Shown here one piece after another: positions 1 to 64,000 of a stretch of DNA of 64,000 nucleotides. The DNA is from Synechococcus sp. RCC307. Its GTDB lineage: Bacteria; Cyanobacteriota; Cyanobacteriia; PCC-6307; Cyanobiaceae. Made by a program: the position numbers and the translations under genes. Every line of letters begins with the position of its first letter. Position 1 is the stretch's first letter. The notes below the pieces were generated by a model that searched no databases, was not told the DNA's origin, and saw nothing but the letters and a program-made list of their open reading frames with translations. The stretch spans positions 243,105 to 307,104 of the forward strand of contig CT978603.1 of the NCBI GenBank assembly GCA_000063525.1, in the 5' to 3' direction.

Positions 1-42
1 CACTGGCAGCGGTTGCGCCCTGGGGCGCCGGTGCCCACATGA
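1..42 (+). CDS. C-terminal 13 codons of an upstream gene, possibly Ycf34 family
   Basis: The window opens inside a reading frame that ends at the TGA at 40-42 with the residues HWQRLRPGAPVPT. The stop overlaps the ATG of the next gene (ATGA), a typical translationally coupled junction. A Trp-x-x-Leu-x-Pro-Gly ending next to tsaB fits my memory of the short cyanobacterial Ycf34 proteins, but 13 residues cannot prove the family. That a gene ends here is well supported; its name is a guess. Confidence 0.4.
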   Translation, partial: HWQRLRPGAPVPT

Positions 43-635
43 GCTGCGCCCTTGCCCTGCATAGCTGCAGCCCAGCCCTAGGTTTGGCCTTGCTTGATGG
101 CGGCCAGAGCCGCTCGATTGCCCATCCCCTGGGACGGCAATTGGCCAATGGTCTGTTTGAAGCGGTGGAGGAGCTGTTGCCGGCAGCCCGTTGGCCCCAG
201 CTGCAGTGGTTGGCTGTGGCCACGGGCCCTGGCGGCTTCACCGGCACCCGGCTCACGGTGGTGTTGGCGCGCACCTTGGCGCAGCAGGTGGGCTGCCCCT
301 TGTGGGGTTGGGGCAGCTTTGAGCTGATTGCCAGGCGCCGGCAGCAGGAACTGCAGGGCTTGGAGGCCTGTTGGATCGGCCAGACCTTGCCGCGCCGGGG
401 CGTGGTGGCCGGCCGCTATTGCTGGCAGAGCCAAGGGGTGGTGGAGCTGGAAGCGCCGCGGCTCTACCGCCAGGGTTGGAGCGAGTTGCCCGGTCCCAGC
501 TGGGAAGCGGAGATGGATGCGGCGGCTGACGCCTTGCAGCTGTTGCAGCTGGGCCAGGTGGCGGCTGCAGCCAAGCAGCCAGGCCCGTGGCAGCCAGTGC
601 TGCCGATCTATCCCACCTCGCCGGTGCAGAGCTGA
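39..635 (+). CDS. tsaB: tRNA threonylcarbamoyladenosine biosynthesis protein TsaB
   Basis: 198 residues. TsaB is the ASKHA-fold partner of TsaD in making the t6A37 modification of ANN-decoding tRNAs; it scaffolds the complex and is not itself catalytic. The diagnostic glycine-rich segment GPGGFTGTRL, matching the family GPGSFTGLR pattern, lies near residues 63-72. The start of the chain (ALALHSCSPALGLALLDGG) matches the usual first beta-hairpin of the fold. Length is slightly below the usual 220-230, with a short C-terminal domain, as is common in picocyanobacteria. The ATG overlaps the stop of the preceding gene, and its own TGA overlaps the next ATG (TGATG at 633-637). The three genes are therefore probably co-translated. 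Confidence 0.88.
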   Translation: MSCALALHSCSPALGLALLDGGQSRSIAHPLGRQLANGLFEAVEELLPAARWPQLQWLAVATGPGGFTGTRLTVVLARTLAQQVGCPLWGWGSFELIARRRQQELQGLEACWIGQTLPRRGVVAGRYCWQSQGVVELEAPRLYRQGWSELPGPSWEAEMDAAADALQLLQLGQVAAAAKQPGPWQPVLPIYPTSPVQS

Positions 636-1195
636 TGCGGCGCCTGTTGCGATGGAGCGTGGTGGTGCTGCTGCTCTGGGGTGGTTGGCGTTTGCTGCCG
701 CGGCTGCTGGAGCCCTGGATGCCGCCGCCGCAAATGATCCTGGTTTTGGGCGGTGATGTGGAGCGGGAAAAGCAGGCTGCTGCCTTGGCGCGCCAGAGCA
801 ACCTGCCGGTGCTGATCACCGGCGGCAGCAATCCGGAATATGCCCAGTGGGTGTTTGAAGGCCAGGGCGTTGATGCCCAGAAGTTGCAGCTCGATTACGC
901 CGCCCGCGACACCCTCAGCAACTTCACCACCCTGGTGGACCGGTTGCGCCGCCGCGGCATTCGCCATGTCTTGCTGGTCACTAGCAGCGATCACATGGAC
1001 CGGGCTCTGCTGGTGGGCCGTGTGGTGGCTGGCAGCCGCGGTATCCATCTCACCCCGGTGCCGGTGCCCTGCGGCGACGACTGCCGCCCGGAGCGGCGCA
1101 GCAAGGTTTGGGGTGATGGGGTGCGGGCCTTGGTGTGGGTAGTCAGTGGCCGCGACCTCAAAGAGGAGATGCAGGGTGCTCCAGCAGGGCGTTGA
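635..1195 (+). CDS. YdcF/SanA-type DUF218 protein, membrane anchored
   Basis: 186 residues from the ATG overlapping the tsaB stop; an in-frame earlier ATG at 587 lies inside tsaB and is less likely. An N-terminal hydrophobic helix (about residues 5-22) anchors the protein. It is followed by the DUF218 Rossmann-like core: ILVLGGDVEREK, LPVLITGG, then a conserved ARDTLSNF stretch and VTSSDHMDRA. Members of the family (ElyC, SanA, YdcF) are linked to envelope integrity and lipid-carrier metabolism, but the reaction is not settled. The cyanobacterial version is usually listed as a YdcF family protein. Its last 38 bases overlap the convergent plsC gene. Confidence 0.8.
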   Translation: MRRLLRWSVVVLLLWGGWRLLPRLLEPWMPPPQMILVLGGDVEREKQAAALARQSNLPVLITGGSNPEYAQWVFEGQGVDAQKLQLDYAARDTLSNFTTLVDRLRRRGIRHVLLVTSSDHMDRALLVGRVVAGSRGIHLTPVPVPCGDDCRPERRSKVWGDGVRALVWVVSGRDLKEEMQGAPAGR

Positions 1196-1811
1196 TCGCC
1201 AGTTGGCATTCCGCCGTGGTGGCGTCCAGATCAGCGCGGCTGCGGCTGGCCGGCGGCTCAATCGGATGGCCGACGCGAATCTCCACAGCCACCGGCCGGG
1301 GCCAGCGCTGCTTGGGGCCAAAAGCCCTATGGGTGTTCACCAGCGCCACAGGCAGCAGCGGCGCGCCGCTGCGGGCGGATAGCAGGGCTGCCCCCAGTTG
1401 GGGGTCTTCCACCCGGCCAGAGGCTTTGCGGGTGCCATCAAGGAACACGCCGGTGGCCCAGCCTTCCTCCAGGCGCCGCAGGGCCGTGCGGATGGCTTCG
1501 CGATCACTGGCGCCGCGGCTCACCGGGTAAGCCCCCATCGCCCGGATCAACGGGCCAAGCACCGGAACCTTGAACAGCTCGGCCTTGGCCATAAAGCTCA
1601 CCGGCCGCGGCAATGCATGGCCCAGCAGCGGTGGATCCAGGTGCGAGCCGTGGTTGGCCACCACCACCAATGGGCCGCTCAGGGGCACCAGCTCCATGCC
1701 GCGGCAGCGGCCGCGTAGGAACAGCCGAAAGAGTGGGGTGACGAAGGCCCACTTCACCACCCGGTAGGTGGGGCTTGGCGGCGGCGATGGAACAAGGGCG
1801 GAGCTGGCCAT
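1158..1811 (-). CDS. plsC: 1-acyl-sn-glycerol-3-phosphate acyltransferase (PlsC)
   Basis: 217 residues from the ATG at 1811, which lies just past the fabD stop; an upstream start at 1841 would overlap fabD by 29 bases. PlsC adds the second acyl chain to lysophosphatidic acid to give phosphatidic acid at the membrane. The catalytic HX4D motif is visible in NHGSHLDPPLLG. The downstream FLDGTRKASG segment corresponds to the FPEGTRS block that binds the glycerol phosphate, and the LLPVALVNT segment to the fourth acyltransferase motif. The gene is last in the rpaB-plsX-fabH-fabD-plsC run, where all steps concern acyl chain building or use. The 3' end overlaps the convergent DUF218 gene by 38 bases. 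Confidence 0.9.
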   Translation of the reverse strand: MASSALVPSPPPSPTYRVVKWAFVTPLFRLFLRGRCRGMELVPLSGPLVVVANHGSHLDPPLLGHALPRPVSFMAKAELFKVPVLGPLIRAMGAYPVSRGASDREAIRTALRRLEEGWATGVFLDGTRKASGRVEDPQLGAALLSARSGAPLLPVALVNTHRAFGPKQRWPRPVAVEIRVGHPIEPPASRSRADLDATTAECQLAINALLEHPASPL

Positions 1812-1812
1812 C

Positions 1813-2706
1813 TCAGGCCTGCCCCAAGCTTTCGATTCCATTGATTTGAGCAGGGGTGACGCCTTTGAGGCTGCGCTTGATCAAACCGCTCAGCACCGCC
1901 CCAGGGCCCACTTCCACGGTGGTGCTGATCCCTTCAGCAGCCAGGGTTTGCATCGTTTCGCGCCAGCGCACACCGGTGGTCATCTGAGCGCGCAGCCGTT
2001 GTTTGAGCTGCCCGCCTTCGGTGCAAGGGGTGGGATGGGTGTTGCTCAGCACCGGCACGCGGCTATCGGCAAAGCTCAGCCCATCGAGCTGCTCGGCAAA
2101 GGCCGCAGCAGGCTCAGCCATGAAAGGGGAGTGGAACGCGCCCGAGACAGCCAGCGGAACTGCGCGTTTGCAGGTCACTGCGGCCACCACAGCATCCACG
2201 CCCTCTTTGCTGCCCGAGAGCACCACCTGGGCGTCGCTGTTGTCGTTGGCGATCACCACATCAGGGGTGTTGGCAACAGCGTCGTCCAGCGCTGAGCGTT
2301 CAAAACCCATCACCGCGGTCATGGCACCACCACCAGCGGCCGCCATCAGTTGGCTGCGGCGGATCACCAGCTCAATGCCGGTGCGGGCATCAAAGACGCC
2401 GCCGGCGTAGAGGGCCACCAGCTCGCCCAGGCTGTGGCCAGCCAGCAGCTCGGCCTGGCGCCCTTGCTCATGCAGCAAATCCACCAGGCAGCTCTCCACC
2501 ACAAACAAGGCTGGCTGGGTGTTGCGCGTGTCGTTGAGATCGCTCAGCTCACCAGTGGCTTCCCCGGCGCAGATGGCGGCGAGATCGCGGCCCAACAGCT
2601 CAGAGGCCAGGTCAAAGCGTTCTTTGCCTAGAGGGTGGTCGGCGAGGCCCGCAGCCATGCCTTGCTTTTGCGAACCCTGCCCTGGAAACACCCATGCATT
2701 GCCCAT
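1813..2706 (-). CDS. fabD: Malonyl-CoA:ACP transacylase (FabD)
   Basis: 297 residues, the normal family length. FabD moves the malonyl group from coenzyme A to acyl carrier protein, the entry step for fatty-acid elongation. The N-terminal FPGQGSQKQGM block and the nucleophile elbow GHSLGE (Ser in the centre) are both present. The later SGAFHSPFM segment carries the catalytic His, and VEVGPGAVLSGL closes the fold. It lies 35 bases downstream of fabH and 2 bases upstream of the plsC ATG, so transcription as one unit is likely. Confidence 0.95.
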   Translation of the reverse strand: MGNAWVFPGQGSQKQGMAAGLADHPLGKERFDLASELLGRDLAAICAGEATGELSDLNDTRNTQPALFVVESCLVDLLHEQGRQAELLAGHSLGELVALYAGGVFDARTGIELVIRRSQLMAAAGGGAMTAVMGFERSALDDAVANTPDVVIANDNSDAQVVLSGSKEGVDAVVAAVTCKRAVPLAVSGAFHSPFMAEPAAAFAEQLDGLSFADSRVPVLSNTHPTPCTEGGQLKQRLRAQMTTGVRWRETMQTLAAEGISTTVEVGPGAVLSGLIKRSLKGVTPAQINGIESLGQA

Positions 2707-2741
2707 TGCGCCTCTCGCTGCGGTGGGCAGGAGGCTACGCG

Positions 2742-3743
2742 TCAGCTGGTGGGACCATCCCAGCGCAGCAGGGCAGCACCCCAGCTCAATCCGGCGCCAA
2801 AGCCACTGCTGGCAATCAGTTGGCCGCTTTGGATGCGCCCATCACTGACGGCCTCATGCAGCATCAGCGGAATTGTGCCGGCTGAGGTGTTGCCGTAGTT
2901 GGCCAGATTGCTGAGCACCTTGTCTGCGGCGATCCCCAGCCGTTCAGCTGCGGCATCGAGGATGCGCTGGTTGGCCTGATGCAGCAGCAGCCAATCGATG
3001 CTGGCGGGCTCGGTGTTGGTGTCGGCTAGCAGCTGTTTGAGGATCGCTGGCACTTCTCGCACCGCGAATTTGTAGACCTCTTGGCCGTTCATGCCGATTG
3101 GCGCGTAGCCGCCGCGTTGGTGGCTCATGCCAGGCAGCAGTTCAGCGCGCTCGCTGGTTTGCGCCAGGGTCAGGCAGTCGCCGCGGGCGCCGTCGCTGTT
3201 GAGGCGAAAACCCAGCAAGCCATCGTTTTCAGCGGGGCAGGCCTCGATGGCCACAGCACCAGCGCCATCTCCAAACAGCACGCAGCTGCGGCGGTCATCC
3301 CAATCCACCCAGCGGCTGAGTTGATCAGCGCCGATCACCAAAGCCCGTGTCATGGCGCCGGTGCGCAGGTACTGCGCTGCCGTCACCAGGGAAAACAGAA
3401 ACCCGCTGCAGGCGGCGGTGAGATCAAAGGCAACGGCTGATCCAGCGCCGATCAGTGCCTGCACCTTGGGGGCTGAGCCAAACAGATCATCGGGGCTGGA
3501 GGTGGCCAGCAGGATCAGATCAACGCTGCTGGCATCCCAGCCGGCGCGCTCGAGGGCTTGCTTGCCGGCGGCGGCCGCCAGGCTGGTGAGGCTTTCGCTC
3601 TCATCAGCCACGCGGCGCGCAGCAATTCCTGTGCGGGTGCGGATCCATTCATCGCTGGTTTCAACCCTGCCGCTCAGATCGTCATTGCTGATGCGCAGGC
3701 GCGGCACAGCGGCCCCGCTGCCGCACAGGCGGATCCCCTTCAT
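2742..3743 (-). CDS. fabH: 3-oxoacyl-ACP synthase III (FabH)
   Basis: 333 residues. FabH condenses acetyl-CoA with malonyl-ACP to start each fatty-acid chain. The catalytic triad of the thiolase fold is visible: Cys in ACSGFLF, His in LLLHQANQRIL and Asn in NYGNTSAGTIPL. The SDEWIRTRTGI block near the N-terminus is characteristic of KAS III. The ATG overlaps the stop of plsX by four bases (ATGA), which argues for translational coupling with the phosphate acyltransferase. Confidence 0.95.
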   Translation of the reverse strand: MKGIRLCGSGAAVPRLRISNDDLSGRVETSDEWIRTRTGIAARRVADESESLTSLAAAAGKQALERAGWDASSVDLILLATSSPDDLFGSAPKVQALIGAGSAVAFDLTAACSGFLFSLVTAAQYLRTGAMTRALVIGADQLSRWVDWDDRRSCVLFGDGAGAVAIEACPAENDGLLGFRLNSDGARGDCLTLAQTSERAELLPGMSHQRGGYAPIGMNGQEVYKFAVREVPAILKQLLADTNTEPASIDWLLLHQANQRILDAAAERLGIAADKVLSNLANYGNTSAGTIPLMLHEAVSDGRIQSGQLIASSGFGAGLSWGAALLRWDGPTS

Positions 3744-4957
3744 CCAACACCCTCATCACTGAGGCGGTGCAGGTTATCGAGCGTGTTGTGGCTGGCTGCT
3801 GCATGGGCCAAGCGCAGGGCGCCCATCACCGAGCGGGCCTTGCTGCTGCCGTGGCCAATCACGCAGAGGCCATCAACGCCCAGCAGCAGGGCGCCGCCAT
3901 GTTCCGCGTGGTCGAGCCGTTTCTTGATGCGGCGCAGATTGCTGATCAAAAAGGCGGAGCCCACCTTGCCGCGGCGGCCGCGGGGCAGCTCAGCTTTGAG
4001 CACCTCGAGCAGCACGCTGCCCACCGATTCGAGGAACTTCAGCAGCACATTGCCGGTGAAGCCATCGCAAACCACCACATCAAATTCGCCGGAGAGCACA
4101 TCGCGTCCTTCGCAGTTGCCAGCAAAGTTCAGCCGCTTTTCTTCCACCAGCAGGGGGTGGGTTTTGAGGGCGAGCTCATTGCCCTTGCATTCTTCTTCGC
4201 CGATGTTGAGTAGCCCCACGCGGGGTTGCTTCACCCCCAGCACGTCGCGGGCATAGATGTTCCCGAGCAGGGCGAACTGGTGCAGGTAGCTGGGTTTGCA
4301 GTCGGTGTTGGCCCCCACATCGAGCACCAGCACCTGCTGACCCACGTCTTTGGTGGGGAACAGGGCTCCAATCGCGGGTCGCTCGATCCCCTTGAGCCGC
4401 CCGAGGCGAAAGATTGCTGCGGCCATCACGGCCCCCGAGTTCCCGGCTGAGTAGACCGCCAGTGCTTCGCCAGCTTTGACCCGGTCCATGGCCAAATTGA
4501 TGCTGGCCTGGCGTTTGCGGCGCACGCTGGTGGCCTCATCGTCCATGCCCACCGAGGGGCCGCTGGCAATCAGCTCCAGGTGGCCTTTGGCCACGGCTTG
4601 ATCCACGGCCTCTTGCAGCTCCAGGGCCTTGATGGCCGCCTGCAGTGGTTTCTCTTCGGCGAAGAACATCACCTTGAGCGGTAGTTCTTCGATGGCGCCG
4701 AGGCAGCCTTCCAGGATTGGCCCGGGGGCGTAATCGCCGCCCATGCCATCCACGGCGATGGAGAGCCTTGGGCCCTTAACAGCACGGGCGCCGCCAGGGC
4801 GGGTTTGGCCCAGGCGCAGCGGCCCCAGAGCGGAATGGGCCGTGTTCACCAGCCGAATCACCGGGCCGGTGCGGCGATACCAAATCACCAGGCGCTTAAT
4901 GGCACGGCGGGGCCGCGGCCGCCGGGTCCGACCCGGCAGGGATTGGGGCTCCGCCAT
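3740..4957 (-). CDS. plsX: Phosphate acyltransferase PlsX with a basic N-terminal extension
   Basis: 405 residues. PlsX converts acyl-ACP to acyl-phosphate, the donor used by PlsY for the first acylation of glycerol-3-phosphate. The core begins with LSIAVDGMGGDYAP near residue 66 and continues with NSGAVMAAAIFRLG, VLDVGANTDCKP, CDGFTGNVLLK and LLGVDGLCVIGHG, all typical of the family. About 65 residues precede the core, rich in Arg and Pro, whereas most PlsX proteins start directly at this strand. The extension may be real, since the ATG at 4957 lies 5 bases after the rpaB stop, or the true start may be an internal GTG near the core. Confidence 0.92.
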   Translation of the reverse strand: MAEPQSLPGRTRRPRPRRAIKRLVIWYRRTGPVIRLVNTAHSALGPLRLGQTRPGGARAVKGPRLSIAVDGMGGDYAPGPILEGCLGAIEELPLKVMFFAEEKPLQAAIKALELQEAVDQAVAKGHLELIASGPSVGMDDEATSVRRKRQASINLAMDRVKAGEALAVYSAGNSGAVMAAAIFRLGRLKGIERPAIGALFPTKDVGQQVLVLDVGANTDCKPSYLHQFALLGNIYARDVLGVKQPRVGLLNIGEEECKGNELALKTHPLLVEEKRLNFAGNCEGRDVLSGEFDVVVCDGFTGNVLLKFLESVGSVLLEVLKAELPRGRRGKVGSAFLISNLRRIKKRLDHAEHGGALLLGVDGLCVIGHGSSKARSVMGALRLAHAAASHNTLDNLHRLSDEGVG

Positions 4958-4962
4958 GGAGG

Positions 4963-5721
4963 TCAGGCTCCTTCGCCAGTGGCGCCGTCAATGATCCGCT
5001 GAAAAAGGTAACCCGTGCCCCGAGCGGTGAGGATCAATTCGGGGTTGGCAGGATCGTCTTCGAGCTTGGAGCGCAGCCGCGAGATGTGCACATCCACCAC
5101 CCGGGTGTCCACATGACGCTCAGGGGTGTAACCCCAAACATCCTTGAGGATTTCGCCGCGGCTAAACGGTTCACCCGAGCGGCTCACCAGCAGCTCCAGC
5201 AGGCTGAATTCCATTCCGGTCAGGCGGATGCGCTCACCAGCCCGGTACACCTGGCGCTTGTTGGTGTCGATCTTGAGATCGCTCACCTGGATCACGCCCG
5301 AGTTGGGGATCGAGCCGCCGCCGTGCTCTTTCTCAACGCGGCGCAGGACGCAGCGAATGCGCGCTTCGAGTTCCTTAGGGCTAAAGGGCTTCACGACGTA
5401 GTCATCGGCGCCGAGCTCCAGGCCCGTGATGCGGTCGGCCACATCACCGAGGGCAGTGAGCATCACGATCGGCACGTCCGATTCCTTGCGTAGCTCTTGG
5501 CAGACGCCATAGCCATCGAGCTTGGGCATCATCACGTCGAGCACCACCAGATCGGTGGGCTCGCGGTGGAACGCTTCGAGGGCCTCTTCGCCATCGGCCG
5601 CCGTCACGACGTTGTAGCCAATCATCGAGAGCCTGGTCTCGAGGATCCGCCGGATGCTGGCCTCGTCATCCACCACAAGGATGGTCTCCTTGCCGTTGTG
5701 GGCTGGGGCAGCAACCGCCAT
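4963..5721 (-). CDS. rpaB: OmpR-type response regulator RpaB (Ycf27)
   Basis: 252 residues from the ATG at 5721; a TTG at 5739 would add six residues. The receiver domain (about 14-125) has the acidic pair Asp18-Asp19, the phospho-acceptor Asp62 in VLDVMMPKLDG and Lys111 in the VVKPF motif. The winged-helix DNA-binding domain follows, ending in RGTGYLFQ. Sequence and length match cyanobacterial RpaB, the essential regulator that binds HLR1 elements of high-light-responsive and photosystem genes and is paired with the kinase NblS. The gene heads the fatty-acid/phospholipid run and is divergent from radA across an intergenic stretch rich in dyad symmetry. Confidence 0.92.
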   Translation of the reverse strand: MAVAAPAHNGKETILVVDDEASIRRILETRLSMIGYNVVTAADGEEALEAFHREPTDLVVLDVMMPKLDGYGVCQELRKESDVPIVMLTALGDVADRITGLELGADDYVVKPFSPKELEARIRCVLRRVEKEHGGGSIPNSGVIQVSDLKIDTNKRQVYRAGERIRLTGMEFSLLELLVSRSGEPFSRGEILKDVWGYTPERHVDTRVVDVHISRLRSKLEDDPANPELILTARGTGYLFQRIIDGATGEGA

Positions 5722-5812
5722 GGTGTCGTGTGCGGACAATCAAGGTCCGGACCACTCAACCGAGACTCGGTCGAGTTCAAGTCCGAACAATCACCATTCT
5801 TCATAAACCCCG
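5722..5812. promoter_or_regulatory. Divergent rpaB/radA control region with nested dyads
   Basis: These 91 bases must carry the promoters for rpaB (leftward) and radA (rightward). I see a perfect 10-base palindrome GGTCCGGACC at 5744-5753. A longer dyad covers 5754-5776, with 11-base arms around position 5765 and one mismatch (A5758 against C5772). Near-direct repeats CGGACAATCA and CGAACAATCA flank these elements. No clear sigma-70 boxes could be fixed by eye. The function is inferred only from position and symmetry. Confidence 0.45.
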
Positions 5813-7204
5813 GTGCCCCGAACTGTCACCACCTACGTGTGCCAAAACTGCGGAGCCCAGAGCCGACAGTTTTTTGGCCGCTGTTCCTCCTGCGGCAGCT
5901 GGAACAGCCTGGTGGAGCAAACCAGTGGTCCTCCGCCCGATGGCCGGCGCCGCCGCCAGAGCGCCGAAGCGGCTGAACCAGCGCCGCGCCGCTCAGAGGC
6001 CATGGCTGCTGTGGGGGAGCGGGCTGTGCAGCGCCTTGGCACAGGGTTTGCTGAGCTCGATCGGGTCTTGGGTGGCGGCTTGGTGCCGGGTTCGCTGGTG
6101 CTGGTCGGTGGTGACCCCGGCATTGGTAAAAGCACTCTGCTGCTGCAAACCGCAGCAGATCTGGCCCAGCGCCAAAGCGTTCTCTACGTGAGTGCGGAGG
6201 AATCAGCCCAGCAGGTGAAGTTGCGCTGGCAGCGGTTGGCCGCTGCTGGCAGTGATGGGGACGGTCCCCAGCTGCTGGCTGAAACCGATCTGGAGCACGT
6301 GCTCCAGGAGCTCGAAGCCCTGCGGCCTGATGTGGCGGTGATCGACAGCATCCAGGCCCTGCATGACGCTGACTTGAGCAGTGCACCGGGTTCCGTGGCC
6401 CAGGTGCGTGAGTGCGCGGCATCGCTGCAGCGGCTGGCCAAAAAGCTCGATATCGCTCTGCTTTTGGTGGGCCACGTCACCAAAGAAGGGATGCTGGCGG
6501 GCCCCAAGGTGCTGGAGCACCTTGTGGATGCGGTGCTCACCTTTGAAGGGGATCGTTTTGCCAGCCACCGGTTGCTGCGGGCGGTGAAAAATCGCTTCGG
6601 CGCCACCCATGAGCTAGGGGTCTTTGAGATGCGCGATCGCGGCCTGCTGGAGGTGAGCAACCCCAGCGAGCTGTTTCTTGGAAGCCCGGAAGGATCGGTG
6701 GGCATGGCCACGATCGTGGCCTGCGAGGGCACCAGGCCGTTGGTGGTGGAGCTGCAGGCGCTGGTGAGCACCACCAGCTACGCCAGCCCTAGGCGGATGG
6801 CCACCGGCATCGGCACCAATCGCTTGCATCAAATCCTTGCTGTGCTGGAGAAGCACCTCGGCTTGCCCCTCTCCCGGTTCGACTGCTATTTGGCGGTGGC
6901 GGGTGGTTTGGAGGTGGAAGAACCGGCCGCAGATCTGGGTGTGGCCGCGGCGGTGGTGGCCAGCTTTCGCGATTTAGCCCTGCCCGCCGGCACGGTGCTG
7001 GTGGGTGAACTCGGATTGGGCGGTCAGTTGCGGCCCGTTGGGCAGCTGGAGCTGCGCCTGCAAGAAGCCGCCCGCCTCGGCTTTCGCCGCGCTGTGGTGC
7101 CAAAAGGCAGCGGGGTGAGCTGCCCTGAGTTGGCGATTGAAGAGGCCAGCGGCATTGCCGAAGCTTTGGTGGCAGCGCTGGGAGTCAACCCGGCTGATGA
7201 CTAG
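5813..7204 (+). CDS. radA: DNA repair protein RadA
   Basis: 463 residues, starting at a GTG that gives the standard N-terminus. RadA is a RecA-like helicase that helps branch migration during recombinational repair. A four-Cys zinc finger (CQNCG...CSSCGSW) lies at about residues 10-29. The Walker A motif GGDPGIGKST follows near 100, then the RadA-specific KNRFG motif (KNRFGATHELG), then the Lon-like C-terminal domain ending in ELGLGGQLRPV. Its TAG stop directly abuts the stop of convergent ycf3 with no bases between, leaving no room for a dedicated terminator. Confidence 0.95.
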   Translation: MPRTVTTYVCQNCGAQSRQFFGRCSSCGSWNSLVEQTSGPPPDGRRRRQSAEAAEPAPRRSEAMAAVGERAVQRLGTGFAELDRVLGGGLVPGSLVLVGGDPGIGKSTLLLQTAADLAQRQSVLYVSAEESAQQVKLRWQRLAAAGSDGDGPQLLAETDLEHVLQELEALRPDVAVIDSIQALHDADLSSAPGSVAQVRECAASLQRLAKKLDIALLLVGHVTKEGMLAGPKVLEHLVDAVLTFEGDRFASHRLLRAVKNRFGATHELGVFEMRDRGLLEVSNPSELFLGSPEGSVGMATIVACEGTRPLVVELQALVSTTSYASPRRMATGIGTNRLHQILAVLEKHLGLPLSRFDCYLAVAGGLEVEEPAADLGVAAAVVASFRDLALPAGTVLVGELGLGGQLRPVGQLELRLQEAARLGFRRAVVPKGSGVSCPELAIEEASGIAEALVAALGVNPADD

Positions 7205-7726
7205 TTAGAGGTAGACGTCAGCTGAACCGCGGCCGGTGGTCTTCAGCCAGTTCTGGGCCTCGATGTAGTTGTTCGGTGCTAGGCGGATCGCCTTGCTCCA
7301 GAAATCAGCGGCCAAATCAAAGCGCCGATCGGCTTCATCGCTCTCACCTTTTTCCTGGGCAATGCTGCCGAGATGGTGGTGAATCACCGCCATGTTGTTG
7401 AGCACCTGCGGCATCTTGGCGTTGAGCGCCAGGGCCTGTTCGTATTGCTCCAAAGCCCTGTTGTGCTCGCCATTGCTGGCGTAGACCAGGGCCATGTTGT
7501 AGAGGATGAAAGCCCGGTCATTGGGGTCTTCCTCGAGCCGCAGCGCCTCTTGGTAGTTCTCCAGGGCTTCGGCGTATTCGCCATCGCCTTGGGCGCTCAT
7601 GCCATCGCGGTAGTAGGCAAAGGCTTCCTTGGCTTTCTGGTTGGTTGGCAGCACCTTGAGGATCAGGTCCGCCATCACCGTGAAGCTCTTATCGATGAAG
7701 TTGTCGTTGCGTTGACTGCGAGGCAA
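7205..7726 (-). CDS. ycf3: Photosystem I assembly protein Ycf3
   Basis: 173 residues, matching the family length. Ycf3 is a peripheral thylakoid TPR protein that chaperones PsaA/PsaB assembly. The N-terminus [17 protein letters not shown] is the conserved family start, so initiation at a TTG codon (7724-7726) is well supported even though no ATG is there. Three TPR units can be read (about 35-68, 72-105 and 120-153), with typical [15 protein letters not shown] and [11 protein letters not shown] helices. The gene ends back to back with radA, and the copper ATPase gene lies upstream in the divergent direction. Confidence 0.93.
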
Positions 7727-7758
7727 GGCGCCTTAGCGAAGTGTTCCTAGCTTGGGGC

Positions 7759-10035
7759 ATGGCTCCAGAAGCGCTACTTCTTGATATCGAAGGCATGAAG
7801 TGCGGCGGCTGCGTCAGCGCTGTGGAGAAGCGCCTGCGCGCCCAACCCGGGGTTCAGGAGGCCAGCGTCAATTTGCTGAGCCGCTCGGCTTGGGTGGAAC
7901 TCGAGCCCCCTGCAACGGCGGAATCCTTGCTGGAAAGCCTGGCCGCCCTTGGCTTTCCAGGCCATCTGCGCGATCCAGACGGTGAGCTGGAGCGCCTGCA
8001 GCAAGCCCGCCAGCAGCAGAGCTGGTGGAGCTGCTGGCGACAGCTGGTGGTGGCGCTGGTGCTGCTGTTGATCAGCAGTGCCGGCCACCTCAGCAGTGGC
8101 GGTGTGCTCGCCGATATGCGCCTGCACGCCCTGGTGGCCACAGTCGCTTTGGCCGGCCCGGGCCGGCCGATCTTGGTGCGCGGTTGGAAAGGCTTGGCCC
8201 AGGGCGTTCCTGGCATGGACAGCCTGGTGGGCTTGGGCGTGGGCACGGCCTATTTGGCCAGCATGGTGGCTTTGATCTGGCCCTCGGTGGGCTGGTCTTG
8301 CTTTTTCAATGAGCCGGTAATGCTGCTCGGCTTTGTGCTGCTGGGCCGCTTTTTGGAAGCCCGCGCCCGCCGCCGCACAGGCGCTGCGCTGGAGGAGTTG
8401 GCGCAATTGCAGCCTGAAACGGCCCTGTTGCTGCTGGGGGATGGCTCCACCCGCAGCATCCGCGTGGGTGGGCTGCGGCCCGGCGATCATCTGCGGGTGC
8501 TCCCGGGTGATCGTTTACCCGTTGACGGGGTGGTGATCGATGGCAGCTCATCGCTGGATGAATCGAGCCTCACCGGCGAACCATTGCCCCGCAGCGTGGC
8601 CAGTGGTGATGAATTGGCTGCCGGCAGCCTCAATTTGCAGGCGCCGCTGGATCTCAAGGTGCTCAGGCCGGGATCGGAATCAGCGCTGGCCCGGGTGATT
8701 GCCCTGGTGGAGCAAGCCCAGGCCCGCAAGGCACCGGTGCAGGCCATGGCGGATCGCTGGGCGGGCCGCTTCACCTGGATCGTGATGGCTTTGGCCCTAG
8801 CCACGTTTCTGTTCTGGTGGCTGCTGGGCAGTGATCTCTTCCCTCAGGTGCTCGATGGCATGGCCCATGGCCCCGGCCATCACCGCAGCTTGGGCAGTGG
8901 CGCTGAAACTCCCTTCGCCCTGGCCTTGCAGTTGGCCATTGCTGTGCTGGTGGTGGCTTGCCCGTGCGCGTTGGGGCTGGCCACCCCCACAGCCATCAGC
9001 GTGGCCACTGGCCGCGCCGCCCATTTGGGCCTGCTGTTCCGCGGCGGCGATGTGCTGGAGGTGGCTGCTTCGGTGCGCACGGTGTTGCTGGATAAAACCG
9101 GCACCCTCACTCGCGGCCGGCCCCTGCTGGAAGACCAGCTGGTGATCGCCGATGGCCTGGATGCTTCGGGTTTGCTGCAACTGGCTGCGTCCTTGGAGCA
9201 AACCACCCGCCACCCCTTGGCGTGGGCGCTGCTGCAGGCCGCTGAAGGCCAGGGCTTGAACTTGCTGAGCTGCAGCAGCAGCACCACCCAGGCCGGCGAT
9301 GGCGTCGAGGGACAGTTGGATTCGCAGCAGCAGCTCTGCCGTTTGGGTCGTTTGGCCTGGCTTGAGCACCACGGTGTTCATGTGCCTGCCATGGCCAGTG
9401 CATGGCAGCAGCAGCAGGAGCAGGGCGGGGCCACGGTGCTGGCCTTGGCCCATGGCCAGGAGCTGTTGGGGCTTTTGGCCGTGCGCGATGCCATGCGCCC
9501 CGATGCGGCTGAGGCCCTGGCCCAGTTGCGCAGCGATGGCTTGGCCTTGGCCGTGCTCAGCGGTGATCGTGAGGGCCCCGTTCGGCAGCTCGGCCAACAG
9601 CTTTCTCTGCAGCCGGATCAATTGGCTTGGGGGCTGCGGCCTGAGCACAAGCTCCAGCGGTTGCATCAGGCCTCTGGCCCGGTGGCGATGGTGGGTGATG
9701 GCCTCAATGACGCCCCAGCCTTGGCGGCGGCTGATCTCGGCATTGCGGTGGGAACCGGCACCCAGATCGCCCAGGACAGCGCTGATTTGGTGGTGCTCGG
9801 GGAACGCCTGATGGCAGTGCCGCAAGCATTGGCCTTGGCCCGCTCAGCCCAGGCCAAAATTCGCCAGAACCTCAGCTGGGCATTCGGTTACAACCTGCTG
9901 GTGTTGCCCTTGGCCGCTGGGGTGCTGCTGCCAGGCTTTGGCCTCTTGCTCACTCCTCCTTTGGCCGCTCTGTTGATGGCACTGAGTTCGATCACGGTGG
10001 TGGCCAATGCTCTGTTGCTGCGCGCTCCGGCATGA
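7759..10035 (+). CDS. P1B-type copper-transporting ATPase
   Basis: 758 residues from the ATG at 7759; a GTG at 7741 is possible. It is a heavy-metal P-type ATPase that moves Cu(I) across a membrane. One N-terminal metal-binding domain carries GMKCGGC (Cys15, Cys18). The transmembrane CPC motif is in VACPCALGLATP. The phosphorylation site DKTGT, the nucleotide-domain HP dipeptide (RHPLAWAL) and the hinge GDGLNDAPA are all present. Cyanobacteria have two such pumps, CtaA (plasma membrane import) and PacS (thylakoid), and I cannot assign this one safely. It overlaps tmk by four bases (ATGA). Confidence 0.92.
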   Translation: MAPEALLLDIEGMKCGGCVSAVEKRLRAQPGVQEASVNLLSRSAWVELEPPATAESLLESLAALGFPGHLRDPDGELERLQQARQQQSWWSCWRQLVVALVLLLISSAGHLSSGGVLADMRLHALVATVALAGPGRPILVRGWKGLAQGVPGMDSLVGLGVGTAYLASMVALIWPSVGWSCFFNEPVMLLGFVLLGRFLEARARRRTGAALEELAQLQPETALLLLGDGSTRSIRVGGLRPGDHLRVLPGDRLPVDGVVIDGSSSLDESSLTGEPLPRSVASGDELAAGSLNLQAPLDLKVLRPGSESALARVIALVEQAQARKAPVQAMADRWAGRFTWIVMALALATFLFWWLLGSDLFPQVLDGMAHGPGHHRSLGSGAETPFALALQLAIAVLVVACPCALGLATPTAISVATGRAAHLGLLFRGGDVLEVAASVRTVLLDKTGTLTRGRPLLEDQLVIADGLDASGLLQLAASLEQTTRHPLAWALLQAAEGQGLNLLSCSSSTTQAGDGVEGQLDSQQQLCRLGRLAWLEHHGVHVPAMASAWQQQQEQGGATVLALAHGQELLGLLAVRDAMRPDAAEALAQLRSDGLALAVLSGDREGPVRQLGQQLSLQPDQLAWGLRPEHKLQRLHQASGPVAMVGDGLNDAPALAAADLGIAVGTGTQIAQDSADLVVLGERLMAVPQALALARSAQAKIRQNLSWAFGYNLLVLPLAAGVLLPGFGLLLTPPLAALLMALSSITVVANALLLRAPA

Positions 10036-10670
10036 GAGGCCGGTTTCTGGTGCTGGAGGGCATTGATGGCTGCGGCAAAACCACGCAGCTCAAGGCCTTG
10101 GCTGATTGGTTGCCAGCCAGTGGCCTAATGCCCTCTGGCGCGCAGCTGATCACCACCCGCGAGCCCGGCGGCACCGCTTTGGGCCAGGCCCTGCGGCAAT
10201 TGCTGCTGCATCCTCCCGAGGAGCAGGCCCCGGCCACCCGCGCTGAGCTGCTGCTCTACGCGGCTGATCGCGCCCAACATGTTCAGACCCGATTGGAGCC
10301 TGCCTTGGCTGCTGGTGATTGGGTGCTCAGTGATCGTTATTGCGGCTCCACCGCCGCGTATCAGGGCTATGGCCGCGGTTTGGACCTTGATTTGATTACC
10401 CAGCTGGAGCAGTTGGCCACAGCGGGGTTGCAGCCAGATCTTTGCCTCTGGCTTGAGCTATCGCCTGAGCTGGCCGCCCAGCGCCGCTCCGGCCAGCAGC
10501 AAGACCGCATCGAAGCCGAAGGTTTGGCTTTTTTGGCGCGGGTGCATCAAGGCTTTGCCGAGCTGAGCCAGCGGCCGCTTTGGCGGCGGGTGGATGCCTC
10601 GCTTCCCCCTGAGCAGGTGCATCAGCAGGTGCAGCACTTGGTGCGTGAGGGTTTGGAGTTGGCCCTGTGA
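10032..10670 (+). CDS. tmk: Thymidylate kinase
   Basis: 212 residues. Tmk phosphorylates dTMP to dTDP for DNA synthesis. The P-loop is EGIDGCGKTT at residues 9-18, the substrate-binding TREPGG block follows near residue 40, and the DRYCGSTAAYQG segment contains the family DR motif. The start overlaps the stop of the copper ATPase and the 3' end overlaps the holB start (GTGA), so the three genes form a tight rightward unit although only tmk and holB are functionally related. Confidence 0.95.
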   Translation: MRGRFLVLEGIDGCGKTTQLKALADWLPASGLMPSGAQLITTREPGGTALGQALRQLLLHPPEEQAPATRAELLLYAADRAQHVQTRLEPALAAGDWVLSDRYCGSTAAYQGYGRGLDLDLITQLEQLATAGLQPDLCLWLELSPELAAQRRSGQQQDRIEAEGLAFLARVHQGFAELSQRPLWRRVDASLPPEQVHQQVQHLVREGLELAL

Positions 10671-11599
10671 GTGAGGCGCTGTTCGCCGGAATCGAAGGGC
10701 AGCAGCAGGCCCTTGAGCTGCTCACTGCTGCTTTGAATCAGCAGCGCCTGGCCCCGGCTTATCTGTTTGCCGGGCCCGATGGCGTGGGGCGCTCCTTAAC
10801 GGCCCGCCGTTTTCTCGAAGGCCTTTGCGCTGGTGGCGCGCAGCCCGATCCGGACTTGCGACGCAGGCTGCAACAGGGCAACCATCCCGATTTGATCTGG
10901 GTGGAGCCCACCTATTTGGAGAAAGGCGAGCGCATCACGGCGACGGAAGCCAAAGAGCGTGGCTTGAGCAAGAAAACCCTGCCCCAGATCCGCTTGGAGC
11001 AGATCCGTGAAGTCAGCCGTTTTTTGGCGCGGCCGCCCCTGGATGCCAGCCGCTCCATGGTCGTGATTGAGCAGGCTGAGGCGATGGCTGAGTCTGCAGC
11101 CAATGCCCTGCTGAAAACCTTGGAGGAGCCTGGCCAGGGCCTGCTTGTGTTGATCACCGCAGCCCCCGAGCGCCTGTTGGCCACGATCTTGAGCCGTTGT
11201 CAGCGCATCCCCTTTAAGCCATTGCCGGCTCACACGATGCTGCAGCTGGTGGGCGGCGCCCAAGACGATCCCCCGGCGCTGGTGGATTTAGCGGCTGGGT
11301 CCCCTGGCGCCTTGCTTTTGTGGCGTGAGCGTTGGGCCGAACTGCCGCCTGAGCTGTTGGCCCAGCTGCAGCAACTCCCCACCCAGCCGATCGATGCGCT
11401 CACTTTGGCCCGTGAGGTGTGTGAAGCGCTCGACACCGAGCAGCAGCTCTGGTTATTGCAGTGGTGGCAATGGCACCTTTGGCGCCAGCAAGCCCAAGAC
11501 AACGTGCAGCGGAGGCTGACCAAGCTGCGCCGCCATTTGGTTGGACACGTTCAACCGCGGTTGGCTTGGGAAGTGGCCTTGCTGGATCTGATCGCCTAA
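10667..11599 (+). CDS. holB: DNA polymerase III delta-prime subunit (HolB)
   Basis: 310 residues from a GTG. Delta-prime is the stator of the clamp loader that places the sliding clamp on DNA. The AAA+ fold is visible: the P-loop position reads GPDGVGRS (residues 36-43), followed by a helix ending in FLEGLC, and the LLKTLEEPG arm and [10 protein letters not shown] motif typical of gamma/delta-prime proteins. The P-loop Lys is replaced by Arg42, so ATP hydrolysis is doubtful, in line with the non-catalytic role of delta-prime. No four-Cys zinc site is seen. It overlaps tmk by four bases and its stop overlaps the convergent rpaA stop by four. Confidence 0.9.
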
Positions 11600-12378
11600 G
11601 CGATCTGCTCGAGGTTGCCCTGGCGCTCGGCGCGGAACTCTTTCATCACGCGGCTGGAGTCATCGAGGTTGGCTCCACTGGGAAGCTCCAGGCAATAGCC
11701 AGCCCCATACACCGTTTTGATGAAGCGGGGTTTGCGGGGATCGGGCTCGAGCTTGGTGCGCAGGTGGCGGATGTGAACCCGGATGGTTTCGATGTCGTCA
11801 TCGGGCTCGTAGCCCCACACCTCTTTGAGGATCAACGAAGGGGCCACGGTCTGCCCATGGCGCTGCAGCAGGCAGTGCAGCAGTTCAAATTCAAGGTGGG
11901 TCAGCCGCACGGGCTGGTCAAACCAGATGGCTTCGAAGCGCTCGGGCACCAGGGTGATGGGGCCAAAGCTGAGGATTTCGCTGTGCTTGCTGGAGAGCGG
12001 CGCACGGTCGCTGCGGCGCAGCAGTGCTTTCACCCGAGCAAGCAGTTCTTCCAGCTCAAAAGGCTTGGTCAGGTAGTCATCGGCCCCGGAATTGAAGCCC
12101 GTCACCTTGTCTTTGGTGCCCGCCAGTGCAGTGAGCATCAGGATCGGAATTTGCGCGGTGCGGTCATCGCGGCGCAGGCGTTGGCACAGGGTGAGGCCAT
12201 CCACCCGAGGCAGCATCAAATCCAAAACGATCAGATCGGGGATGTATTGCAATGCAAGAGCCTGACCTTTGATGCCGTCATCGGCCTTTTGAACATCAAA
12301 ACCAGAGTGCTCGAGATTGCCGGCAACGAGCTCGCGCATGTCCCGGTCGTCTTCGATCAACAGGATGCAGGGCTTCAT
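11596..12378 (-). CDS. rpaA: OmpR-type response regulator RpaA, circadian output regulator
   Basis: 260 residues. RpaA is the master output regulator of the cyanobacterial clock: SasA bound to KaiC phosphorylates it, and CikA dephosphorylates it. The receiver has acidic residues at 9-11, the phospho-acceptor Asp53 in [14 protein letters not shown] and the Lys in YLTKPF. The DNA-binding domain contains [15 protein letters not shown] and the recognition part [17 protein letters not shown]. These stretches match the RpaA family far better than RpaB or other OmpR paralogs, and Asp53 matches the numbering known from Synechococcus elongatus. The C-terminal tail after GYCLELP is about 25 residues long and polar. 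Confidence 0.9.
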
Positions 12379-12560
12379 TGGACGTTCGCGGGAGGGCAGT
12401 TGGATCGCGGAATGTGCCCGGACGATCTTGCGGTTTTTCTGATTTGACTACTAGGGAGATTCTTTTCTTCGTCTGCCTTTTATGGGGGCCTGAAAGATGC
12501 TTTTGCATCAAAAAGCAGGAATTACGTTGGAACTTAAGAATCTCTATGGATTTGATCGCA
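12379..12560. other. Leader/promoter region upstream of rpaA
   Basis: No gene is seen here. The stretch lies upstream of rpaA (leftward) and must hold its promoter. It is visibly AT-richer than the genes. It contains a perfect hairpin with arms GATGC (12496-12500) and GCATC (12505-12509), which overlaps an alternative pairing GCTTTT with AAAAGC. The two folds are mutually exclusive. Whether either is transcribed cannot be judged from sequence. Confidence 0.35.
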
Positions 12561-12603
12561 CAAAAGCCCGCTTCTTCGATGTTCAACCATCCAAGAAACG
12601 GGC
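12561..12603 (-). terminator. Rho-independent terminator of tRNA-Asn
   Basis: On the minus strand, 11-base arms GCCCGTTTCTT (12603-12593) and AAGAAGCGGGC (12576-12566) pair with one G-U wobble around a 16-base loop and are followed by TTTTG. The position, about 20 bases past the 3' end of the tRNA, fits transcription termination of the ABC ATPase/tRNA transcript. Confidence 0.7.
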
Positions 12604-12624
12604 CGGTTTGTGAATGGGAAAAAA

Positions 12625-12696
12625 CTCCCCGGGCGGGATTCGAACCTGCGACCAATCGATTAACAGTCGACCGCTCTACCGCTGAGCTACCGAGGA
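12625..12696 (-). tRNA. tRNA-Asn (anticodon GTT)
   Basis: The 72-base minus-strand sequence folds as a cloverleaf. The acceptor stem is TCCTCGG with CCGGGGA plus discriminator G, the D arm contains AGCTCAGCGGTAGAGC, the anticodon loop is CTGTTAA with GTT at 12662-12664, and the T loop is GTTCGAATC. The CCA end is not encoded. It lies 16 bases downstream of the ABC ATPase gene on the same strand and is followed by a clear terminator. Confidence 0.96.
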
Positions 12697-12712
12697 ATGA
12701 GACCGCAAGAAC

Positions 12713-13381
12713 CTACCTGCCAGCCGCGCTTCCGGGCAACCCCTGACGCTCCAATTTCCGCCTGAGCTCCGCTCCGCTCTGCCATGGGCCAGCAACGCCG
12801 CACTCCAGCTGAAGAGCTCCATCGCACCGCTCCAGCTCTTCGAGCCGGTGGGTGACCCACAACGCCGTCAGCGGTGGGCTGAGCTGGCGGATCAGTTGCA
12901 ACACCGATTGCTGGCTTTCGGGATCCAGCAGGGCTGTGGGTTCATCGAGTAGCAGTAATTGGGCGCCGCTTAAGAGCCCTGAAGCAATCGCCAGTCGCTG
13001 CTTCTGGCCGCCGCTGAGGCTGTGGATCGGGCGATCGGCCATGCCCTCCAGTCCCACCTGCTTGAGGGCCTGATCGATCGCCGCCGTGCTCAGCGCTGTT
13101 TCTTCCGGCAGATGGAAGGCCAGCTCACTGCCGCAGCTGGGCAAGAGCAGCTGGTGATCGGGGTTTTGGAACACCAGCGCTGGGCGCCCAGGGCTTTGGA
13201 TGACGCCGCTTTCGGCTTCGAGTAAGCCAGCGATGAGCCGCAGCAGGGTGCTTTTACCGCTGCCATTGCCGCCCACCAGCATCCACAGGCCAGGGCCAGG
13301 GATTGAAAAACTGCAGCGCTCCAGGGCGCTGGTGCCATTGGGCCAGCGGTAGCGCAGGCGCTCAACTGCGAGCGGAATCAC
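12713..13381 (-). CDS. ABC transporter ATP-binding protein, ECF/cobalt-type
   Basis: 222 residues, a single nucleotide-binding domain. Walker A is GGNGSGKST (about residues 37-45), the Q-loop is FQNPDHQLL, the signature is LSGGQKQR, Walker B is LLLLDEPTALLD and the switch His is in VTHR. The NPDHQ wording of the Q-loop is typical of the energy-coupling factor ATPases (CbiO/EcfA). No permease, EcfT or substrate-binding gene is adjacent, so the partner and substrate are unknown. The gene starts 5 bases after the UPF0367 gene and is followed at once by tRNA-Asn on the same strand. Confidence 0.85.
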   Translation of the reverse strand: MIPLAVERLRYRWPNGTSALERCSFSIPGPGLWMLVGGNGSGKSTLLRLIAGLLEAESGVIQSPGRPALVFQNPDHQLLLPSCGSELAFHLPEETALSTAAIDQALKQVGLEGMADRPIHSLSGGQKQRLAIASGLLSGAQLLLLDEPTALLDPESQQSVLQLIRQLSPPLTALWVTHRLEELERCDGALQLECGVAGPWQSGAELRRKLERQGLPGSAAGR

Positions 13382-13386
13382 CCCGA

Positions 13387-13650
13387 TCAGCCGCCGGTGC
13401 TGAAGCCAGGACGCTTGCTGCCGGCACCCATGGCGCTCTTTTCATACAGCTGCACCGAAACGATTTCACTGCTGCGCAGGCAGATCTGTTTTTCCTCTGA
13501 TTTTTCGCAGCGCAGATCCATTAGCTGGGGATGGCCCGACTCCATGGCTTGGCGAATCTCGCCGTACAAGCCTTGGGCCGCTTCCAGGCTTTTGCGCTGC
13601 ACGCTGATAGGCATCGGCGACAGCTTGAGGCTCAGCTCAACAACGAACAT
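13387..13650 (-). CDS. UPF0367 family protein
   Basis: 87 residues. It resembles the short cyanobacterial UPF0367 proteins: the N-terminal strand [18 protein letters not shown], the helix [24 protein letters not shown] and the [12 protein letters not shown] segment are all family-like. No function is known. No signal peptide or membrane segment is present, so it should be soluble. It is the first gene of the leftward set with the ABC ATPase and is divergent from psbD across 133 bases. Confidence 0.75.
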
Positions 13651-13757
13651 GACATTGGAAGCAGTCGGCTCACCCTAAGGAGAAAAGCCGCTAAGTAGAA
13701 ATACCCCTTCTGGAGGGCAAAACCCCCCAAACCCCTGGCGGGGCCCCTACATTTCGC

Positions 13758-13775
13758 TTGTAAAGCTTCGTAAAG
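13758..13775 (-). promoter_or_regulatory. HLR1-like direct repeat upstream of psbD
   Basis: On the minus strand, 13775-13758 read CTTTACGAAGCTTTACAA. This holds two TTTAC half-sites ten bases apart and matches the HLR1 consensus (G/T)TTACA(T/A)(T/A)NN(G/T)TTACA(T/A)(T/A), which RpaB binds, with mismatches at the sixth position of the first half-site and the last base of the second. The site ends 8 bases before the psbD ATG, closer than usual for a promoter element, so it could repress or act on a very short leader. Chance occurrence cannot be excluded. Confidence 0.4.
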
Positions 13776-13783
13776 CCAACGCC

Positions 13784-14842
13784 ATGACGATCGCCGTTGG
13801 GCGTGCACCAGCTGGGAGGGGATGGTTCGACGTCCTCGATGACTGGCTGAAGCGCGACCGTTTCGTTTTTGTGGGCTGGTCCGGCCTGCTGCTGTTCCCT
13901 TGTGCCTACATGGCGCTGGGTGGCTGGCTCACCGGCACCACCTTTGTCACTTCCTGGTACACCCACGGAATTGCCAGCAGCTACCTCGAGGGCTGCAACT
14001 TCCTCACCGCTGCGGTTTCCACCCCGGCGGACTCCATGGGCCACAGCCTCTTGCTGCTGTGGGGCCCTGAAGCCCAAGGCGACTTCGTGCGTTGGTGCCA
14101 ACTCGGCGGCCTCTGGGCCTTCGTTGCACTGCACGGTGCATTCGGCCTGATCGGTTTCATGCTGCGTCAGTTCGAAATTGCCCGTCTGGTGGGCATTCGT
14201 CCTTACAACGCCATCGCCTTCTCCGGCCCGATTGCGGTGTTCGTCAGCGTTTTCCTGATGTACCCCCTCGGCCAGAGCAGCTGGTTCTTTGCTCCTTCTT
14301 TCGGCGTGGCAGCGATCTTCCGCTTCCTGCTGTTCCTGCAGGGCTTCCACAACTGGACCCTGAACCCCTTCCACATGATGGGCGTGGCCGGCATCCTCGG
14401 CGGCGCACTGCTGTGCGCCATCCACGGCGCCACGGTGGAAAACACCCTGTTTGAAGACGGTGACGGCGCCAACACCTTCAAGGCGTTTGAGCCCACCCAA
14501 GAAGAGGAGACCTATTCGATGGTCACCGCCAACCGCTTCTGGAGTCAGATCTTTGGTATCGCTTTCTCCAACAAGCGCTGGCTGCACTTCTTCATGCTGT
14601 TCGTGCCTGTGATGGGCCTGTGGACCAGCTCCATCGGCATCATTGGCCTGGCACTGAACCTGCGCGCCTATGACTTCGTCAGCCAGGAACTCCGGGCTGC
14701 TGAAGACCCTGAGTTCGAGACCTTCTACACGAAGAACATTCTTCTGAACGAAGGCCTGCGCGCCTGGATGGCTCCGGCCGACCAACCCCACGAAAACTTC
14801 ATCTTCCCCGAAGAGGTCCTGCCCCGCGGCAACGCTCTTTGA
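13784..14842 (+). CDS. psbD: Photosystem II D2 protein (solitary psbD copy)
   Basis: 352 residues, full length. D2 forms the photosystem II reaction centre with D1. Readable landmarks are MTIAVGRAP at the start, the TyrD region [11 protein letters not shown], the P680 chlorophyll and QA/iron histidines in [14 protein letters not shown], and [17 protein letters not shown] near the second half. In cyanobacteria one psbD normally overlaps psbC. Here a strong terminator follows at 14865 and there is no psbC, so this is most likely the second, stand-alone psbD copy known to be stress or high-light responsive in some species. The upstream 133 bases include an HLR1-like repeat. Confidence 0.97.
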
Positions 14843-14864
14843 TCCGAGGTTTCGATTGCATTCA

Positions 14865-14890
14865 GGGCGCCTGCGGGCGCCCTTTTTTTT
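14865..14890 (+). terminator. Rho-independent terminator of psbD
   Basis: GGGCGCC (14865-14871), a TGC loop and GGGCGCC (14875-14881) form a perfect GC stem followed by eight T residues (14883-14890), 22 bases after the psbD stop. Confidence 0.92.
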
Positions 14891-15114
14891 TGGTTACGCT
14901 CGTGGGGTCCGTTTGACAGTGAGGTGGCCAATGCCCGGCTCGCCGGTGCGTTTGCCGAAGGCCTTGCCGGTCAGGCTTATTTCACAGGAGGTGTCATGTC
15001 CCACAGTTGTTTCATTCAGGGTCTGCTGATCGCGGAGAAGGCCGCCTGATTTAGGCATCCGAGTCCTGATCAAAACGGTTCCGTGCCATAGCGGACCCGG
15101 CGAGAGCCCCCGGT
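14891..15114. other. Intergenic stretch between psbD terminator and GT39 gene
   Basis: No convincing gene. A 41-codon plus-strand frame from a GTG at 14922 to a TGA at 15047-15049 has a plausible hydrophobic composition (LAGAFAEGLAGQAYFTGG), but no ribosome binding site and no recognised family. A GTG-started 74-codon minus-strand frame covers 14894-15118 and looks non-coding. Near 15106-15134 a hairpin with arms close to GCCCCCGGTTCAC and GTGAGCCGGGGGC spans the stop of the leftward GT39 gene; it lacks a T tract but could end or stabilise that transcript. Confidence 0.35.
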
Positions 15115-16605
15115 TCACGGTTGTGAGCCGGGGGCATCGTTTTGCAAGGGCAACGCCACCACGTAGTTGGGCCCATGGCTGGCTTGTGGGCCCAAGAGTT
15201 GGCGTAAGCGCGCCTTCGCACCGTTCTCTGGGAAAGGCGAATAGCTCTGGATCACCTCCCAGCTGCCGGCAATGTGGGTCGCCCCTTCGGCTTGACGTTC
15301 CTTCAACCAGCTTTCGGTGATGGCGCCGGGGCCTTTGAGCCAGCCCTTGCGGTGCGCCAGATACAGCAGCGTTGGGTCACCGCCGCTCACGCTGATGATC
15401 CGCGCCTCTTGTGGTGTGTCTCGTTGAATTCGCTGAGCTAACTCCCAGGTGGGATTGCCGTCGGGCACTTCTTTGGCCCAATACTCCAGATTCAGCACCA
15501 CCAGTGAGCAGCCCAGCAGCAGGGCCATGGAGCCAGTGAGCCAGCGGCGACTGCGGCGCCCAGCCTGCTGCCAGAGCTGCACCCAGCCCAGTCCCATCAA
15601 GGGGCAGGCAAACAGCAGCAGCGGCAGTTGGTAGTACTCGTGCACCCCGCTGGATTCCGGCGCCAACGCTCCGGCAGCGAGCACCGAAACCAAGCCGATC
15701 GGCAGCAGCCGTGCCTCAGCTTTCAGCTGCTTGTTGAGTAGACCGATCACCAGCAGCGGCAGGCCCAACACCGCCAGCCCGCGCACGCTGGTGCGTAGCA
15801 GCAGGTTGCCCCAGTAGCCAGGGCCGATCAGCTCGCCCCAGCTGTAGCGATTGGCCCCGGCGCCCCAAAAGCCAAAGCTCAAACCCGTTTGCAAAAACAG
15901 CTGATGGGCATGCCAGTACCAAGCCCCCGTTACGCCTAAAACGACTGCAGCCACCAGCCACAGCTCAAGGCGCCGCAGCAGGCCTGGGCCATGGCGCAGC
16001 CAAGCCAGCCAGAGCAGCGGTAATCCGAGCCAGAGGGCCGGCAGCACCTTGATCAACACAGCTCCGGTGAGCCCAAGGCTGGCCAGGGACAGATCGCGGT
16101 AGTGCCCGCTGTGCCTCCAGGCCAAGCCGCGCTCCAGGGCTAAAGCGCTGCAGGCCAGCAGCAGGCTCTCTGGCTGAATCGAGCGGCCATAAAACACGCT
16201 CAACGGCAGCACGGCGAACAGCAGCCCGCCCCACCAGCCGGCATCAGCGCCCAGCAAGCGCTGGCCTAGGCGCACCAGCAGCCAAAGGGCCAGCAAGCTC
16301 AGCACAAGGCTGAGGCCGCGGGCCAACCATTCCTTCACGCCAAACCAGCCATAGAGCCAGGCCACGGCCTGGGAATACAGCGGTGGATCGGTTTCAGCAA
16401 AGCCGCTGCTCGCCCCGCCCCAATCCACTTGGGGCAGCCACAGGGGCAGGCCAGCTTCAAAGGCATTGCGGGCGATGGCTGCCGTATCGGCTTGCCGCCA
16501 GCTGTGCACCCCCAACACCGGAGCGTGCAGATTCACCAGCCGCAGGGCGGCGCCGATCAGCAGCAGGGGCCAGACCGATCGGGTGCTGATTAGTCTCGGC
16601 CGCAT
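15115..16605 (-). CDS. GT39/ArnT-type membrane glycosyltransferase
   Basis: 496 residues with about ten hydrophobic segments and a soluble C-terminal part of roughly 110 residues. The architecture matches the PMT/ArnT (GT39, PMT_2) superfamily, which transfers a sugar from a polyprenyl-phosphate carrier to a glycan or lipid outside the plasma membrane. The first loop contains HSWRQADTA and the DPPLYS segment, the positions of the catalytic acidic residue and lipid-phosphate site in the family. Acceptor and donor are unknown. The ATG directly abuts the GTG of the divergent sulfotransferase-like gene. A second GT39 gene lies about 2 kb away on the same strand. Confidence 0.8.
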   Translation of the reverse strand: MRPRLISTRSVWPLLLIGAALRLVNLHAPVLGVHSWRQADTAAIARNAFEAGLPLWLPQVDWGGASSGFAETDPPLYSQAVAWLYGWFGVKEWLARGLSLVLSLLALWLLVRLGQRLLGADAGWWGGLLFAVLPLSVFYGRSIQPESLLLACSALALERGLAWRHSGHYRDLSLASLGLTGAVLIKVLPALWLGLPLLWLAWLRHGPGLLRRLELWLVAAVVLGVTGAWYWHAHQLFLQTGLSFGFWGAGANRYSWGELIGPGYWGNLLLRTSVRGLAVLGLPLLVIGLLNKQLKAEARLLPIGLVSVLAAGALAPESSGVHEYYQLPLLLFACPLMGLGWVQLWQQAGRRSRRWLTGSMALLLGCSLVVLNLEYWAKEVPDGNPTWELAQRIQRDTPQEARIISVSGGDPTLLYLAHRKGWLKGPGAITESWLKERQAEGATHIAGSWEVIQSYSPFPENGAKARLRQLLGPQASHGPNYVVALPLQNDAPGSQP

Positions 16606-17556
16606 GTGCCGGTCAACTTAAGGCTGTTGGCGCCCCAATCTCGCCGCTTGATGCTGCATGTGGGAACGGTCAAGACCGGCTCCACATCCCTGCAGGCCTA
16701 CTTCGCTGAGCATCAGCAGGCCCTAGCTGAAGCCGGCTGGTGTTATCTGCCTGCTATTGGCCGGCCCGATCGCCGCGATCTGGCGGCGGCCTGCATTGCC
16801 ATCGATGATCAACGCGATGAACTGCTGCGGGCGCTTCGTTTGGTGGCGCCCCAGCAGCGTTTGGCATTTCGCCAGCAGGTGAAGGCCGAGCTTGAGGAGC
16901 AACTCAAGGCCGTGCCAGATGAGCTGGGCGTGATCCTCAGCTCCGAGCACTTCCATCTCAGCCTGCAGCGCCCAGAAGAAATCGAAACCTTGAAGCAGCT
17001 CCTATTGGAGCTGGGGTTGGAGGTTCAGCAGGTGGTGATTTATCTGCGCGAACCGTTGGCGCTGATCGAATCGCTCTTCTCAACGATGGTGCGCTCAGGC
17101 GATCAGCGGCCCCTGCCGGCGGATCCAGCTGATCCCTTCGTGGCCTTGATCTGTGACCACAGGGCCAGCCTGCAGCGCTGGCGAGCTGTCTTTGGTGAGG
17201 CGGTGGTGCAGCCCCGCGCCTTTCCGCCCCGAGCAGGCGGCAGCTTGAGCGCTGATTTTTTGCAGTTGCTCGGCAATGCTCCTGTAGCGGGCTGGCCGCC
17301 TGAGCCTCAGCGCCAGCGCAATCGCGGCCTCAACCCCAGCGCTTTAAACCTGCTGGCTTGGCTGAATCGCCACTGCACCTGGCTCACCCCACAAGCGCGC
17401 TTCCGCTGGCAGCGCGGCCTGCGCCGCTTGCTCGATGGGGCCCTAAGCCGTTGGGCGAGTGGGTCCTACCGGATGCCGGGGCCGCAGCGCAGCCGCTACG
17501 GCCAGCTTTACAGCGATGGCTATGCCGCCTGGCTCAGACGCGAGCTGCCTCAGTAG
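16606..17556 (+). CDS. Sulfotransferase-like protein (PAPS-type P-loop)
   Basis: 316 residues from the GTG at 16606, or 301 from the ATG at 16651, which gives MLHVGTVKTGSTSLQ, the more natural family start. The KTGSTSLQ loop matches the 5'-phosphosulfate-binding motif of sulfotransferases. The VIYLREPLALIESLFS segment resembles the 3'-phosphate-binding strand-helix, with Arg and Ser in place. The protein is probably cytosolic, with no membrane segment, and could sulfate a surface sugar. Neighbours are all sugar-transfer genes, which supports an envelope role. Substrate unknown. Its 3' end overlaps the convergent GT2-GtrA gene by 7 bases. Confidence 0.72.
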   Translation: MPVNLRLLAPQSRRLMLHVGTVKTGSTSLQAYFAEHQQALAEAGWCYLPAIGRPDRRDLAAACIAIDDQRDELLRALRLVAPQQRLAFRQQVKAELEEQLKAVPDELGVILSSEHFHLSLQRPEEIETLKQLLLELGLEVQQVVIYLREPLALIESLFSTMVRSGDQRPLPADPADPFVALICDHRASLQRWRAVFGEAVVQPRAFPPRAGGSLSADFLQLLGNAPVAGWPPEPQRQRNRGLNPSALNLLAWLNRHCTWLTPQARFRWQRGLRRLLDGALSRWASGSYRMPGPQRSRYGQLYSDGYAAWLRRELPQ

Positions 17557-18689
17557 GGCACGTTCCAAACAAAGCGCGAGGAGGCGGCGTACTTCCAGAT
17601 GAAGTCCACCAAGATGCCGCTGGCCACAGCGATCATCGCGATTGGCCCCCCTTGCAAGCTGGCGAACACCACAGTCGACACCCCCACATTGGCGGCCATG
17701 CCAAGGGAGGACACCAACAGGAATTTCAGCAGCCCAATCACCAGCGAGCGGCCCCGCAGCCGCCGGCTGCGGAAGGTGAGGGAGTTGTTGATCAAATAGT
17801 TGGAGCAGGCTGCGGTGATCACCGCCACCACCTGGGTGCCGAAAAAGCCAACACCAGCGCTGCGCAGCAGGGCATAGAGCCCCACATGCACCACCATGCC
17901 GCTAACGCCAACCATGCCAAAGCTCACCGCACGCCTGGGCAGCAGCCGAAAAGTGGCGGTGTGCACCAGCGACACCAGCCAATCCCAGACGACAGCGTTG
18001 TCGAGTTTGGAATCGCCCGCCTGGCGTGAGCGGAAATTGAGGGGGATCTCCTCAACCTTGAGTTGGCCTTTGCTCACTGCCAGCAGCTCATAGAGGAACT
18101 TGAAGCCCGAGACATCAACAGAGCGGATGGCGCTGTTGCAGCGATCCAAGCGCAGGGCAAAAAAGCCGCTCATGTAATCGGAGAGCTGAGCGTACGCGGG
18201 AAGACTGAAGCGAGCCAGCTGATTGGCCCGCTCCGATCCCTTTTGCCGGCTGGCTGAAAGCCCGGCAATGCTGGCCTCCGGGTGAAAGCGGCTGCCCATC
18301 ACCAGATCCAGATCGCCAGCTAGCAGCCGGTCCACGGCTCGTTGCACTGCTTCTGGTTCGTGTTGGCCGTCGGCATCCATCACCACGGCCACGTCGCCGC
18401 AGGCCGCTAAGAGTCCTTCGCGGATGGCGCTGGAGAGGCCGCTGCGGCCAACGCGGCGAATCAAATGAATGCGAGGGTCTTGCCGCGCGAGCTGGCGAGC
18501 TAGTTCTGAGGTGCCATCGGGGGAGTCGTCGTCCACCACCACCAGCTCGAGCTGATAGCGCTGACCAAGCAGCGCCTTGAGCTGCTCGAGCATCGGCCCC
18601 AGGTTGTCCTTTTCGTTGAAGGTGGCCAGCACCACGCTCAGGCTTAAAGGTGGGGAGGACACCGTCACGGGATAGGAGCGCACAGCCAT
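17550..18689 (-). CDS. GT2 polyprenyl-phosphate glycosyltransferase fused to a GtrA domain
   Basis: 379 residues from the ATG at 18689; an earlier start at 18728 overlaps the upstream gene by 64 bases. The N-terminal GT2 domain (about 15-240) has VVLATFNEKDNLG, VVDDDSPDGT, the catalytic VMDADGQHEPE and GSRFHPEA, all like dolichyl-phosphate-mannose synthase and GtrB. The C-terminal GtrA domain (about 255-379) has four hydrophobic helices beginning FGMVGVSGMVVH, with NYLINNSLTF as its signature. This should load a sugar on undecaprenyl phosphate and flip it outward, feeding the adjacent GT39 enzymes. The start overlaps the upstream GT39 gene by 25 bases. Confidence 0.87.
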   Translation of the reverse strand: MAVRSYPVTVSSPPLSLSVVLATFNEKDNLGPMLEQLKALLGQRYQLELVVVDDDSPDGTSELARQLARQDPRIHLIRRVGRSGLSSAIREGLLAACGDVAVVMDADGQHEPEAVQRAVDRLLAGDLDLVMGSRFHPEASIAGLSASRQKGSERANQLARFSLPAYAQLSDYMSGFFALRLDRCNSAIRSVDVSGFKFLYELLAVSKGQLKVEEIPLNFRSRQAGDSKLDNAVVWDWLVSLVHTATFRLLPRRAVSFGMVGVSGMVVHVGLYALLRSAGVGFFGTQVVAVITAACSNYLINNSLTFRSRRLRGRSLVIGLLKFLLVSSLGMAANVGVSTVVFASLQGGPIAMIAVASGILVDFIWKYAASSRFVWNVPY

Positions 18690-20287
18690 AGAAGCCAGCC
18701 ATCTTCGCTGGAGCCCTGTTGGCGGCATTGCTGACCCGCCACTTCAGGGATCGGTGCGCCGGGGGGGCTGAGCAATTGCAACGGCTCATTGGAAAGCCCG
18801 AGTTTGGAAAGCGGTTGCAGGCGCCTTTGGCTTTGCCAGCTCAAGCTGGGTCGTTCGCTTTGGCCCCATAGGGCGATCGGCAGGGTTGGATCAGCGCTTT
18901 GGACCAAAACAGCGGCAGCAGCCACCGGCCGCTGTTCATTGAGCTCCCAGTGCCAAAGCGGTCCGCTGAACAGCAGCAGCAAGCCCAGCCACCACAAGCC
19001 CACCATCACGCCGGCCGCTTGAACTTTGATCGTGCTGGCAGGCCGTAGGCCCCAGCCACCGAGCAGCAAGGCGCCGCTGGCGGGAAGCAACACAGTTCTG
19101 AATTCAGGCTGGAGCAGAGCAACCGGCAGCAGCGCCAGGCCCAACAGCAGCCATAGCCAGCTCACCGCCCTGGGCTTGCCGCTTTCCACCAGTTGCGCCA
19201 GCGCCGGAGCGCAGAGCAGAGCAAACGGCAACCAAAGGATGTGGCTGTACCAGGGCAGTTGCGTGCGCAAGGGCAGCACAGCCGCCGCCATGCCCAGCTG
19301 CAGTCCTAAGGGCCATCGGCCAGCGCTGAGATGGCGCTGCTTCCAAGCCAGCACAACGGCAAAGGGCCACAGCGCCAGCCAGGGCCAACCACCTTCCAGC
19401 ACTTCTAAGAAAGGAATGCGCCAACCCAGATCACTGCCTTCCCCAGCGCTGAGCAGCACGCGGCTAGCGCCATCACCGCCCCAGAGCAGCAGGGCATCGC
19501 TGCCCCGCTGCATCCAATGAAAAAGATGCCAGCCGAGCCCAGGCAGCAGTCCTAAGCAGAGCCCTAAGAAGAGGACAAGCCATTGCTGAGCGCCGAGCTG
19601 CCGCTCGAGCAGCAATAGCAGCAGGCCGATCCCCAGCACGGGAATCACAAGCGGTGCCTTCAAGAGAAGAAGTGCGCTGCAGGCCAGCCCGGTCAGCAGG
19701 CCGCAGCCCAACAGCCTCCAGCCCCTGGATTGGCGGCACAGCAGCAGCTGCCACCACAGCAGCCCTGAAGCGCTGACTAACGCCCCATCGAGCATGGCCA
19801 GCCGGCCATGGCGCATCAAAGGCAGCAGCGTCAGAGCAATCGCAGCGGCGGCAACCGCTGCGCCTTGTTGTTTGTGGTTCAGCTGGCGCGTGATCACTCC
19901 GGCCAGCGGCACCACAGCACTGGCAGCTAGCGCTGGTATCAGCCGCACGGCCCAGGGGGGCGGCACTGTCCCAGCTGACACCCATGGCAGCAAGGGAAGG
20001 CTGGCGGGCAGGTGCAGGCCAGGGGGCTTGTTGAGATAGGGGGCGTCCCAGTAGGTGGGCAGCCAAATGTTGCTGAACGGGGCTTGGCCGCTGAGCCACT
20101 GCAGCAGCGCACCTCCGCGCTCATAGGCGACGCGAGCCACGATGCCTTCATCCCAATCTCTGATCGGTAGATCCAGGCCGGGGATCAGCAGCAGTGCGAG
20201 AGCAGCGAGCCAGAAAAGGAAGAGTGGGCCCAGTCGACGGATTGGCACGGCAGTGATTGGGCCAATTGTTTCCTGGTACACACCCAT
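18665..20287 (-). CDS. GT39/ArnT-type membrane glycosyltransferase (second copy)
   Basis: 540 residues, strongly hydrophobic with about eleven membrane segments. The first outer loop has the DWDEG acidic motif and the YLNKPPGLH segment, both hallmarks of ArnT-like (PMT_2) enzymes that use undecaprenyl-phosphate sugars. The C-terminal 120 residues form a soluble domain with two Cys residues near the end. It lies immediately upstream of the GT2-GtrA fusion and overlaps it, a layout like gtrC with gtrA/gtrB. It is divergent from porin 1 across a short 69-base gap. Confidence 0.82.
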   Translation of the reverse strand: MGVYQETIGPITAVPIRRLGPLFLFWLAALALLLIPGLDLPIRDWDEGIVARVAYERGGALLQWLSGQAPFSNIWLPTYWDAPYLNKPPGLHLPASLPLLPWVSAGTVPPPWAVRLIPALAASAVVPLAGVITRQLNHKQQGAAVAAAAIALTLLPLMRHGRLAMLDGALVSASGLLWWQLLLCRQSRGWRLLGCGLLTGLACSALLLLKAPLVIPVLGIGLLLLLLERQLGAQQWLVLFLGLCLGLLPGLGWHLFHWMQRGSDALLLWGGDGASRVLLSAGEGSDLGWRIPFLEVLEGGWPWLALWPFAVVLAWKQRHLSAGRWPLGLQLGMAAAVLPLRTQLPWYSHILWLPFALLCAPALAQLVESGKPRAVSWLWLLLGLALLPVALLQPEFRTVLLPASGALLLGGWGLRPASTIKVQAAGVMVGLWWLGLLLLFSGPLWHWELNEQRPVAAAAVLVQSADPTLPIALWGQSERPSLSWQSQRRLQPLSKLGLSNEPLQLLSPPGAPIPEVAGQQCRQQGSSEDGWLLWLCAPIP

Positions 20288-20342
20288 GTTGTTTTATTTA
20301 ACAGCGGAATGAATATCAGGAAGGCGCATTGCGCCATCTCTC

Positions 20343-20354
20343 TGTGTGTGAGGA
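20343..20354 (+). promoter_or_regulatory. Porin 1 ribosome binding site with Yfr1-complementary sequence
   Basis: GAGG at 20350-20353 is the Shine-Dalgarno element, 4 bases before the ATG at 20357, and decides the start against an earlier in-frame ATG at 20309. The site sits in GTGTGAGGA (20346-20354), the exact complement of TCCTCACAC, the core of the conserved single-stranded motif of the cyanobacterial small RNA Yfr1. Yfr1 is known to repress outer-membrane porin mRNAs in Prochlorococcus MED4 this way. A GGCGCA-T-TGCGCC palindrome lies upstream at 20323-20335. Confidence 0.6.
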
Positions 20355-20356
20355 CC

Positions 20357-22795
20357 ATGAACGCATTCCGCAAGCTGTTGCTTGCACCTGTCGTGCTCGG
20401 TCTGGCTGCCCCTGTGGCTGCCCAGGCTCAAAGCTTCGACATGGGCAATGTCAACCGCTACACCCAACAACAAGACACCGACCGCATGCGTGCCCTTGAG
20501 GCACAAATGGGCCAGGTGACTTCCGTCAGCCAATTCTCTGACGTCTACCCCACCGACTGGGCTTATCAGGCTCTCGCCAACTTGGTTGAGACCTATGGCT
20601 GCGTCGCTGGCTACCCCGATGGCACCTTCAAGGGCAACATTGCACTGACCCGCTACGAAGCGGCTGCTCTGTTGAACGCTTGCCTCGATCGCGTGACCGA
20701 GATCACCGAAGAGCTCAAGCGCCTGATGAAGGAGTTCGAAAAGGAACTCGTGGTGCTGAAGGCCCGTGTTGACGGCCTCGAAGCTCAAACTGCTGAGCTG
20801 GCTGCAACCCAGTTCTCCACCACCACCAAACTCAGTGGTGTGGCCTACTTCTGGCTGGGTGGCGCTGTCTACAACGACAGTGGCTATAGCCCTATCCAAA
20901 ACGCAGGCCTGGCGGGTGCTGAGATCACTGCCTATCAGGACGCCATTGAGAACAATGGTCTCGCGATGGCTCCTGGCGGTGCGCTGTACAACTACGCCAC
21001 CGAGAACGCTGTTCCTCCGACCAGCAAGTTTGGTCTCGGCAAGATCCTGACCAAAGGTGCTACTTGGGTTGGCTCGACCGGAGCTGGCGGTGTTGCTAAC
21101 ACCAACGCCTACGACGGCAACCCCACCACCTACGCAGGTGCTAATGCCGCCAACATCACTGTTGCATCAACAGTTAATAACGCTGTTCCTGTGACTGTGG
21201 CTGACCTCACTGGTGGTGCATCCACCGGTGCTTTGGCTGTAACCGGTCTTCGTGGCAACGGCCTGAACGTTGGCACCCCTGGTCTTCGTACCAATGACAT
21301 CCCCGCAGGTATCGGTCTGACCCCCGGTAACTTCCGCAAGAACGTCATTGGCACCACCTATGTCCAAGGTCTGGACAAGACCGGTGTGACGCTGGGCGGT
21401 TTCGAGCTCGACACCGTTGATCTGGGCAACCTGATCCGTCTTGGCAACGCATCTCGTCGCGCCAAGAGCGCAGTCATGATTGGCTACGAGGACAACGTCG
21501 TGGCTGGCTCACCTGGCTTCGTCGCTACTGACGGTTACACCGTTGCTGCTGGTGGTTACTTCACCAACACCAACGTCTACACCGACCCCTTCAACCTCTC
21601 CGTTGCTGAGTACGGCTCCCTGGGTCCTATTCAGGCCAACCAGAAGTACGTCAAGAACGCAGCCCGCACTCTGCTGAAAGACCTCTTCTACGGCGAAGTG
21701 GCTCTGGGTGAAGCTGTCAGCTTCAACTACGACACCCGCCTGGACTTCAACACCAGCTTCACTGGTAAGGATTTGCTGCGCACTCGCCTGCGTTCCGGCA
21801 ACTTCCAGGGCAACACCTTCGCGGGTAATCCTTTCCCCGTGACCGGTGCTGAGATCGCTTTCGAAGAAGGCGCCCAAGGTTTCAACGTCAACCGCCTGTT
21901 CTACCAGTTCCCGGTTGGTGATTCCTGGACCGTGACCGCTGGTCCTTTCGTTCGTCAGGACGACATGTTGGCCGTGTGGCCCAGCCAATATCCGGCTGAG
22001 ACCATCATGGACTTCTTCACCTACGCAGGTGCTCCTGGTGCTTACAGCCTGAACCTGGGTGCAGGTGCAGGCCTGAGCTACGCCGGCGACATCCTTGGCA
22101 TGGACGGCTTCGCTGTCAGCGCCAACTACGTGGCTAACGGTGGTAACGAGAGCTTCTCCAACAGCAGCAGCCAATCTGATGCTGCCCTCCTCGGCGGTAT
22201 CGCTAACGAGAACTCCAGGGGCACCGGTACTGTCCAGATCGCCTACACCGGCGATGACTGGAACCTGACTGCTGCTTACGCCTACAACCAAGGTGGCGCT
22301 TACGGCTACATCCCCGTCGGCACTCCTATGGCTGGAGATCCTTTCGGTGGTCTCTCCAACTTCAGTGTGAGCTCGGTCGCCATCAGCGGCTGGTTCGCAC
22401 CTGAAGATTGGGGTCGCTGGATGCCTTCCGTCAGTGCTGGTTGGGGCCTGAACGGCTACACCGCCAACGCCGATGCTTCTGTCTGGGGCATCAGTGCTGT
22501 TGATGAAGGCGACAACGCCGAGAGCCAGTCCTGGTACGTCGGTCTGCAATGGCCCGACGTCTTCCTGCAAGGCAACTACCTGGGTACTGCTGTTGGTCAG
22601 CCGACCTTCATCAGCTCCAACGATTCCTTCCTGGAGTCCGACGAGTCCACCTTCGCTTGGGAAATCTGGTACAAGTTCCAGGTCACCGACAACATCGCTG
22701 TCACCCCTGCCTACTTCTTCATCGACAATCCCTCCGGATTGGGCAACGGCGGCAACGTCCAAGGTGGCGTCCTCAAGACCACCTTCACCTTCTGA
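20357..22795 (+). CDS. SLH-domain outer membrane porin 1 (SomA/SomB type)
   Basis: 812 residues. The signal peptide covers about residues 1-24 (ends PVAAQAQS). An SLH domain at about 56-110 has QFSDVYPTDWAYQAL and YPDGTFKGN, which bind the peptidoglycan-linked polymer. A charged coiled coil (about 110-145) leads to the beta-barrel, which begins at TQFSTTTKL and ends in TTFTF with a C-terminal Phe, as outer-membrane barrels require. It should form a channel for ions and small solutes, the major outer-membrane protein of picocyanobacteria. Codon use is strongly biased, as expected for high expression. It is followed by a terminator and a paralogous porin. Confidence 0.93.
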   Translation: MNAFRKLLLAPVVLGLAAPVAAQAQSFDMGNVNRYTQQQDTDRMRALEAQMGQVTSVSQFSDVYPTDWAYQALANLVETYGCVAGYPDGTFKGNIALTRYEAAALLNACLDRVTEITEELKRLMKEFEKELVVLKARVDGLEAQTAELAATQFSTTTKLSGVAYFWLGGAVYNDSGYSPIQNAGLAGAEITAYQDAIENNGLAMAPGGALYNYATENAVPPTSKFGLGKILTKGATWVGSTGAGGVANTNAYDGNPTTYAGANAANITVASTVNNAVPVTVADLTGGASTGALAVTGLRGNGLNVGTPGLRTNDIPAGIGLTPGNFRKNVIGTTYVQGLDKTGVTLGGFELDTVDLGNLIRLGNASRRAKSAVMIGYEDNVVAGSPGFVATDGYTVAAGGYFTNTNVYTDPFNLSVAEYGSLGPIQANQKYVKNAARTLLKDLFYGEVALGEAVSFNYDTRLDFNTSFTGKDLLRTRLRSGNFQGNTFAGNPFPVTGAEIAFEEGAQGFNVNRLFYQFPVGDSWTVTAGPFVRQDDMLAVWPSQYPAETIMDFFTYAGAPGAYSLNLGAGAGLSYAGDILGMDGFAVSANYVANGGNESFSNSSSQSDAALLGGIANENSRGTGTVQIAYTGDDWNLTAAYAYNQGGAYGYIPVGTPMAGDPFGGLSNFSVSSVAISGWFAPEDWGRWMPSVSAGWGLNGYTANADASVWGISAVDEGDNAESQSWYVGLQWPDVFLQGNYLGTAVGQPTFISSNDSFLESDESTFAWEIWYKFQVTDNIAVTPAYFFIDNPSGLGNGGNVQGGVLKTTFTF

Positions 22796-22831
22796 TCGAG
22801 TCGCATCAGCGATTCGCTTCAAAAGGACCAC

Positions 22832-22855
22832 TTCTCACACCACTTTTCACACACA
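22832..22855 (+). promoter_or_regulatory. 3' UTR motifs complementary to porin ribosome binding sites
   Basis: TTCTCACAC (22832-22840) can pair over nine contiguous bases (one G-U) with GTGTGAGGA at both porin start sites. TCACACACA (22847-22855) pairs perfectly with TGTGTGTGA at 20343-20351. The stretch is C/A-rich, predicted to be unstructured, and sits directly before the terminator stem, resembling the central part of Yfr1. A regulatory role is inferred. Confidence 0.35.
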
Positions 22856-22856
22856 A

Positions 22857-22881
22857 ATGGGGCCCTTTGGGCCCCTTTTTT
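22857..22881 (+). terminator. Rho-independent terminator of porin 1
   Basis: GGGGCCC (22859-22865), a TTT loop and GGGCCCC (22869-22875) form a perfect stem followed by six T residues, 63 bases after the porin 1 stop. Confidence 0.92.
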
Positions 22882-22984
22882 ATGGTCAGATTTAGGACTT
22901 TTGAGACTCGTTAAGGGACAACAAATCAGCTGTCCGCGGTGGTGCATTGGGACGTTGGAAACATCAATATCCGTTGATAGATTT

Positions 22985-23048
22985 AAAAAGAGGACCGCTT
23001 TGTCTGGCGATTTCGCCTGACTCGTGGTGCTCAATCCATCCTCTTTTT
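22985..23048 (+). promoter_or_regulatory. Structured 5' leader of porin 2
   Basis: A 10-base perfect inverted repeat, AAAAAGAGGA (22985-22994) with TCCTCTTTTT (23039-23048), encloses an inner hairpin GGCGA-TT-TCGCC (23006-23017). The 3' arm can instead pair its TCCTC (23039-23043) with GAGGA (23055-23059) of the ribosome binding site. The two pairings are mutually exclusive, so the leader could switch translation. This is read directly from the sequence; the function is inferred. Confidence 0.45.
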
Positions 23049-23050
23049 TG

Positions 23051-23059
23051 GTGTGAGGA
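23051..23059 (+). promoter_or_regulatory. Porin 2 ribosome binding site with Yfr1-complementary sequence
   Basis: GTGTGAGGA is identical to the element before porin 1 and contains the Shine-Dalgarno GAGG. It lies 4 bases before the ATG at 23064, selecting that start over an in-frame upstream start at 22947. It is the exact complement of TCCTCACAC of Yfr1. Confidence 0.6.
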
Positions 23060-23063
23060 CCCC

Positions 23064-25853
23064 ATGAATCTCTTCCAGCAACTCATGCTGGCTCCTGCTG
23101 CTCTCGGCCTGGTTGCCCCTATGGGCGCCATGGCTGGCGAGCTCAACTTCGGCGGCGTCTCCAAGTACGCCTCCGCTGATGAGCAAGTCACCAGCATCAG
23201 CCAGTTCTCTGACGTCTACCCCACGGACTGGGCCTACCAGGCTCTGGCCAACCTGATCGAGCGCTACGGCTGCGTCGCTGGTTATCCCAACGGCACTTTC
23301 CAAGGCAACCGCGCTCTTTCCCGCTACGAAGCAGCAGCTCTGCTGAACGCTTGCCTCGATCGCGTGACTGAGATCACCGACGAAGTGCGTCGCCTGATGA
23401 AGGCCTTCGAAAAAGAGCTGGCTGTTGTCAAAGCTCGCGTCGACGGTCTCGAGGCCGCTGTTGGTGAACTGGAAGCTACCCAGTTCTCCACCACCACCAA
23501 ACTGAAGGGCAAAGTCCGCTTCATCCAAGGTTCTGCCTACCGCGGCGACGGCTACGTCCGCTTCGGTCGTCTCAAGAACGTCATGAAGGCGGCTCAGCTC
23601 TACGGCATCCGCACCTACGACGGTTCCACCGGTGGTCTGCAAGACCGCACCGTGAACAAGATCAAGGACGGCAAGTCCAACGGTGAGGCTTACTACTACT
23701 ACCTGCGCGATCCTGACAACGGCGCTAAGGGTTCAGTTACAACCCAGGGTTTCACTGATCCCACCGCTCCAGCTTCCTTCAGCCTGGACAAGCAAAACGC
23801 TCGTCAAGTTGCTTTCGCCACCTCCTGGAACGGCGTAACTCCAGCTAACGAAACCTCCGGCATGGAGACTCGCTCTGGCGTCGCCGGTAGCGGTCTTTAC
23901 ACCAACGCCAACGGCACCATTGCCCCTGTTGGTGATACCAACATGCTGATCGTCCCGACGATCGCTGGTTTGGGTAACGGCTCCACCAATGCCAACGGCT
24001 CGACCAACACTGTCAACTACGCTCCGGATCGCAGCCGGATGTCCTTGTACTTCAAGGACGGCCAGCGCACCGATAACAGTTATGGCGTTGGTGCTGATCA
24101 GTTCCTGATCTCGACCCAAGGCGTTAAGTCCTTCATCGGCCAGGATTCCTTCCTGCGTGCTCGTAACTTCTTCGAGCAGGACAAGTTCGGCAACACCCAA
24201 AAGCTGCGAGTTCAGACTTCTAACTCTGGCTCCAGCAACTACAAGGCCAAGTCGATTCAGTTCGATAAGGCTGACTACGGCGCTCTGATCAACCTGGCCA
24301 ACAAGGCCCGTCGTGTGAAGGCCTACGACTACTACGTGCTGCCTAACCAAGGCACCACCAGTATCAATGGCCTGACCAAGGTCACCAAGGCTGCAGGCGT
24401 TCCTGACCCCGTCAAGATCTCCGACGTCCAGCGCGGTTACGTTGCGGTACTTCCTGAGTTCACCAGCAACGCTGCTGCAACCACTGCCATCCTCTCCGGT
24501 TACAACTCCACCGGCATGGATGACCGCAACGGCGGTGCTTCCTTCGTGGTTGCTCCGGGTGGCTACGTGCAGTCCAACACTGCCTTCAACAATGTCAGCA
24601 ACTACCTGATCGCTGAGTATGGCTCCCTGGGTTCTGCCCAGCGCAACACCGGCTACGTGAAGAAGGCTGCTCAGCTGTTCGTTCGTAGCTTGGCTGCTTA
24701 CCCCGCCAACAAGAACGGTGTTGCAGACCGCAACGCCTTCACCTTCGGCCACGACGCTCAGCTCAACTTCAACACCAGCTTCACTGGTAAGGACAAGCTG
24801 AACTTCCGCCTGCGTTCCAACACCATCTACAGCTTCGCGAAGCGCGTTAACGCTCCCTTCGCTGACCTGGCATTCGACGGCTCCCTGCCTGAGAACTGGA
24901 AGGGCAAGCACAAGGTGTTCGTCGACAAGCTGTACTACAAGTTCCCTGTTGGCGATTGGGGCAAGGTGTCCTTCGGTACCCGCGCTCCTCAGGATTCCTT
25001 CCTGCCTAGCCGCGGCACCATGTACACCAAGGACGCTCTGCTTGAGTTCTTCAACACCTCTGCTGGTGTGTTCCCCTCCTACACCGGTACCGGTGCTGGT
25101 GTTGGAATCAGCCGCTTCGGTGGCAAGAAGCTGAAGATTGCTAACGGCACCGTTGGCTTCGGTATTGGCTACCTGACTGCAGAAGGCGATGCGGCTAACC
25201 CCGCTTCCTACAACTATCTGCAGGAAGGTCTGTTCGGTCGCGACACTCGCTTCCGTCTGCCCGTCCAACTCGCTTGGAAGAGCAAGGACAAGAAGTGGCT
25301 GTTCACTGCCAACTACGCCTACGAGCGTGGCAACAACTCCATGGGCAAGGTCGGCACCGAGCTGGCTAAGAACCCCTTCGGCGCCAGCACTCTGATTGAA
25401 TCCAATCAGTACGGCTTCACCCTGGCCTACAAGTGGAGCAAGCAGTTCCAGATCACCGGCGCTTATGGCGGTGCTTCGATGAACTCCCGCTACGACAGCA
25501 GCATCCTCGGTATTGACATGGTCAATGCTGGCGACTCTGCTCAGACCAGCAGCTGGATGATCGGCCTGAACTTCAAGGACGTCTTCATCCAAGGCAACAA
25601 GGCTGGCTTCGCCATCGGTGGTGTGCCAACGGTCAACAGCAACGACAGTGGCTGGGGTACCGACGGCAGCATGCCGATCGCTCTGGAAACCTGGTACCAG
25701 TTCCAGGTCACCGACAACATCAGCGTCACCCCTGGTGTGTTCTGGGTCTCTGGCCAGAACGACGAGAAGACCGGCCGTTACGGTCAGGTCACCCTCGAGG
25801 CCTCCAACGGCGACGTCTGGGGCGGCATCGTCAAGACCGAGTTCAAGTTCTGA
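23064..25853 (+). CDS. SLH-domain outer membrane porin 2 (SomA/SomB type)
   Basis: 929 residues, a paralog of porin 1 with the same order: signal peptide (about 1-24, ending GAMAG), SLH domain (about 44-98, again QFSDVYPTDWAYQAL and YPNGTFQGN), coiled coil (about 100-135) and a C-terminal barrel ending in KTEFKF. The N-terminal 140 residues are close to porin 1. The barrel loops have diverged, and the protein is about 117 residues longer, rich in Gly, Asn, Ser and Lys. Tandem SLH porins are usual in marine Synechococcus. The gene has its own leader and terminator, so it can be controlled apart from porin 1. Confidence 0.93.
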   Translation: MNLFQQLMLAPAALGLVAPMGAMAGELNFGGVSKYASADEQVTSISQFSDVYPTDWAYQALANLIERYGCVAGYPNGTFQGNRALSRYEAAALLNACLDRVTEITDEVRRLMKAFEKELAVVKARVDGLEAAVGELEATQFSTTTKLKGKVRFIQGSAYRGDGYVRFGRLKNVMKAAQLYGIRTYDGSTGGLQDRTVNKIKDGKSNGEAYYYYLRDPDNGAKGSVTTQGFTDPTAPASFSLDKQNARQVAFATSWNGVTPANETSGMETRSGVAGSGLYTNANGTIAPVGDTNMLIVPTIAGLGNGSTNANGSTNTVNYAPDRSRMSLYFKDGQRTDNSYGVGADQFLISTQGVKSFIGQDSFLRARNFFEQDKFGNTQKLRVQTSNSGSSNYKAKSIQFDKADYGALINLANKARRVKAYDYYVLPNQGTTSINGLTKVTKAAGVPDPVKISDVQRGYVAVLPEFTSNAAATTAILSGYNSTGMDDRNGGASFVVAPGGYVQSNTAFNNVSNYLIAEYGSLGSAQRNTGYVKKAAQLFVRSLAAYPANKNGVADRNAFTFGHDAQLNFNTSFTGKDKLNFRLRSNTIYSFAKRVNAPFADLAFDGSLPENWKGKHKVFVDKLYYKFPVGDWGKVSFGTRAPQDSFLPSRGTMYTKDALLEFFNTSAGVFPSYTGTGAGVGISRFGGKKLKIANGTVGFGIGYLTAEGDAANPASYNYLQEGLFGRDTRFRLPVQLAWKSKDKKWLFTANYAYERGNNSMGKVGTELAKNPFGASTLIESNQYGFTLAYKWSKQFQITGAYGGASMNSRYDSSILGIDMVNAGDSAQTSSWMIGLNFKDVFIQGNKAGFAIGGVPTVNSNDSGWGTDGSMPIALETWYQFQVTDNISVTPGVFWVSGQNDEKTGRYGQVTLEASNGDVWGGIVKTEFKF

Positions 25854-25873
25854 TCTCCGTTCTCGACGCTTTT

Positions 25874-25882
25874 ACTCCTCAC
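25874..25882 (+). promoter_or_regulatory. Yfr1-like ACTCCTCAC motif in porin 2 3' UTR
   Basis: ACTCCTCAC lies in an open C/A-rich stretch 20 bases after the porin 2 stop and 24 bases before the terminator stem. It matches the first nine bases of the conserved Yfr1 motif ACTCCTCACAC. Seven of its bases (TCCTCAC) are complementary to GTGAGGA at both porin ribosome binding sites. Role inferred only. Confidence 0.35.
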
Positions 25883-25906
25883 CACAACACCTCCCACACA
25901 GATCAC

Positions 25907-25936
25907 AAGCCCCTCCGAAAGGAGGGGCTTTTTTTT
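25907..25936 (+). terminator. Rho-independent terminator of porin 2
   Basis: AAGCCCCTCC (25907-25916), a stable GAAA tetraloop and GGAGGGGCTT (25921-25930) form a perfect 10-base stem followed by T residues to 25936. Confidence 0.95.
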
Positions 25937-25950
25937 GATCCAGCATTGAT

Positions 25951-27966
25951 GTGACTTATTCTTATTTTTCCGGCGCAAGAGCTTTGGATTCGGCACTTCG
26001 CGCGTTGTTCGAAGCCGGTGAGTGGAGACAACTGATTGTTGCTTTGGATGAAACAGAATTGGATCAAAAAAATGATCCTGAATTGTGGTTTTTACTCGGT
26101 AAAGCCCATCGTGAATTGGGTCAAGCTGAGCTCGGGTTTGATGCGTTTGCGAAGGCTCTTCAGCTTGATCCCGTCAGCCCATTGCTGCGCTTAGAAGCGG
26201 TTGAGGCCTTGCTGTCATGTAATGAGTGGGCTCTGGCGCGTCAATTGCTGCAGCAGCCAGCTGGGGCGATAGCTGCTCAGCTTCCGCTGGGCAGGTGGGC
26301 TCTGGCGCGCTGTGCTTCGCGATTGGGAGAGCCCAACCAAGCTGAAAGTCAGCTCATGGGTTTGCAGGCTGATGGTGGCTTGGATTTAGAACGGCTGGGC
26401 GTTGGTTTGAGTGAATGCAATTTGCTGCTGGGTGATCTAGATCGCGCTCGATTTTGCCTTGATCGCTTGTTTGAACTGGCTCCCCATCATGTTGATGGCT
26501 TGCTATTAGAAGTTGAGTTGCTTCGCGCCAAGCCTTCAGTTGATTTTGCTGGTTCGGTTGATGCTCTATTAAGCCGCTCTCCAGGGTCAAGGCGTTTGCA
26601 ACTTGCCTGCGCAGAAGCCCTTTTTGATTGGAAAGAACCAGATCAGGCCGATGATCTCTTTCAGGCAGCGATTCGGCAGCATGGCCTTGCTGGTCGATTG
26701 GTGAATGGCTATGTGCGCATGCTTGTATCGACCTACCGCTTGGATGCTTTAAAGCAGGCCAAGCAGCAGTGCAATGCCCCATATCCTCCGCTGCAATTTG
26801 AGATTTTAGAAGCAAAATGTTTGATTGGTTTGAATCGTTGGGCTGAGGCAATTGCTGCCTTGCAAGCACTGCCCATGCAGTTTTCAACGGCCTATCTGCT
26901 GTGTCAGATCTATCGGCATTCCGGTCAGTTTGATCAGTCGTTGGCGCTTGCTTTGCAGCTGCCGCAATTGGCTGGCCTAAACCCTGATCGTGGGTATGAC
27001 GCAGCGATGGAGCTGCTGGCTTTAGGCCAGTGGCAGCTGGGATGGTCGTTGTATGAGAATCGTTTTTTTGGAGCCTCCAAGCGCTTCATTACTCCTGCTG
27101 GAGTTGAGCCGCGGATGTCTCAAGAATTGCCCCATGCTCAGCAGGTCATTGTCTTTAGTGAACAAGGCATTGGTGACAGCATCATGATGGCATCGATGCT
27201 TCCCGATCTTCAGGCTGTTGCGGCTGATCTCACGGTTTTAGTTCAGCCGCGATTGATGAGTTTATTTGTTCATTCGTTTCCTGATCTGCGGATCTGTTCG
27301 TCGATCGATGAATCTATCTTTCGCTCGGCTGATCGTTGTTATGGCCTTGGCAGTCTTGGTCAGTTTTTTAGGCCCAAGCCGGAGCATTGTCCTGGCACAC
27401 CTTTTTTGGCTGTGCCTGATCAAGAAACCCTGCGCTGGCGGCAACAGCTCCAACGTCTCCCTCCAGGTCGACGTGTTGGTGTTGCTTGGTTTGGCGGCGG
27501 GCTGGTGGAGACGGCCCAGCATCGATCGATTCCCTTAACCCAGCTCCTGCCTCTGCTCCAAGTTGAGGGAGTGAACTGGGTCAACCTTCAGTACAACCAC
27601 GACCCAACGGAGCTGGATCAACTGGCCAGGGAGCATGGGGTGCAGATTCATCATTTCGAGGGCGTCACCGCTGATTTGCAGGCAACAGCCGCCCTAACGG
27701 CCCAATTGGATCTTGTGATCACTGTGCAGCAGACCGCTGCTCATATCGCCGGTGCCATTGGCACGCCCGCCTGGGTGCTGTTGCCTCGCTCTGCTGAGTG
27801 GCGGTATGGCATGCAAGGCTCCCAAATGCCCTGGTACAACTCAGTTGAGCTGTTTCGTCAAAGCAGCCCTGGCGATTGGAATGTTCCGATCAAAGCAATA
27901 CAAAGCCGTCTGGGAGCTTGGCTAGCTGAGCCCGCTAGCCAGAATGAAGGGCAACAGCTGAGCTGA
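25951..27966 (+). CDS. TPR protein with C-terminal GT9-like glycosyltransferase domain
   Basis: 671 residues from a GTG at 25951. The first two thirds contain TPR-like helix pairs (for example WFLLGKAHRELGQAELGFDAF at about 48-68). The C-terminal 270 residues resemble the GT-B sugar-transferase half found in TPR-glycosyltransferase proteins and in ADP-heptose:LPS transferases: VFSEQGIGDSIMMASML (about 397-413), then RRVGVAWFGGG, and near the end VITVQQTAAHIAGAIGTPAWVLLP. Substrate unknown; surface glycan or protein glycosylation is likely. Codons are markedly richer in A/T than in the neighbours, which suggests recent transfer or relaxed selection. Divergence of style from the biased porins just upstream is striking. 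Confidence 0.72.
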   Translation: MTYSYFSGARALDSALRALFEAGEWRQLIVALDETELDQKNDPELWFLLGKAHRELGQAELGFDAFAKALQLDPVSPLLRLEAVEALLSCNEWALARQLLQQPAGAIAAQLPLGRWALARCASRLGEPNQAESQLMGLQADGGLDLERLGVGLSECNLLLGDLDRARFCLDRLFELAPHHVDGLLLEVELLRAKPSVDFAGSVDALLSRSPGSRRLQLACAEALFDWKEPDQADDLFQAAIRQHGLAGRLVNGYVRMLVSTYRLDALKQAKQQCNAPYPPLQFEILEAKCLIGLNRWAEAIAALQALPMQFSTAYLLCQIYRHSGQFDQSLALALQLPQLAGLNPDRGYDAAMELLALGQWQLGWSLYENRFFGASKRFITPAGVEPRMSQELPHAQQVIVFSEQGIGDSIMMASMLPDLQAVAADLTVLVQPRLMSLFVHSFPDLRICSSIDESIFRSADRCYGLGSLGQFFRPKPEHCPGTPFLAVPDQETLRWRQQLQRLPPGRRVGVAWFGGGLVETAQHRSIPLTQLLPLLQVEGVNWVNLQYNHDPTELDQLAREHGVQIHHFEGVTADLQATAALTAQLDLVITVQQTAAHIAGAIGTPAWVLLPRSAEWRYGMQGSQMPWYNSVELFRQSSPGDWNVPIKAIQSRLGAWLAEPASQNEGQQLS

Positions 27967-27975
27967 CGCCCTGCG

Positions 27976-28917
27976 ATGGCGATTGCCCCGGACATCACCA
28001 CCTTGGTTGGCCGCACGCCCTTGGTGCGGCTCAACCGTCTCCCCGCAGAAGAGAACTGCAAGGCTGAAATCGTCGCCAAGTTGGAAAGCTTCAACCCCAC
28101 GGCATCGGTGAAAGACCGGATCGGTGTGGCGATGATCCGCGACGCCGAAGCGGCTGGTCGCATCGCGCCAGATCGCACGGTGCTGGTGGAACCCACCAGC
28201 GGCAACACCGGCATTGCGCTGGCGATGGTGGCGGCAGCCCGCGGCTACCGGCTGATCTTGATCATGCCCGACACGATGAGCACCGAACGTCGTTCGATGT
28301 TGCGGGCCTATGGCGCAGAACTGGAGCTCACTCCCGGTTCAGAAGGCATGAAGGGTGCGATCTCTAGAGCCAGAGAACTCGCCGATGAGCTGCCCAATGC
28401 CTACTTGCTGCAGCAGTTCTCCAATAGCGCCAACCCGGCAATCCATGCCGCCACCACCGCAGAAGAGCTGTGGAGCGATACCGAGGGCCGCATTGATGCC
28501 TTGGTGGCGGGTGTTGGCACTGGCGGCACCATCACCGGTTGCAGTGAGGTGCTCAAGCAGCGCAAGCCCAGCTTTCAAGCCTTTGCCGTTGAACCAACAG
28601 GCAGTCCTGTTTTGAGCGGTGGTCCCCCAGGCCCGCACCGCATCCAGGGCATTGGCGCCGGCTTTGTGCCCGACAACTATCAACCCTCCCTCGTTGATGA
28701 GGTACTGCAAGTCGACGATGCCGAGGCGATGGTGATGGGACGCCGGCTCGCTCGCGTTGAAGGCTTGTTAAGTGGGGTGAGCAGTGGGGCGGCCATGGCG
28801 GCTGCCTTGAAGTTGGGCCAGCGCCCTGAAATGGAGGGCAAGTTGATCGTGGTGGTGTTGGCCAGCTTTGGTGAGCGCTATCTCAGCACGCCGATGTTCA
28901 CGGAAATCGGCTTCTGA
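27976..28917 (+). CDS. cysK: Cysteine synthase A (O-acetylserine sulfhydrylase)
   Basis: 313 residues, a fold-type II PLP enzyme making cysteine from O-acetylserine and sulfide. The PLP Lys is in [11 protein letters not shown] (near residue 46), the substrate loop TSGNTG follows near 76, and the phosphate-binding GVGTGGT lies near 180. SGVSSGAA near 265 binds the pyridine ring. Length and motifs are ordinary. The ATG is 10 bases after the stop of the TPR glycosyltransferase, and the final TGA overlaps the next ATG by one base. Confidence 0.95.
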
Positions 28918-29585
28918 TGACACGCGACCCCTACCAGGTGTTGGGGGTGTCGCCATCGGCGTCAGCGGCCGAGATCAAATCGGCGTATCGCGCGCTGGTC
29001 AAGCAGCATCATCCCGATGCAGCTGACGGCATCAGTGATGATCCCGAGCGGATTTTGGAGATCAACGCCGCTTGGGAGCTGCTGGGTGATGCCGAGGCGC
29101 GGCAACGCTTTGATGCCGGGCGCGGTGAGCGCAGCGCGCGGGCCACAGCCCAGGCCAGGGCTAGCTCCGGGAAACGCCGCCGCGGTGCAGCTAACGACGC
29201 CGAGCTTGAGCGTTGGCTCGAGCAGGTGTATCACCCGGTTGATCGCTTGCTGGGCCAGGTGTTGGATCCTTTCCCGGAGCAGTTGCGTGAGCTGTCGGCT
29301 GATCCCTATGACGACACCTTGATGGAGGCGTTTTGCGACTACATCGAGCGCAGCCAAAGCAAGTTGCAGACGGCTGAGACGCTCTACCGCTCCATGCCAT
29401 GCCCCTCATCAGCTCAGGGGTTTGGGCTGAGCCTCTATCACTTTCTCAGTGGTGTTCAGGACGCTGTGATGGAGCTGGAGCGCTACACCGCTGGGTATGT
29501 CGATGACTATCTGCGTGATGGACGCGAGATGATTCGCGAAGCCTGCCTGCGGCGCCAACGCATTCAAGATCAGCTGCCGGCGTAG
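28917..29585 (+). CDS. J-domain protein (DnaJ-like)
   Basis: 222 residues. A J domain spans residues 4-66 (DPYQVLGVSPSASAAEIKSA, HHPDA with the essential HPD, ending in ARQRFDAG), so it should stimulate an Hsp70. There is no Gly/Phe or zinc-finger region. The rest is a helical domain of about 125 residues, recurrent in cyanobacterial J proteins and of unknown role, with an Arg/Ala-rich linker at about 70-90. It overlaps the cysK stop by one base and the convergent ndhO gene by 16 bases. Confidence 0.85.
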   Translation: MTRDPYQVLGVSPSASAAEIKSAYRALVKQHHPDAADGISDDPERILEINAAWELLGDAEARQRFDAGRGERSARATAQARASSGKRRRGAANDAELERWLEQVYHPVDRLLGQVLDPFPEQLRELSADPYDDTLMEAFCDYIERSQSKLQTAETLYRSMPCPSSAQGFGLSLYHFLSGVQDAVMELERYTAGYVDDYLRDGREMIREACLRRQRIQDQLPA

Positions 29586-29794
29586 GCCTCCAGCTGATCC
29601 ATCCTCAGCCAGATGTCGGGAACCGGCTGGCGAAAGCGCAACTGGGCGTAATCGCCTTTGACCGCCAACACTTCACCAGGACCCTCTAGCAAATAGGCCG
29701 GAGGATCACCAGCGCTGGCTTTGGCTTCCACGCTGCTGAGGTAAGCCTCACGGTTGACGCGGATCAAGCTTCCTTTTTTCAGGGCATCAGCCAT
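29570..29794 (-). CDS. ndhO: NDH-1 complex subunit O
   Basis: 74 residues. NdhO is a small peripheral subunit specific to the cyanobacterial and chloroplast NDH-1 complex, acting in cyclic electron flow. The sequence shows the family pattern: LKKGSLIRVNREAY, PPAYLLEGPGEVL, then KGDYAQLRF and the closing PDIWLRMDQLEAY. No membrane helix is present, as expected. It overlaps the J-domain gene by 16 bases at the 3' end. Confidence 0.9.
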   Translation of the reverse strand: MADALKKGSLIRVNREAYLSSVEAKASAGDPPAYLLEGPGEVLAVKGDYAQLRFRQPVPDIWLRMDQLEAYAGS

Positions 29795-29867
29795 GGCCCA
29801 ACTCCACAGTGGCTGCAGGCTAAAGCCCCAACAGGGCTAGGGTCCCCAGCGCTATGGCTGTTGATTG

Positions 29868-30782
29868 ATGCGTCTGCTGCTACTGGGTTGCACGGGATTG
29901 GTGGGCCGTGAGCTGGTGCCGCAGCTGCTCGCTGCAGGGCACACGCTCACCGTTGTTAGCCGCCAGCAGCGCCAACTAGCCGGCGTTACCTGCCTGCAAG
30001 CGGATCCATCGCGCTCTGAAAGTTGGGCTGCCGGTTCAGCTCTGCAGCAAGCCCTTGCGCAAGCCGAAGGCGTGGTGAATCTGGCCGGGGAGCCCATTGC
30101 CGAGAAGCGCTGGACCACTGCCCATCTTGAGGTTCTCCGTCGCAGCCGCATCGACACCACACGCCATTTGGTGGCAGCGATCAATGCCAGCCCAACGCCC
30201 CCTCAGGTGCTGTTGAGCGCCTCGGCTGTGGGCTTCTACGGCACCAGCGAAACCGCCAGCTTTAACGAAGACAGCCCCGCCGGCACCGATGTGCTCGGCA
30301 AGCTCTGCTCCCAGTGGGAAGCCGCTGCCGAAGAGGTCAACCCCGGCACGCGGCTGGTGATCACCCGCATCGGCATTGTGCTGGCGGCTGATGGCGGAGC
30401 ACTCGGCAAGATGCTGCCGATCTTCCGCGCCGGCTTTGGCGGTCCGATTGGCTCAGGCCAGCAGTGGATGAGCTGGATTGCCCGCGCCGATCTTTGCGGT
30501 TTGATCGCTGCGGCGTTGACCGACGCCTCGTTGCAGGGTACTTACAACGCCACGGCCCCCAATCCGGTGTCGATGCGCGAGTTTTGCTCGGAGCTTGGTC
30601 GCGCCTTGCGTCGCCCCAGCCTGCTCCCAGTGCCAGGCGCTGTGTTGAAGCTTCTGCTTGGTGATGGCGCCGAAGTGGTGCTCCAAGGTCAGCAGGTGTT
30701 GCCGCAGAAGCTGCAGGCTCAGCAGTTTGCTTTTCAGGCGCCACAGCTGGATCAGGCCTTTGAGCTCAGCCTGAAGTCTTAG
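29868..30782 (+). CDS. TIGR01777 family SDR epimerase-like protein
   Basis: 304 residues from the ATG at 29868 (a TTG is just upstream). The nucleotide-binding GCTGLVGREL loop is at the N-terminus. VVNLAGEPIAEKRWT and RRSRIDTTRHL are typical of the SDR39U1/YfcH group. The SASAVGFYG segment holds the catalytic Ser/Tyr region, and a DUF1731-like tail covers the last 50 residues. The physiological substrate is unknown; older annotations call it a cell-division inhibitor without good reason. It overlaps the convergent small membrane gene by 17 bases. Confidence 0.87.
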   Translation: MRLLLLGCTGLVGRELVPQLLAAGHTLTVVSRQQRQLAGVTCLQADPSRSESWAAGSALQQALAQAEGVVNLAGEPIAEKRWTTAHLEVLRRSRIDTTRHLVAAINASPTPPQVLLSASAVGFYGTSETASFNEDSPAGTDVLGKLCSQWEAAAEEVNPGTRLVITRIGIVLAADGGALGKMLPIFRAGFGGPIGSGQQWMSWIARADLCGLIAAALTDASLQGTYNATAPNPVSMREFCSELGRALRRPSLLPVPGAVLKLLLGDGAEVVLQGQQVLPQKLQAQQFAFQAPQLDQAFELSLKS

Positions 30783-31008
30783 TCCGGCGCTGCCACCAGC
30801 CCAGCACCCCGCTGATCACAGCGGCGGCCATCAAGAGTCCAATCGCTGGGGTGAACAGCGGCTCCCAGAGCTGCTGGAACACAGCCAGGGGCTGATGGAT
30901 GCCCCTGGCTTCACACAGCACAGCGGTGAGAAACCAAAACGCTCCGGCGATCACCACAAACACATCGGCAACGAGCAGCCGGTCCAACCAGCTTTTGAGG
31001 CTCTCCAT
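30766..31008 (-). CDS. Small two-helix membrane protein, conserved hypothetical
   Basis: 80 residues with two hydrophobic segments (about 14-32 and 52-70) separated by an amphipathic stretch and followed by a basic tail WWQRRTK. I do not recognise a named family. Its ATG overlaps by one base the stop of the upstream TIGR03492-type gene, and its 3' end overlaps the convergent epimerase gene by 17 bases. Position, a complete frame and membrane-protein composition support it being real. Confidence 0.65.
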   Translation of the reverse strand: MESLKSWLDRLLVADVFVVIAGAFWFLTAVLCEARGIHQPLAVFQQLWEPLFTPAIGLLMAAAVISGVLGWWQRRTKTSG

Positions 31009-32180
31009 TACGCGTGTTGCAGCCTCTCCAGGATCGCGCGGGCCATGCGCTTGGTGCCGCCGGCTTGGCCTAAGCGTTGATCTCCCTCTTCGCGCAGCTG
31101 CTGCAGTGTTGCCTCCGGCAGCTGCAGCAACTGCTCCAGTAAATCAGCGCTGGCGATCAGGGTGTGCGGGTCATCCACATCGCCTTCGGCGCAATGCACC
31201 CCCGGGCCCAACAAGCGCCGTTGGGCTTCGGCAAAGCCCACGGTGAATTGCGGGCCATGGCCGGCGAGTTGCAGCACCGGCTTGCCCAAACCAACGGCCT
31301 GTTCGCTGGCGGTGCCCGCCATCGACACCACCACCTGCGCCGCTGGCAGCAGGGTGGTGAATTGCCCCCAGCAGCACTGCAGCACCAGCCCTTTGCGCTT
31401 GAGCCAGAGGCTGCGGCTGGTGCTGCTGCTCAAGCTCCAGCCGCGGCTGGCGGCCAAGGCTTCCACTGCGGCTGCGGGCAGTTCGCGCACCAACGCCGCC
31501 TGGAAATCGTGGTGGCGCAACCCAGCGGGTAGTTCTTCCAATAACGCCAGCATGCGCTCGAGGTTTTGGCGCGCTTCTGGCAGACGGCTGCCGGGCAGCA
31601 GCAGCACCCGCCCGGAGCGCTCGCTGGCATCAAGGGCCACCAAGCCATCCATGAATGGATTGCCGAGAAACTCCACCGGCCGCCCCAATTGCTCGCTCAG
31701 ATCACTGGCGCTCAGCGCATCGCGGCTGAACACCGCGGCAAAGCGTTTGCTGGCCAGGCATGGCCCGCAGGGCCACGGCAGCCGCAGACGGCCTTCGTAA
31801 TGGCTGGAGTAGGCCACCAGATAGGTGATCACCGGCTTGCCGCTCAGCCAGGCCAGGATCACCGGGATCACATCGCCCACCACAACGATTCCATCGGCGT
31901 GGCGCGCTTCTTGCAGCAGCCGCCAGCTGCGCTTGAGCAGATAAAGCACCTGCCCTTGCACGATTTCTTTTAAGCGGCCGGCAAAGCTGGCGTAGCCCAG
32001 CCCGCCGGTGCTGAAGCTCTGGGTGCGGCCTGCGATCGGCAGTTCGGCCTGCCGGTAGGGGGCTCCATCGCCCACCAAAGGCACGGCTCGCACCGAAGCA
32101 CCCTGCTGCTGCAGCGCTTGCCCAAGACGGGCTCCACTGAGGTCTTCCCCGTGGCCGTTGCTGAGCAGCAGTAGCTGCAT
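31008..32180 (-). CDS. TIGR03492 family lipid-A-disaccharide synthase-like protein
   Basis: 390 residues with a GT-B-like fold. The N-terminus LLLLSNGHGEDLSG is the signature of this cyanobacterial group, and the later segments GDVIPVILAWLSGKP, FLGNPFMDGL, LLPGSRLPEA and SMAGTASEQAVGLGKPV follow the LpxB/MurG pattern of a donor-sugar pocket. It is distinct from true LpxB, and the substrate is unknown. It probably acts at the cytosolic face of the membrane on an envelope glycolipid. It is preceded by a TPR gene with one base between. Confidence 0.85.
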   Translation of the reverse strand: MQLLLLSNGHGEDLSGARLGQALQQQGASVRAVPLVGDGAPYRQAELPIAGRTQSFSTGGLGYASFAGRLKEIVQGQVLYLLKRSWRLLQEARHADGIVVVGDVIPVILAWLSGKPVITYLVAYSSHYEGRLRLPWPCGPCLASKRFAAVFSRDALSASDLSEQLGRPVEFLGNPFMDGLVALDASERSGRVLLLPGSRLPEARQNLERMLALLEELPAGLRHHDFQAALVRELPAAAVEALAASRGWSLSSSTSRSLWLKRKGLVLQCCWGQFTTLLPAAQVVVSMAGTASEQAVGLGKPVLQLAGHGPQFTVGFAEAQRRLLGPGVHCAEGDVDDPHTLIASADLLEQLLQLPEATLQQLREEGDQRLGQAGGTKRMARAILERLQHA

Positions 32181-32181
32181 C

Positions 32182-32613
32182 TCAGTCCGCCAGCCAGGCC
32201 TGCACTTTCAGCAGTGCTGGCCAACCCGGCCGCCGCTGGAGCCCATCGGCGATCGAGGCCTCCAGCTCTTGGCCCAGTTCCGGGGAGAACACCATCACGC
32301 GCTTGACGATCTCGATGTGCTCACGCACGCCTTTGGCGCCGGTTTCCAGCATCGCCAGGGCCAAATTCAGCCGCCCTTGCGGATCTTGCGCGTTGAGTTT
32401 CACCGCAGTTTTGGCTGAGCGCAGGGCGTCTTCGGGCTGCTCGGTCAGCAATTGCAGCCATGCCAGGCAGGTCCAGCCGGCGGCCTGACGCGGGTCGCGC
32501 CGGGTGATGGCCTCGAAGTCCGCGATCACATCGGCGGCCTCAGCGCCGTCTTGGTAGCGCTGCAGGGCTTGGCCGAATTGACTTTCGCTCAGGCTTGGCT
32601 GCTCTTCCGTCAT
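32182..32613 (-). CDS. TPR-like protein, conserved in cyanobacteria
   Basis: 143 residues, all helical. Two TPR-like units are visible, roughly ADFEAITRRDPRQAAGWTCL and DALRSAKTAVKLNAQDPQ, with the usual Gly/Ala/Pro spacing. No signal peptide or membrane segment is seen. Partner and function unknown. It lies directly upstream of the TIGR03492 gene (one base gap) and may be co-expressed with it. Confidence 0.75.
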   Translation of the reverse strand: MTEEQPSLSESQFGQALQRYQDGAEAADVIADFEAITRRDPRQAAGWTCLAWLQLLTEQPEDALRSAKTAVKLNAQDPQGRLNLALAMLETGAKGVREHIEIVKRVMVFSPELGQELEASIADGLQRRPGWPALLKVQAWLAD

Positions 32614-32655
32614 GGGCGCAGGGATCAGACCAACAGATTCCCATGGCCGCGGTCA

Positions 32656-33039
32656 TCAGACCGCAAAGGAGCTGCCGCAGCCGCAGGTTTGGCTGGCGTT
32701 GGGGTTGGTGAAGTTGAAGCCGCCGCCGATCAGTTCAGTGCTGAAGTCCAGCTGCATTCCATAGATGTAGAGCAGGCTTTTGGGATCACACACCACTTCA
32801 AAGCTGGGAGCATCGGCGGGCTCATAGCTGTAGCGCTCGTCATCGCCTTGGATCTGCGCGGCATCGATGAAGTCCATCGTGTAGCTCATGCCGCTGCAGC
32901 CGCCTGAGCGCACGCCCACCCGCAGCACACTGCCGCTGCCTTGCTGCTGCATCAGGTTGGCCAGCTGCTTCATGGCTGGCTCGGTGATCAAGATGCCTTT
33001 GCCGTCTTTGCCGGTGTGGGTCAGGGTTTCGGTGGCCAT
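32656..33039 (-). CDS. A-type iron-sulfur cluster carrier (IscA/SufA/ErpA family)
   Basis: 127 residues. The three cluster-ligating Cys residues are present in the family spacing: GGCSGMSY in the middle and TCGCGSSF at the C-terminus. The N-terminal ILITEPAMKQL matches the family start. It should carry Fe-S clusters from the SUF machinery to apoproteins, such as photosystem I and NDH-1 subunits. It is somewhat longer than E. coli IscA, with an N-terminal tail of about 17 residues. It is divergent from crtQ across 90 bases, which hold both promoters. Confidence 0.92.
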   Translation of the reverse strand: MATETLTHTGKDGKGILITEPAMKQLANLMQQQGSGSVLRVGVRSGGCSGMSYTMDFIDAAQIQGDDERYSYEPADAPSFEVVCDPKSLLYIYGMQLDFSTELIGGGFNFTNPNASQTCGCGSSFAV

Positions 33040-33129
33040 TCCGGCGCCAGCAAGTTGCTCTGCAGTTTAGGAAGCCTCGGCTGGGCAGCTCGGATCCATA
33101 GAGTCAGGGGCCTTACGGGAGCTTGAGCG

Positions 33130-34581
33130 GTGCGTGTCGCCATCGTCGGATCTGGATTGGCCGGTCTTTCGGCGGCAGTGGATCTGGTGGATGCCGGCCA
33201 CAGCGTTGATCTCTATGAAGCCCGCCCCTTCATGGGCGGCAAGGTGGGCAGCTGGGTGGATGACGGCGGCAACCACATCGAGATGGGGCTGCATGTCTTC
33301 TTCTTCAATTACACGAATCTCTTTGCGCTGATGCGCAAGGTGGGCGCTTTCGACAATCTGCTGCCGAAAGATCACACCCATTTGTTTGTCAATGAAGGAG
33401 GGGATCTCAGAGAGCTGGATTTCCGCTTTGCCCTCGGCGCTCCGTTCAACGGTCTCAAGGCCTTTTTCACCACACCGCAGCTCGATTGGATCGACAAGCT
33501 GCGCAATGCCCTGGCTCTCGGCACCAGCCCGATCGTGCGAGGCCTGGTGGATTACGAGGGGGCGATGCGCACCATTCGCGCCCTGGATCGGATCAGTTTT
33601 AGTGAGTGGTTTTTGGGCCATGGCGGCAGCCCGGAGAGCATTCGCCGCATGTGGAATCCCATCGCCTACGCCCTTGGATTCATTGATTGCGAGGCCATCT
33701 CCGCCCGCTGCATGCTCACCATCTTCATGATGTTTGCTGCCCGCACGGAGGCCTCCAAGCTCAACCTGCTCAAGGGTTCGCCCCACCGCTGGCTGACTGG
33801 TCCGATCTTTGACTACATCAAGGCGCGTGGCGGCCAGCTGCACCTGCGCCATCGCGTCACCGCGGTGCACCACAAGGGCGACAACGGCACCACCGAGGTC
33901 ACCGGCTTGACCATGGGCACCCCCGATGGCGATGTGGAGGTGGAAGCCGATGCCTACCTCGCGGCTTGCGATGTGCCGGGAATTCAGCGCCTGCTGCCCG
34001 AGGAGTGGCGCCGCTTTGAGCAGTTCGACAACATCTACAAGCTCGAGGCCGTACCCGTGGCCACCGTTCAGCTTCGCTATGACGGCTGGGTGACGGAACT
34101 CGGTGATCAACCCCAAGCGGCTGCCGCCAGGGCTGATGTGGCTCACCCCGCGGGTCTCAACAACCTGCTCTACACAGCCGATGCCGACTTCAGCTGTTTT
34201 GCCGATCTCGCCTTGGCCAGCCCCGAGGACTACCGCAAGGAAGGCCAGGGCTCACTGCTGCAGTGCGTGCTCACCCCGGGTGATCCCTGGATCCCGCGCA
34301 AAACCGAGGAGATCGTCGCCCACACCGATGCCCAGGTGCGCAAGCTCTTCCCCTCCAGCAGCGGCTTGAAGCTGGTGTGGAGCAATGTGGTCAAGCTGGC
34401 CCAGTCGCTGTATCGCGAAGCCCCCGGCATGGAGCCTTATCGGCCTGATCAGCGCACTCCGGTGAGCAACTTCTTCTTGGCCGGTAGTTACACCCGCCAG
34501 GACTACATCGATTCGATGGAAGGGGCCACCATGAGCGGGCGTCTGGCCGCCAAGGCCATCCTCAACGGCGCAGGAGGCTGA
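33130..34581 (+). CDS. crtQ: Zeta-carotene desaturase (CrtQ)
   Basis: 483 residues from a GTG. CrtQ desaturates zeta-carotene to lycopene isomers in plant-type carotenoid synthesis, using FAD at the membrane surface. The dinucleotide fold reads [17 protein letters not shown] at the start, followed by the acidic [14 protein letters not shown] block, and the C-terminus has the FAD-closing [17 protein letters not shown]. The [11 protein letters not shown] segment separates ZDS from phytoene desaturase. One base separates its stop from the following SRPBCC gene start. Confidence 0.93.
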
Positions 34582-34582
34582 G

Positions 34583-35029
34583 ATGGGCCGCTGGCTTGAG
34601 CACAGTGTTGCGGTGGATATTGCCGCGCCCGTGGATCTGGTGTGGGCGGTGTGGAGTGATCTCGAATCCATGCCGCTGTGGATGCGCTGGATCGAATCGG
34701 TAAAGACGCTCGATGACCCCGACCTCACTGAATGGACCCTGGCGGCCCAGGGCTTTCGCTTCCAGTGGAAGGCCCGCATCACCCAGCGGGTGGAGGCCCA
34801 GCAATTGCATTGGCAATCCGTCGGCGGCCTTCCCACCAAAGGCGCCGTGCGCTTCTACCCAGAAGCCGATGAGCGCACGGCGGTGAAGCTCACCGTGAGC
34901 TACGAGCTGCCAGGGGTGCTGGCGCCCTTGATGGATCCCAAGATCCTGGGCGGTTTGGTCAGCAAGGAGTTGCAGGCCAATCTCGATCGTTTTCAAGAAC
35001 TGGTGGAAGAGCGGGCCCGCGCTCGATAG
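34583..35029 (+). CDS. SRPBCC/polyketide-cyclase-like protein
   Basis: 148 residues forming one START/SRPBCC helix-grip domain: an N-terminal strand WLEHSVAVDIAAPVDLVWAV, the helix SDLESMPLWMRWIESV, a run of strands, and a C-terminal amphipathic helix beginning LGGLVSKELQANL. Such proteins bind hydrophobic ligands. Its position one base after crtQ is conserved-looking and suggests a link to carotenoid handling, but no enzymatic residues can be named. Confidence 0.82.
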   Translation: MGRWLEHSVAVDIAAPVDLVWAVWSDLESMPLWMRWIESVKTLDDPDLTEWTLAAQGFRFQWKARITQRVEAQQLHWQSVGGLPTKGAVRFYPEADERTAVKLTVSYELPGVLAPLMDPKILGGLVSKELQANLDRFQELVEERARAR

Positions 35030-35093
35030 GGTTCGGCCACTTGCTGATGGGCTGCTGGCCTGCCGCGCTGCTGCCGCTGCTGTTGTTGCCGCT

Positions 35094-35552
35094 GTGATGC
35101 TGTCGGCCTGTGGCGCCCAGACGCCTCCTCAGGCCAGCACGCCTCCTGCCGCTGAGGCCAACAAAGACACTGCCAATTCGCTGCCTGAGCCAACAGCTGA
35201 TCCACAGCTGATTCCTCTCTACGACCCGGATGAGGTGCTGGGTTCATTGCCGCGCGGCCGCCAGGATCCCTTTGCGCCACCACCGCAGGCGCTGGTGGCC
35301 GCCCAGGACGACGCGTCTGATTCAGGAGGCGACGGGGTGCCCGAGTTGATGGGTGTCTCCTCGGTAGGTGGGGTGGCCCAGGCGTTTGTGAGCTACGGCA
35401 GCTACAGCGGACCTGTCGCCCCTGGTGATGTGGGCGACCCTGATCGCCTGCCTTGGCTGCCCACCGGTGTTGGCGTTGCGGGTGTTGATGTGCAGCGTGG
35501 CCGCTTGCTATTGGAGCGCGATGGCCGGCCCTTGAGCCCGCTTCAGCTTTAA
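35094..35552 (+). CDS. Putative lipoprotein, conserved hypothetical; start codon unusual
   Basis: 152 residues from the GTG at 35094. A lipobox (LSAC, residues 3-6) sits so close to this start that no signal peptide would be left. In the same open frame the upstream codons encode LLACRAAAAAVVAAV, a good hydrophobic signal, but the only start-like codons there are CTG at 35052 and 35055. Either a CTG start or an upstream reading error is implied. The mature part is Pro-rich, then has LIPLYDPDEVLGSLPRGRQDPF and a small beta-rich domain with FVSYGSYSGPVAPGD. Function unknown; probably membrane attached. It overlaps hemD by 4 bases. Confidence 0.6.
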   Translation: MMLSACGAQTPPQASTPPAAEANKDTANSLPEPTADPQLIPLYDPDEVLGSLPRGRQDPFAPPPQALVAAQDDASDSGGDGVPELMGVSSVGGVAQAFVSYGSYSGPVAPGDVGDPDRLPWLPTGVGVAGVDVQRGRLLLERDGRPLSPLQL

Positions 35553-36337
35553 GCCAAGGCGCGGCTGCAGGCGGCTACCAGGCCATCAAGGTCATGGGGA
35601 TCAGCTTCAGCGTCGACGTGCCCCAGCAGCTCCCGGCAAACGGCGCTGGTTTGCGGGCCAATCGAAATCACCGCCAGCCTGCTGATGTGCTCGTTCCAGC
35701 TCTCGCCGAACTGGGCCTCGAGCAGTTGCACCGTGTGGCGCACGGTTTTGCCGCTGCTGAAACAGATGGCCTCCGCCATGCCGGCTTCTAGAGCAGCGGC
35801 GGTGAGGGCTGGCAGATCCTTGGGGCAGCGCGATTCATAGGCCGCCACTTCGCTCACCCGCGCGCCGGCTTCGCCAAAGGCTTCAGCCAGCAGCGTGCGT
35901 CCGCCGCTTTGCACCCGCGGCAAAAGGATCCGCTGGCCCCAGACGCCAACAGGGAAGTTCTCCAGCAGGCTGTCGGCCACGAAATCCGGTGGGATGAAAT
36001 CGGCGGTTGCGCCGAGATCCTCCAGTTGCTGAGCCGTTTTGCGGCCCACCGCAGCGATTTTTAGCGACGCTGGCCGCCGAGCCAGGCTGCGGCCTTGGGC
36101 TTGCAGCCGTTCATCCACCGCGGTGACGCCATTGGCGCTGGAGACCACCAGCCAATGGAAGTCCTCCAGTTCGCTGAGGGCATCATCCAAAGGCCCCCAG
36201 CTATCGGGCGGGCCAATCACCAGCGCTGGTAAATCCAGCACCTGGGCGCCAGCGGCTTCAAACAGCTTTCGCGCAGCCCCCAGCTGGTGCTCCGCGCGGG
36301 TGAGCACCACGGTGTGGCCGCTCAGATCAGGCGGCAT
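35549..36337 (-). CDS. hemD: Uroporphyrinogen-III synthase
   Basis: 262 residues. HemD closes and inverts ring D of hydroxymethylbilane, giving the precursor of haem, chlorophyll and bilins. The family is poorly conserved, but the two-domain pattern is clear: HTVVLTRAEHQLGAARKLF at the start, LVVSSANGVTAV at the first domain, IAAVGRKTAQQLE at the hinge, then ICFSSGKTVRHTV and ISIGPQTSAVCRE. It begins 11 bases inside the end of the upstream glycosyltransferase gene, suggesting one transcript. Confidence 0.88.
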   Translation of the reverse strand: MPPDLSGHTVVLTRAEHQLGAARKLFEAAGAQVLDLPALVIGPPDSWGPLDDALSELEDFHWLVVSSANGVTAVDERLQAQGRSLARRPASLKIAAVGRKTAQQLEDLGATADFIPPDFVADSLLENFPVGVWGQRILLPRVQSGGRTLLAEAFGEAGARVSEVAAYESRCPKDLPALTAAALEAGMAEAICFSSGKTVRHTVQLLEAQFGESWNEHISRLAVISIGPQTSAVCRELLGHVDAEADPHDLDGLVAACSRALA

Positions 36338-37523
36338 TCAGGTTCACCAGCTCGCCAGCGCTGCGGGCCAAGGCTTCAGCATCATCTTTGCGGTTTTGCT
36401 GCAGCAGCAGCCCAATCGCCATCAAAAAGCTGCTGCGCGCCGCTTCAAAGTTGCCGCCAGCCAGCTGGGCGGCTCCCAGGTTTTGATGCAGCTCTGGGCT
36501 GTTGGGATCAAGCTGCAAACCGCTTTGGTAGGCCTCGATCGCCCCGCCGATGTCGCCGGCTTTGCGTTGGATCAGGCCGAGGTTGTACCAGCCCAGCATC
36601 ACCTCCGGCAGCTGCCGGGTCACCGCTGAGGTCACCTCGGTGGCTTCCGCCAGCTTGTTCAGGCGCAGCAGCAATGCCCCGAGGTTGAGCCGGGCTCCCA
36701 CCAGCACCTGGGGACTGAGGGGTTCCTCCAAGGCCAGGCGGTAGTAGCGCTCGGCTTCCTCAGGTTTATTGCTGCTGTTGGCGATGCCCAGGTGCAGCAG
36801 CAGCTCATAGCGCTCGCGGTGTTGATCGCTTTGGCAGTGCTCGAGTCCCATCTCCAGCAGGGCCAAGCCGCGGGTGGTGTTGCCTTGATCCACCTCAAGG
36901 CCGCCGAGCTTGGCGCAGGCATAGGGGTCGCCGGGTTTGCTGGCGAGCTCGGCTTCCATGGCCTCCCGCAGACGGTTGGCCTTGTTGCCGGCGATGAGCT
37001 CTTCGGGGCGGTAGCCGGTGTGGAACAGGGCCGGTTCAGCGCAATCAACAACGCGCCATTGGCTCTCGCTTTTGAGCAGCTCCTCGACGGAGTCGTCGAT
37101 CATCGAGTGATAGGCCCGGCTCCATTGGATCGCAGGGTGCTTGCGGAACAGGCGGCTGACGCTGGAGTAGGGCGATTGCACCGCGCCGTCCTCGTAGCGC
37201 AGCAGGTTGATCACCAGCACATCGGGCTGCGCCATCAACGCTTGCAGCGCCGGCTTGACGTCATCAAGCAGCAGCTCATCGGCATCGAGCACCAGCACCC
37301 ACTCGCCGCTGACGAACTCCAACGCCTTGTTGCGCGCTGGGGTGAAATCGCCGGGCCATTCGATTTCTTCGACTCGTGCTCCGGCGTCTTTGGCAATGGC
37401 GACGGTGTTGTCGGTGGAGCCGGTGTCAACAACCACCAGTTCATCGCAGAACCCTTTCACGCTCTCGAGGCAAGCGCCGAGCTGCTGCTCCTCATCGCGC
37501 ACGATCATCGAGAGGCTGAGCAT
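36327..37523 (-). CDS. GT2 glycosyltransferase fused to TPR repeats
   Basis: 398 residues. The N-terminal GT2 domain (about 1-210) has LSMIVRDEEQQLGACLES, VVVDTGSTDNT, the DxD-type VLDADELLL and an HSMIDDS segment. The remaining 180 residues are TPR units ending in the clear repeat AIEAYQSGLQLDPNSPELHQ. This GT2-TPR layout is widespread in cyanobacteria; acceptors are unknown and could be proteins or glycans. It lacks membrane segments, so it is cytosolic. It overlaps hemD by 11 bases at its end. Confidence 0.85.
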   Translation of the reverse strand: MLSLSMIVRDEEQQLGACLESVKGFCDELVVVDTGSTDNTVAIAKDAGARVEEIEWPGDFTPARNKALEFVSGEWVLVLDADELLLDDVKPALQALMAQPDVLVINLLRYEDGAVQSPYSSVSRLFRKHPAIQWSRAYHSMIDDSVEELLKSESQWRVVDCAEPALFHTGYRPEELIAGNKANRLREAMEAELASKPGDPYACAKLGGLEVDQGNTTRGLALLEMGLEHCQSDQHRERYELLLHLGIANSSNKPEEAERYYRLALEEPLSPQVLVGARLNLGALLLRLNKLAEATEVTSAVTRQLPEVMLGWYNLGLIQRKAGDIGGAIEAYQSGLQLDPNSPELHQNLGAAQLAGGNFEAARSSFLMAIGLLLQQNRKDDAEALARSAGELVNLNAA

Positions 37524-37576
37524 GGCCGCTGGTTGCTAAATCGCCCCAGAGATTAAGCGGCATCTCCTGGAGTGCC

Positions 37577-39136
37577 TCAGTCGGTAAAACCGCCCTCATG
37601 GGCATGACCCACCAACCCCAGTTGGGCCAAGGCCATGGCTTGAGCCGCCGGCATTTGGCCGGGGCTGTAGGCCGCTGGCAGATCGGCAGGCAGCAGAGCT
37701 TGGAGCTCGTGCCAGAGGTAGGGGCTGCCGTAGACCACCAGGCCTGCCAGGCGCTCCTGCTGGATCAGCTTCTGCACTTGCTCAGGCCAGTTCTCATTGC
37801 TGTTTTTGCCAGCGCGGAATGGGTTGCCGCGCACGAACAGCTGCAGCAACACCTTCTCTTCGGGCAGGTTCCAGGGCGGGCTTTGATCATCGATGCGCCA
37901 TGGCCTCCAGCCCGCCGCCTGAGGCCGGATCAGGGCTGGGGCGTTGAGGGGTAGAGCCGGGCATTGCAGGCTGTTGTCAACGCGGATCAGATTCACGCCG
38001 CCGCCACTGGCGAGTGGCCCGCCTCGATGCTCAAAGCTGGCGGCCAGCAGCTGCTGCTGCAGGTTGCGGTGTTGGTGTTGCAGCAGGGCCAGCTCTTGGA
38101 TTGCCGTTGTTGGTTCGATGAGGCTGGTGTGGCTTTGCGCTAGGGCTTGCTCTCGCCTCTGCAGGCTTTGCTCTAAGCGCTCCATCGGCCAGCGGCCGCT
38201 GCTGAAACCTTCTTCGAGGGCATCAAGGGCCGCTGCCGCATCCGCTGGCATCAAGATCAGATCAGCGCCAGCGTCAAACGCCAAGGCGGCAGCTTCCCCA
38301 GGGCCATAGCGATCAGCAATGGCTTCCATCACCAGGGCGTCGGTCACCACAAGCCCGTTAAAACCGAGCTGCTGCCTGAGCAGATCAGTGAGCACTGCCT
38401 TGGAGAGGGTGGCGGGCCGCTCAGCATCCAAGGCAGGCAGCAACAGATGCGCGGTCATCACGCTGGCGGCTCCAGCGTCAATGGCGGCTTCAAACGGCAG
38501 CAGCTCAAGGCGCTGCAAGCGCTCGAGGTCGTGGGGGATCAGCGGCAGTTCCAGATGGGAATCGCTGGCGGTATCGCCATGGCCGGGAAAGTGTTTGGCG
38601 CAGCCCAGCACCCCTTCGCGTTGCAGTCCCACGAGAAAGCAGCAGCTCAAGGCGCTGGCGGCCTCAGCTGTTTCTCCCCAGGCGCGCACATTGATGACCG
38701 GATTGGCAGGGTTGTTGTTGACATCGCAGACCGGCCCAAGCACCCAGTTCAACCCGAGGCTGCGGGCCTCAAGCGCGGTGCAGCGGCCATAGGCCGTGGC
38801 CAAGACTTCGGCCTGAGTCGGGTCGCGATTCCACAGCTTCGCCAGTCCCAGCGGTGGCGGCAGCCAACTGGCGCCATCAAAGCGTTGGCCCACGCCTTCC
38901 TCCACATCGGCGCAGAGCAGCAGTGGCCCTTGGGCCCAGCGCTGCAGTTGCCGGCAGCGCAGCGCTAGATCAGCCGCTGATCCGCCCAGCAAGATCACAC
39001 CGCCCACGCCTTCAGCCAGCCCGCGCTGCAGTTCGTCGTTGCTGAGTTCCCAGCGCGGGTAGCGGCGCTGCCCGTCGAGGGCGTAGCCACTGGCCCTGAG
39101 AACCAGCAGCTGGGCCAGCTGGCGGCGCAGGCTCAC
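37577..39136 (-). CDS. nagZ: Glycoside hydrolase family 3, beta-N-acetylhexosaminidase (NagZ-like)
   Basis: 519 residues. NagZ removes N-acetylglucosamine from muropeptides during cell-wall recycling. The family motif [14 protein letters not shown], which carries the catalytic His-Asp pair of NagZ, is present, and the nucleophile lies in [13 protein letters not shown]. After the TIM barrel (about 1-340) there is a second domain of about 170 residues with no signature that I know, longer than in E. coli NagZ. No signal peptide is evident. It overlaps rbfA by 4 bases. Confidence 0.88.
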
Positions 39137-39528
39137 ATCTCCTCGCTGCCGTCGGGCACCGGGCCGCGTTCTTGTCGTTCTTCCTCGAGCTTGCTCAGCA
39201 GCCCCAGCACTTCCACCCCTTGGGCCAAGCCCTTGTCGTGATGGAACACCAGCTCAGGGGTGCGGCGCATGTTCAAGCGCCGGCTCAGCTCACCGCGCAG
39301 GTAGGGAGCCGCCGAGCGCAGGCCAGCCATGGCCTGGTCTTGCTCGCTCTCGCTGCCAAAGATGCTCACCGACACCTTGCAGTGCTGCAGATCGCCCGCC
39401 ACCACCACATTGGTGATGCTCACCATGCCTTGATTCACGCGTTCATCACGCACGCCATTGACGAGCAATTCGCTCATCTCCCGGCGAATCATCGAGGCCA
39501 CGCGCTCTACCCGTCGCCCATGGGCCAT
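39133..39528 (-). CDS. rbfA: Ribosome-binding factor A
   Basis: 131 residues. RbfA is a KH-type protein needed for late maturation of the 30S subunit and processing of 16S rRNA. It shows [18 protein letters not shown] at the start, [21 protein letters not shown] in the centre and [19 protein letters not shown], all diagnostic. The C-terminal 15 residues are acidic. It lies 3 bases downstream of the ycf33 gene and overlaps nagZ. Confidence 0.95.
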
Positions 39529-39531
39529 TGC

Positions 39532-39738
39532 CTATGCCAGCGGCACTGGAGTCACCATGGCACGCAGCACGAGCGTGAGCGTGAGCAGCCCGCTGATCAG
39601 CGCGCCGATCAGCGCAACGGCGGTGACGGGGTTGCGGGTGCGCGCCAAAAGAGGCTCGAACACCGAGCTGGCCACACCCAATCCAAAGGCGATCAAGTAA
39701 CGCGGATAGCGCGTCACGTTGGCGAAAAACTCTCCCAT
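39532..39738 (-). CDS. ycf33: Ycf33 / DUF751 family membrane protein
   Basis: 68 residues from the ATG at 39738 (an in-frame earlier start at 39795 would overlap the divergent gene). It shows FFANVTRYPRYLIAFGLG, then FEPLLARTRNPVTAVALIG and a final hydrophobic helix, matching the DUF751 (Ycf33) family found in cyanobacteria and red-lineage plastids. Two membrane segments are likely. A role in photosynthetic electron flow has been proposed for the family; the sequence itself does not show it. Confidence 0.82.
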   Translation of the reverse strand: MGEFFANVTRYPRYLIAFGLGVASSVFEPLLARTRNPVTAVALIGALISGLLTLTLVLRAMVTPVPLA

Positions 39739-39793
39739 CACCTCACAAAACCCATGGCTACTCTGCCGGCAAGCGCTGTTTCGCCCGCCTGCC

Positions 39794-40546
39794 ATGGAGC
39801 TTTTTCAGTTCCGCCACTCTGCCTTTTGCGAAAAAGTGCACTTGTTATTGGCGGCAAAGGGACTCAGCTACAGCGTCAACGATGTCACCCCCGGCGTGGG
39901 GCAGATCGAGCTATTTCAGCTCACAGGCCAGCGGCAGGTGCCGGTGCTGCGCGATGGTGAACAGCTGATTGCCGATTCCAGTGCCATCGCGATGCACTTG
40001 GAGTCCAAGCACCCGGAGCCTGCGCTCCTGCCCAGTGATGCCGCCCAGCGCGCTGAAGTGTTGTTGCTGGAGGACTGGGCCGATACGGCCTTGGCCTCTT
40101 CCGCCCGCATGGCACTCCTGCAGGGTGCAGCGGAAGATCCTGTGCTTCGCGGCGCGCTGCTTCCCGATGCCACCCCAGCGCTGCTGCGCAATTTGATCGG
40201 TGCCGTGCCAGGTGATCTGCTCGGTGGTGTGGGCCAATTGCTGCCCATGGGGCGCGATTCGTTGATCTTTGCCCTGGAGCAGCTGCTCACCTTGCTGGAG
40301 CAGCGCCCCTATTTGGTGGGCGAGCGCCCCACCGTGGCCGATGTAGCTGTGGCCGCCCAGCTGTATCTGTTGCGGTTCCCATCTGTGGCTGGGCCTCAAC
40401 TGGCCTCCCGCGGTGTGGCTGGAGTGGCTGATCAGCCCCGATTTGAGCCGCTGTTCCAATGGCGCGATGAGCTCTACCGCACCCTGGGCCGCCGGCCCGA
40501 TGGCTCAGAAGCGTCGGCTCCGGTTGAGGCCATGCCGGTGGGGTGA
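39794..40546 (+). CDS. Glutathione S-transferase family protein
   Basis: 250 residues from the ATG at 39794. The thioredoxin-like N-domain (about 1-75) has HSAFCEKVHLLLAAKGL, with a Cys at the catalytic loop, VPVLRDGEQ with the cis-Pro, and IADSSAIAMHLE with the glutathione-binding Ser. The all-helical C-domain has YLVGERPTVADVAVAAQLYL, the usual folding motif. Substrate unknown. It is divergent from ycf33 with 55 bases between the starts. Confidence 0.87.
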   Translation: MELFQFRHSAFCEKVHLLLAAKGLSYSVNDVTPGVGQIELFQLTGQRQVPVLRDGEQLIADSSAIAMHLESKHPEPALLPSDAAQRAEVLLLEDWADTALASSARMALLQGAAEDPVLRGALLPDATPALLRNLIGAVPGDLLGGVGQLLPMGRDSLIFALEQLLTLLEQRPYLVGERPTVADVAVAAQLYLLRFPSVAGPQLASRGVAGVADQPRFEPLFQWRDELYRTLGRRPDGSEASAPVEAMPVG

Positions 40547-40623
40547 GGCGCGCTTGGGCTCGCTGATCACATCGAAATAGCCTCCGGGCATCTTAATTTC
40601 GTGTCTTATTTGCTGGGCCTGCG

Positions 40624-41649
40624 ATGAATCCCCTGGCCCCGGTGTTGCAGCAGGAAGCCCAGGCGTTGTTGAACACGGCCGCTCAATTGCGGCCCGATCA
40701 AGCCGAGGCCGCCTTGGATCTGCTGCAGCACTGCAGCGAGCAGGGCGCCAAGTTGGTCGTCACGGGTGTGGGCAAAAGCGGGATCGTGGCTCGCAAGATC
40801 GCGGCCACGTTCACCTCGATTGGCCTGATGGCCCTCTATCTCAATCCCCTCGATGCACTGCATGGGGATCTGGGGGTTGTGGGGGCCGAAGACGTTGTTC
40901 TGCTGCTCTCCAACAGCGGCGAGAGCAGTGAGTTGCTGGCGTTGCTGCCCCATTTGCACCGCCGCGGTAGCGCTTGCATTGCTCTGACGGGCCGGCTGGA
41001 TTCCAGCTTGGCCAGGGGCGCTCAAGTGGTGCTCGATGGCTCCGTGGATCGTGAGGTGTGCCCCCTCAACCTGGCTCCAACAGCCAGCACAGCAGTGGCG
41101 ATGGCGATTGGGGATGCCTTGGCGGCGGTGTGGATGCAGCGGCAGGGCATCACCCAGGCCGATTTTGCGGTGAATCACCCCGCAGGTTCCTTGGGGCGGC
41201 AGCTCACCCTCAGCGTCGCGGATTTGATGGTCCCCATCGACACGTGCCCGCCCTTGCCGCCGGATGCTGCATTGCCAGAAGTGGTGGACCAGCTCACCGG
41301 CGCTCTGGCTGGGGCCGCGTGGGTGCAGCAGCCTGATCAGCCCAAGCGGTTGTTGGGCTTGATCACCGATGGCGACCTGCGCCGCGCGCTGCGAACCCAT
41401 TCGCCCCAGGCCTGGGCTTCGATTCAGGCGGCCGATTTGATGACCACTGATCCCATCACGGCAGCCCCTGATCAATTGGCCGTTGCCGCTTTGGAGCTGA
41501 TGGAGCGCAACCGCCGTAAGTCGATTTCGGTGTTGCCTGTGCAGGCGGTCAGTGGGGAGTTGGTGGGGCTGCTGCGCTTGCATGATCTGGTGCAGGCCGG
41601 GCTGAGCCGCGCTTCAGGAACCACAACAGACATTCCGCAGGCGGCATGA
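40624..41649 (+). CDS. kdsD: Arabinose-5-phosphate isomerase (KdsD/KpsF)
   Basis: 341 residues. It interconverts ribulose-5-phosphate and arabinose-5-phosphate, the first step of KDO synthesis. The SIS domain (about 20-175) has [20 protein letters not shown], the HGDLG motif and [22 protein letters not shown] links to two CBS domains (about 200-330) with [14 protein letters not shown]. The three kds genes here are joined by 4-base overlaps, which shows a dedicated KDO operon. The 77 bases upstream must hold the promoter. Confidence 0.93.
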
Positions 41650-42482
41650 GCATCCCGTTCACCTTGATTGCTGGGCCCTGTGTGCTCGAAAGCCCTGAGC
41701 TGGTTTTTGACATGGCCGCCGCACTCAAGGCCATGAGCGAGCGGCTCGGTATCCGTTTGTTGTTTAAAACCAGCTTTGACAAGGCCAACCGCAGTTCAGG
41801 CGGCAGTTTCCGCGGTCCCGGCATGGAGCAGGGCCTTGAGGTGCTGGCCCAACTAAAGCAAGAGCTGGGAGTGCAGCTGCTGACCGATATCCATGAGAGC
41901 CACCAGGCTGCCGTGGTGGCTCAGGTGGTGGATGTTTTGCAGATTCCTGCCTTCCTATGTCGCCAAACCGATCTGCTTTTGGCAGCAGCTGCCGCCGTTC
42001 AAAACCCAGAGGCAGCCGCCTCGGTGGTGAATGTCAAAAAAGGGCAATTCCTCGCCCCCTGGGACATGGCCCAGGTGGTGAGCAAGTTGCGTGAGGCCGG
42101 CCTGCAGAGCCCTGAGCAGCTCTGGCTGACGGAGCGCGGAACCACCTTTGGCTACAACACCTTGGTGGTGGACATGCGCAGCCTGCCGCAGCTGCGCCAG
42201 CAGGGCTGCCCTGTGATTTTTGATGCCACCCACTCGGTGCAACAGCCCGGTGGTCGCGGCAGCAGCACCGGCGGGCAGCGCGAGTTTGTCGCTCCCTTGG
42301 CCCGAGCAGCCATGGCGGTTGGAGTTGATGGGCTGTTCATCGAGACCCACCCCGATCCGGATCAGGCCCTGAGCGATGGGCCCAACATGGTGCCGTTGCA
42401 TCGCCTCGAACCTCTGCTGGAGCAGCTATTGGCGATTCGCGCAGCCGCCGCAGCGCAGCCGGAGGCCGTCAGCAGCCTGTGA
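41646..42482 (+). CDS. kdsA: KDO-8-phosphate synthase
   Basis: 278 residues. KdsA condenses arabinose-5-phosphate with phosphoenolpyruvate. Motifs are the N-terminal [21 protein letters not shown] that binds the substrates, [20 protein letters not shown] and the [14 protein letters not shown] stretch, with [18 protein letters not shown] near the end. The length is standard. It overlaps kdsD upstream and kdsC downstream by 4 bases each (ATGA and GTGA). Confidence 0.95.
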
Positions 42483-43012
42483 GCCGCCTCAGTCAGTCGC
42501 TACGTGGGCTTGAGTTGCTGGTGCTGGATGTGGATGGTGTCCTCACCGATGGTGGCTTGAGTTATGCCCCCGATGGCCAGGTGTGGCGCCGCTTTGATGT
42601 GCGCGATGGCTTGGGATTGAAGCTTTTGCAGCAGGCGGGGATCACCTTGGCGGTGATCAGTGGGGGCCGCAGCGGAGCCATTGAGCGCCGCGCCCAGGAT
42701 TTAGGCATTGAGCACTGCTTCACCGAGGTGCGCGATAAGCAGGCGCAATTGGGCCAGCTCCAACAGCAGCTTCAGGTGTTGCCCGCCGCCACGGGCTTTG
42801 TTGGCGATGACCTCAACGACTTGGTGGTGCGCTCCCAGGTGGGCGTGATGGCAGCGCCTGCTGATGCCTGCAAAGCGTTGCGCCGGCAGGCCGATTTGGT
42901 GTTGCGGCGCAGGGGCGGCCATGGGGCTGTTCGGGAGCTCGCCGAGCGGATTCTCAAGGCACGCGGTGAGTGGACCGCGCTCGCTGCCGGTGGCTGGCGT
43001 CAGCGCAATTGA
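42479..43012 (+). CDS. kdsC: KDO-8-phosphate phosphatase
   Basis: 177 residues from a GTG. It is a HAD-superfamily phosphatase of the C0 (capless) type that releases KDO. Motif I is [11 protein letters not shown], motif II is in [16 protein letters not shown], and motif IV is [10 protein letters not shown], all as in KdsC. Its 3' end overlaps the convergent kdsB gene by 13 bases, closing the KDO cluster from the other strand. Confidence 0.93.
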
Positions 43013-43788
43013 GCTGCGATTGCTCGCGCTTCTTCCAGTTGCTCAGCGGTGTCCACCGATAGCGAATCCGCCTCCACCGGGAAGCTGCCAATGGCGATGC
43101 CTGCTTCCAGCAGTTTGAGTTGCTCCAGTTTTTCAATCGCCTCTAAAGGCGAGGCGGGCATGTCGTTCCATTGGGCCAATACCTCGGCCCGGTAGCCATA
43201 GATCCCCACATGGCCCCAGTAGGGGGCATGGGCATGCCATTGCTCTGGCGGCACATCGCGCACATGGGGCAGCGCGCTACGCGAAAACGTGAGGCAACGG
43301 CCGTCATGGGCCAGCAGGCACTTCACCACCGCTGGGTTGTGAATCTTCTCTGGGGGTAGGCGATACACCGGAGTCAGCACATCGCTGCGGGCCTCGCTGC
43401 AGCGCTCGGCCATGGCATCAATGATGTTGGGATCCACAAAGGGTTGATCCCCCTGCACATTCAGCACCCAGCAGTGGGCTGGGTCATTGGAGCCTGCTAG
43501 CTCCAACAGCTCCGGCAGGGCGCAAGCCAGCCGTTCGCTGCCGCTGCTGCAGCTCGCTGGTGTCATCACCACAGGCACAGGTCGCGCTAGGGGCCATTGG
43601 CCGGCCTTGTCGCGGAGTTCTTCGCTATCGGTGCAGAGCACAACAGCGGCTGGGTGTTGGGCTTCGAGGCAGCGCTCCAGCACCCGCTGCAGCAAAGGCT
43701 TGCCGCCCACATCAGCGAGCAGTTTGCGGGGCAGTCGCTTGGATTCCAGCCGCGCTGGAATGGCAACCACGGTGGTGGGGTGATTCAT
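43000..43788 (-). CDS. kdsB: CMP-KDO synthetase
   Basis: 262 residues from the ATG at 43788, which overlaps the upstream stop (ATGA). KdsB activates KDO with CTP. The N-terminal nucleotide-binding block is VVAIPARLESKRLPRKLLAD, followed by TDSEELRD, VLNVQGDQPFVDP and HVGIYGYRAEVL, all family signatures. A transferase such as WaaA, which would place KDO on lipid A, is not in the window, so the end product (LPS core, capsule or another glycan) is open. Confidence 0.94.
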   Translation of the reverse strand: MNHPTTVVAIPARLESKRLPRKLLADVGGKPLLQRVLERCLEAQHPAAVVLCTDSEELRDKAGQWPLARPVPVVMTPASCSSGSERLACALPELLELAGSNDPAHCWVLNVQGDQPFVDPNIIDAMAERCSEARSDVLTPVYRLPPEKIHNPAVVKCLLAHDGRCLTFSRSALPHVRDVPPEQWHAHAPYWGHVGIYGYRAEVLAQWNDMPASPLEAIEKLEQLKLLEAGIAIGSFPVEADSLSVDTAEQLEEARAIAAQLR

Positions 43789-44486
43789 TCGTCCCACAGG
43801 GCCATGGCGTCATCACGGGCGCCAAACCATTCGGCCGCGACAGTCCCGCCCATGCTGCGCTGCCCGCGAAACCAGGGCCCCCCAAGGGTCCAATGCAGCA
43901 GGGCCGCCTCCTCGCTGGCTGGTTCTTGCACACCCACCAAGTGATTCCAGCGGTTGGGTAGGGCACCGATCTGATGGTCGCCGTCGAGCCAATGGAAGCG
44001 ATGCAGATCAAGCCCGCTTGCTGAGTTCACGTATTCCGGTGTGAGTGCTTGGCAGCGGCTGCAGTTCAGCAGCATTAATGAGCTCCAGTTTTTTTTGGGG
44101 TAGGCGCTTTGGGTTTCTCCCAAGAACTTGCTGGCTTCTGTGGGTTGGTGATCGTGTTGCACGCACATCACGGCAAAGCGCTCATCACGAAGCGCCCATA
44201 GGTCGCTGATGTCAGCGCGGCAGAGCATGTCGCAGTCCATAAAGATCGCCCAGCCTTGAAAGCCCATCAGCTGGGGCACCAAAAAGCGAGTGAAGGAGAA
44301 CGCGGTGCTTTGTTTGGGGTCGCGCTGGCGCCAATAGAGCTTTTGCTGCTCCAGCTGGGGGGTCACTAGAGGCGTGATGGCAAGCGGCGCGCTGCTCGTG
44401 TCCACAAGCGAATCGATCAACACATTGGTGGCGGCCCGCTCGCGCGGGTCCATGCCAATGAAGATCGAGATGGGCTGCTGCTGCAT
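43785..44486 (-). CDS. GT8-like glycosyltransferase
   Basis: 233 residues from the ATG at 44486 (a GTG lies one codon earlier). A Rossmann-like start ISIFIGMDPRE, a DxD motif in FMDCDMLCR (about residues 83-91), and GDHQIGALPNRWN with a late Trp/His-rich ending point to a nucleotide-sugar transferase of the GT8 or a related family. Acceptor unknown. It precedes kdsB with a 4-base overlap, which ties it to glycan synthesis, perhaps of the KDO-containing molecule. Confidence 0.75.
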   Translation of the reverse strand: MQQQPISIFIGMDPRERAATNVLIDSLVDTSSAPLAITPLVTPQLEQQKLYWRQRDPKQSTAFSFTRFLVPQLMGFQGWAIFMDCDMLCRADISDLWALRDERFAVMCVQHDHQPTEASKFLGETQSAYPKKNWSSLMLLNCSRCQALTPEYVNSASGLDLHRFHWLDGDHQIGALPNRWNHLVGVQEPASEEAALLHWTLGGPWFRGQRSMGGTVAAEWFGARDDAMALWDE

Positions 44487-44575
44487 CACAACCGAATGGG
44501 AGGTTCTGATCCGACCTGTTCAACTTGCTGCAGATCCGGCGCTGTGCTGCCGATGTTGTGCAGTTCATTGGGTTG

Positions 44576-45214
44576 CTAGGGCGCTGAGATGCGCTCCAGC
44601 TTCAAGCTGAGTTTCTGGCTGCTGCGTGCTGCGCCCGCCAGGCCGTCTTCTGGTGAGCCGTAGCTGGCTTGCCACTGCTCACCACTGATTTGATCGGGGC
44701 CCAACAGCTCGTAGCTGCTGAGGGTTTCAATGCGGCTGATCCGCGGCGGTGCGCCCCCTTGCCGCAGCAACTGCAGGCTGAGTTCGTCGGCCAGAAAGGC
44801 ATTGGGACTGGGCGATTCGCTGCGCCGGCCACTGATGCGCGTGTCCAAGACGCGGTCATCGCTCAAGCGGGCCAGCTGCCGGTTCGGATTGCCGGGATCG
44901 TCCTGCACCTCCAGCAGCTCCTCACCCAGCACGGCCCGGCCGATGGCCATGGCGTTGGCTGCTCGGGTGCCCACAACAGCGCCATCAGCGCGGCGCTGAA
45001 AGTGCACCTCAGCGCTGATGCCATCGCTGCTGCTCAGCTGCCAATCGCCTTCAAACCAGGCCGGATAGATCAGGTCATCACCAGGCCTTGGACGCGGCAA
45101 TGGAGCCGGTAGTTGCCAGCTGGGCCATTGCTCCAGCCGCAGGTTCAAGGGGCCGGCCGCAGCACTGATGGGCAGCAGCAGCGCCAAGATGAGCCCCAGC
45201 AGGCTGGTGGCCAT
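44576..45214 (-). CDS. DUF6816 family secreted protein
   Basis: 212 residues from the ATG at 45214. The N-terminus MATSLLGLILALLLPISAAA is a clear signal peptide. The rest is a lipocalin-like run of beta strands with WFEGDWQLSSSDGISAEVHF and repeated aromatic residues. I recognise it as the cyanobacterial DUF6816 group, of unknown function. The CAT of its start overlaps the ATG of the divergent CRR7 gene (CATG at 45212-45215), so both promoters must lie inside the other's coding region. Confidence 0.75.
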   Translation of the reverse strand: MATSLLGLILALLLPISAAAGPLNLRLEQWPSWQLPAPLPRPRPGDDLIYPAWFEGDWQLSSSDGISAEVHFQRRADGAVVGTRAANAMAIGRAVLGEELLEVQDDPGNPNRQLARLSDDRVLDTRISGRRSESPSPNAFLADELSLQLLRQGGAPPRISRIETLSSYELLGPDQISGEQWQASYGSPEDGLAGAARSSQKLSLKLERISAP

Positions 45215-45467
45215 GTCTGATCCCCTCATCCGTGAGCTTGATCATTACGTGGTGCTGGATCCAGCCGTGGGCGAACAAATCCTCAGCGCGGCCGAAACCC
45301 GTCACTGGTTGGCGGAGCAGCTCCAACGCCTCAAGCAATTGCCGGCCGACATCGCTGCTGTCGAGGGTCTGCCCCAGCAGGTGGAATGGCTCATCGACAC
45401 GGCCTGTGCGCTGGAAATCGAGCCAGGGCTCACGGTGCAGTGGTTTGCGGTGCGCCTGGAGCCTTGA
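45213..45467 (+). CDS. CRR7-type NDH-1 accessory protein
   Basis: 84 residues from the ATG at 45213. It resembles the CHLORORESPIRATORY REDUCTION 7 family: DHYVVLDPAVGEQIL near the start and LEIEPGLTVQWFAVRLE at the end are the two conserved blocks. In plants CRR7 is needed to assemble the NDH complex; in cyanobacteria the role is inferred. It overlaps the convergent aroK gene by 38 bases and shares its start region with the DUF6816 gene. Confidence 0.72.
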   Translation: MSDPLIRELDHYVVLDPAVGEQILSAAETRHWLAEQLQRLKQLPADIAAVEGLPQQVEWLIDTACALEIEPGLTVQWFAVRLEP

Positions 45468-46017
45468 GCAATCCAGGCAGCTGCTGAAGAATTCGCTCGC
45501 TGATGTCGCTGGCGCCCTCTCCTTGCGCGCTCACGCGGAGATCGGCTTGCCCATAGAGGGGTTGGCGTTTTTCTAAGAGTCCGTGCAGTCGTCCTGCTGG
45601 ATCGTCTCCAGCCAGCAGCGGCCGTCCGCCGGGATCAGCCTGCAGCCGGCGCATCAGCTCCTCTTCAGCCACATCCAGCCAGATCACCACGCCCTGGCGC
45701 AGTTCGCCCCAGTTCGCCGGCACGGTGACGATGCCGCCGCCGGTGGCCACCACCAGCGAATGCCACTGGCTGAGCTGCTGCAGCACCTGCCTCTCGAGCT
45801 GGCGGAAGCCCTCCTCCCCATCGCGCTCAAAAATCTCGGGGATGCTGCAGCCAGCGGCTTGGCTGATCACCGCATCGGCATCAAGAAAGCGATAGCCCAG
45901 GGCCTTGGCCAGCAACGGTCCCACCGTGCTCTTGCCGCTGCCCATCATTCCCACCAAATACAGGTTCGTGCCCTGGAGCCGTTCACCAAGGGGCTGGGAT
46001 GGATCCGTAGGATGCAT
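45430..46017 (-). CDS. aroK: Shikimate kinase
   Basis: 195 residues from the ATG at 46017 (a GTG at 46050 would overlap the divergent gene). AroK phosphorylates shikimate for aromatic amino acid and quinone synthesis. Walker A is GMMGSGKST, the shikimate-binding FLDADAVI and FRQLERQVL blocks follow, then ATGGGIV, and the lid RPLL is present. The C-terminal tail is a little longer than usual. Confidence 0.94.
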   Translation of the reverse strand: MHPTDPSQPLGERLQGTNLYLVGMMGSGKSTVGPLLAKALGYRFLDADAVISQAAGCSIPEIFERDGEEGFRQLERQVLQQLSQWHSLVVATGGGIVTVPANWGELRQGVVIWLDVAEEELMRRLQADPGGRPLLAGDDPAGRLHGLLEKRQPLYGQADLRVSAQGEGASDISERILQQLPGLLKAPGAPQTTAP

Positions 46018-46031
46018 GCGCTTTACAAGCT

Positions 46032-46937
46032 GTGACAATTTTGGCGCCACAGGTGATTGGGCATGCTGCCACGGCCCCCCACGGCCAGGGCAGGTCCTGC
46101 GTGATCACGCGCCGGGCCACCTTCAGTTCGAGCCATCTCTATTCCCTGCCGGAGCTGAGCGCCGCTGAAAATCAGCAGCGTTTTGGCCCCTGCAGCCAGG
46201 CGCCAGGCCATGGCCACAACTACGAGTTGATCGTGGCCATGGAAGGCGGGCTCGATGCCAACGGCATGGTGCTCAACCTGTCCGATGTGAAGCATGCGAT
46301 CCGCTCCCAGGTGACCGAGCAGCTGGATTTCCGCTGCCTCAACACCACCTGGCCGGAGTTCGATGTGGAAGGCAGCCAGCAGGCCGCTTTGCCTACCACC
46401 GAGTGGTTGCTGTATGCCATTTGGCAGCGCCTATCAACGCATCTGCCCCTGCGCAGCCTGCGCCTGTTTGAACAATCCACCCTCTGGGCCGATTACTTCG
46501 GCAATGACATGGAAGCCTTCCTCACCATCCGCGGACACTTTGCGGCGGCCCACCGCTTGGCCCGTGAGGAGCTGAGCCAGAGCGAAAACGAAACCATCTA
46601 TGGCAAGTGCGCCCGGCCCCATGGCCATGGCCACAACTACCTGCTCGATGTGACGGTGCGCGGCCAGATCGATCCCCGTAGCGGCATGGTCTGTGACCTG
46701 GCTGCCCTGCAGAAGCTGCTCGATGACGAAGTGCTTGAGCCCTTCGATCACACGTTCCTCAACAAGGACGTGCCGTTTTTCGCCAGCTGCGTGCCCACGG
46801 CTGAAAACATCGCTCTGCACATCGCTGATCGGCTCAAGGCGCCGATCGCTGATCTCGGTGCCTCACTGCACAAGATTCGTCTGCAGGAGAGCCCCAACAA
46901 CGCCGCTGAGATCTACGCCGAACCCGCCCAGGTGTGA
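46032..46937 (+). CDS. Tandem-domain 6-pyruvoyl/6-carboxytetrahydropterin synthase (QueD-like)
   Basis: 301 residues from the GTG at 46032; GTGs at 46053 and 46101 are possible starts. Two PTPS/QueD domains lie in tandem (about 24-155 and 163-295). Domain 2 keeps the whole catalytic set: zinc His174 and the HGHGH run (197-201), Cys193, Asp239-His240 and Glu286. Domain 1 keeps the zinc His35, Cys54, His60 and His62, but the catalytic DH pair is Asp99-Phe100. QueD makes 6-carboxytetrahydropterin for queuosine-type pathways; PTPS makes biopterin precursors. The family is clear, the product is not. The 3' end overlaps the RibD-C gene by 4 bases. Confidence 0.87.
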   Translation: MTILAPQVIGHAATAPHGQGRSCVITRRATFSSSHLYSLPELSAAENQQRFGPCSQAPGHGHNYELIVAMEGGLDANGMVLNLSDVKHAIRSQVTEQLDFRCLNTTWPEFDVEGSQQAALPTTEWLLYAIWQRLSTHLPLRSLRLFEQSTLWADYFGNDMEAFLTIRGHFAAAHRLAREELSQSENETIYGKCARPHGHGHNYLLDVTVRGQIDPRSGMVCDLAALQKLLDDEVLEPFDHTFLNKDVPFFASCVPTAENIALHIADRLKAPIADLGASLHKIRLQESPNNAAEIYAEPAQV

Positions 46938-47584
46938 CGCTTCGCCTGGTTCTGGCGGTCAGCCTCGATGGCCGGCTGGCACCCCCTGCAGGCGGAGCTG
47001 CCCAATTGGGTGGCGCCGGTGATCGCTGCGTGCTTGAGGAGGCCCTGGCTTGGGCTGATGTTGCTGTGGTGGGTGCCGGCACCGTGCGGGCCCACGGCTG
47101 CAGCTGTTTGATTCATCGGCCTGAGTTGCAGCAGCAGCGCCAATCCCGCGGACAGTCGCTGCAACCGCCTTTGCTGATTGCCAGCCGCCAGGCCACTCCA
47201 GTGGGTTTTGATCCCGCTTGGCGCCTTTGGGGCCAGCCCTTGCAGCTCTGGTGGCTGAGCTCAGCGCCGCTGTTGGCGGCGCCGCCTGCTGGGTTTGCGC
47301 GCCAGCTGGCTTTGGAGAGTTGGCAGGGCTTGCTGGCCCAACTCAACGCCGAGGGGCATCAACGCGTGCTGCTGTTGGGTGGGGCCCAGCTGGCTGGGGC
47401 CTTGCTTCAAGAGGATCTGGTCGATGAGCTGCAGCTCACCATCTGCCCGCTGGTGCTGGGCGGTGAACACAGCTGGCTGCCGCCTTCCGCACAGCCCCAG
47501 GCTGATCGCTGGTTGCTGCAGGAGCAGCGCTCCTTAGGCGATGGGGAGGTGCTGCTGCGCTATCAGCGCAAGGGGAACTCCTGA
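46934..47584 (+). CDS. RibD C-terminal domain reductase
   Basis: 216 residues from a GTG. It is a stand-alone RibD-C/DHFR-like domain: RLVLAVSLDGRLAPP, VVGAGTVRAHG, then VLLLGGAQLAGALL and DELQLTICPLVLGG. Such proteins use NADPH to reduce pteridine or pyrimidine compounds. Being coupled to the PTPS-like gene, it may act on a pterin rather than in riboflavin synthesis, which is an inference from position. It overlaps the convergent secreted-protein gene by 22 bases. Confidence 0.85.
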   Translation: MTLRLVLAVSLDGRLAPPAGGAAQLGGAGDRCVLEEALAWADVAVVGAGTVRAHGCSCLIHRPELQQQRQSRGQSLQPPLLIASRQATPVGFDPAWRLWGQPLQLWWLSSAPLLAAPPAGFARQLALESWQGLLAQLNAEGHQRVLLLGGAQLAGALLQEDLVDELQLTICPLVLGGEHSWLPPSAQPQADRWLLQEQRSLGDGEVLLRYQRKGNS

Positions 47585-47910
47585 TCCCACACCGGCTTGG
47601 CGCTTTGCATCAGCCGTTCGATGCAGGCCGAAGCCACACCCAAGCTGGCGGGCCCCAGGCTGCCTTCAAGAGCTTCACGGGCCACTTGGGCCAAGCTGCC
47701 TTGCTGGCTGATCTCCTCCACCAGGCAAACGCTGGCGGGTTGTGAGATCTCTGAGCAGATGCTGCGCAGATTCAAGAAGCTGCCGTCAGGGCTGTTGACG
47801 GCTTTTTCGCATTCCCGCGTCATCTGCAGCTCCAGCTGCGGCCGCAGCACCATCAACAGGTCTTCGGTCGGCGTGCTGGTTTGAGCCAGGATCAGTAAGG
47901 GCAGCAGCAT
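47563..47910 (-). CDS. Small secreted protein, conserved hypothetical
   Basis: 115 residues. A short hydrophobic start (MLLPLLILAQ) suggests a signal peptide. Four Cys residues (in RECEKAV, SICSEI, VCLVEE and ACIERL) could form two disulfides in the periplasm. I do not recognise the family. It overlaps the convergent RibD-C gene by 22 bases and faces the acetyltransferase gene. Confidence 0.62.
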   Translation of the reverse strand: MLLPLLILAQTSTPTEDLLMVLRPQLELQMTRECEKAVNSPDGSFLNLRSICSEISQPASVCLVEEISQQGSLAQVAREALEGSLGPASLGVASACIERLMQSAKPVWDQEFPLR

Positions 47911-47997
47911 CGAGCCGTTGCGGGTGTGACCTCAGCCTGCAGCACTCCCCAGCCGTGCGATGGCCTGATTAGGTTTTGCAGCAACTCCAGCCCCACT

Positions 47998-49218
47998 GTG
48001 AGCGAGTCCGATCACTCCGCTGAGGCCTTGGAGGCGCGCTGGCATCAGCAGCTCGCCGAGATTCCTGAGCAGGCTTGGGATGCTCTGGTGGCCTCCGCTG
48101 GACTGCCGTTCTACCGCTGGGCTTGGCTGGAAGCCTTGGAGCGCTCCGGAAGCATTGTTCCCTCCCAGGGCTGGCAGGCTTGCCACCTCAGCCTGTGGCG
48201 CGAGCAACAGCTGATCGCCGTGGCGCCGCTCTACGTCAAAGGCCATAGCTACGGCGAGTTCGTCTTTGATCAATCCTTCGCTCAACTCGCTGGACAGTTG
48301 GGCCTGCGCTACTACCCCAAGCTGCTGGGCATGAGCCCATTGAGCCCAATCTTGGGCTATCGCTTCTTCATTGCCAGCAACGAAGAGGAGGGCGCTTGCA
48401 CCGCGTTGATGCTGCGCTTGATCGATCGCTTTTGCGAGCGCAACCAACTGCTGAGTTGCAACTTCCTCTATGTCGATCCGGCTTGGCGGCCCCACGCCGA
48501 AGCCGCTGGCTGCTCCGCCTGGCTCAATCAGCAGAGCCTGTGGAGCAATCCCGGTTACGGCAGCTTTGAGGACTACCTCGCCAGCTTTAACGCCAACCAA
48601 CGCCGCAATATCCGCCGCGAACGCAAGGCCGTGCAGCAAGCGGGCCTGCAGGTGAGCGCCATTGCCGCGGAAGCGATCACGCCGGAGCTGCTGGAGCGCA
48701 TGCATGGCTTTTATGAAGACCATTGCCGCCGCTGGGGCATGTGGGGCAGTAAGTACCTCACCGAAGAGTTCTTCTCACTGGCGCAGCAGTTGCGTCAGCA
48801 CCTGGTGCTGTTCAGTGCCCATCGCCACGGGGAGGATCCCCATCAGCCCATCGCCATGAGCCTCTGCGTGCGGGAGGGCGATCACCTCTGGGGCCGGTAT
48901 TGGGGTTCAACGGTGGAGATCGACAATCTCCACTTTGAGGTCTGCTATTACGCGCCGATTGAATGGGCCATCGCTCAGGGCATTCGCCATTACGACCCAG
49001 GTGCCGGCGGTAGCCACAAGCGCCGCCGCGGTTTTGTGGCCCGACCGCATGCCAGCTTGCACCGCTGGTATGAGCCCCAGTTCGCCGGCTTGATCAAGCG
49101 TTGGTTGCCATTGGCCAATGCCCAGCAGCTGGAGGAGGTGGAGGCGATTAACGCAGAGTTGCCGTTTAGCGGCCGCCAGATCCCGCTGGCCCCAGAGCAG
49201 GGCAAAATCGAAGGCTGA
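47998..49218 (+). CDS. FemAB-like/DUF482 GNAT family acyltransferase
   Basis: 406 residues from the GTG at 47998, giving MSESDHSAEALEARW; a GTG at 47926 would add 24 Cys/Ser-rich residues and leave only 15 bases to the divergent gene. The sequence shows the DUF482 (PF04339) pattern: LPFYRWAWLEALERSGS, VFDQSFA, NANQRRNIRRERK and HYDPGAGGSHKRRRGF. The fold is GNAT-like, as in FemX. The family is annotated peptidoglycan-related but the reaction is unproven. It ends 13 bases before the DUF4346 gene. Confidence 0.85.
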   Translation: MSESDHSAEALEARWHQQLAEIPEQAWDALVASAGLPFYRWAWLEALERSGSIVPSQGWQACHLSLWREQQLIAVAPLYVKGHSYGEFVFDQSFAQLAGQLGLRYYPKLLGMSPLSPILGYRFFIASNEEEGACTALMLRLIDRFCERNQLLSCNFLYVDPAWRPHAEAAGCSAWLNQQSLWSNPGYGSFEDYLASFNANQRRNIRRERKAVQQAGLQVSAIAAEAITPELLERMHGFYEDHCRRWGMWGSKYLTEEFFSLAQQLRQHLVLFSAHRHGEDPHQPIAMSLCVREGDHLWGRYWGSTVEIDNLHFEVCYYAPIEWAIAQGIRHYDPGAGGSHKRRRGFVARPHASLHRWYEPQFAGLIKRWLPLANAQQLEEVEAINAELPFSGRQIPLAPEQGKIEG

Positions 49219-49231
49219 GCCACCACCTGTC

Positions 49232-49618
49232 ATGGCACCGCTCTCGCCCCAGCAGCGCCGCGAGCTGGATGATGCCCACTCCAACCGCACGATCGAGCTC
49301 GATCCCAGTGGCTATTTTCTGATCCGCGTGGATGCTGCTGCTGGCGAGCTGGTGGTCCAGCACTTCGGCAATGCCATCAATGACCAGGGGCTTGCCACCG
49401 ATCCAGACACTGGTGAGGTGCTCAGTTGCCGCGGTGGCGGCCCACGTGCAGCGTCAGCGGAATACCGCGGCCGCAGCGCCAAAGAGCTGGGCATGGCGCT
49501 GACCGAAAGCGCCGAGCCTTTGCCGCTCAGTCGATTGGATCACGCCTTGTACCTGGGCCGTGAGCTGCAAAAAGCGGAGCTCTGCCTCGAGCAGGGCCTC
49601 GACTACGTGCAGGACTGA
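49232..49618 (+). CDS. DUF4346 family protein
   Basis: 128 residues from the ATG at 49232; an earlier frame start lies inside the previous gene. It shows the small cyanobacterial pattern of DUF4346: RTIELDPSGYFLIRVD, GLATDPDTGEVLSCRGGGPR and a final LDHALYLGRELQKAE. No membrane segment or known catalytic residue can be named. Its stop is directly followed, at one base, by the stop of the convergent radical SAM gene. Confidence 0.8.
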   Translation: MAPLSPQQRRELDDAHSNRTIELDPSGYFLIRVDAAAGELVVQHFGNAINDQGLATDPDTGEVLSCRGGGPRAASAEYRGRSAKELGMALTESAEPLPLSRLDHALYLGRELQKAELCLEQGLDYVQD

Positions 49619-49619
49619 C

Positions 49620-51179
49620 TCAGGCGGGCTGCAGTTCGCGCTTGGCCGGCAACTCAGCAAGTTGCTCTTGGATTTCCTGGGTCACCACACCGCGGTACTC
49701 CTGGAAGTGCTCGTTGTGAGCTAACACGACAAGGAACTGCTCCAGCAGTGCGGGGTTGTGAATGGCCATACCCACCATGTAGCGCCAGAAGCGGAAGCGA
49801 GTGCTGCGTTTGATCCCTTGGCGCCACACCACGATCGAGAGCGCGCGGAGGTCGACCAGGGTGGGCAGCTTGGCGGCAGCCTTCCAGCGAGGAGCACCCA
49901 TCTTCAAGTAGTAGGAGTACACCCGATCCATGTAGGCATTGGGCTCATACAAGGCGCAGAACGCGTCGACGTATTCATTGGCGATCTCGCGGATCGGCCG
50001 GGTCGGCACGAAGTTCAGCAGGTTGGTCTGGTTCACGCCCTTAGCGGCGTCTTCGTTTTGGATCAGGCGACCTTCTTTCTCCAGGCGTGCCCACAGCGCT
50101 GTTTTGGGCAAGGCCTGAAGCATGCCCATCATGGCCGCTGGAATGCCGGTGCGGGTGACGAACTCAACGATGCGATCGCCGGCGCCGCTCTTCTCGCCAT
50201 CGAAGCCGATGATGAAGCCCGCCATCACGCGAATGCCATTGGCCGTAATGCGGTCAACCGCAGCATCGAGGGGGTTGCGGGTATTTTGCACCTTGCGGGC
50301 GGTTTCCAAACTCGCTTCATCTGGGGTCTCAATCCCGAGGAAGACGCTTTCAAAACGGCAATCAGCCATCATCCGCATCATCTCTTCGTCGTCGGCCAGA
50401 TCGACCGAGGCTTCGGTAGCAAAGCTGAAGGGGTAGCCGCGCTCCTCTTGCCACTTGCGAATTTCGGGCAACAGCAACTTGGCGTTGCGCTTGTTGCCGA
50501 TGAAGTTGTCGTCGACCAGGAAGATCGAACGGCGCCAACCCAAGTCGTAGAGGTATTGCAACTCGGCAACGAGTTGCTCGGGAGTCTTGGTGCGTGGTTT
50601 GCGGCCGTAGAGCACGATGATGTCGCAGAACTCGCAGTTGAACGGACAGCCCCGGGAGAACTGCACGCTCATCGAGTCGTAGGCATCGAGCTGAAGCAGA
50701 TCGAAGCGGGGAATCGGCGTTGCCGTCACATCGGGCTTTTCGCCTTCCGAGGAGAAGCGTCCGCTGCGCTCGCCGCGCTCGATCGCTTCGATGAACATCG
50801 GCAGGGTGATTTCACCCTCATCGAGCACCTTGAAATCAGCCAGGTCCAGCTCAGGTGCATCGGGAGTGGAGCTGGCGAAGGGGCCGCCAACGGCCACAGG
50901 CAAACCACGCTCTTTGGCGTTGGCAATTTGCACGGCCATGTCGTCCTTCTGGACGATCATTCCGGAAATGATCACCAGCTCAGCCCAGTTCCACTCGGCT
51001 TCGGTGACCTCACGCACATTGCGGTCCACCAGCTTCATCTCCCACTGCTGGGGCAGCAGGGCCGCCACGGTGACCATGCCAAGGGGCGGCAGCAGCACCT
51101 TGCGGTTCACCAGCTCCAAGATCTTCTCGTAGCTCCAGAAGGTCTTGGGGAATTCGGGGTAGATGAACAGGGTGCGCAT
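49620..51179 (-). CDS. B12-binding radical SAM protein with DUF4070 (HpnP-like group)
   Basis: 519 residues from the ATG at 51179, starting MRTLFIYPEFPKTFWS. The N-terminal cobalamin-binding-like domain (about 1-150) precedes the radical SAM core, with the cluster motif CPFNCEFC near 180-187, FLVDDNFIGNKRN, and SVFLGIETPDE. A DUF4070-type C-terminal region follows. This arrangement is that of HpnP (hopanoid C-2 methylase) and of many uncharacterised relatives; hopanoid synthesis is not visible in the window, so the substrate is left open. It faces petL across 108 bases. Confidence 0.85.
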   Translation of the reverse strand: MRTLFIYPEFPKTFWSYEKILELVNRKVLLPPLGMVTVAALLPQQWEMKLVDRNVREVTEAEWNWAELVIISGMIVQKDDMAVQIANAKERGLPVAVGGPFASSTPDAPELDLADFKVLDEGEITLPMFIEAIERGERSGRFSSEGEKPDVTATPIPRFDLLQLDAYDSMSVQFSRGCPFNCEFCDIIVLYGRKPRTKTPEQLVAELQYLYDLGWRRSIFLVDDNFIGNKRNAKLLLPEIRKWQEERGYPFSFATEASVDLADDEEMMRMMADCRFESVFLGIETPDEASLETARKVQNTRNPLDAAVDRITANGIRVMAGFIIGFDGEKSGAGDRIVEFVTRTGIPAAMMGMLQALPKTALWARLEKEGRLIQNEDAAKGVNQTNLLNFVPTRPIREIANEYVDAFCALYEPNAYMDRVYSYYLKMGAPRWKAAAKLPTLVDLRALSIVVWRQGIKRSTRFRFWRYMVGMAIHNPALLEQFLVVLAHNEHFQEYRGVVTQEIQEQLAELPAKRELQPA

Positions 51180-51287
51180 GCCCGGTGACGTTGCGGTGGC
51201 GCTATCGCCTGAATGTGGCAAACCCTAATCGGTTTCGTCGTAGGAAACGCCACATCTGCTCTAATACCCCCACTGACACAAGCGGCC

Positions 51288-51380
51288 ATGGGCATCGCCC
51301 TCTATCTCACCTGGGTTGGCGGATTCCTAGTTACTGCTGTGGTGCTGACCCGTCTGCTGAAGGGCATCAAGCTGATCTGA
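51288..51380 (+). CDS. petL: Cytochrome b6-f complex subunit PetL
   Basis: 30 residues: one membrane helix (LYLTWVGGFLVTAVVL) followed by the C-terminal ending LLKGIKLI, the typical KLI finish of PetL. PetL stabilises the cytochrome b6-f dimer. A plausible promoter element (TCTAATACC) lies about 25-30 bases before the ATG, and the gene stands alone between the radical SAM gene and the MFS gene, two bases before the stop of the latter. The protein is too short for most automatic callers. Length and ending support the call; a single helix cannot prove it. Confidence 0.72.
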   Translation: MGIALYLTWVGGFLVTAVVLTRLLKGIKLI

Positions 51381-51382
51381 GC

Positions 51383-52609
51383 TCAATCAGACGCCAAGGT
51401 CAGTCGGTCTTGACCGTGTCTGATCAGCTCTTGGCCGGCAATCACCAGGCCGATAGCGCCCAGCACCGCGCAGGTGGCGCCAAGGCCCCAGCGCATCGTT
51501 AAACCGGCAGCCAGAAGCCCACTGATGCCGCCGCCGCCCAAAAATGCAATTTGCCCCAGTCCTGCCATGCGTCCGCGCAGCACTTGGGAGGCTCCCACTT
51601 GGGTGATCAAGTTGGTGCCTGAGAGCAGCACTGCCGTTCCCCAGCCGATCAAAAAGGCCATCGCCAGGGTCCAAGCTCGGGGCCCGTCGATGCCCAGGCC
51701 TAGCTGAGCTAGTGAGGTCAGCAGGGCACTGCTGCCGAGCAGGAAGGCGGGCCGTTGGCTGAGCCGAAAGCTATTGCGCTGCAGCAGCACGCCACCGGTG
51801 ATGCTGCCTGCGGCCAACACACTGGTGAACAGGCCCAGATCCTGGGGGCCGGGCCCGATGAAATCCGCCGCCATCACTGGGGCTAAGCCAGGGTGAAAAA
51901 AGCCCACCAGGCAGAACAAGGCGGTGAAGCGCAGCACATGGCGTAAGTCGGCTCCGCAGCCGCGCCAGGCGGCCCAGAGGCTGGCGCTCTCGCCTTGCTG
52001 GCTGCGCTGCTCCTGCTCCCGCAAGGGCTGCAGCAGCCACACCACACTCACGATCGGCAGGATGTAGGTGCTGGCATCAAGCAGTAGCGCCAGCGATGGG
52101 CCCGTTAGGGCCACTAACAGCCCTCCCACCGGCGGGCCCACCAATTTGCCCACGTTGAAGACCACCGAAAAGCTGGTCAAATAACTGCCGAGTTCGCCGG
52201 GGTGTTGCACCAGCAAGGCGCAGTACTTGTTGCGGGCGGTGAGCTCATAGGCACTGGCGATCCCCACCAGCAGGGTGCTGAGCAGCAGCAGTGCGGCTTG
52301 CAGCGCCCCTGAAGTCAGGGGCATGGCCAGGGCTCCAACGAGAGCTCCGCCTAGGAGTCCGAATTGAGCCCAAACCAACACCCGCTCGCAGCCATGGCGA
52401 TCGGTGAGCACTCCAGCAGGCCCGCTCACCACCAGGGTGGGTAGGGCCAGAACTGCAAACTGCAGGGCCACGATCAACGGATTGTTGGTGCCGCTCATCA
52501 GCACCCAGCCTTTGGCCGTTAGGCCGGCAAAGGAGCCCATCGTGCTGAGCCCGGAGGCCAGCAGGAACAGATTGCGTTGAGCAGGGAGGCTGAAGCGGGC
52601 TTGCCTCAC
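51383..52609 (-). CDS. MFS transporter, EntS-like (MFS_3) group
   Basis: 408 residues with twelve likely membrane helices. The loop between helices 2 and 3 has [12 protein letters not shown], a variant of the MFS A motif, and the mid-region [15 protein letters not shown] is characteristic of the MFS_3 (enterobactin exporter-like) group. Substrate unknown; an exporter is likely. It overlaps rimO by 4 bases, so the two may be co-translated. Confidence 0.85.
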
Positions 52610-53985
52610 GAATGCCGCACGGCATCAACCATTTCTTGGGCTCCCACCACTTCTCCTTCCAAGTCGTAGATGTCGGCTGCGGTGATCCGCACTGGAACCA
52701 TGGTGCCAGCGCTGGCCGCGGCTCCGTGGCTGCCAGCTCGAATCCGCACCTCTCCATCCACATCCGGGGCAAAGCGCAGGCAGCGGCCAATCAGCTCCCC
52801 GCTGCTGGGGTTTTCCTGCTCCACCAACACATCAACGATGCGTCCCACCCAGGCCCCATTGCGCTCGGCGCTGATGGCCTGCTGGGCTTCCATCAACCGG
52901 CCGCGGCGGGCTTCGGCCACCTCTGCGGGCACGGCATTGGGAAGGTCGGCAGCTGGGGTGCCGTCTTCCGGTGAGAAGCAGAACACGCCCACATGGTCAA
53001 AGCGCTGCTCTTGCACAAACTCCAGCAGATGCTCGAACTGCTCTTCGGTTTCACCCGGGTAGCCAACGATGAAGGTGGTGCGCAGCACCGCATCGGGCAG
53101 CTGCTCTCGGATGCGCTGCAGCAATTGGCCATTCACCCCCTCTTGCCAGGGCCGATTCATGGCCCGCAGCACCTCCGGGTGGCTGTGCTGCAAGGGCAGA
53201 TCCAGGTAGGGCAGCACGTTGGGCACCTCGCGGTAGGCCGCCAACACCTCGGGGGTCAGGCCTGTGGGGTAGGCGTAGTGCACCCGAATCCAGGGGATTT
53301 CCACCTCGCCTAGGGCCCGCAGCAGTTCAGCCAGCTGGGGTTTGCCATAAAGGTCGAGTCCGTAGTTGGTGGTGATTTGGCTGATCAAGATCAGCTCCTT
53401 CACCCCCTGGGCCGCCAGTTGTTGGGCCTCGGCCACGATCGATTCGATGGGCCGTGAGCGCTGATCGCCGCGCAACTTGGGAATGATGCAGAAGGCGCAG
53501 CGGTAGTCGCAGCCTTCCGCCACTTTCAGATAGGCCACCGCCTCGGAGGTGGTGCGGTAGCGGGGCAGGTTTTCATCAGCAACAAAGGTGGGCACCTGGC
53601 TCACCCGGTTCACCCGCTCGCCGGCTTCCACCTGCTCGAGCACTTCAACGATGTGTTGGTAATCGCCAGTTCCAACTATGGCGCGGGCCTCCGGCAGCGA
53701 TTCCAGTAGCTCCTCTTGGAAATGCTGCGCTAGGCAGCCGGCAATCACGATCTGCTTGCCCTGCTCGGCGAGGTCCACCAGGGTGCGCACCGATTCAGCG
53801 CGGGCGTCCTGGATAAACGAGCAGGTGTTGACCACCACCACTTGGGCATCGGCTTCATCGGCGCTGACTCCATAGCCCGCTTGCGCCAGCAGGCCCAGCA
53901 TGTGCTCAGTGTCGACGCGGTTTTTTTCGCAGCCCAGGTGGGCAAAGGCCACCGTGGGCCGGGCGGTGGTTGCTGTGGAAGCCAT
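52606..53985 (-). CDS. rimO: Ribosomal protein S12 methylthiotransferase RimO
   Basis: 459 residues from the ATG at 53985; an earlier in-frame start at 54069 would run into the divergent gene. RimO adds a methylthio group to Asp89 of ribosomal protein S12. The N-terminal UPF0004 domain has the three auxiliary-cluster Cys ([30 protein letters not shown]), the radical SAM motif is CDYRCAFC, and the TRAM domain closes the chain. The [15 protein letters not shown] wording separates RimO from MiaB. Confidence 0.94.
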
Positions 53986-54020
53986 GGCAGCATCAGCCCA
54001 ACAGTTCAACGTAAACCTTG

Positions 54021-54845
54021 GTGGCTGCTGCTCCCTGGTCATCGCTGTTTGCCCATGACCGGCCGGCATTGATCGGCGTGTTGCATCTGCCGCCGTTGCC
54101 GGGCAGTCCGCGCTGGCAGGGTGATTTCGAAGCAGTGCGTCGCTTTGCCCTGGCTGATGCAGCGGCCTACCTGGCGGGCGGCGCTGATGGCTTGGTGGTG
54201 GAGAACTTCGGCGATGCGCCCTTTTTTGCCTCCGCCGTGCCGTCCCACACCGTTGCGGCCATGGCCCGTATCGCTGCTGAGGTGGTGGAGGCTGCCGCCG
54301 GAGTGCCGGTGGGGATCAATGTGCTGCGCAATGACGCCCATGCCGCCATGGGGATTGCTGCGGCCAGCGGCGCCTCCTTTGTGCGGGTGAATGTGCTCAG
54401 CGGCGCCATGCTCACCGATCAGGGCCTGATTGAAGGGCGCGCAGCAGAGTTGCTGCGTTTGCGCCGGCAGCTGGAGGCCACAGAGGTTGGGATTTTTGCT
54501 GATGTGTTGGTGAAGCACGCCTACCCGCTGGCGCCCCAGCCGATCGGGGAAGCCGTGGAGGATTGCTTGGGCCGAGCCGGCGCCGATGGTGTGATCGTTA
54601 GTGGTGTGGCCACCGGTGCTGCTCCCGATCCTGATGATCTGGCCGCAGCTCGATCGGCTGCTGGCAGCGCTCCGGTGTTGATTGGCAGTGGTTGCCATGC
54701 GGGCAATGCCACCAGCCTGGGGGCCAGCGCCGATGGCGTGATTGTGGCCAGCTCGCTCAAGCGCGATAGCCTGTTGGCCAATCCGGTGGATCCCTTGCGG
54801 GTGCAAGCCCTACGCCAAACCTTGCAGCGATGCCAAACTTCCTGA
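54021..54845 (+). CDS. btpA: BtpA family photosystem I biogenesis protein
   Basis: 274 residues from the GTG at 54021 (a TTG is one codon earlier). The TIM-barrel-like BtpA family shows [43 protein letters not shown], then [12 protein letters not shown] and [12 protein letters not shown]. In Synechocystis, BtpA is needed to stabilise photosystem I at low temperature; related proteins occur outside phototrophs, so an enzymatic role is likely but unknown. Divergent from rimO with only 35 bases between. Confidence 0.9.
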
Positions 54846-54864
54846 GTAAGGAAATCAAGAGCGA

Positions 54865-55818
54865 GTGACAGCCTCACGCCAGCGCCCCGAGCCGCCCTTC
54901 CGCCGTTGGGTGCGGCCTGTGATGGGTGGTCTGGCCACCATCGGTGCCATTGATACGGCCTCGATCACCCTCGAGCGCTGGGGTGTGATTGGCGAGTTGG
55001 CCTGCCCTGGTGGGGCCGATGGTTGCGACAAGGTGCTCAACAGTGCCTGGGGAACAGTGCTGGGCCAGCCCCTGGCGCTGTTTGGCTTCTTGGCCTATCT
55101 GGCCTTGGTGCTGCTCTCGTTGTTGCCGCTCATTCCGGCGGTGCAGCAGTGGTTGATCGATCGCCAGAGCAGCAGCGGTGGTTTAACTGCTCGCCGCTTT
55201 GGCCGCGGCCCCGATTTGTTTTGGCACCTGGGCTATCTGCTGAGCTTGGGCATGAGCGTGTTCAGCGCCGCCTTGGTGGGCTTGATGCTGTTCAAGATTC
55301 AAGCGATCTGCGCGTTCTGTCTGCTCTCAGCAGGCTTGAGCCTGGCCTTGTGGCTGCTGCATTTGCTCGGCCGTGAATGGGAAGACAGCGGTCAGGTGCT
55401 GTTCCGCAGTGTGATCTTGGTGGTGCTGGTGGGCTTGCTGAGCCTGGCCTGGGTGGCCTCGGCTGATCGCCCAGCTGTGTTGAGTGAAAAAGGCGCCCCG
55501 CCGGTTGTGACCAGCGTGAGCAATCCAGCCAAGTTGGCCTTGGCTGAGCATCTCAGCAGCATCGGCGCTCGCATGTATTCGGCCTATTGGTGCCCCCATT
55601 GCCATGAGCAGAAGGAGCTCTTTGGCCAGGAAGCAGCCGCCAAGCTCGATGTGATCGAGTGCGCCACCGATGGCAAAAACTCCCAGGCGTCGCTCTGCCA
55701 AAGCAAGGCGATCGAAGGCTTCCCCAGCTGGGAGATCAAGGGTCAAATCGATTCCGGTGTGAAGTCGCTGCAGAAGCTGGCTGACCTCAGCGGTTATCAA
55801 GGCCCGCGGAACTTCTGA
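54865..55818 (+). CDS. VKOR-thioredoxin fusion (disulfide-forming membrane enzyme)
   Basis: 317 residues from a GTG. Four to five membrane segments make the VKOR domain (about 15-200), with the loop Cys pair Cys47/Cys54 and the quinone-side CAFC at 149-152. The C-terminal thioredoxin-like domain (about 215-317) has CPHC at 243-246 and two more Cys at 266 and 278. This fusion (LTO1 in plants) oxidises lumenal or periplasmic dithiols and passes electrons to quinone; it supports photosystem II assembly. It overlaps the convergent nadB by 32 bases. Confidence 0.92.
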   Translation: MTASRQRPEPPFRRWVRPVMGGLATIGAIDTASITLERWGVIGELACPGGADGCDKVLNSAWGTVLGQPLALFGFLAYLALVLLSLLPLIPAVQQWLIDRQSSSGGLTARRFGRGPDLFWHLGYLLSLGMSVFSAALVGLMLFKIQAICAFCLLSAGLSLALWLLHLLGREWEDSGQVLFRSVILVVLVGLLSLAWVASADRPAVLSEKGAPPVVTSVSNPAKLALAEHLSSIGARMYSAYWCPHCHEQKELFGQEAAAKLDVIECATDGKNSQASLCQSKAIEGFPSWEIKGQIDSGVKSLQKLADLSGYQGPRNF

Positions 55819-57421
55819 TCGGTTGATCGCGCTGCTGCAGTGAGTGGTGCTGCCAGTAGGGAAGGGTTGCGGGGGCATCACAGCGGAAATGGCCGCCGCG
55901 GCTTTCTTGGCGGAAGTGGGCAGCCTCCAGCAGTAGAACCGTGGTTTGCAGCCGCTGGCGGCACTCCCATAGCCAGCCCAGCTGCTGTTCTTGGCTGCTG
56001 CTCAAGCTGCGGCTCTGGCCTGGTTCCAGCTGCAGGATCGGCGCTAGAGCGCGATCGAGCCTGAGCTGCTCACGGAGTTGCTCACACTGCTGAAGGGCCG
56101 CTTGCAGCTGCCTGCCGCTGCGTTCCACACCAGCGGCCTGCCAGCTCCATTGGCGCAGGGCTGTGATCGGTGCGCCGCAGGGCCCCTCCAAATCCGCTGG
56201 TGCTGCCCACTCCAGTGGGCGCCGCTGGCAGCGCCCACTGGAAACCAGCACATTGGGTTGGGGCTGCAGACGGCTGAGCTGGCTGGCCATCACCAGGCAT
56301 TCACTCAGCGAATTGCTGGCCAGGCGATTGGCCCCATGCACGCCACTACTGGCAACTTCGCCCACGGCATAGAGCCCAGGCAAGGTTGTGGCGGCATCGA
56401 GATCGGTGGCAATGCCCCCCATCCAGTAGTGGGCGGCTGGAGCCACTGGAAGCGGCACTTGCATGGGGTCCAGCCCCAACTCGCGGCAGCGCCCCAAGAT
56501 CGTGGGGAACTGTTTGATCAGCTTGGCTTCGCCAACCGGTCGCAGATCCAGCCACAGCTGCGCCAGTTGCTGCTGCAGCATGGCGCGAACCATGCTGCGG
56601 CTGAGTTGATCGCGGGGCAGCAGTTCACTGCCACTGGTGAACAGCGGTTGGCCATCGGCTTGCACCAGGCGTGCCCCTTCGCCCCGCAGCGCTTCTGAGA
56701 GCAGGAAATGGGGCGCCCCGGGTTGCATCAAGGCGGTGGGGTGGAATTGCACGAATTCCATGTCGCGCAGGATCGCGCCCGCCTGCCAGGCCATGGCAAT
56801 CCCATCGCCGTGGGCGCCTCGCGGGTTGGTGGTGTTGGCAAATAAGTGGCCGCTGCCGCCGGTGGCCAGCACCACAGCAGCGCTTCGCAGCCAGCCCAGC
56901 TCTCCATGACGCAGCACTTGCACACCGCAGCAGCGTCCTGCTTCTTCCAGCAACTGCAAGGCAATGGCCCCGCGCCACCAGGTCACATTGGGGCGGCGTT
57001 CAATGCATTGCTCCAGCAACTCCACCAGCGCCAGGCCGGTTTGATCCTGGGCATGCAGCACCCGCCGGCGGCTATGGGCTGCCTCCAAGGTGGTGCTGAG
57101 GTTCTCGCCGTGGCGGTCGAGGTTGAGCCCCAGGCTCAGCAGGTTGGCAATGCAGCCCGGTGCCTGCTCCACCAAGCAGTCCACCGCTGCCGGCTCGCAT
57201 AGCCCTGCCCCTGCCGCCAGGGTGTCGCTGCGGTGCAGCGCCGGTGAATCATCAGCTCCAATCGCTGCCGCTAAACCGCCTTGGGCCCAACGGCTGGCCG
57301 GAGGTGTGCTCATGTCGCGGCTGAGCAAAAGCACCCTGGAACTTGCGGGAAGCTCCAGGGCGCTCATCAGACCGGCAACACCACTGCCGATCACCACGAC
57401 GTCCCAAGGGACGTCAAACAA
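55787..57421 (-). CDS. nadB: L-aspartate oxidase
   Basis: 544 residues, apparently from a TTG at 57421. NadB oxidises aspartate to iminoaspartate for NAD synthesis, using FAD. The dinucleotide fold is VVVIGSGVAGLMSALEL; the SRWAQGGLAAAIG block, the HPTAL substrate loop and the catalytic YWMGGIATDLDA and VHGANRLASNSL blocks are all present. A dyad (GACGTCCC-AA-GGGACGTC, 57398-57415) lies within the first codons. psbU lies 29 bases upstream on the same strand; the functions are unrelated. Confidence 0.93.
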   Translation of the reverse strand: MFDVPWDVVVIGSGVAGLMSALELPASSRVLLLSRDMSTPPASRWAQGGLAAAIGADDSPALHRSDTLAAGAGLCEPAAVDCLVEQAPGCIANLLSLGLNLDRHGENLSTTLEAAHSRRRVLHAQDQTGLALVELLEQCIERRPNVTWWRGAIALQLLEEAGRCCGVQVLRHGELGWLRSAAVVLATGGSGHLFANTTNPRGAHGDGIAMAWQAGAILRDMEFVQFHPTALMQPGAPHFLLSEALRGEGARLVQADGQPLFTSGSELLPRDQLSRSMVRAMLQQQLAQLWLDLRPVGEAKLIKQFPTILGRCRELGLDPMQVPLPVAPAAHYWMGGIATDLDAATTLPGLYAVGEVASSGVHGANRLASNSLSECLVMASQLSRLQPQPNVLVSSGRCQRRPLEWAAPADLEGPCGAPITALRQWSWQAAGVERSGRQLQAALQQCEQLREQLRLDRALAPILQLEPGQSRSLSSSQEQQLGWLWECRQRLQTTVLLLEAAHFRQESRGGHFRCDAPATLPYWQHHSLQQRDQPIRSSAGLDNR

Positions 57422-57450
57422 TGATTCGGTGTCTTCTGAAGAGGTGGAAA

Positions 57451-57834
57451 TCAGCGGTACTGGCCGTCATTGATGCGGTCAAAGCCCTCGTTCAGGGCGA
57501 TTTCCGGGTCGGTGACGGTGAAGTTCTCTTTGTACTTCTCAAACAGCTCCTTCTGACGCTCCGTCAGATCGAGCTTGAGCACATCTTCAACCTGGTCGTA
57601 GGGGCCGCCCACCACGATCTTTCCGGCCAGGGTGGGATACATGCCGGGGTACTGCTGGAAGCGGCGCACCGAGGCGTTGTTGAGGTCAACCTTGCCGGCG
57701 GTTTCGGCGATCTTGTCGTCAACCTTGTTGCGAATTTCCGCAGCCTGCACGCTCAGCGGCTGGGTCAGCCAAACACCCAAAACCAGCAGGCTGCAGAGCA
57801 GCAGGGTGGATAGGCGACGAAAAAGCCTGGACAT
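57451..57834 (-). CDS. psbU: Photosystem II extrinsic protein PsbU (12 kDa)
   Basis: 127 residues. PsbU binds at the lumenal side of photosystem II and stabilises the oxygen-evolving cluster. A signal peptide (about 1-31, ending SVQAAE) directs it to the lumen. The mature part has KVDLNNASVRRFQQYPGMYP, AGKIVVGGPYDQVEDVL and LTERQKELFEKY, the PsbU helix-hairpin-helix pattern. The promoter should lie in the 83 bases before the ATG, which separate it from the DUF3120 gene. Confidence 0.95.
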   Translation of the reverse strand: MSRLFRRLSTLLLCSLLVLGVWLTQPLSVQAAEIRNKVDDKIAETAGKVDLNNASVRRFQQYPGMYPTLAGKIVVGGPYDQVEDVLKLDLTERQKELFEKYKENFTVTDPEIALNEGFDRINDGQYR

Positions 57835-57917
57835 GCGGGGCCGATTAAGGGCTGAGCGGCCAGATTACAGAGGCTTGAGCTGCGCCGAGCTCTCGGCCGG
57901 GCAGCATTTGCAGATCT

Positions 57918-58622
57918 TTAAACCAAGCCGCTGAGTTGCGGGCTCAACAGGGCCAACGCCAGGAACAGGGCATCCACCGCCAAGGTGCTGAGCAGGCTTG
58001 CTGCCACCACTTGTCCGCCTTCGCCTTGACGCCACAGCCAGCGCCCCGCAGCCAGCATGGCCGCGGCAAATCCACTGACCACAGCCAAGGGCAGCGGCTG
58101 CAGCACTTGCTCTGCAGCTGCGGAAAGCAACAGAGGTGCCTCACTGGGGCTGGCTTGCAGCACTTGAGGCCACAGCGGCATCAAGCCGCAAAGAGCCGTG
58201 GCGGCATCGGTGCAGGCGGTGCCGATTAAGGCGCCCAGATAGAACTGCCCGGCCCTGCGCCAAGGCCCCTGCAATCCGGCGATTGCCAGGGGCAGCGCAA
58301 AGGCTTCAACCGGCAAATGCCAGAGGGGATGCATCCGCATCCAACCCCAAAACACGGCTCCGGCCAGCCAGCTGCCGGAAAAGCCAATCAGCAGGGCGCC
58401 GAGGTCGCCCCGCAACCGCAGCCCCAACGCCACCAAAACAGCTGTGAACAGCGCACAGGCCACTGGGGAACTGCGCACCCAGGGAGCCTGCGCAAACACC
58501 GGCAGCATCACCAGCGCGGCTGCCATGGCCGGCGCTGATGTTTTCCAGCTCACACCAGCTGCGTTGAGCTGCGGCGCCGGATTGAGGACGGGGGCAGCTC
58601 CGAACAACAGCTGTGTGAACAA
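57918..58622 (-). CDS. DUF3120 family membrane protein
   Basis: 234 residues from a TTG. About seven hydrophobic segments with short loops are visible; WVRSSPVACALFTAVLVALG and GWMRMHPLWHLPVEAFALP match the cyanobacterial DUF3120 group, whose function is unknown. The start codon is uncertain, since no ATG is available near the N-terminus. It is divergent from uppP over 90 bases. Confidence 0.75.
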   Translation of the reverse strand: MFTQLLFGAAPVLNPAPQLNAAGVSWKTSAPAMAAALVMLPVFAQAPWVRSSPVACALFTAVLVALGLRLRGDLGALLIGFSGSWLAGAVFWGWMRMHPLWHLPVEAFALPLAIAGLQGPWRRAGQFYLGALIGTACTDAATALCGLMPLWPQVLQASPSEAPLLLSAAAEQVLQPLPLAVVSGFAAAMLAAGRWLWRQGEGGQVVAASLLSTLAVDALFLALALLSPQLSGLV

Positions 58623-58712
58623 ACGCGAATAAGCTTAAAGCGATTGCCCCCTGGTCAGCGGAAAAGCATCCGCCCATGGCGCTTAAGGTTTCGCCACTTG
58701 GCTTGAGCCCGC

Positions 58713-59573
58713 GTGGATGCTGCCGCTGAACTCACGCTGCTGGAGGCCTGCTGGCGCACGGTGGTGTTGGGCATCGTTCAGGGCCTGACGGAATTTCTGC
58801 CGATCAGCAGCACGGCGCACCTCAAGGTGGTGCCTGTTTTGGCTGGTTGGGGAGACCCTGGTGTGGCGGTGACCGCCGTGATTCAGCTCGGCAGTATTGC
58901 TGCGGTGATTGGTTACTTCCGCAGTGACCTGCTGCAGGTGTGCCGCGGTTTGGCCAGGGCCTTGCGGGAGGGGGACTGGGGCAGCCCTGATGCTCGCCTG
59001 GGAATTGCCATTGCCGTTGGCACCCTGCCGGTTGTGGTGGCCGGGCTGCTGATCAAGCTGTTTTGGCCTGGCTACGAAACATCGCCCCTGCGCAGCGTGG
59101 CCTCCATCGGCATCGTTTCGATCGTGATGGCCTTGCTGTTGGCCCTCGCCGAGCGTCTAGGGCAGCGCCGTAAGCAGCTCCCATCGGTGCAAGGCCTAGA
59201 TGGTGTGGTGGTGGGTCTGGCCCAGGCGCTGGCCATTATTCCGGGGGTCTCGCGCTCCGGCAGCACCCTGACGGCATCACTGTTGTTTGGCTGGCAGCGC
59301 TCCGATGCCGCCCGCTTCTCCTTTCTGCTTGGGATTCCAGCGATCACCTTGGCTGGACTGGTTGAGCTCAAGGGCGCCTTTGCTGAAGGTTCGGTCTACG
59401 GGCCGCTGCCGATGCTGCTGGGAATCCTCTCGGCCGCCGTGGTGTCGTGGCTGGCGATTGCTTGGTTGCTGAAGTTTTTGCAAACCAACAGCACCTGGCC
59501 CTTTGTGATCTATCGATTGGTATTTGGGGTGGTTTTGCTGGCTCTCGTGCTGGCAAACCCCACACTGGGATAA
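58713..59573 (+). CDS. uppP: Undecaprenyl-diphosphatase (UppP/BacA)
   Basis: 286 residues from a GTG, with about eight membrane segments. UppP recycles undecaprenyl diphosphate to the monophosphate used to carry cell-wall and surface-glycan precursors. Both active-site blocks are present: QGLTEFLPISSTAHL near residues 26-40 and PGVSRSGSTLTASLL near 173-187. It should supply the carrier used by the GT2-GtrA and GT39 enzymes at 15-20 kb. It ends 15 bases before the DUF512 gene. Confidence 0.94.
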   Translation: MDAAAELTLLEACWRTVVLGIVQGLTEFLPISSTAHLKVVPVLAGWGDPGVAVTAVIQLGSIAAVIGYFRSDLLQVCRGLARALREGDWGSPDARLGIAIAVGTLPVVVAGLLIKLFWPGYETSPLRSVASIGIVSIVMALLLALAERLGQRRKQLPSVQGLDGVVVGLAQALAIIPGVSRSGSTLTASLLFGWQRSDAARFSFLLGIPAITLAGLVELKGAFAEGSVYGPLPMLLGILSAAVVSWLAIAWLLKFLQTNSTWPFVIYRLVFGVVLLALVLANPTLG

Positions 59574-59588
59574 GTCGCCTAAATCAGG

Positions 59589-60968
59589 GTGTGGAACGAG
59601 CCCAGTGATGGGGTTCCTCTGCAGGCTGATCCCAGTGCCGCAGCGCCGCAGCCCGCCGTGGTGGCCACGGTGGAGCCGGGATCGATCGGCGAGGAGCTTG
59701 GCTTTCAACCTGGCGACCGTCTGGTGGCTGTCAATGGCATTCGCCCGCGGGATCTGATTGATCTGCGCATGCTCTGCGGTGAGGAAGATCTCGCCTTGGA
59801 GGTGGAGGACCCCGATGGCACCAGTCATCACATTGAACTGGAAAAAGATGCTGATGACGGCTTGGGTTTGGGCTTTACCGAGGCCCTATTCGATGGCCTG
59901 AAGCAGTGCAACAACCACTGCCCGTTCTGCTTTATCGATCAGCAGCCTCCAGGGCGGCGCTCAAGCCTGTATCTCAAAGACGACGACTACCGCCTCAGCT
60001 TTCTCTACGGCTCCTACCTCACCCTCACCAACCTGTTGCCAGCCGATTGGCAGCGGATCGAGCGCCAACGCCTCTCGCCGCTTTTTGTCTCGGTCCATGC
60101 CACCAATCCCGCCCTGCGCAGCCGATTGCTGGTCAACGAGCGGGCCGGCCAGATCCTCGATCAAATCGCCTGGTTTCAAGCCAAGCGCCTGCAAATCCAT
60201 GCCCAGGTGGTGGTGTGCCCAGGCCTGAACGATGGCGATGCCCTGGTGCAAACCCTGCAGGACCTGGCGCGTTTTGGTGGTGGCGATTGGCCAGCGGTGC
60301 TGTCGGTGGCGGTGGTGCCGGTGGGGTTGACCCGTTTTCGCCCCGATGGGGATGGCCTGGTGCCGGTCACCCCGGCGATGGCTCAGCGCACCATTGCAGT
60401 GGTGGAACCCCTGCAGCAGCAGTTCTCGCAGCGTTTCGGCAGCCGTTGGGCCTGGCTCTCCGATGAGTGGTATTTGATGGCGGGGCTGCCGTTGCCGCAA
60501 CGGGCCAGTTATGAGGATTTGCCCCAACAGGAGAACGGTGTTGGCAGCATTCGCGCCTTCCTGGAGCAGCTCGATGACGCCACGCAAGAGCTGCCGGCTG
60601 CTTTGCCCAAATCCCGCAGCTTGAGTTGGGTGGTGGGGAGTTTGGTGGGGCCCAGCCTCAAGCCGGTGGTGGAGCGCTTGCATCAAGTGGAGGGGCTGGA
60701 TCTCCGCCTGCAGTCCCTCCCTAGTCCCTATTGGGGCTGTGAGCAGGTGGTCACGGGGTTGCTCACCGGGCAAGACCTGATTGATGGGCTGCAAGGCAAG
60801 GACTTGGGCGATGCGGTGCTGCTGCCTGCGGTGCTGCTGCGCCAGGGCCAGCCTGTGTTTCTGGATGACTTGAGCTTGGAGGACGTGCAGCAGTGCCTTG
60901 GAGTTCCGCTGCAGGTGGTGGGGGGTGCGGCTGAAGTCGTGGCTGCCTGCCTTCACGAAACCCCTTAG
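59589..60968 (+). CDS. PDZ-DUF512 radical SAM-like protein (TIGR03279 family)
   Basis: 459 residues from a GTG at 59589 (MWNEPSDGVPLQ). A PDZ-like domain at about 23-90 (VEPGSIGEELGFQPGDRLV) is followed by a radical SAM-like core with CNNHCPFC at about 109-116, then FLYGSYLTLTNL and SVHATNPALR, and a DUF512 C-terminal half containing the Trp-rich SRWAWLSDEWYLMAG. Members are thought to be Fe-S oxidoreductases specific to cyanobacteria and some clostridia; the reaction is unknown. It lies directly after uppP. Confidence 0.83.
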   Translation: MWNEPSDGVPLQADPSAAAPQPAVVATVEPGSIGEELGFQPGDRLVAVNGIRPRDLIDLRMLCGEEDLALEVEDPDGTSHHIELEKDADDGLGLGFTEALFDGLKQCNNHCPFCFIDQQPPGRRSSLYLKDDDYRLSFLYGSYLTLTNLLPADWQRIERQRLSPLFVSVHATNPALRSRLLVNERAGQILDQIAWFQAKRLQIHAQVVVCPGLNDGDALVQTLQDLARFGGGDWPAVLSVAVVPVGLTRFRPDGDGLVPVTPAMAQRTIAVVEPLQQQFSQRFGSRWAWLSDEWYLMAGLPLPQRASYEDLPQQENGVGSIRAFLEQLDDATQELPAALPKSRSLSWVVGSLVGPSLKPVVERLHQVEGLDLRLQSLPSPYWGCEQVVTGLLTGQDLIDGLQGKDLGDAVLLPAVLLRQGQPVFLDDLSLEDVQQCLGVPLQVVGGAAEVVAACLHETP

Positions 60969-61006
60969 CCCCATTAAATTCTTTCCAAAGGAATTCGAAA
61001 GGGCTT

Positions 61007-62827
61007 GTGAAAGGACGTCTGCGCAGCAGCTTGCTGGCCCTCGTCCTGATGGGCTCACCTCTTGCCGCTTTGGCTCAAGGGCAAGAGGACACCACCGACT
61101 GGTTGGGTAACCCTTTGTGGACAGAGCAACCGGAAGACATCGGCGTTCAGCCCGATGACAGCGTTGATCCGTTCGAAGGTCGGCCCTTGCCGACGGCGAT
61201 TCAAGAAAAGGGACCAAGGCCGAAGTCAGATCCCTCCGTGGTGGTACCAGCGGCGACAACCCTCCCCCCTGATGTGGACGAGCTAGCGGCGCCTGCGCCA
61301 TTAGCGCTGCCCAATCAGCCTGCGCAGGTTCGGATTGAAGATTTGCGCCCGCTATCGCTGACCGAAGCGGTGGAATTGATGGAGGTCAACAACCCCTTCC
61401 TTGAGGCTTTAAAGATTCGTATTGACGAAGCTCAGAGCCGTTTACGTGCAGCCATTGCGGCCTGGTATCCCACCCTCAATTTGTCGACAAACCGGTTCAA
61501 GTTCCCTGGTCGTAATTTCGGCACGAACTATCGAAACTTCGGTAAGCCGGCAACAGATGCGCAAGCTGCGCAAAGAAAAAACCAGAAAAAGCGTCAATTT
61601 CCTGATATGAAATTGGACCGTTATGGCGAATGGTGGGGCACAACTCAAACCTTCGGTGCTTCAGCGACAGCAACGCTTGATTGGAAACTCATCAATCCAA
61701 AGCGTGTCCCTGATGTTGCAGCCGCAAGAGATGACTATGAAAAAGCTAAAAATAATTATTTGATTACGCTCCGCGACCTACGCCTGCAGACGGCTAGGGA
61801 GTATTTCAATCTTCAAAACGATGATGCCAATGTTTTGACCTTTAGAACTGCTGTTCAGGCTTCTTTGATCAATGTTCGTGACACGCGGGCAAAGCTCCAA
61901 GCTGGTGTTGCGACCAAATTGGATGTGCTAGAGGCTGAGACCCAGCTTGCTCGCGATCAATCTGATTTGTCTGGGGCGCTCCGCGACCAGTCAGCGCAGC
62001 GTCGACAGTTAGCTGCAACTTTGAACTTGCCCCAGGATGTGACGCCAACGGCTAGCGATAATTTAGAAGTTCTTGGAGTCTGGACTCCAAGTTTGGAGGA
62101 GAGCATTATTGCCTCCTATGAGTTCCGTGAGGAGCTTGACAACATAATTTTAGATATCTCGATCTTTAACTCAAGGGCTAATTCTTTCTTGGGTGATATT
62201 CAGCCTTTCTTGAACATTGCTGGTGATGCTCGTTGGTCGAAGCAGTTTGGGGAACAGCGCCAGCGAGACGATACGGTTGACATGGGAAGAGTTGCTGAAA
62301 ACCTTGATCAGTCCATCTACATGGGGCTTACCTGGAAGATCTTTGATGGAGGCCGCTCACAGGCCTTGGCGCGTGAGCAAAAACAGAAAGCCAAAGAGAG
62401 TGAGTATTTGTTTGCGCGAGAGCGAAACGAAATTCGTCAGGAATTGGAAAATCAGTTTTTTGATCTGCAAAAGCACGCTCGTAATTTGATTAGCGACTCT
62501 CGCCAGGTTCTCTCCTCTAGAGAGGCTTATCGTTTGGCGGTGCTGCGCTTCCAGGCTGGAGTCGGCACTCAGCGGAACGTGATTGATAACCAGCGGGATG
62601 TCACTAGAGCCGAGGTCGACTACTTCACCACAGTGGTCTTCTATAACCGCACCCTGGCTGCGTTACGTCGTCAAACCGGCCTAGATGCGGTCGTCCGTTG
62701 TACCCCTGCAGACCTGCCTGCGAGCCCGCCACCCAAGGATCCAGCGACTGACGTTCCTGTCTTTTCAACGCCGATTACTGAACCCTGCGAGTTCCAGCGG
62801 GCTACGTTTGTGCCCCCTGCTGACTGA
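61007..62827 (+). CDS. TolC family outer membrane efflux protein
   Basis: 606 residues from a GTG. The signal peptide (about 1-24) ends ALAQG. The first 100 residues are Pro-rich and acidic, longer than in E. coli TolC. Two OEP repeats follow: LTEAVELMEVNNPFLEALKI at about 120-140 with its long coiled helices, and the second half with LGLTWKIFDGGR-type wording (YMGLTWKIFDGGRSQALARE). LQAGVATKLDVLEAE is the typical TolC helix turn. It should form the exit duct of tripartite exporters. The middle portion is clearly AT-richer than its neighbours. Confidence 0.88.
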   Translation: MKGRLRSSLLALVLMGSPLAALAQGQEDTTDWLGNPLWTEQPEDIGVQPDDSVDPFEGRPLPTAIQEKGPRPKSDPSVVVPAATTLPPDVDELAAPAPLALPNQPAQVRIEDLRPLSLTEAVELMEVNNPFLEALKIRIDEAQSRLRAAIAAWYPTLNLSTNRFKFPGRNFGTNYRNFGKPATDAQAAQRKNQKKRQFPDMKLDRYGEWWGTTQTFGASATATLDWKLINPKRVPDVAAARDDYEKAKNNYLITLRDLRLQTAREYFNLQNDDANVLTFRTAVQASLINVRDTRAKLQAGVATKLDVLEAETQLARDQSDLSGALRDQSAQRRQLAATLNLPQDVTPTASDNLEVLGVWTPSLEESIIASYEFREELDNIILDISIFNSRANSFLGDIQPFLNIAGDARWSKQFGEQRQRDDTVDMGRVAENLDQSIYMGLTWKIFDGGRSQALAREQKQKAKESEYLFARERNEIRQELENQFFDLQKHARNLISDSRQVLSSREAYRLAVLRFQAGVGTQRNVIDNQRDVTRAEVDYFTTVVFYNRTLAALRRQTGLDAVVRCTPADLPASPPPKDPATDVPVFSTPITEPCEFQRATFVPPAD

Positions 62828-62832
62828 TCCGG

Positions 62833-64000
62833 TTGGGGTCATTGCGCTTTGCAGCCCTGGCGGTTCGCCTCGGCTTATTTCAGGCCTGCCTCGGGGCCCT
62901 TTCGGTGCTCACGCTCGGCATCTTTAATCGGCTGCTGATTGATGAGTTCTCGGTTCCTGCAGCCCTAACGGCGCTTGCCCTTGGCGCCCAGCAACTGGTG
63001 GCCTTCACGCGCGTTTGGTTTGGCCAACGTTCCGATAACTGCCGTTGGCGCGGGTTGCGGCGCACCCCCTTTGTGCTGTGCGGTTCGCTGAGCTTCTGCG
63101 TGCTGTTCTGGATTGCCGGGCGCACAGTGTTGTGGCTGGCGGAGGCGTCTCAAGCCGGTGATGGCAGTGCCGTGCTGTTTCGCGGTCTGGTGCTCACGGT
63201 GGTGTTTCTTGGCTATGGCCTGGCCATCTCAGCCAGCTCCACGCCGTTTGCGGCATTGCTCGTTGATGTCACCAGCGAGCGACAACGGCCTGCCCTGGTT
63301 TCGGTGGTTTGGTCGATGCTCACCGTTGGCATCGTGGCCGGCGCGATTTTGGCCAGCCGCTTTTTGGGCACCGCCTGCGCCAGCACTGATTTGAATTTGG
63401 TGATTGCCGGGGTGGAGCGCCTGATCGTGGTTGCTCCGCTGGTGATCTTTGGCTTGATCTTGCTGGCGGTGGTTGGGGTGGAGCGGCCCGTTGACCAGCA
63501 GAGCAATGAAGCCAAGCTTGCCGCTGATCGCCCTGCCGAACTGAGCTTTGGCCAGGCCTGGACCGTGCTGCGCGCATCGCCGCAGGTGGTCTATTTCTTT
63601 GGGGTGTTGTCGCTGTTCACCTTCTCGCTGTTTCTGCAGGAGGCGGTGCTGGAGCCCTATGGCGGCGCGATCTTTGGCATGGATGTTTGTGCCACCACGC
63701 GCCTCAATGCGATTTGGGGCGTTGGCACCTTGGTGGGCATTGCCAGCACGGGGTTTCTTCTGGTGCCTCGCTTGGGCCCGCAGCGCACCGCCTTGGTTGG
63801 TGGCGTTCTAGCTGGGGTGTTTGTGCTGCTGATGGTGGTGGCTGGAGCAGTGGTTTCAGAGCCGCTCTTCCGTTTGGCCCTGCTGCTGTTTGGCTACGCC
63901 GCGGGGGTGAGCACCAACGCCAGCCTCACCTTGATGCTGGGTCTCACCTCGCCCGCCTTGGCCGGCACGTTTATTGGTGTCTGGGGTCTGGCGCAGGCCT
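62833..64000 (+). CDS. PucC/BCD family membrane transporter, 3' end outside window
   Basis: 389 complete codons are visible; the frame is open to the right end. No ATG is near; TTGs at 62833 and 62842 are the candidate starts, the first giving MGSLRFAALAVRLG. Ten or more membrane segments are seen. LIDEFSVPAALTALALG, RVWFGQRSDN, the loop GYGLAISASSTPFAALLVD and LGLTSPALAGTFIGVWG are typical of the PucC (BCD) group, which helps assemble light-harvesting or pigment proteins. Start is 5 bases after the tolC stop. Substrate not visible. Confidence 0.8.
   Translation, partial: MGSLRFAALAVRLGLFQACLGALSVLTLGIFNRLLIDEFSVPAALTALALGAQQLVAFTRVWFGQRSDNCRWRGLRRTPFVLCGSLSFCVLFWIAGRTVLWLAEASQAGDGSAVLFRGLVLTVVFLGYGLAISASSTPFAALLVDVTSERQRPALVSVVWSMLTVGIVAGAILASRFLGTACASTDLNLVIAGVERLIVVAPLVIFGLILLAVVGVERPVDQQSNEAKLAADRPAELSFGQAWTVLRASPQVVYFFGVLSLFTFSLFLQEAVLEPYGGAIFGMDVCATTRLNAIWGVGTLVGIASTGFLLVPRLGPQRTALVGGVLAGVFVLLMVVAGAVVSEPLFRLALLLFGYAAGVSTNASLTLMLGLTSPALAGTFIGVWGLAQA

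Follow-up and report, generated by a model that had tools for sequence, protein, structure and literature searches.

The window analysed here, a 64,000-nucleotide stretch of Synechococcus sp. RCC307 (positions 243,105-307,104 of this single-contig, 2,224,914-bp cyanobacterial genome), contains two tandem SomB-type porin genes, each encoding SLH and OprB domains and each matching NF033921 ('iron uptake porin'). All features described below lie on the forward strand of the window. The porin 1 coding sequence (20357..22795, stop codon at 22793-22795) scores 270.6 bits against a cut-off of 100, and that of porin 2 (23064..25853, stop codon at 25851-25853) scores 283.7 bits. The ribosome binding site of porin 1, TGTGTGTGAGGA (20343..20354, with TGTGTGTGAGGACC starting at 20343), is complementary to a Yfr1-type seed, and porin 2 has TGGTGTGAGGA at 23049..23059, including GGTGTGAGGACC from 23050. 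Strong intrinsic terminators follow both genes, at 22859..22881 for porin 1 and 25907..25936 for porin 2, or in narrower bounds at 22859-22875 and 25907-25930. Between the stop codon and this terminator, both 3' UTRs carry motifs that resemble the seed of the small RNA (sRNA) Yfr1. No sigma-70-like promoter was found near these porin 3'-UTR elements.

The porin 1 element begins directly after the stop codon. Its predicted fold has a 5' hairpin (22797..22816, CGAGTCGC-ATCA-GCGATTCG) and the terminator, separated by an open stretch that contains both motifs, and the minimum free energy of the complete element is -29.2 kcal/mol (z -4.8). The first motif, ACTTCTCACACC (22830..22841), has one mismatch to ACUCCUCACAC and includes TTCTCACAC at 22832-22840, and the second, TCACACACA, occupies 22847..22855. 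The porin 2 motif, ACTCCTCAC (25874..25882), matches the 11-nt Yfr1 motif over its first 9 nt and is likewise open in the predicted fold. The first-pass annotation, made from the letters alone, had reported these motifs ahead of strong terminators, and every one of them was confirmed at its position. Its description of them as single-stranded also agrees with the predicted folds, where the probability of being unpaired is 0.92-0.98. It had likened an open motif followed by a terminator stem to the 3' part of Yfr1; the full Yfr1 layout is seen in the predicted fold of porin 1, and porin 2 does not show a compact 5' hairpin.

Few cyanobacterial sRNAs are as conserved as Yfr1, which is always abundant. 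It is represented by RF01116, in which the ACUCCUCACAC seed lies between two hairpins, the second being the terminator, and it targets porin mRNAs (PMC2190773; PMC6778093), repressing the 5' UTR of porin PMM1121 in a reporter assay (PMC6778093). The two-stem-loop layout is shared by the porin 1 element, with an open stretch longer than the 16-20 nt described. The exact 11-nt motif is found in neither window copy, as porin 1 carries ACUUCUCACAC (one mismatch) and porin 2 carries ACUCCUCACCA (the first nine positions). Whereas Yfr1 is an independent intergenic gene, the porin element starts after a stop codon, no sigma-70-like promoter having been found, and its seed is part of the very gene family that is targeted, in the 3' UTR. 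Searching the porin loci with RF01116 returned no match even at E values up to 1, and an Rfam search of the window at the gathering score returned only a tRNA. The same motif occurs on the otherwise unrelated Yfr10-like sRNAs (Yfr10, Yfr12, Yfr18, Yfr104 and Syr5), for which structure and synteny are not conserved (PMC6778093; PMC2518516). In the accessible portions of these sources, the Yfr10-like sRNAs are described as separate sRNA genes, several of them beside Yfr2 copies, and none is described within a porin 3' UTR. As a separate observation, Yfr21 of Prochlorococcus MED4 is a microarray transcript between PMED4_12671 and the porin gene PMM1121, on the same strand and not seen on Northern blots (PMC2518516); by gene order it lies 3' of PMM1121 and is a possible lead.

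Regulation from the 3' end of an mRNA has a precedent in Vibrio cholerae, where OppZ and CarZ inhibit translation of their own transcripts by base pairing (PMC7398697). Like these, the porin elements lie between the stop codon and the intrinsic terminator of the parent mRNA, and the porin 1 element presents an accessible seed complementary to its own or a co-regulated translation start, a feature that is weak in porin 2. OppZ and CarZ are released by RNase E, and OppZ is Hfq-dependent with Rho termination, whereas the porin element is only a candidate for release. A further difference is that its seed reproduces the one on a conserved sRNA with a gene of its own. ApcZ of Synechocystis PCC 6803, which involves a different operon and target, is placed in a review among sRNAs with ORF-embedded promoters (PMC9438474). 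Autoregulatory sRNAs derived from 3' UTRs (OppZ, CarZ) are thus already known, as are Yfr1 and its porin targets; a literature search covering the main texts of freely accessible papers found no description of a Yfr1 seed in porin 3' UTRs.

The 9-mer ACTCCTCAC by itself occurs once in the window against 0.28 expected, and 16 times in the genome, where the reversed pattern occurs 13 times. Taken alone, this count is unremarkable and compatible with chance. A scan for CTCACAC followed by T6 within 15-45 bases located four distinct places in the genome and none for the reversed control pattern. One is the porin 1 3' UTR, and the other three have similar terminators and look like Yfr10-type sRNAs; one such Yfr10-like locus scores 26 bits with the Yfr1 model, under the cut-off, while the genome's own Yfr1 (near 664,6xx, minus strand) scores 58.6 bits. 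On the target side, GTGTGAGGA followed by ATG occurs five times in the genome: at both porins, at one hairpin with no gene, and at two sites antisense to a Yfr1 motif. The two porins are therefore the only genuine starts genome-wide that fit this pattern.

Across the family, 131 distinct porin 3' flanks were assembled from 60 loci of named genomes and 60 porin regions picked across genera, and 57 of them (about 43%) contain CTCACAC, TCACACA or TCCTCAC. The earlier suggestion that each porin mRNA carries the motif is thus too general, and many marine Synechococcus porin copies are without it. CTCACAC was present in 35 of 88 porin 3' flanks versus 6 of 354 non-porin flanks from the same loci; three or more of these six contain a porin ribosome binding site in antisense, as its reverse complement. 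The non-porin ORF ends proved a poor control, because terminators were few among them and some lay antisense across porin starts. A terminator-centred control was used instead, in which the motif was sought up to 60 bases upstream of each terminator, with 64 genomic terminators taken from 860 kb of five genomes. By this measure 45 of 100 porin terminators in the family have the motif ahead of them, compared to 4 of the 64, namely those of the two porins of the window and of two Yfr10-like loci; none of the remaining 60 has it. In three relatives within the genus, the porin 1 3' UTR keeps CCAC(T)TCCTCACACC..TTTTC..CACAC and with it the double motif (the full ACTCCTCACAC in two of them), with flanks and terminators that differ. 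The pattern named in the first-pass annotation as counting against a function, terminators kept and motif lost, is here reversed. The exact 11-nt ACUCCUCACAC occurs in porin 1 of two relatives.

Motif sites are unpaired with a mean probability of 0.90, versus 0.52 for all sequence windows. In many freshwater relatives, CCUCACAC is displayed in a loop of about 12-16 bases on a stem of 6-13 pairs, and the sequence of the closing stem differs between lineages, changing by double substitutions. Ten of 39 motif sites lie within a stem of at least 8 bp, against 0.29 expected and a maximum of 3 with shuffled flanks, in a comparison that is free of alignment and of hand-picked examples. Hairpins were aligned with loops padded with N so that stems of unlike sequence line up. 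In the 12 hairpins noticed first, 95.8% of cells are paired with 50 double changes, and none of 500 shuffles reached as high a value. As this training set had been picked for its stems, the check on 21 further sequences matters: in an alignment fitted to the model, 85.1% of cells are paired with 53 double changes, the five inner pairs are all intact, and again none of 500 shuffles scored as high. Across 392 family genomes the covariance model, R1, gave 30 matches, and in 28 cases the match directly follows a porin stop codon on its 3' side; eight of the 30 repeat training sequences, and 20 of the 22 others are at porins. One match is a Prochlorococcus porin with ACTCCTCACAC in its terminator loop, and a Yfr1-like open layout is seen in three other porin copies. 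R1 has no match in the RCC307 genome, because the motif there is open rather than looped, and under strict filters it found nothing outside the family in a sample of 290 genomes of the class.

These results bear on whether the motif has any function. Short, C/A-rich and unstructured spacers ahead of terminators might match Yfr1 by chance, as the lack of over-representation of the 9-mer alone would allow. We regard this as very improbable and already contradicted by the results, since the 60 other genomic terminators have no motif once porins and Yfr10-like loci are set aside, the motif is enclosed by covarying stems, and R1 matches fall at porin ends. The element exists as a structured feature that is specific to porin 3' ends and, as far as tested, confined to the family. 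Display of the motif in a loop on stems of different sequence also resembles a recognition element, and an RNA-binding protein or stability factor might recognise CCUCACAC on Yfr1, Yfr10 and porin 3' UTRs alike; protein binding was raised as an option for the Yfr1 motif by Voss et al. (PMC2190773). We consider this unlikely, as it leaves unexplained why motif and porin ribosome binding site are reverse complements of each other, and the known function of Yfr1 is base pairing, backed by compensatory mutations in Nostoc targets (PMC6974561).

Almost every genuine porin start in the family has the ribosome binding site GUGUGAGG, including those of Prochlorococcus genes without a 3' motif. Pairing was evaluated on 1,163 candidate starts, about one fifth of the genome, by a simple score that allows no gaps and corrects for accessibility. 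For the porin 1 3' UTR, porin 2 comes third and the start region of porin 1 fourth, and Yfr1 itself also ranks porin 2 third, with an 11-nt ungapped partner. Against the porin 2 site, the porin 1 3' UTR forms UUCUCACACCA:UGGUGUGAGGA, 11 nt ungapped with one G-U pair, and UCACACACA forms a 9-nt ungapped pairing with its own ribosome binding site. For the porin 2 3' UTR, the pairing with its own ribosome binding site is a weak 7 bp and ranks 149; the copy in the RCC307 genome is weak. The pairing with porin ribosome binding sites anticipated in the first-pass annotation thus holds for the porin 1 copy and hardly for porin 2. Its proposed calculation of pairing energies against mRNA starts gave a divided answer, as the ungapped score favours porins for the porin 1 copy, but gapped hybrid energies are not porin-selective (porins rank 124-631 of 1,173).

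Complementarity of 7-11 nt within single mRNAs would also suit an intramolecular element, a closed-loop mRNA in which each 3' UTR is paired to the ribosome binding site of the same molecule, in line with the earlier suggestion of regulation in cis. When 5' and 3' ends were swapped among porins, own pairing (9.45 nt) was not longer than pairing with swapped porin sites (9.80 +/- 0.12), and there is therefore no gene-specific co-evolution. In addition, the porin 1 site has changed from GAGGACC to GAGAACC in three relatives without a compensating change on the 3' side. Together, these two observations disfavour strict cis pairing, which we judge quite improbable.

Action in trans could be directed at porin sites or at another RNA. 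Yfr1 and Yfr10 bind Yfr2 through the shared motif, and Yfr2 blocks the repression of PMM1121 by Yfr1 (PMC6778093). A Yfr1 mimic in a porin 3' UTR may accordingly titrate Yfr2, as a sponge that frees Yfr1 for porin repression or shifts the Yfr1/Yfr2 balance. In 34 of 49 occurrences CUCACAC is followed by A, where the majority of porin ribosome binding sites would call for C. The seed context is thus nearer the Yfr1 consensus CCUCACACA than the exact complement of the porin site, and copying of the Yfr1 consensus fits this preference as well as targeting of porin sites does. A hairpin at 475,069 with the loop UGGUGUGAGGAAU, roughly 2 kb from a Yfr10-like locus, is a candidate Yfr2-type RNA; a search with RF01702 (Cyano-2) as a Yfr2 probe gave no match anywhere and is uninformative about Yfr2. 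Titration of Yfr2 is a serious rival, if a fairly unlikely one: judged by sequence, the seed pairs just as well with porin sites directly, and porin targets explain more simply why the seed is specific to porin mRNAs.

We conclude that the Yfr1-type seed in the 3' UTRs of SomB-type porin mRNAs belongs to a genuine RNA element that is specific to this lineage. The first-pass annotation was right that such seeds exist in porin 3' UTRs, and they are conserved and specific to porins and Yfr1/Yfr10-like sRNAs. From these sequence comparisons we strongly infer that the element has a regulatory effect, and trans action on porin sites, either directly or as a released 3' fragment, is the most likely form. 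Given repression of porins by Yfr1, sharing of its motif by Yfr10 and blocking by Yfr2 (PMC6778093), the element is most simply read as a Yfr1 equivalent on porin mRNAs. That it works like Yfr1, acting in trans on porin ribosome binding sites and lowering translation, has in our estimate an even chance of being correct. The element displays one or two Yfr1 seeds (YCCUCACACA), which are exposed in a hairpin loop on a covarying stem or left open between a 5' hairpin and the terminator. Under the proposed mechanism, the seed would pair in trans with the near-invariant porin ribosome binding site GUGUGAGGA and reduce translation. The acting form could be the 3' end of the mRNA or a short RNA remaining after cleavage, protected by the hairpins and the terminator. 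In the window, the porin 1 element looks like the active copy, with porin 2 and porin 1 as its putative targets. The outcome would be negative feedback coupled to the gene product, together with cross-regulation of the tandem porins, on top of Yfr1.

More tentatively, and with somewhat less than even probability, the 3' ends of porin mRNAs may be Yfr1-equivalent regulators whose amount follows porin expression, through which abundant envelope messages feed back on porin translation and the wider Yfr1/Yfr2 network, and the seed may have been gained repeatedly on unrelated stems. The recurrence of an sRNA seed inside target mRNAs, on unrelated stems, is a case that can be tested in any genome. 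If the proposed mechanism is true, a conserved copy of the seed at the 3' ends of the best-known targets of Yfr1 would supply a missing feedback arm, tied to porin expression, in some of Earth's most abundant phototrophs.

Another recurring 3' UTR element, ACTCCTCACGCGC..CTCGCGC..CACTCACACACC, is located after the downstream porins of tandem pairs (loci L047, L050, L053, L063, L089, L241, L242 and L244) and consists of two seeds with a small hairpin between them. In a Prochlorococcus genome (locus L138, G230:C4:162348), ACTCCTCACAC is found in the loop of a diverged porin's own terminator hairpin. The Yfr21 transcript of Prochlorococcus MED4 (1069553..1069757, complement) is reported to be flanked by PMED4_12671 and the porin gene PMM1121, on the same strand (PMC2518516, table 1); by gene order, Yfr21 would be positioned 3' of PMM1121.

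The motif also occurs away from porins. On the minus strand of genome G343 (locus L261), the hairpin GATCAACTCTCCTCACACGAAGTTGATC, approximately 55 bases downstream of a folC-like ORF, is accompanied by a second CTCCTCACACC ahead of a terminator, with no porin at the site. This element is a candidate for either a Yfr10-like RNA or the 3' UTR of another gene.

In addition to true Yfr1 (near 664,6xx, minus strand; RF01116, 58.6 bits), the RCC307 genome contains three Yfr10-like sRNA candidates (L119, L120 and L122), located at G000:C1:472956 (+), G000:C1:972223 (-) and G000:C1:1034678 (+), which have in common CTCACAC and a terminator with GGCTCCG...CGGGGC. Approximately 2 kb from a Yfr10-like locus, the hairpin CCCCAGC-UGGUGUGAGGAAU-GCUGGGG (L278; G000:C1:475069-475078, +), where no gene is evident, displays the exact anti-Yfr1 sequence and is a candidate Yfr2-type sponge RNA.
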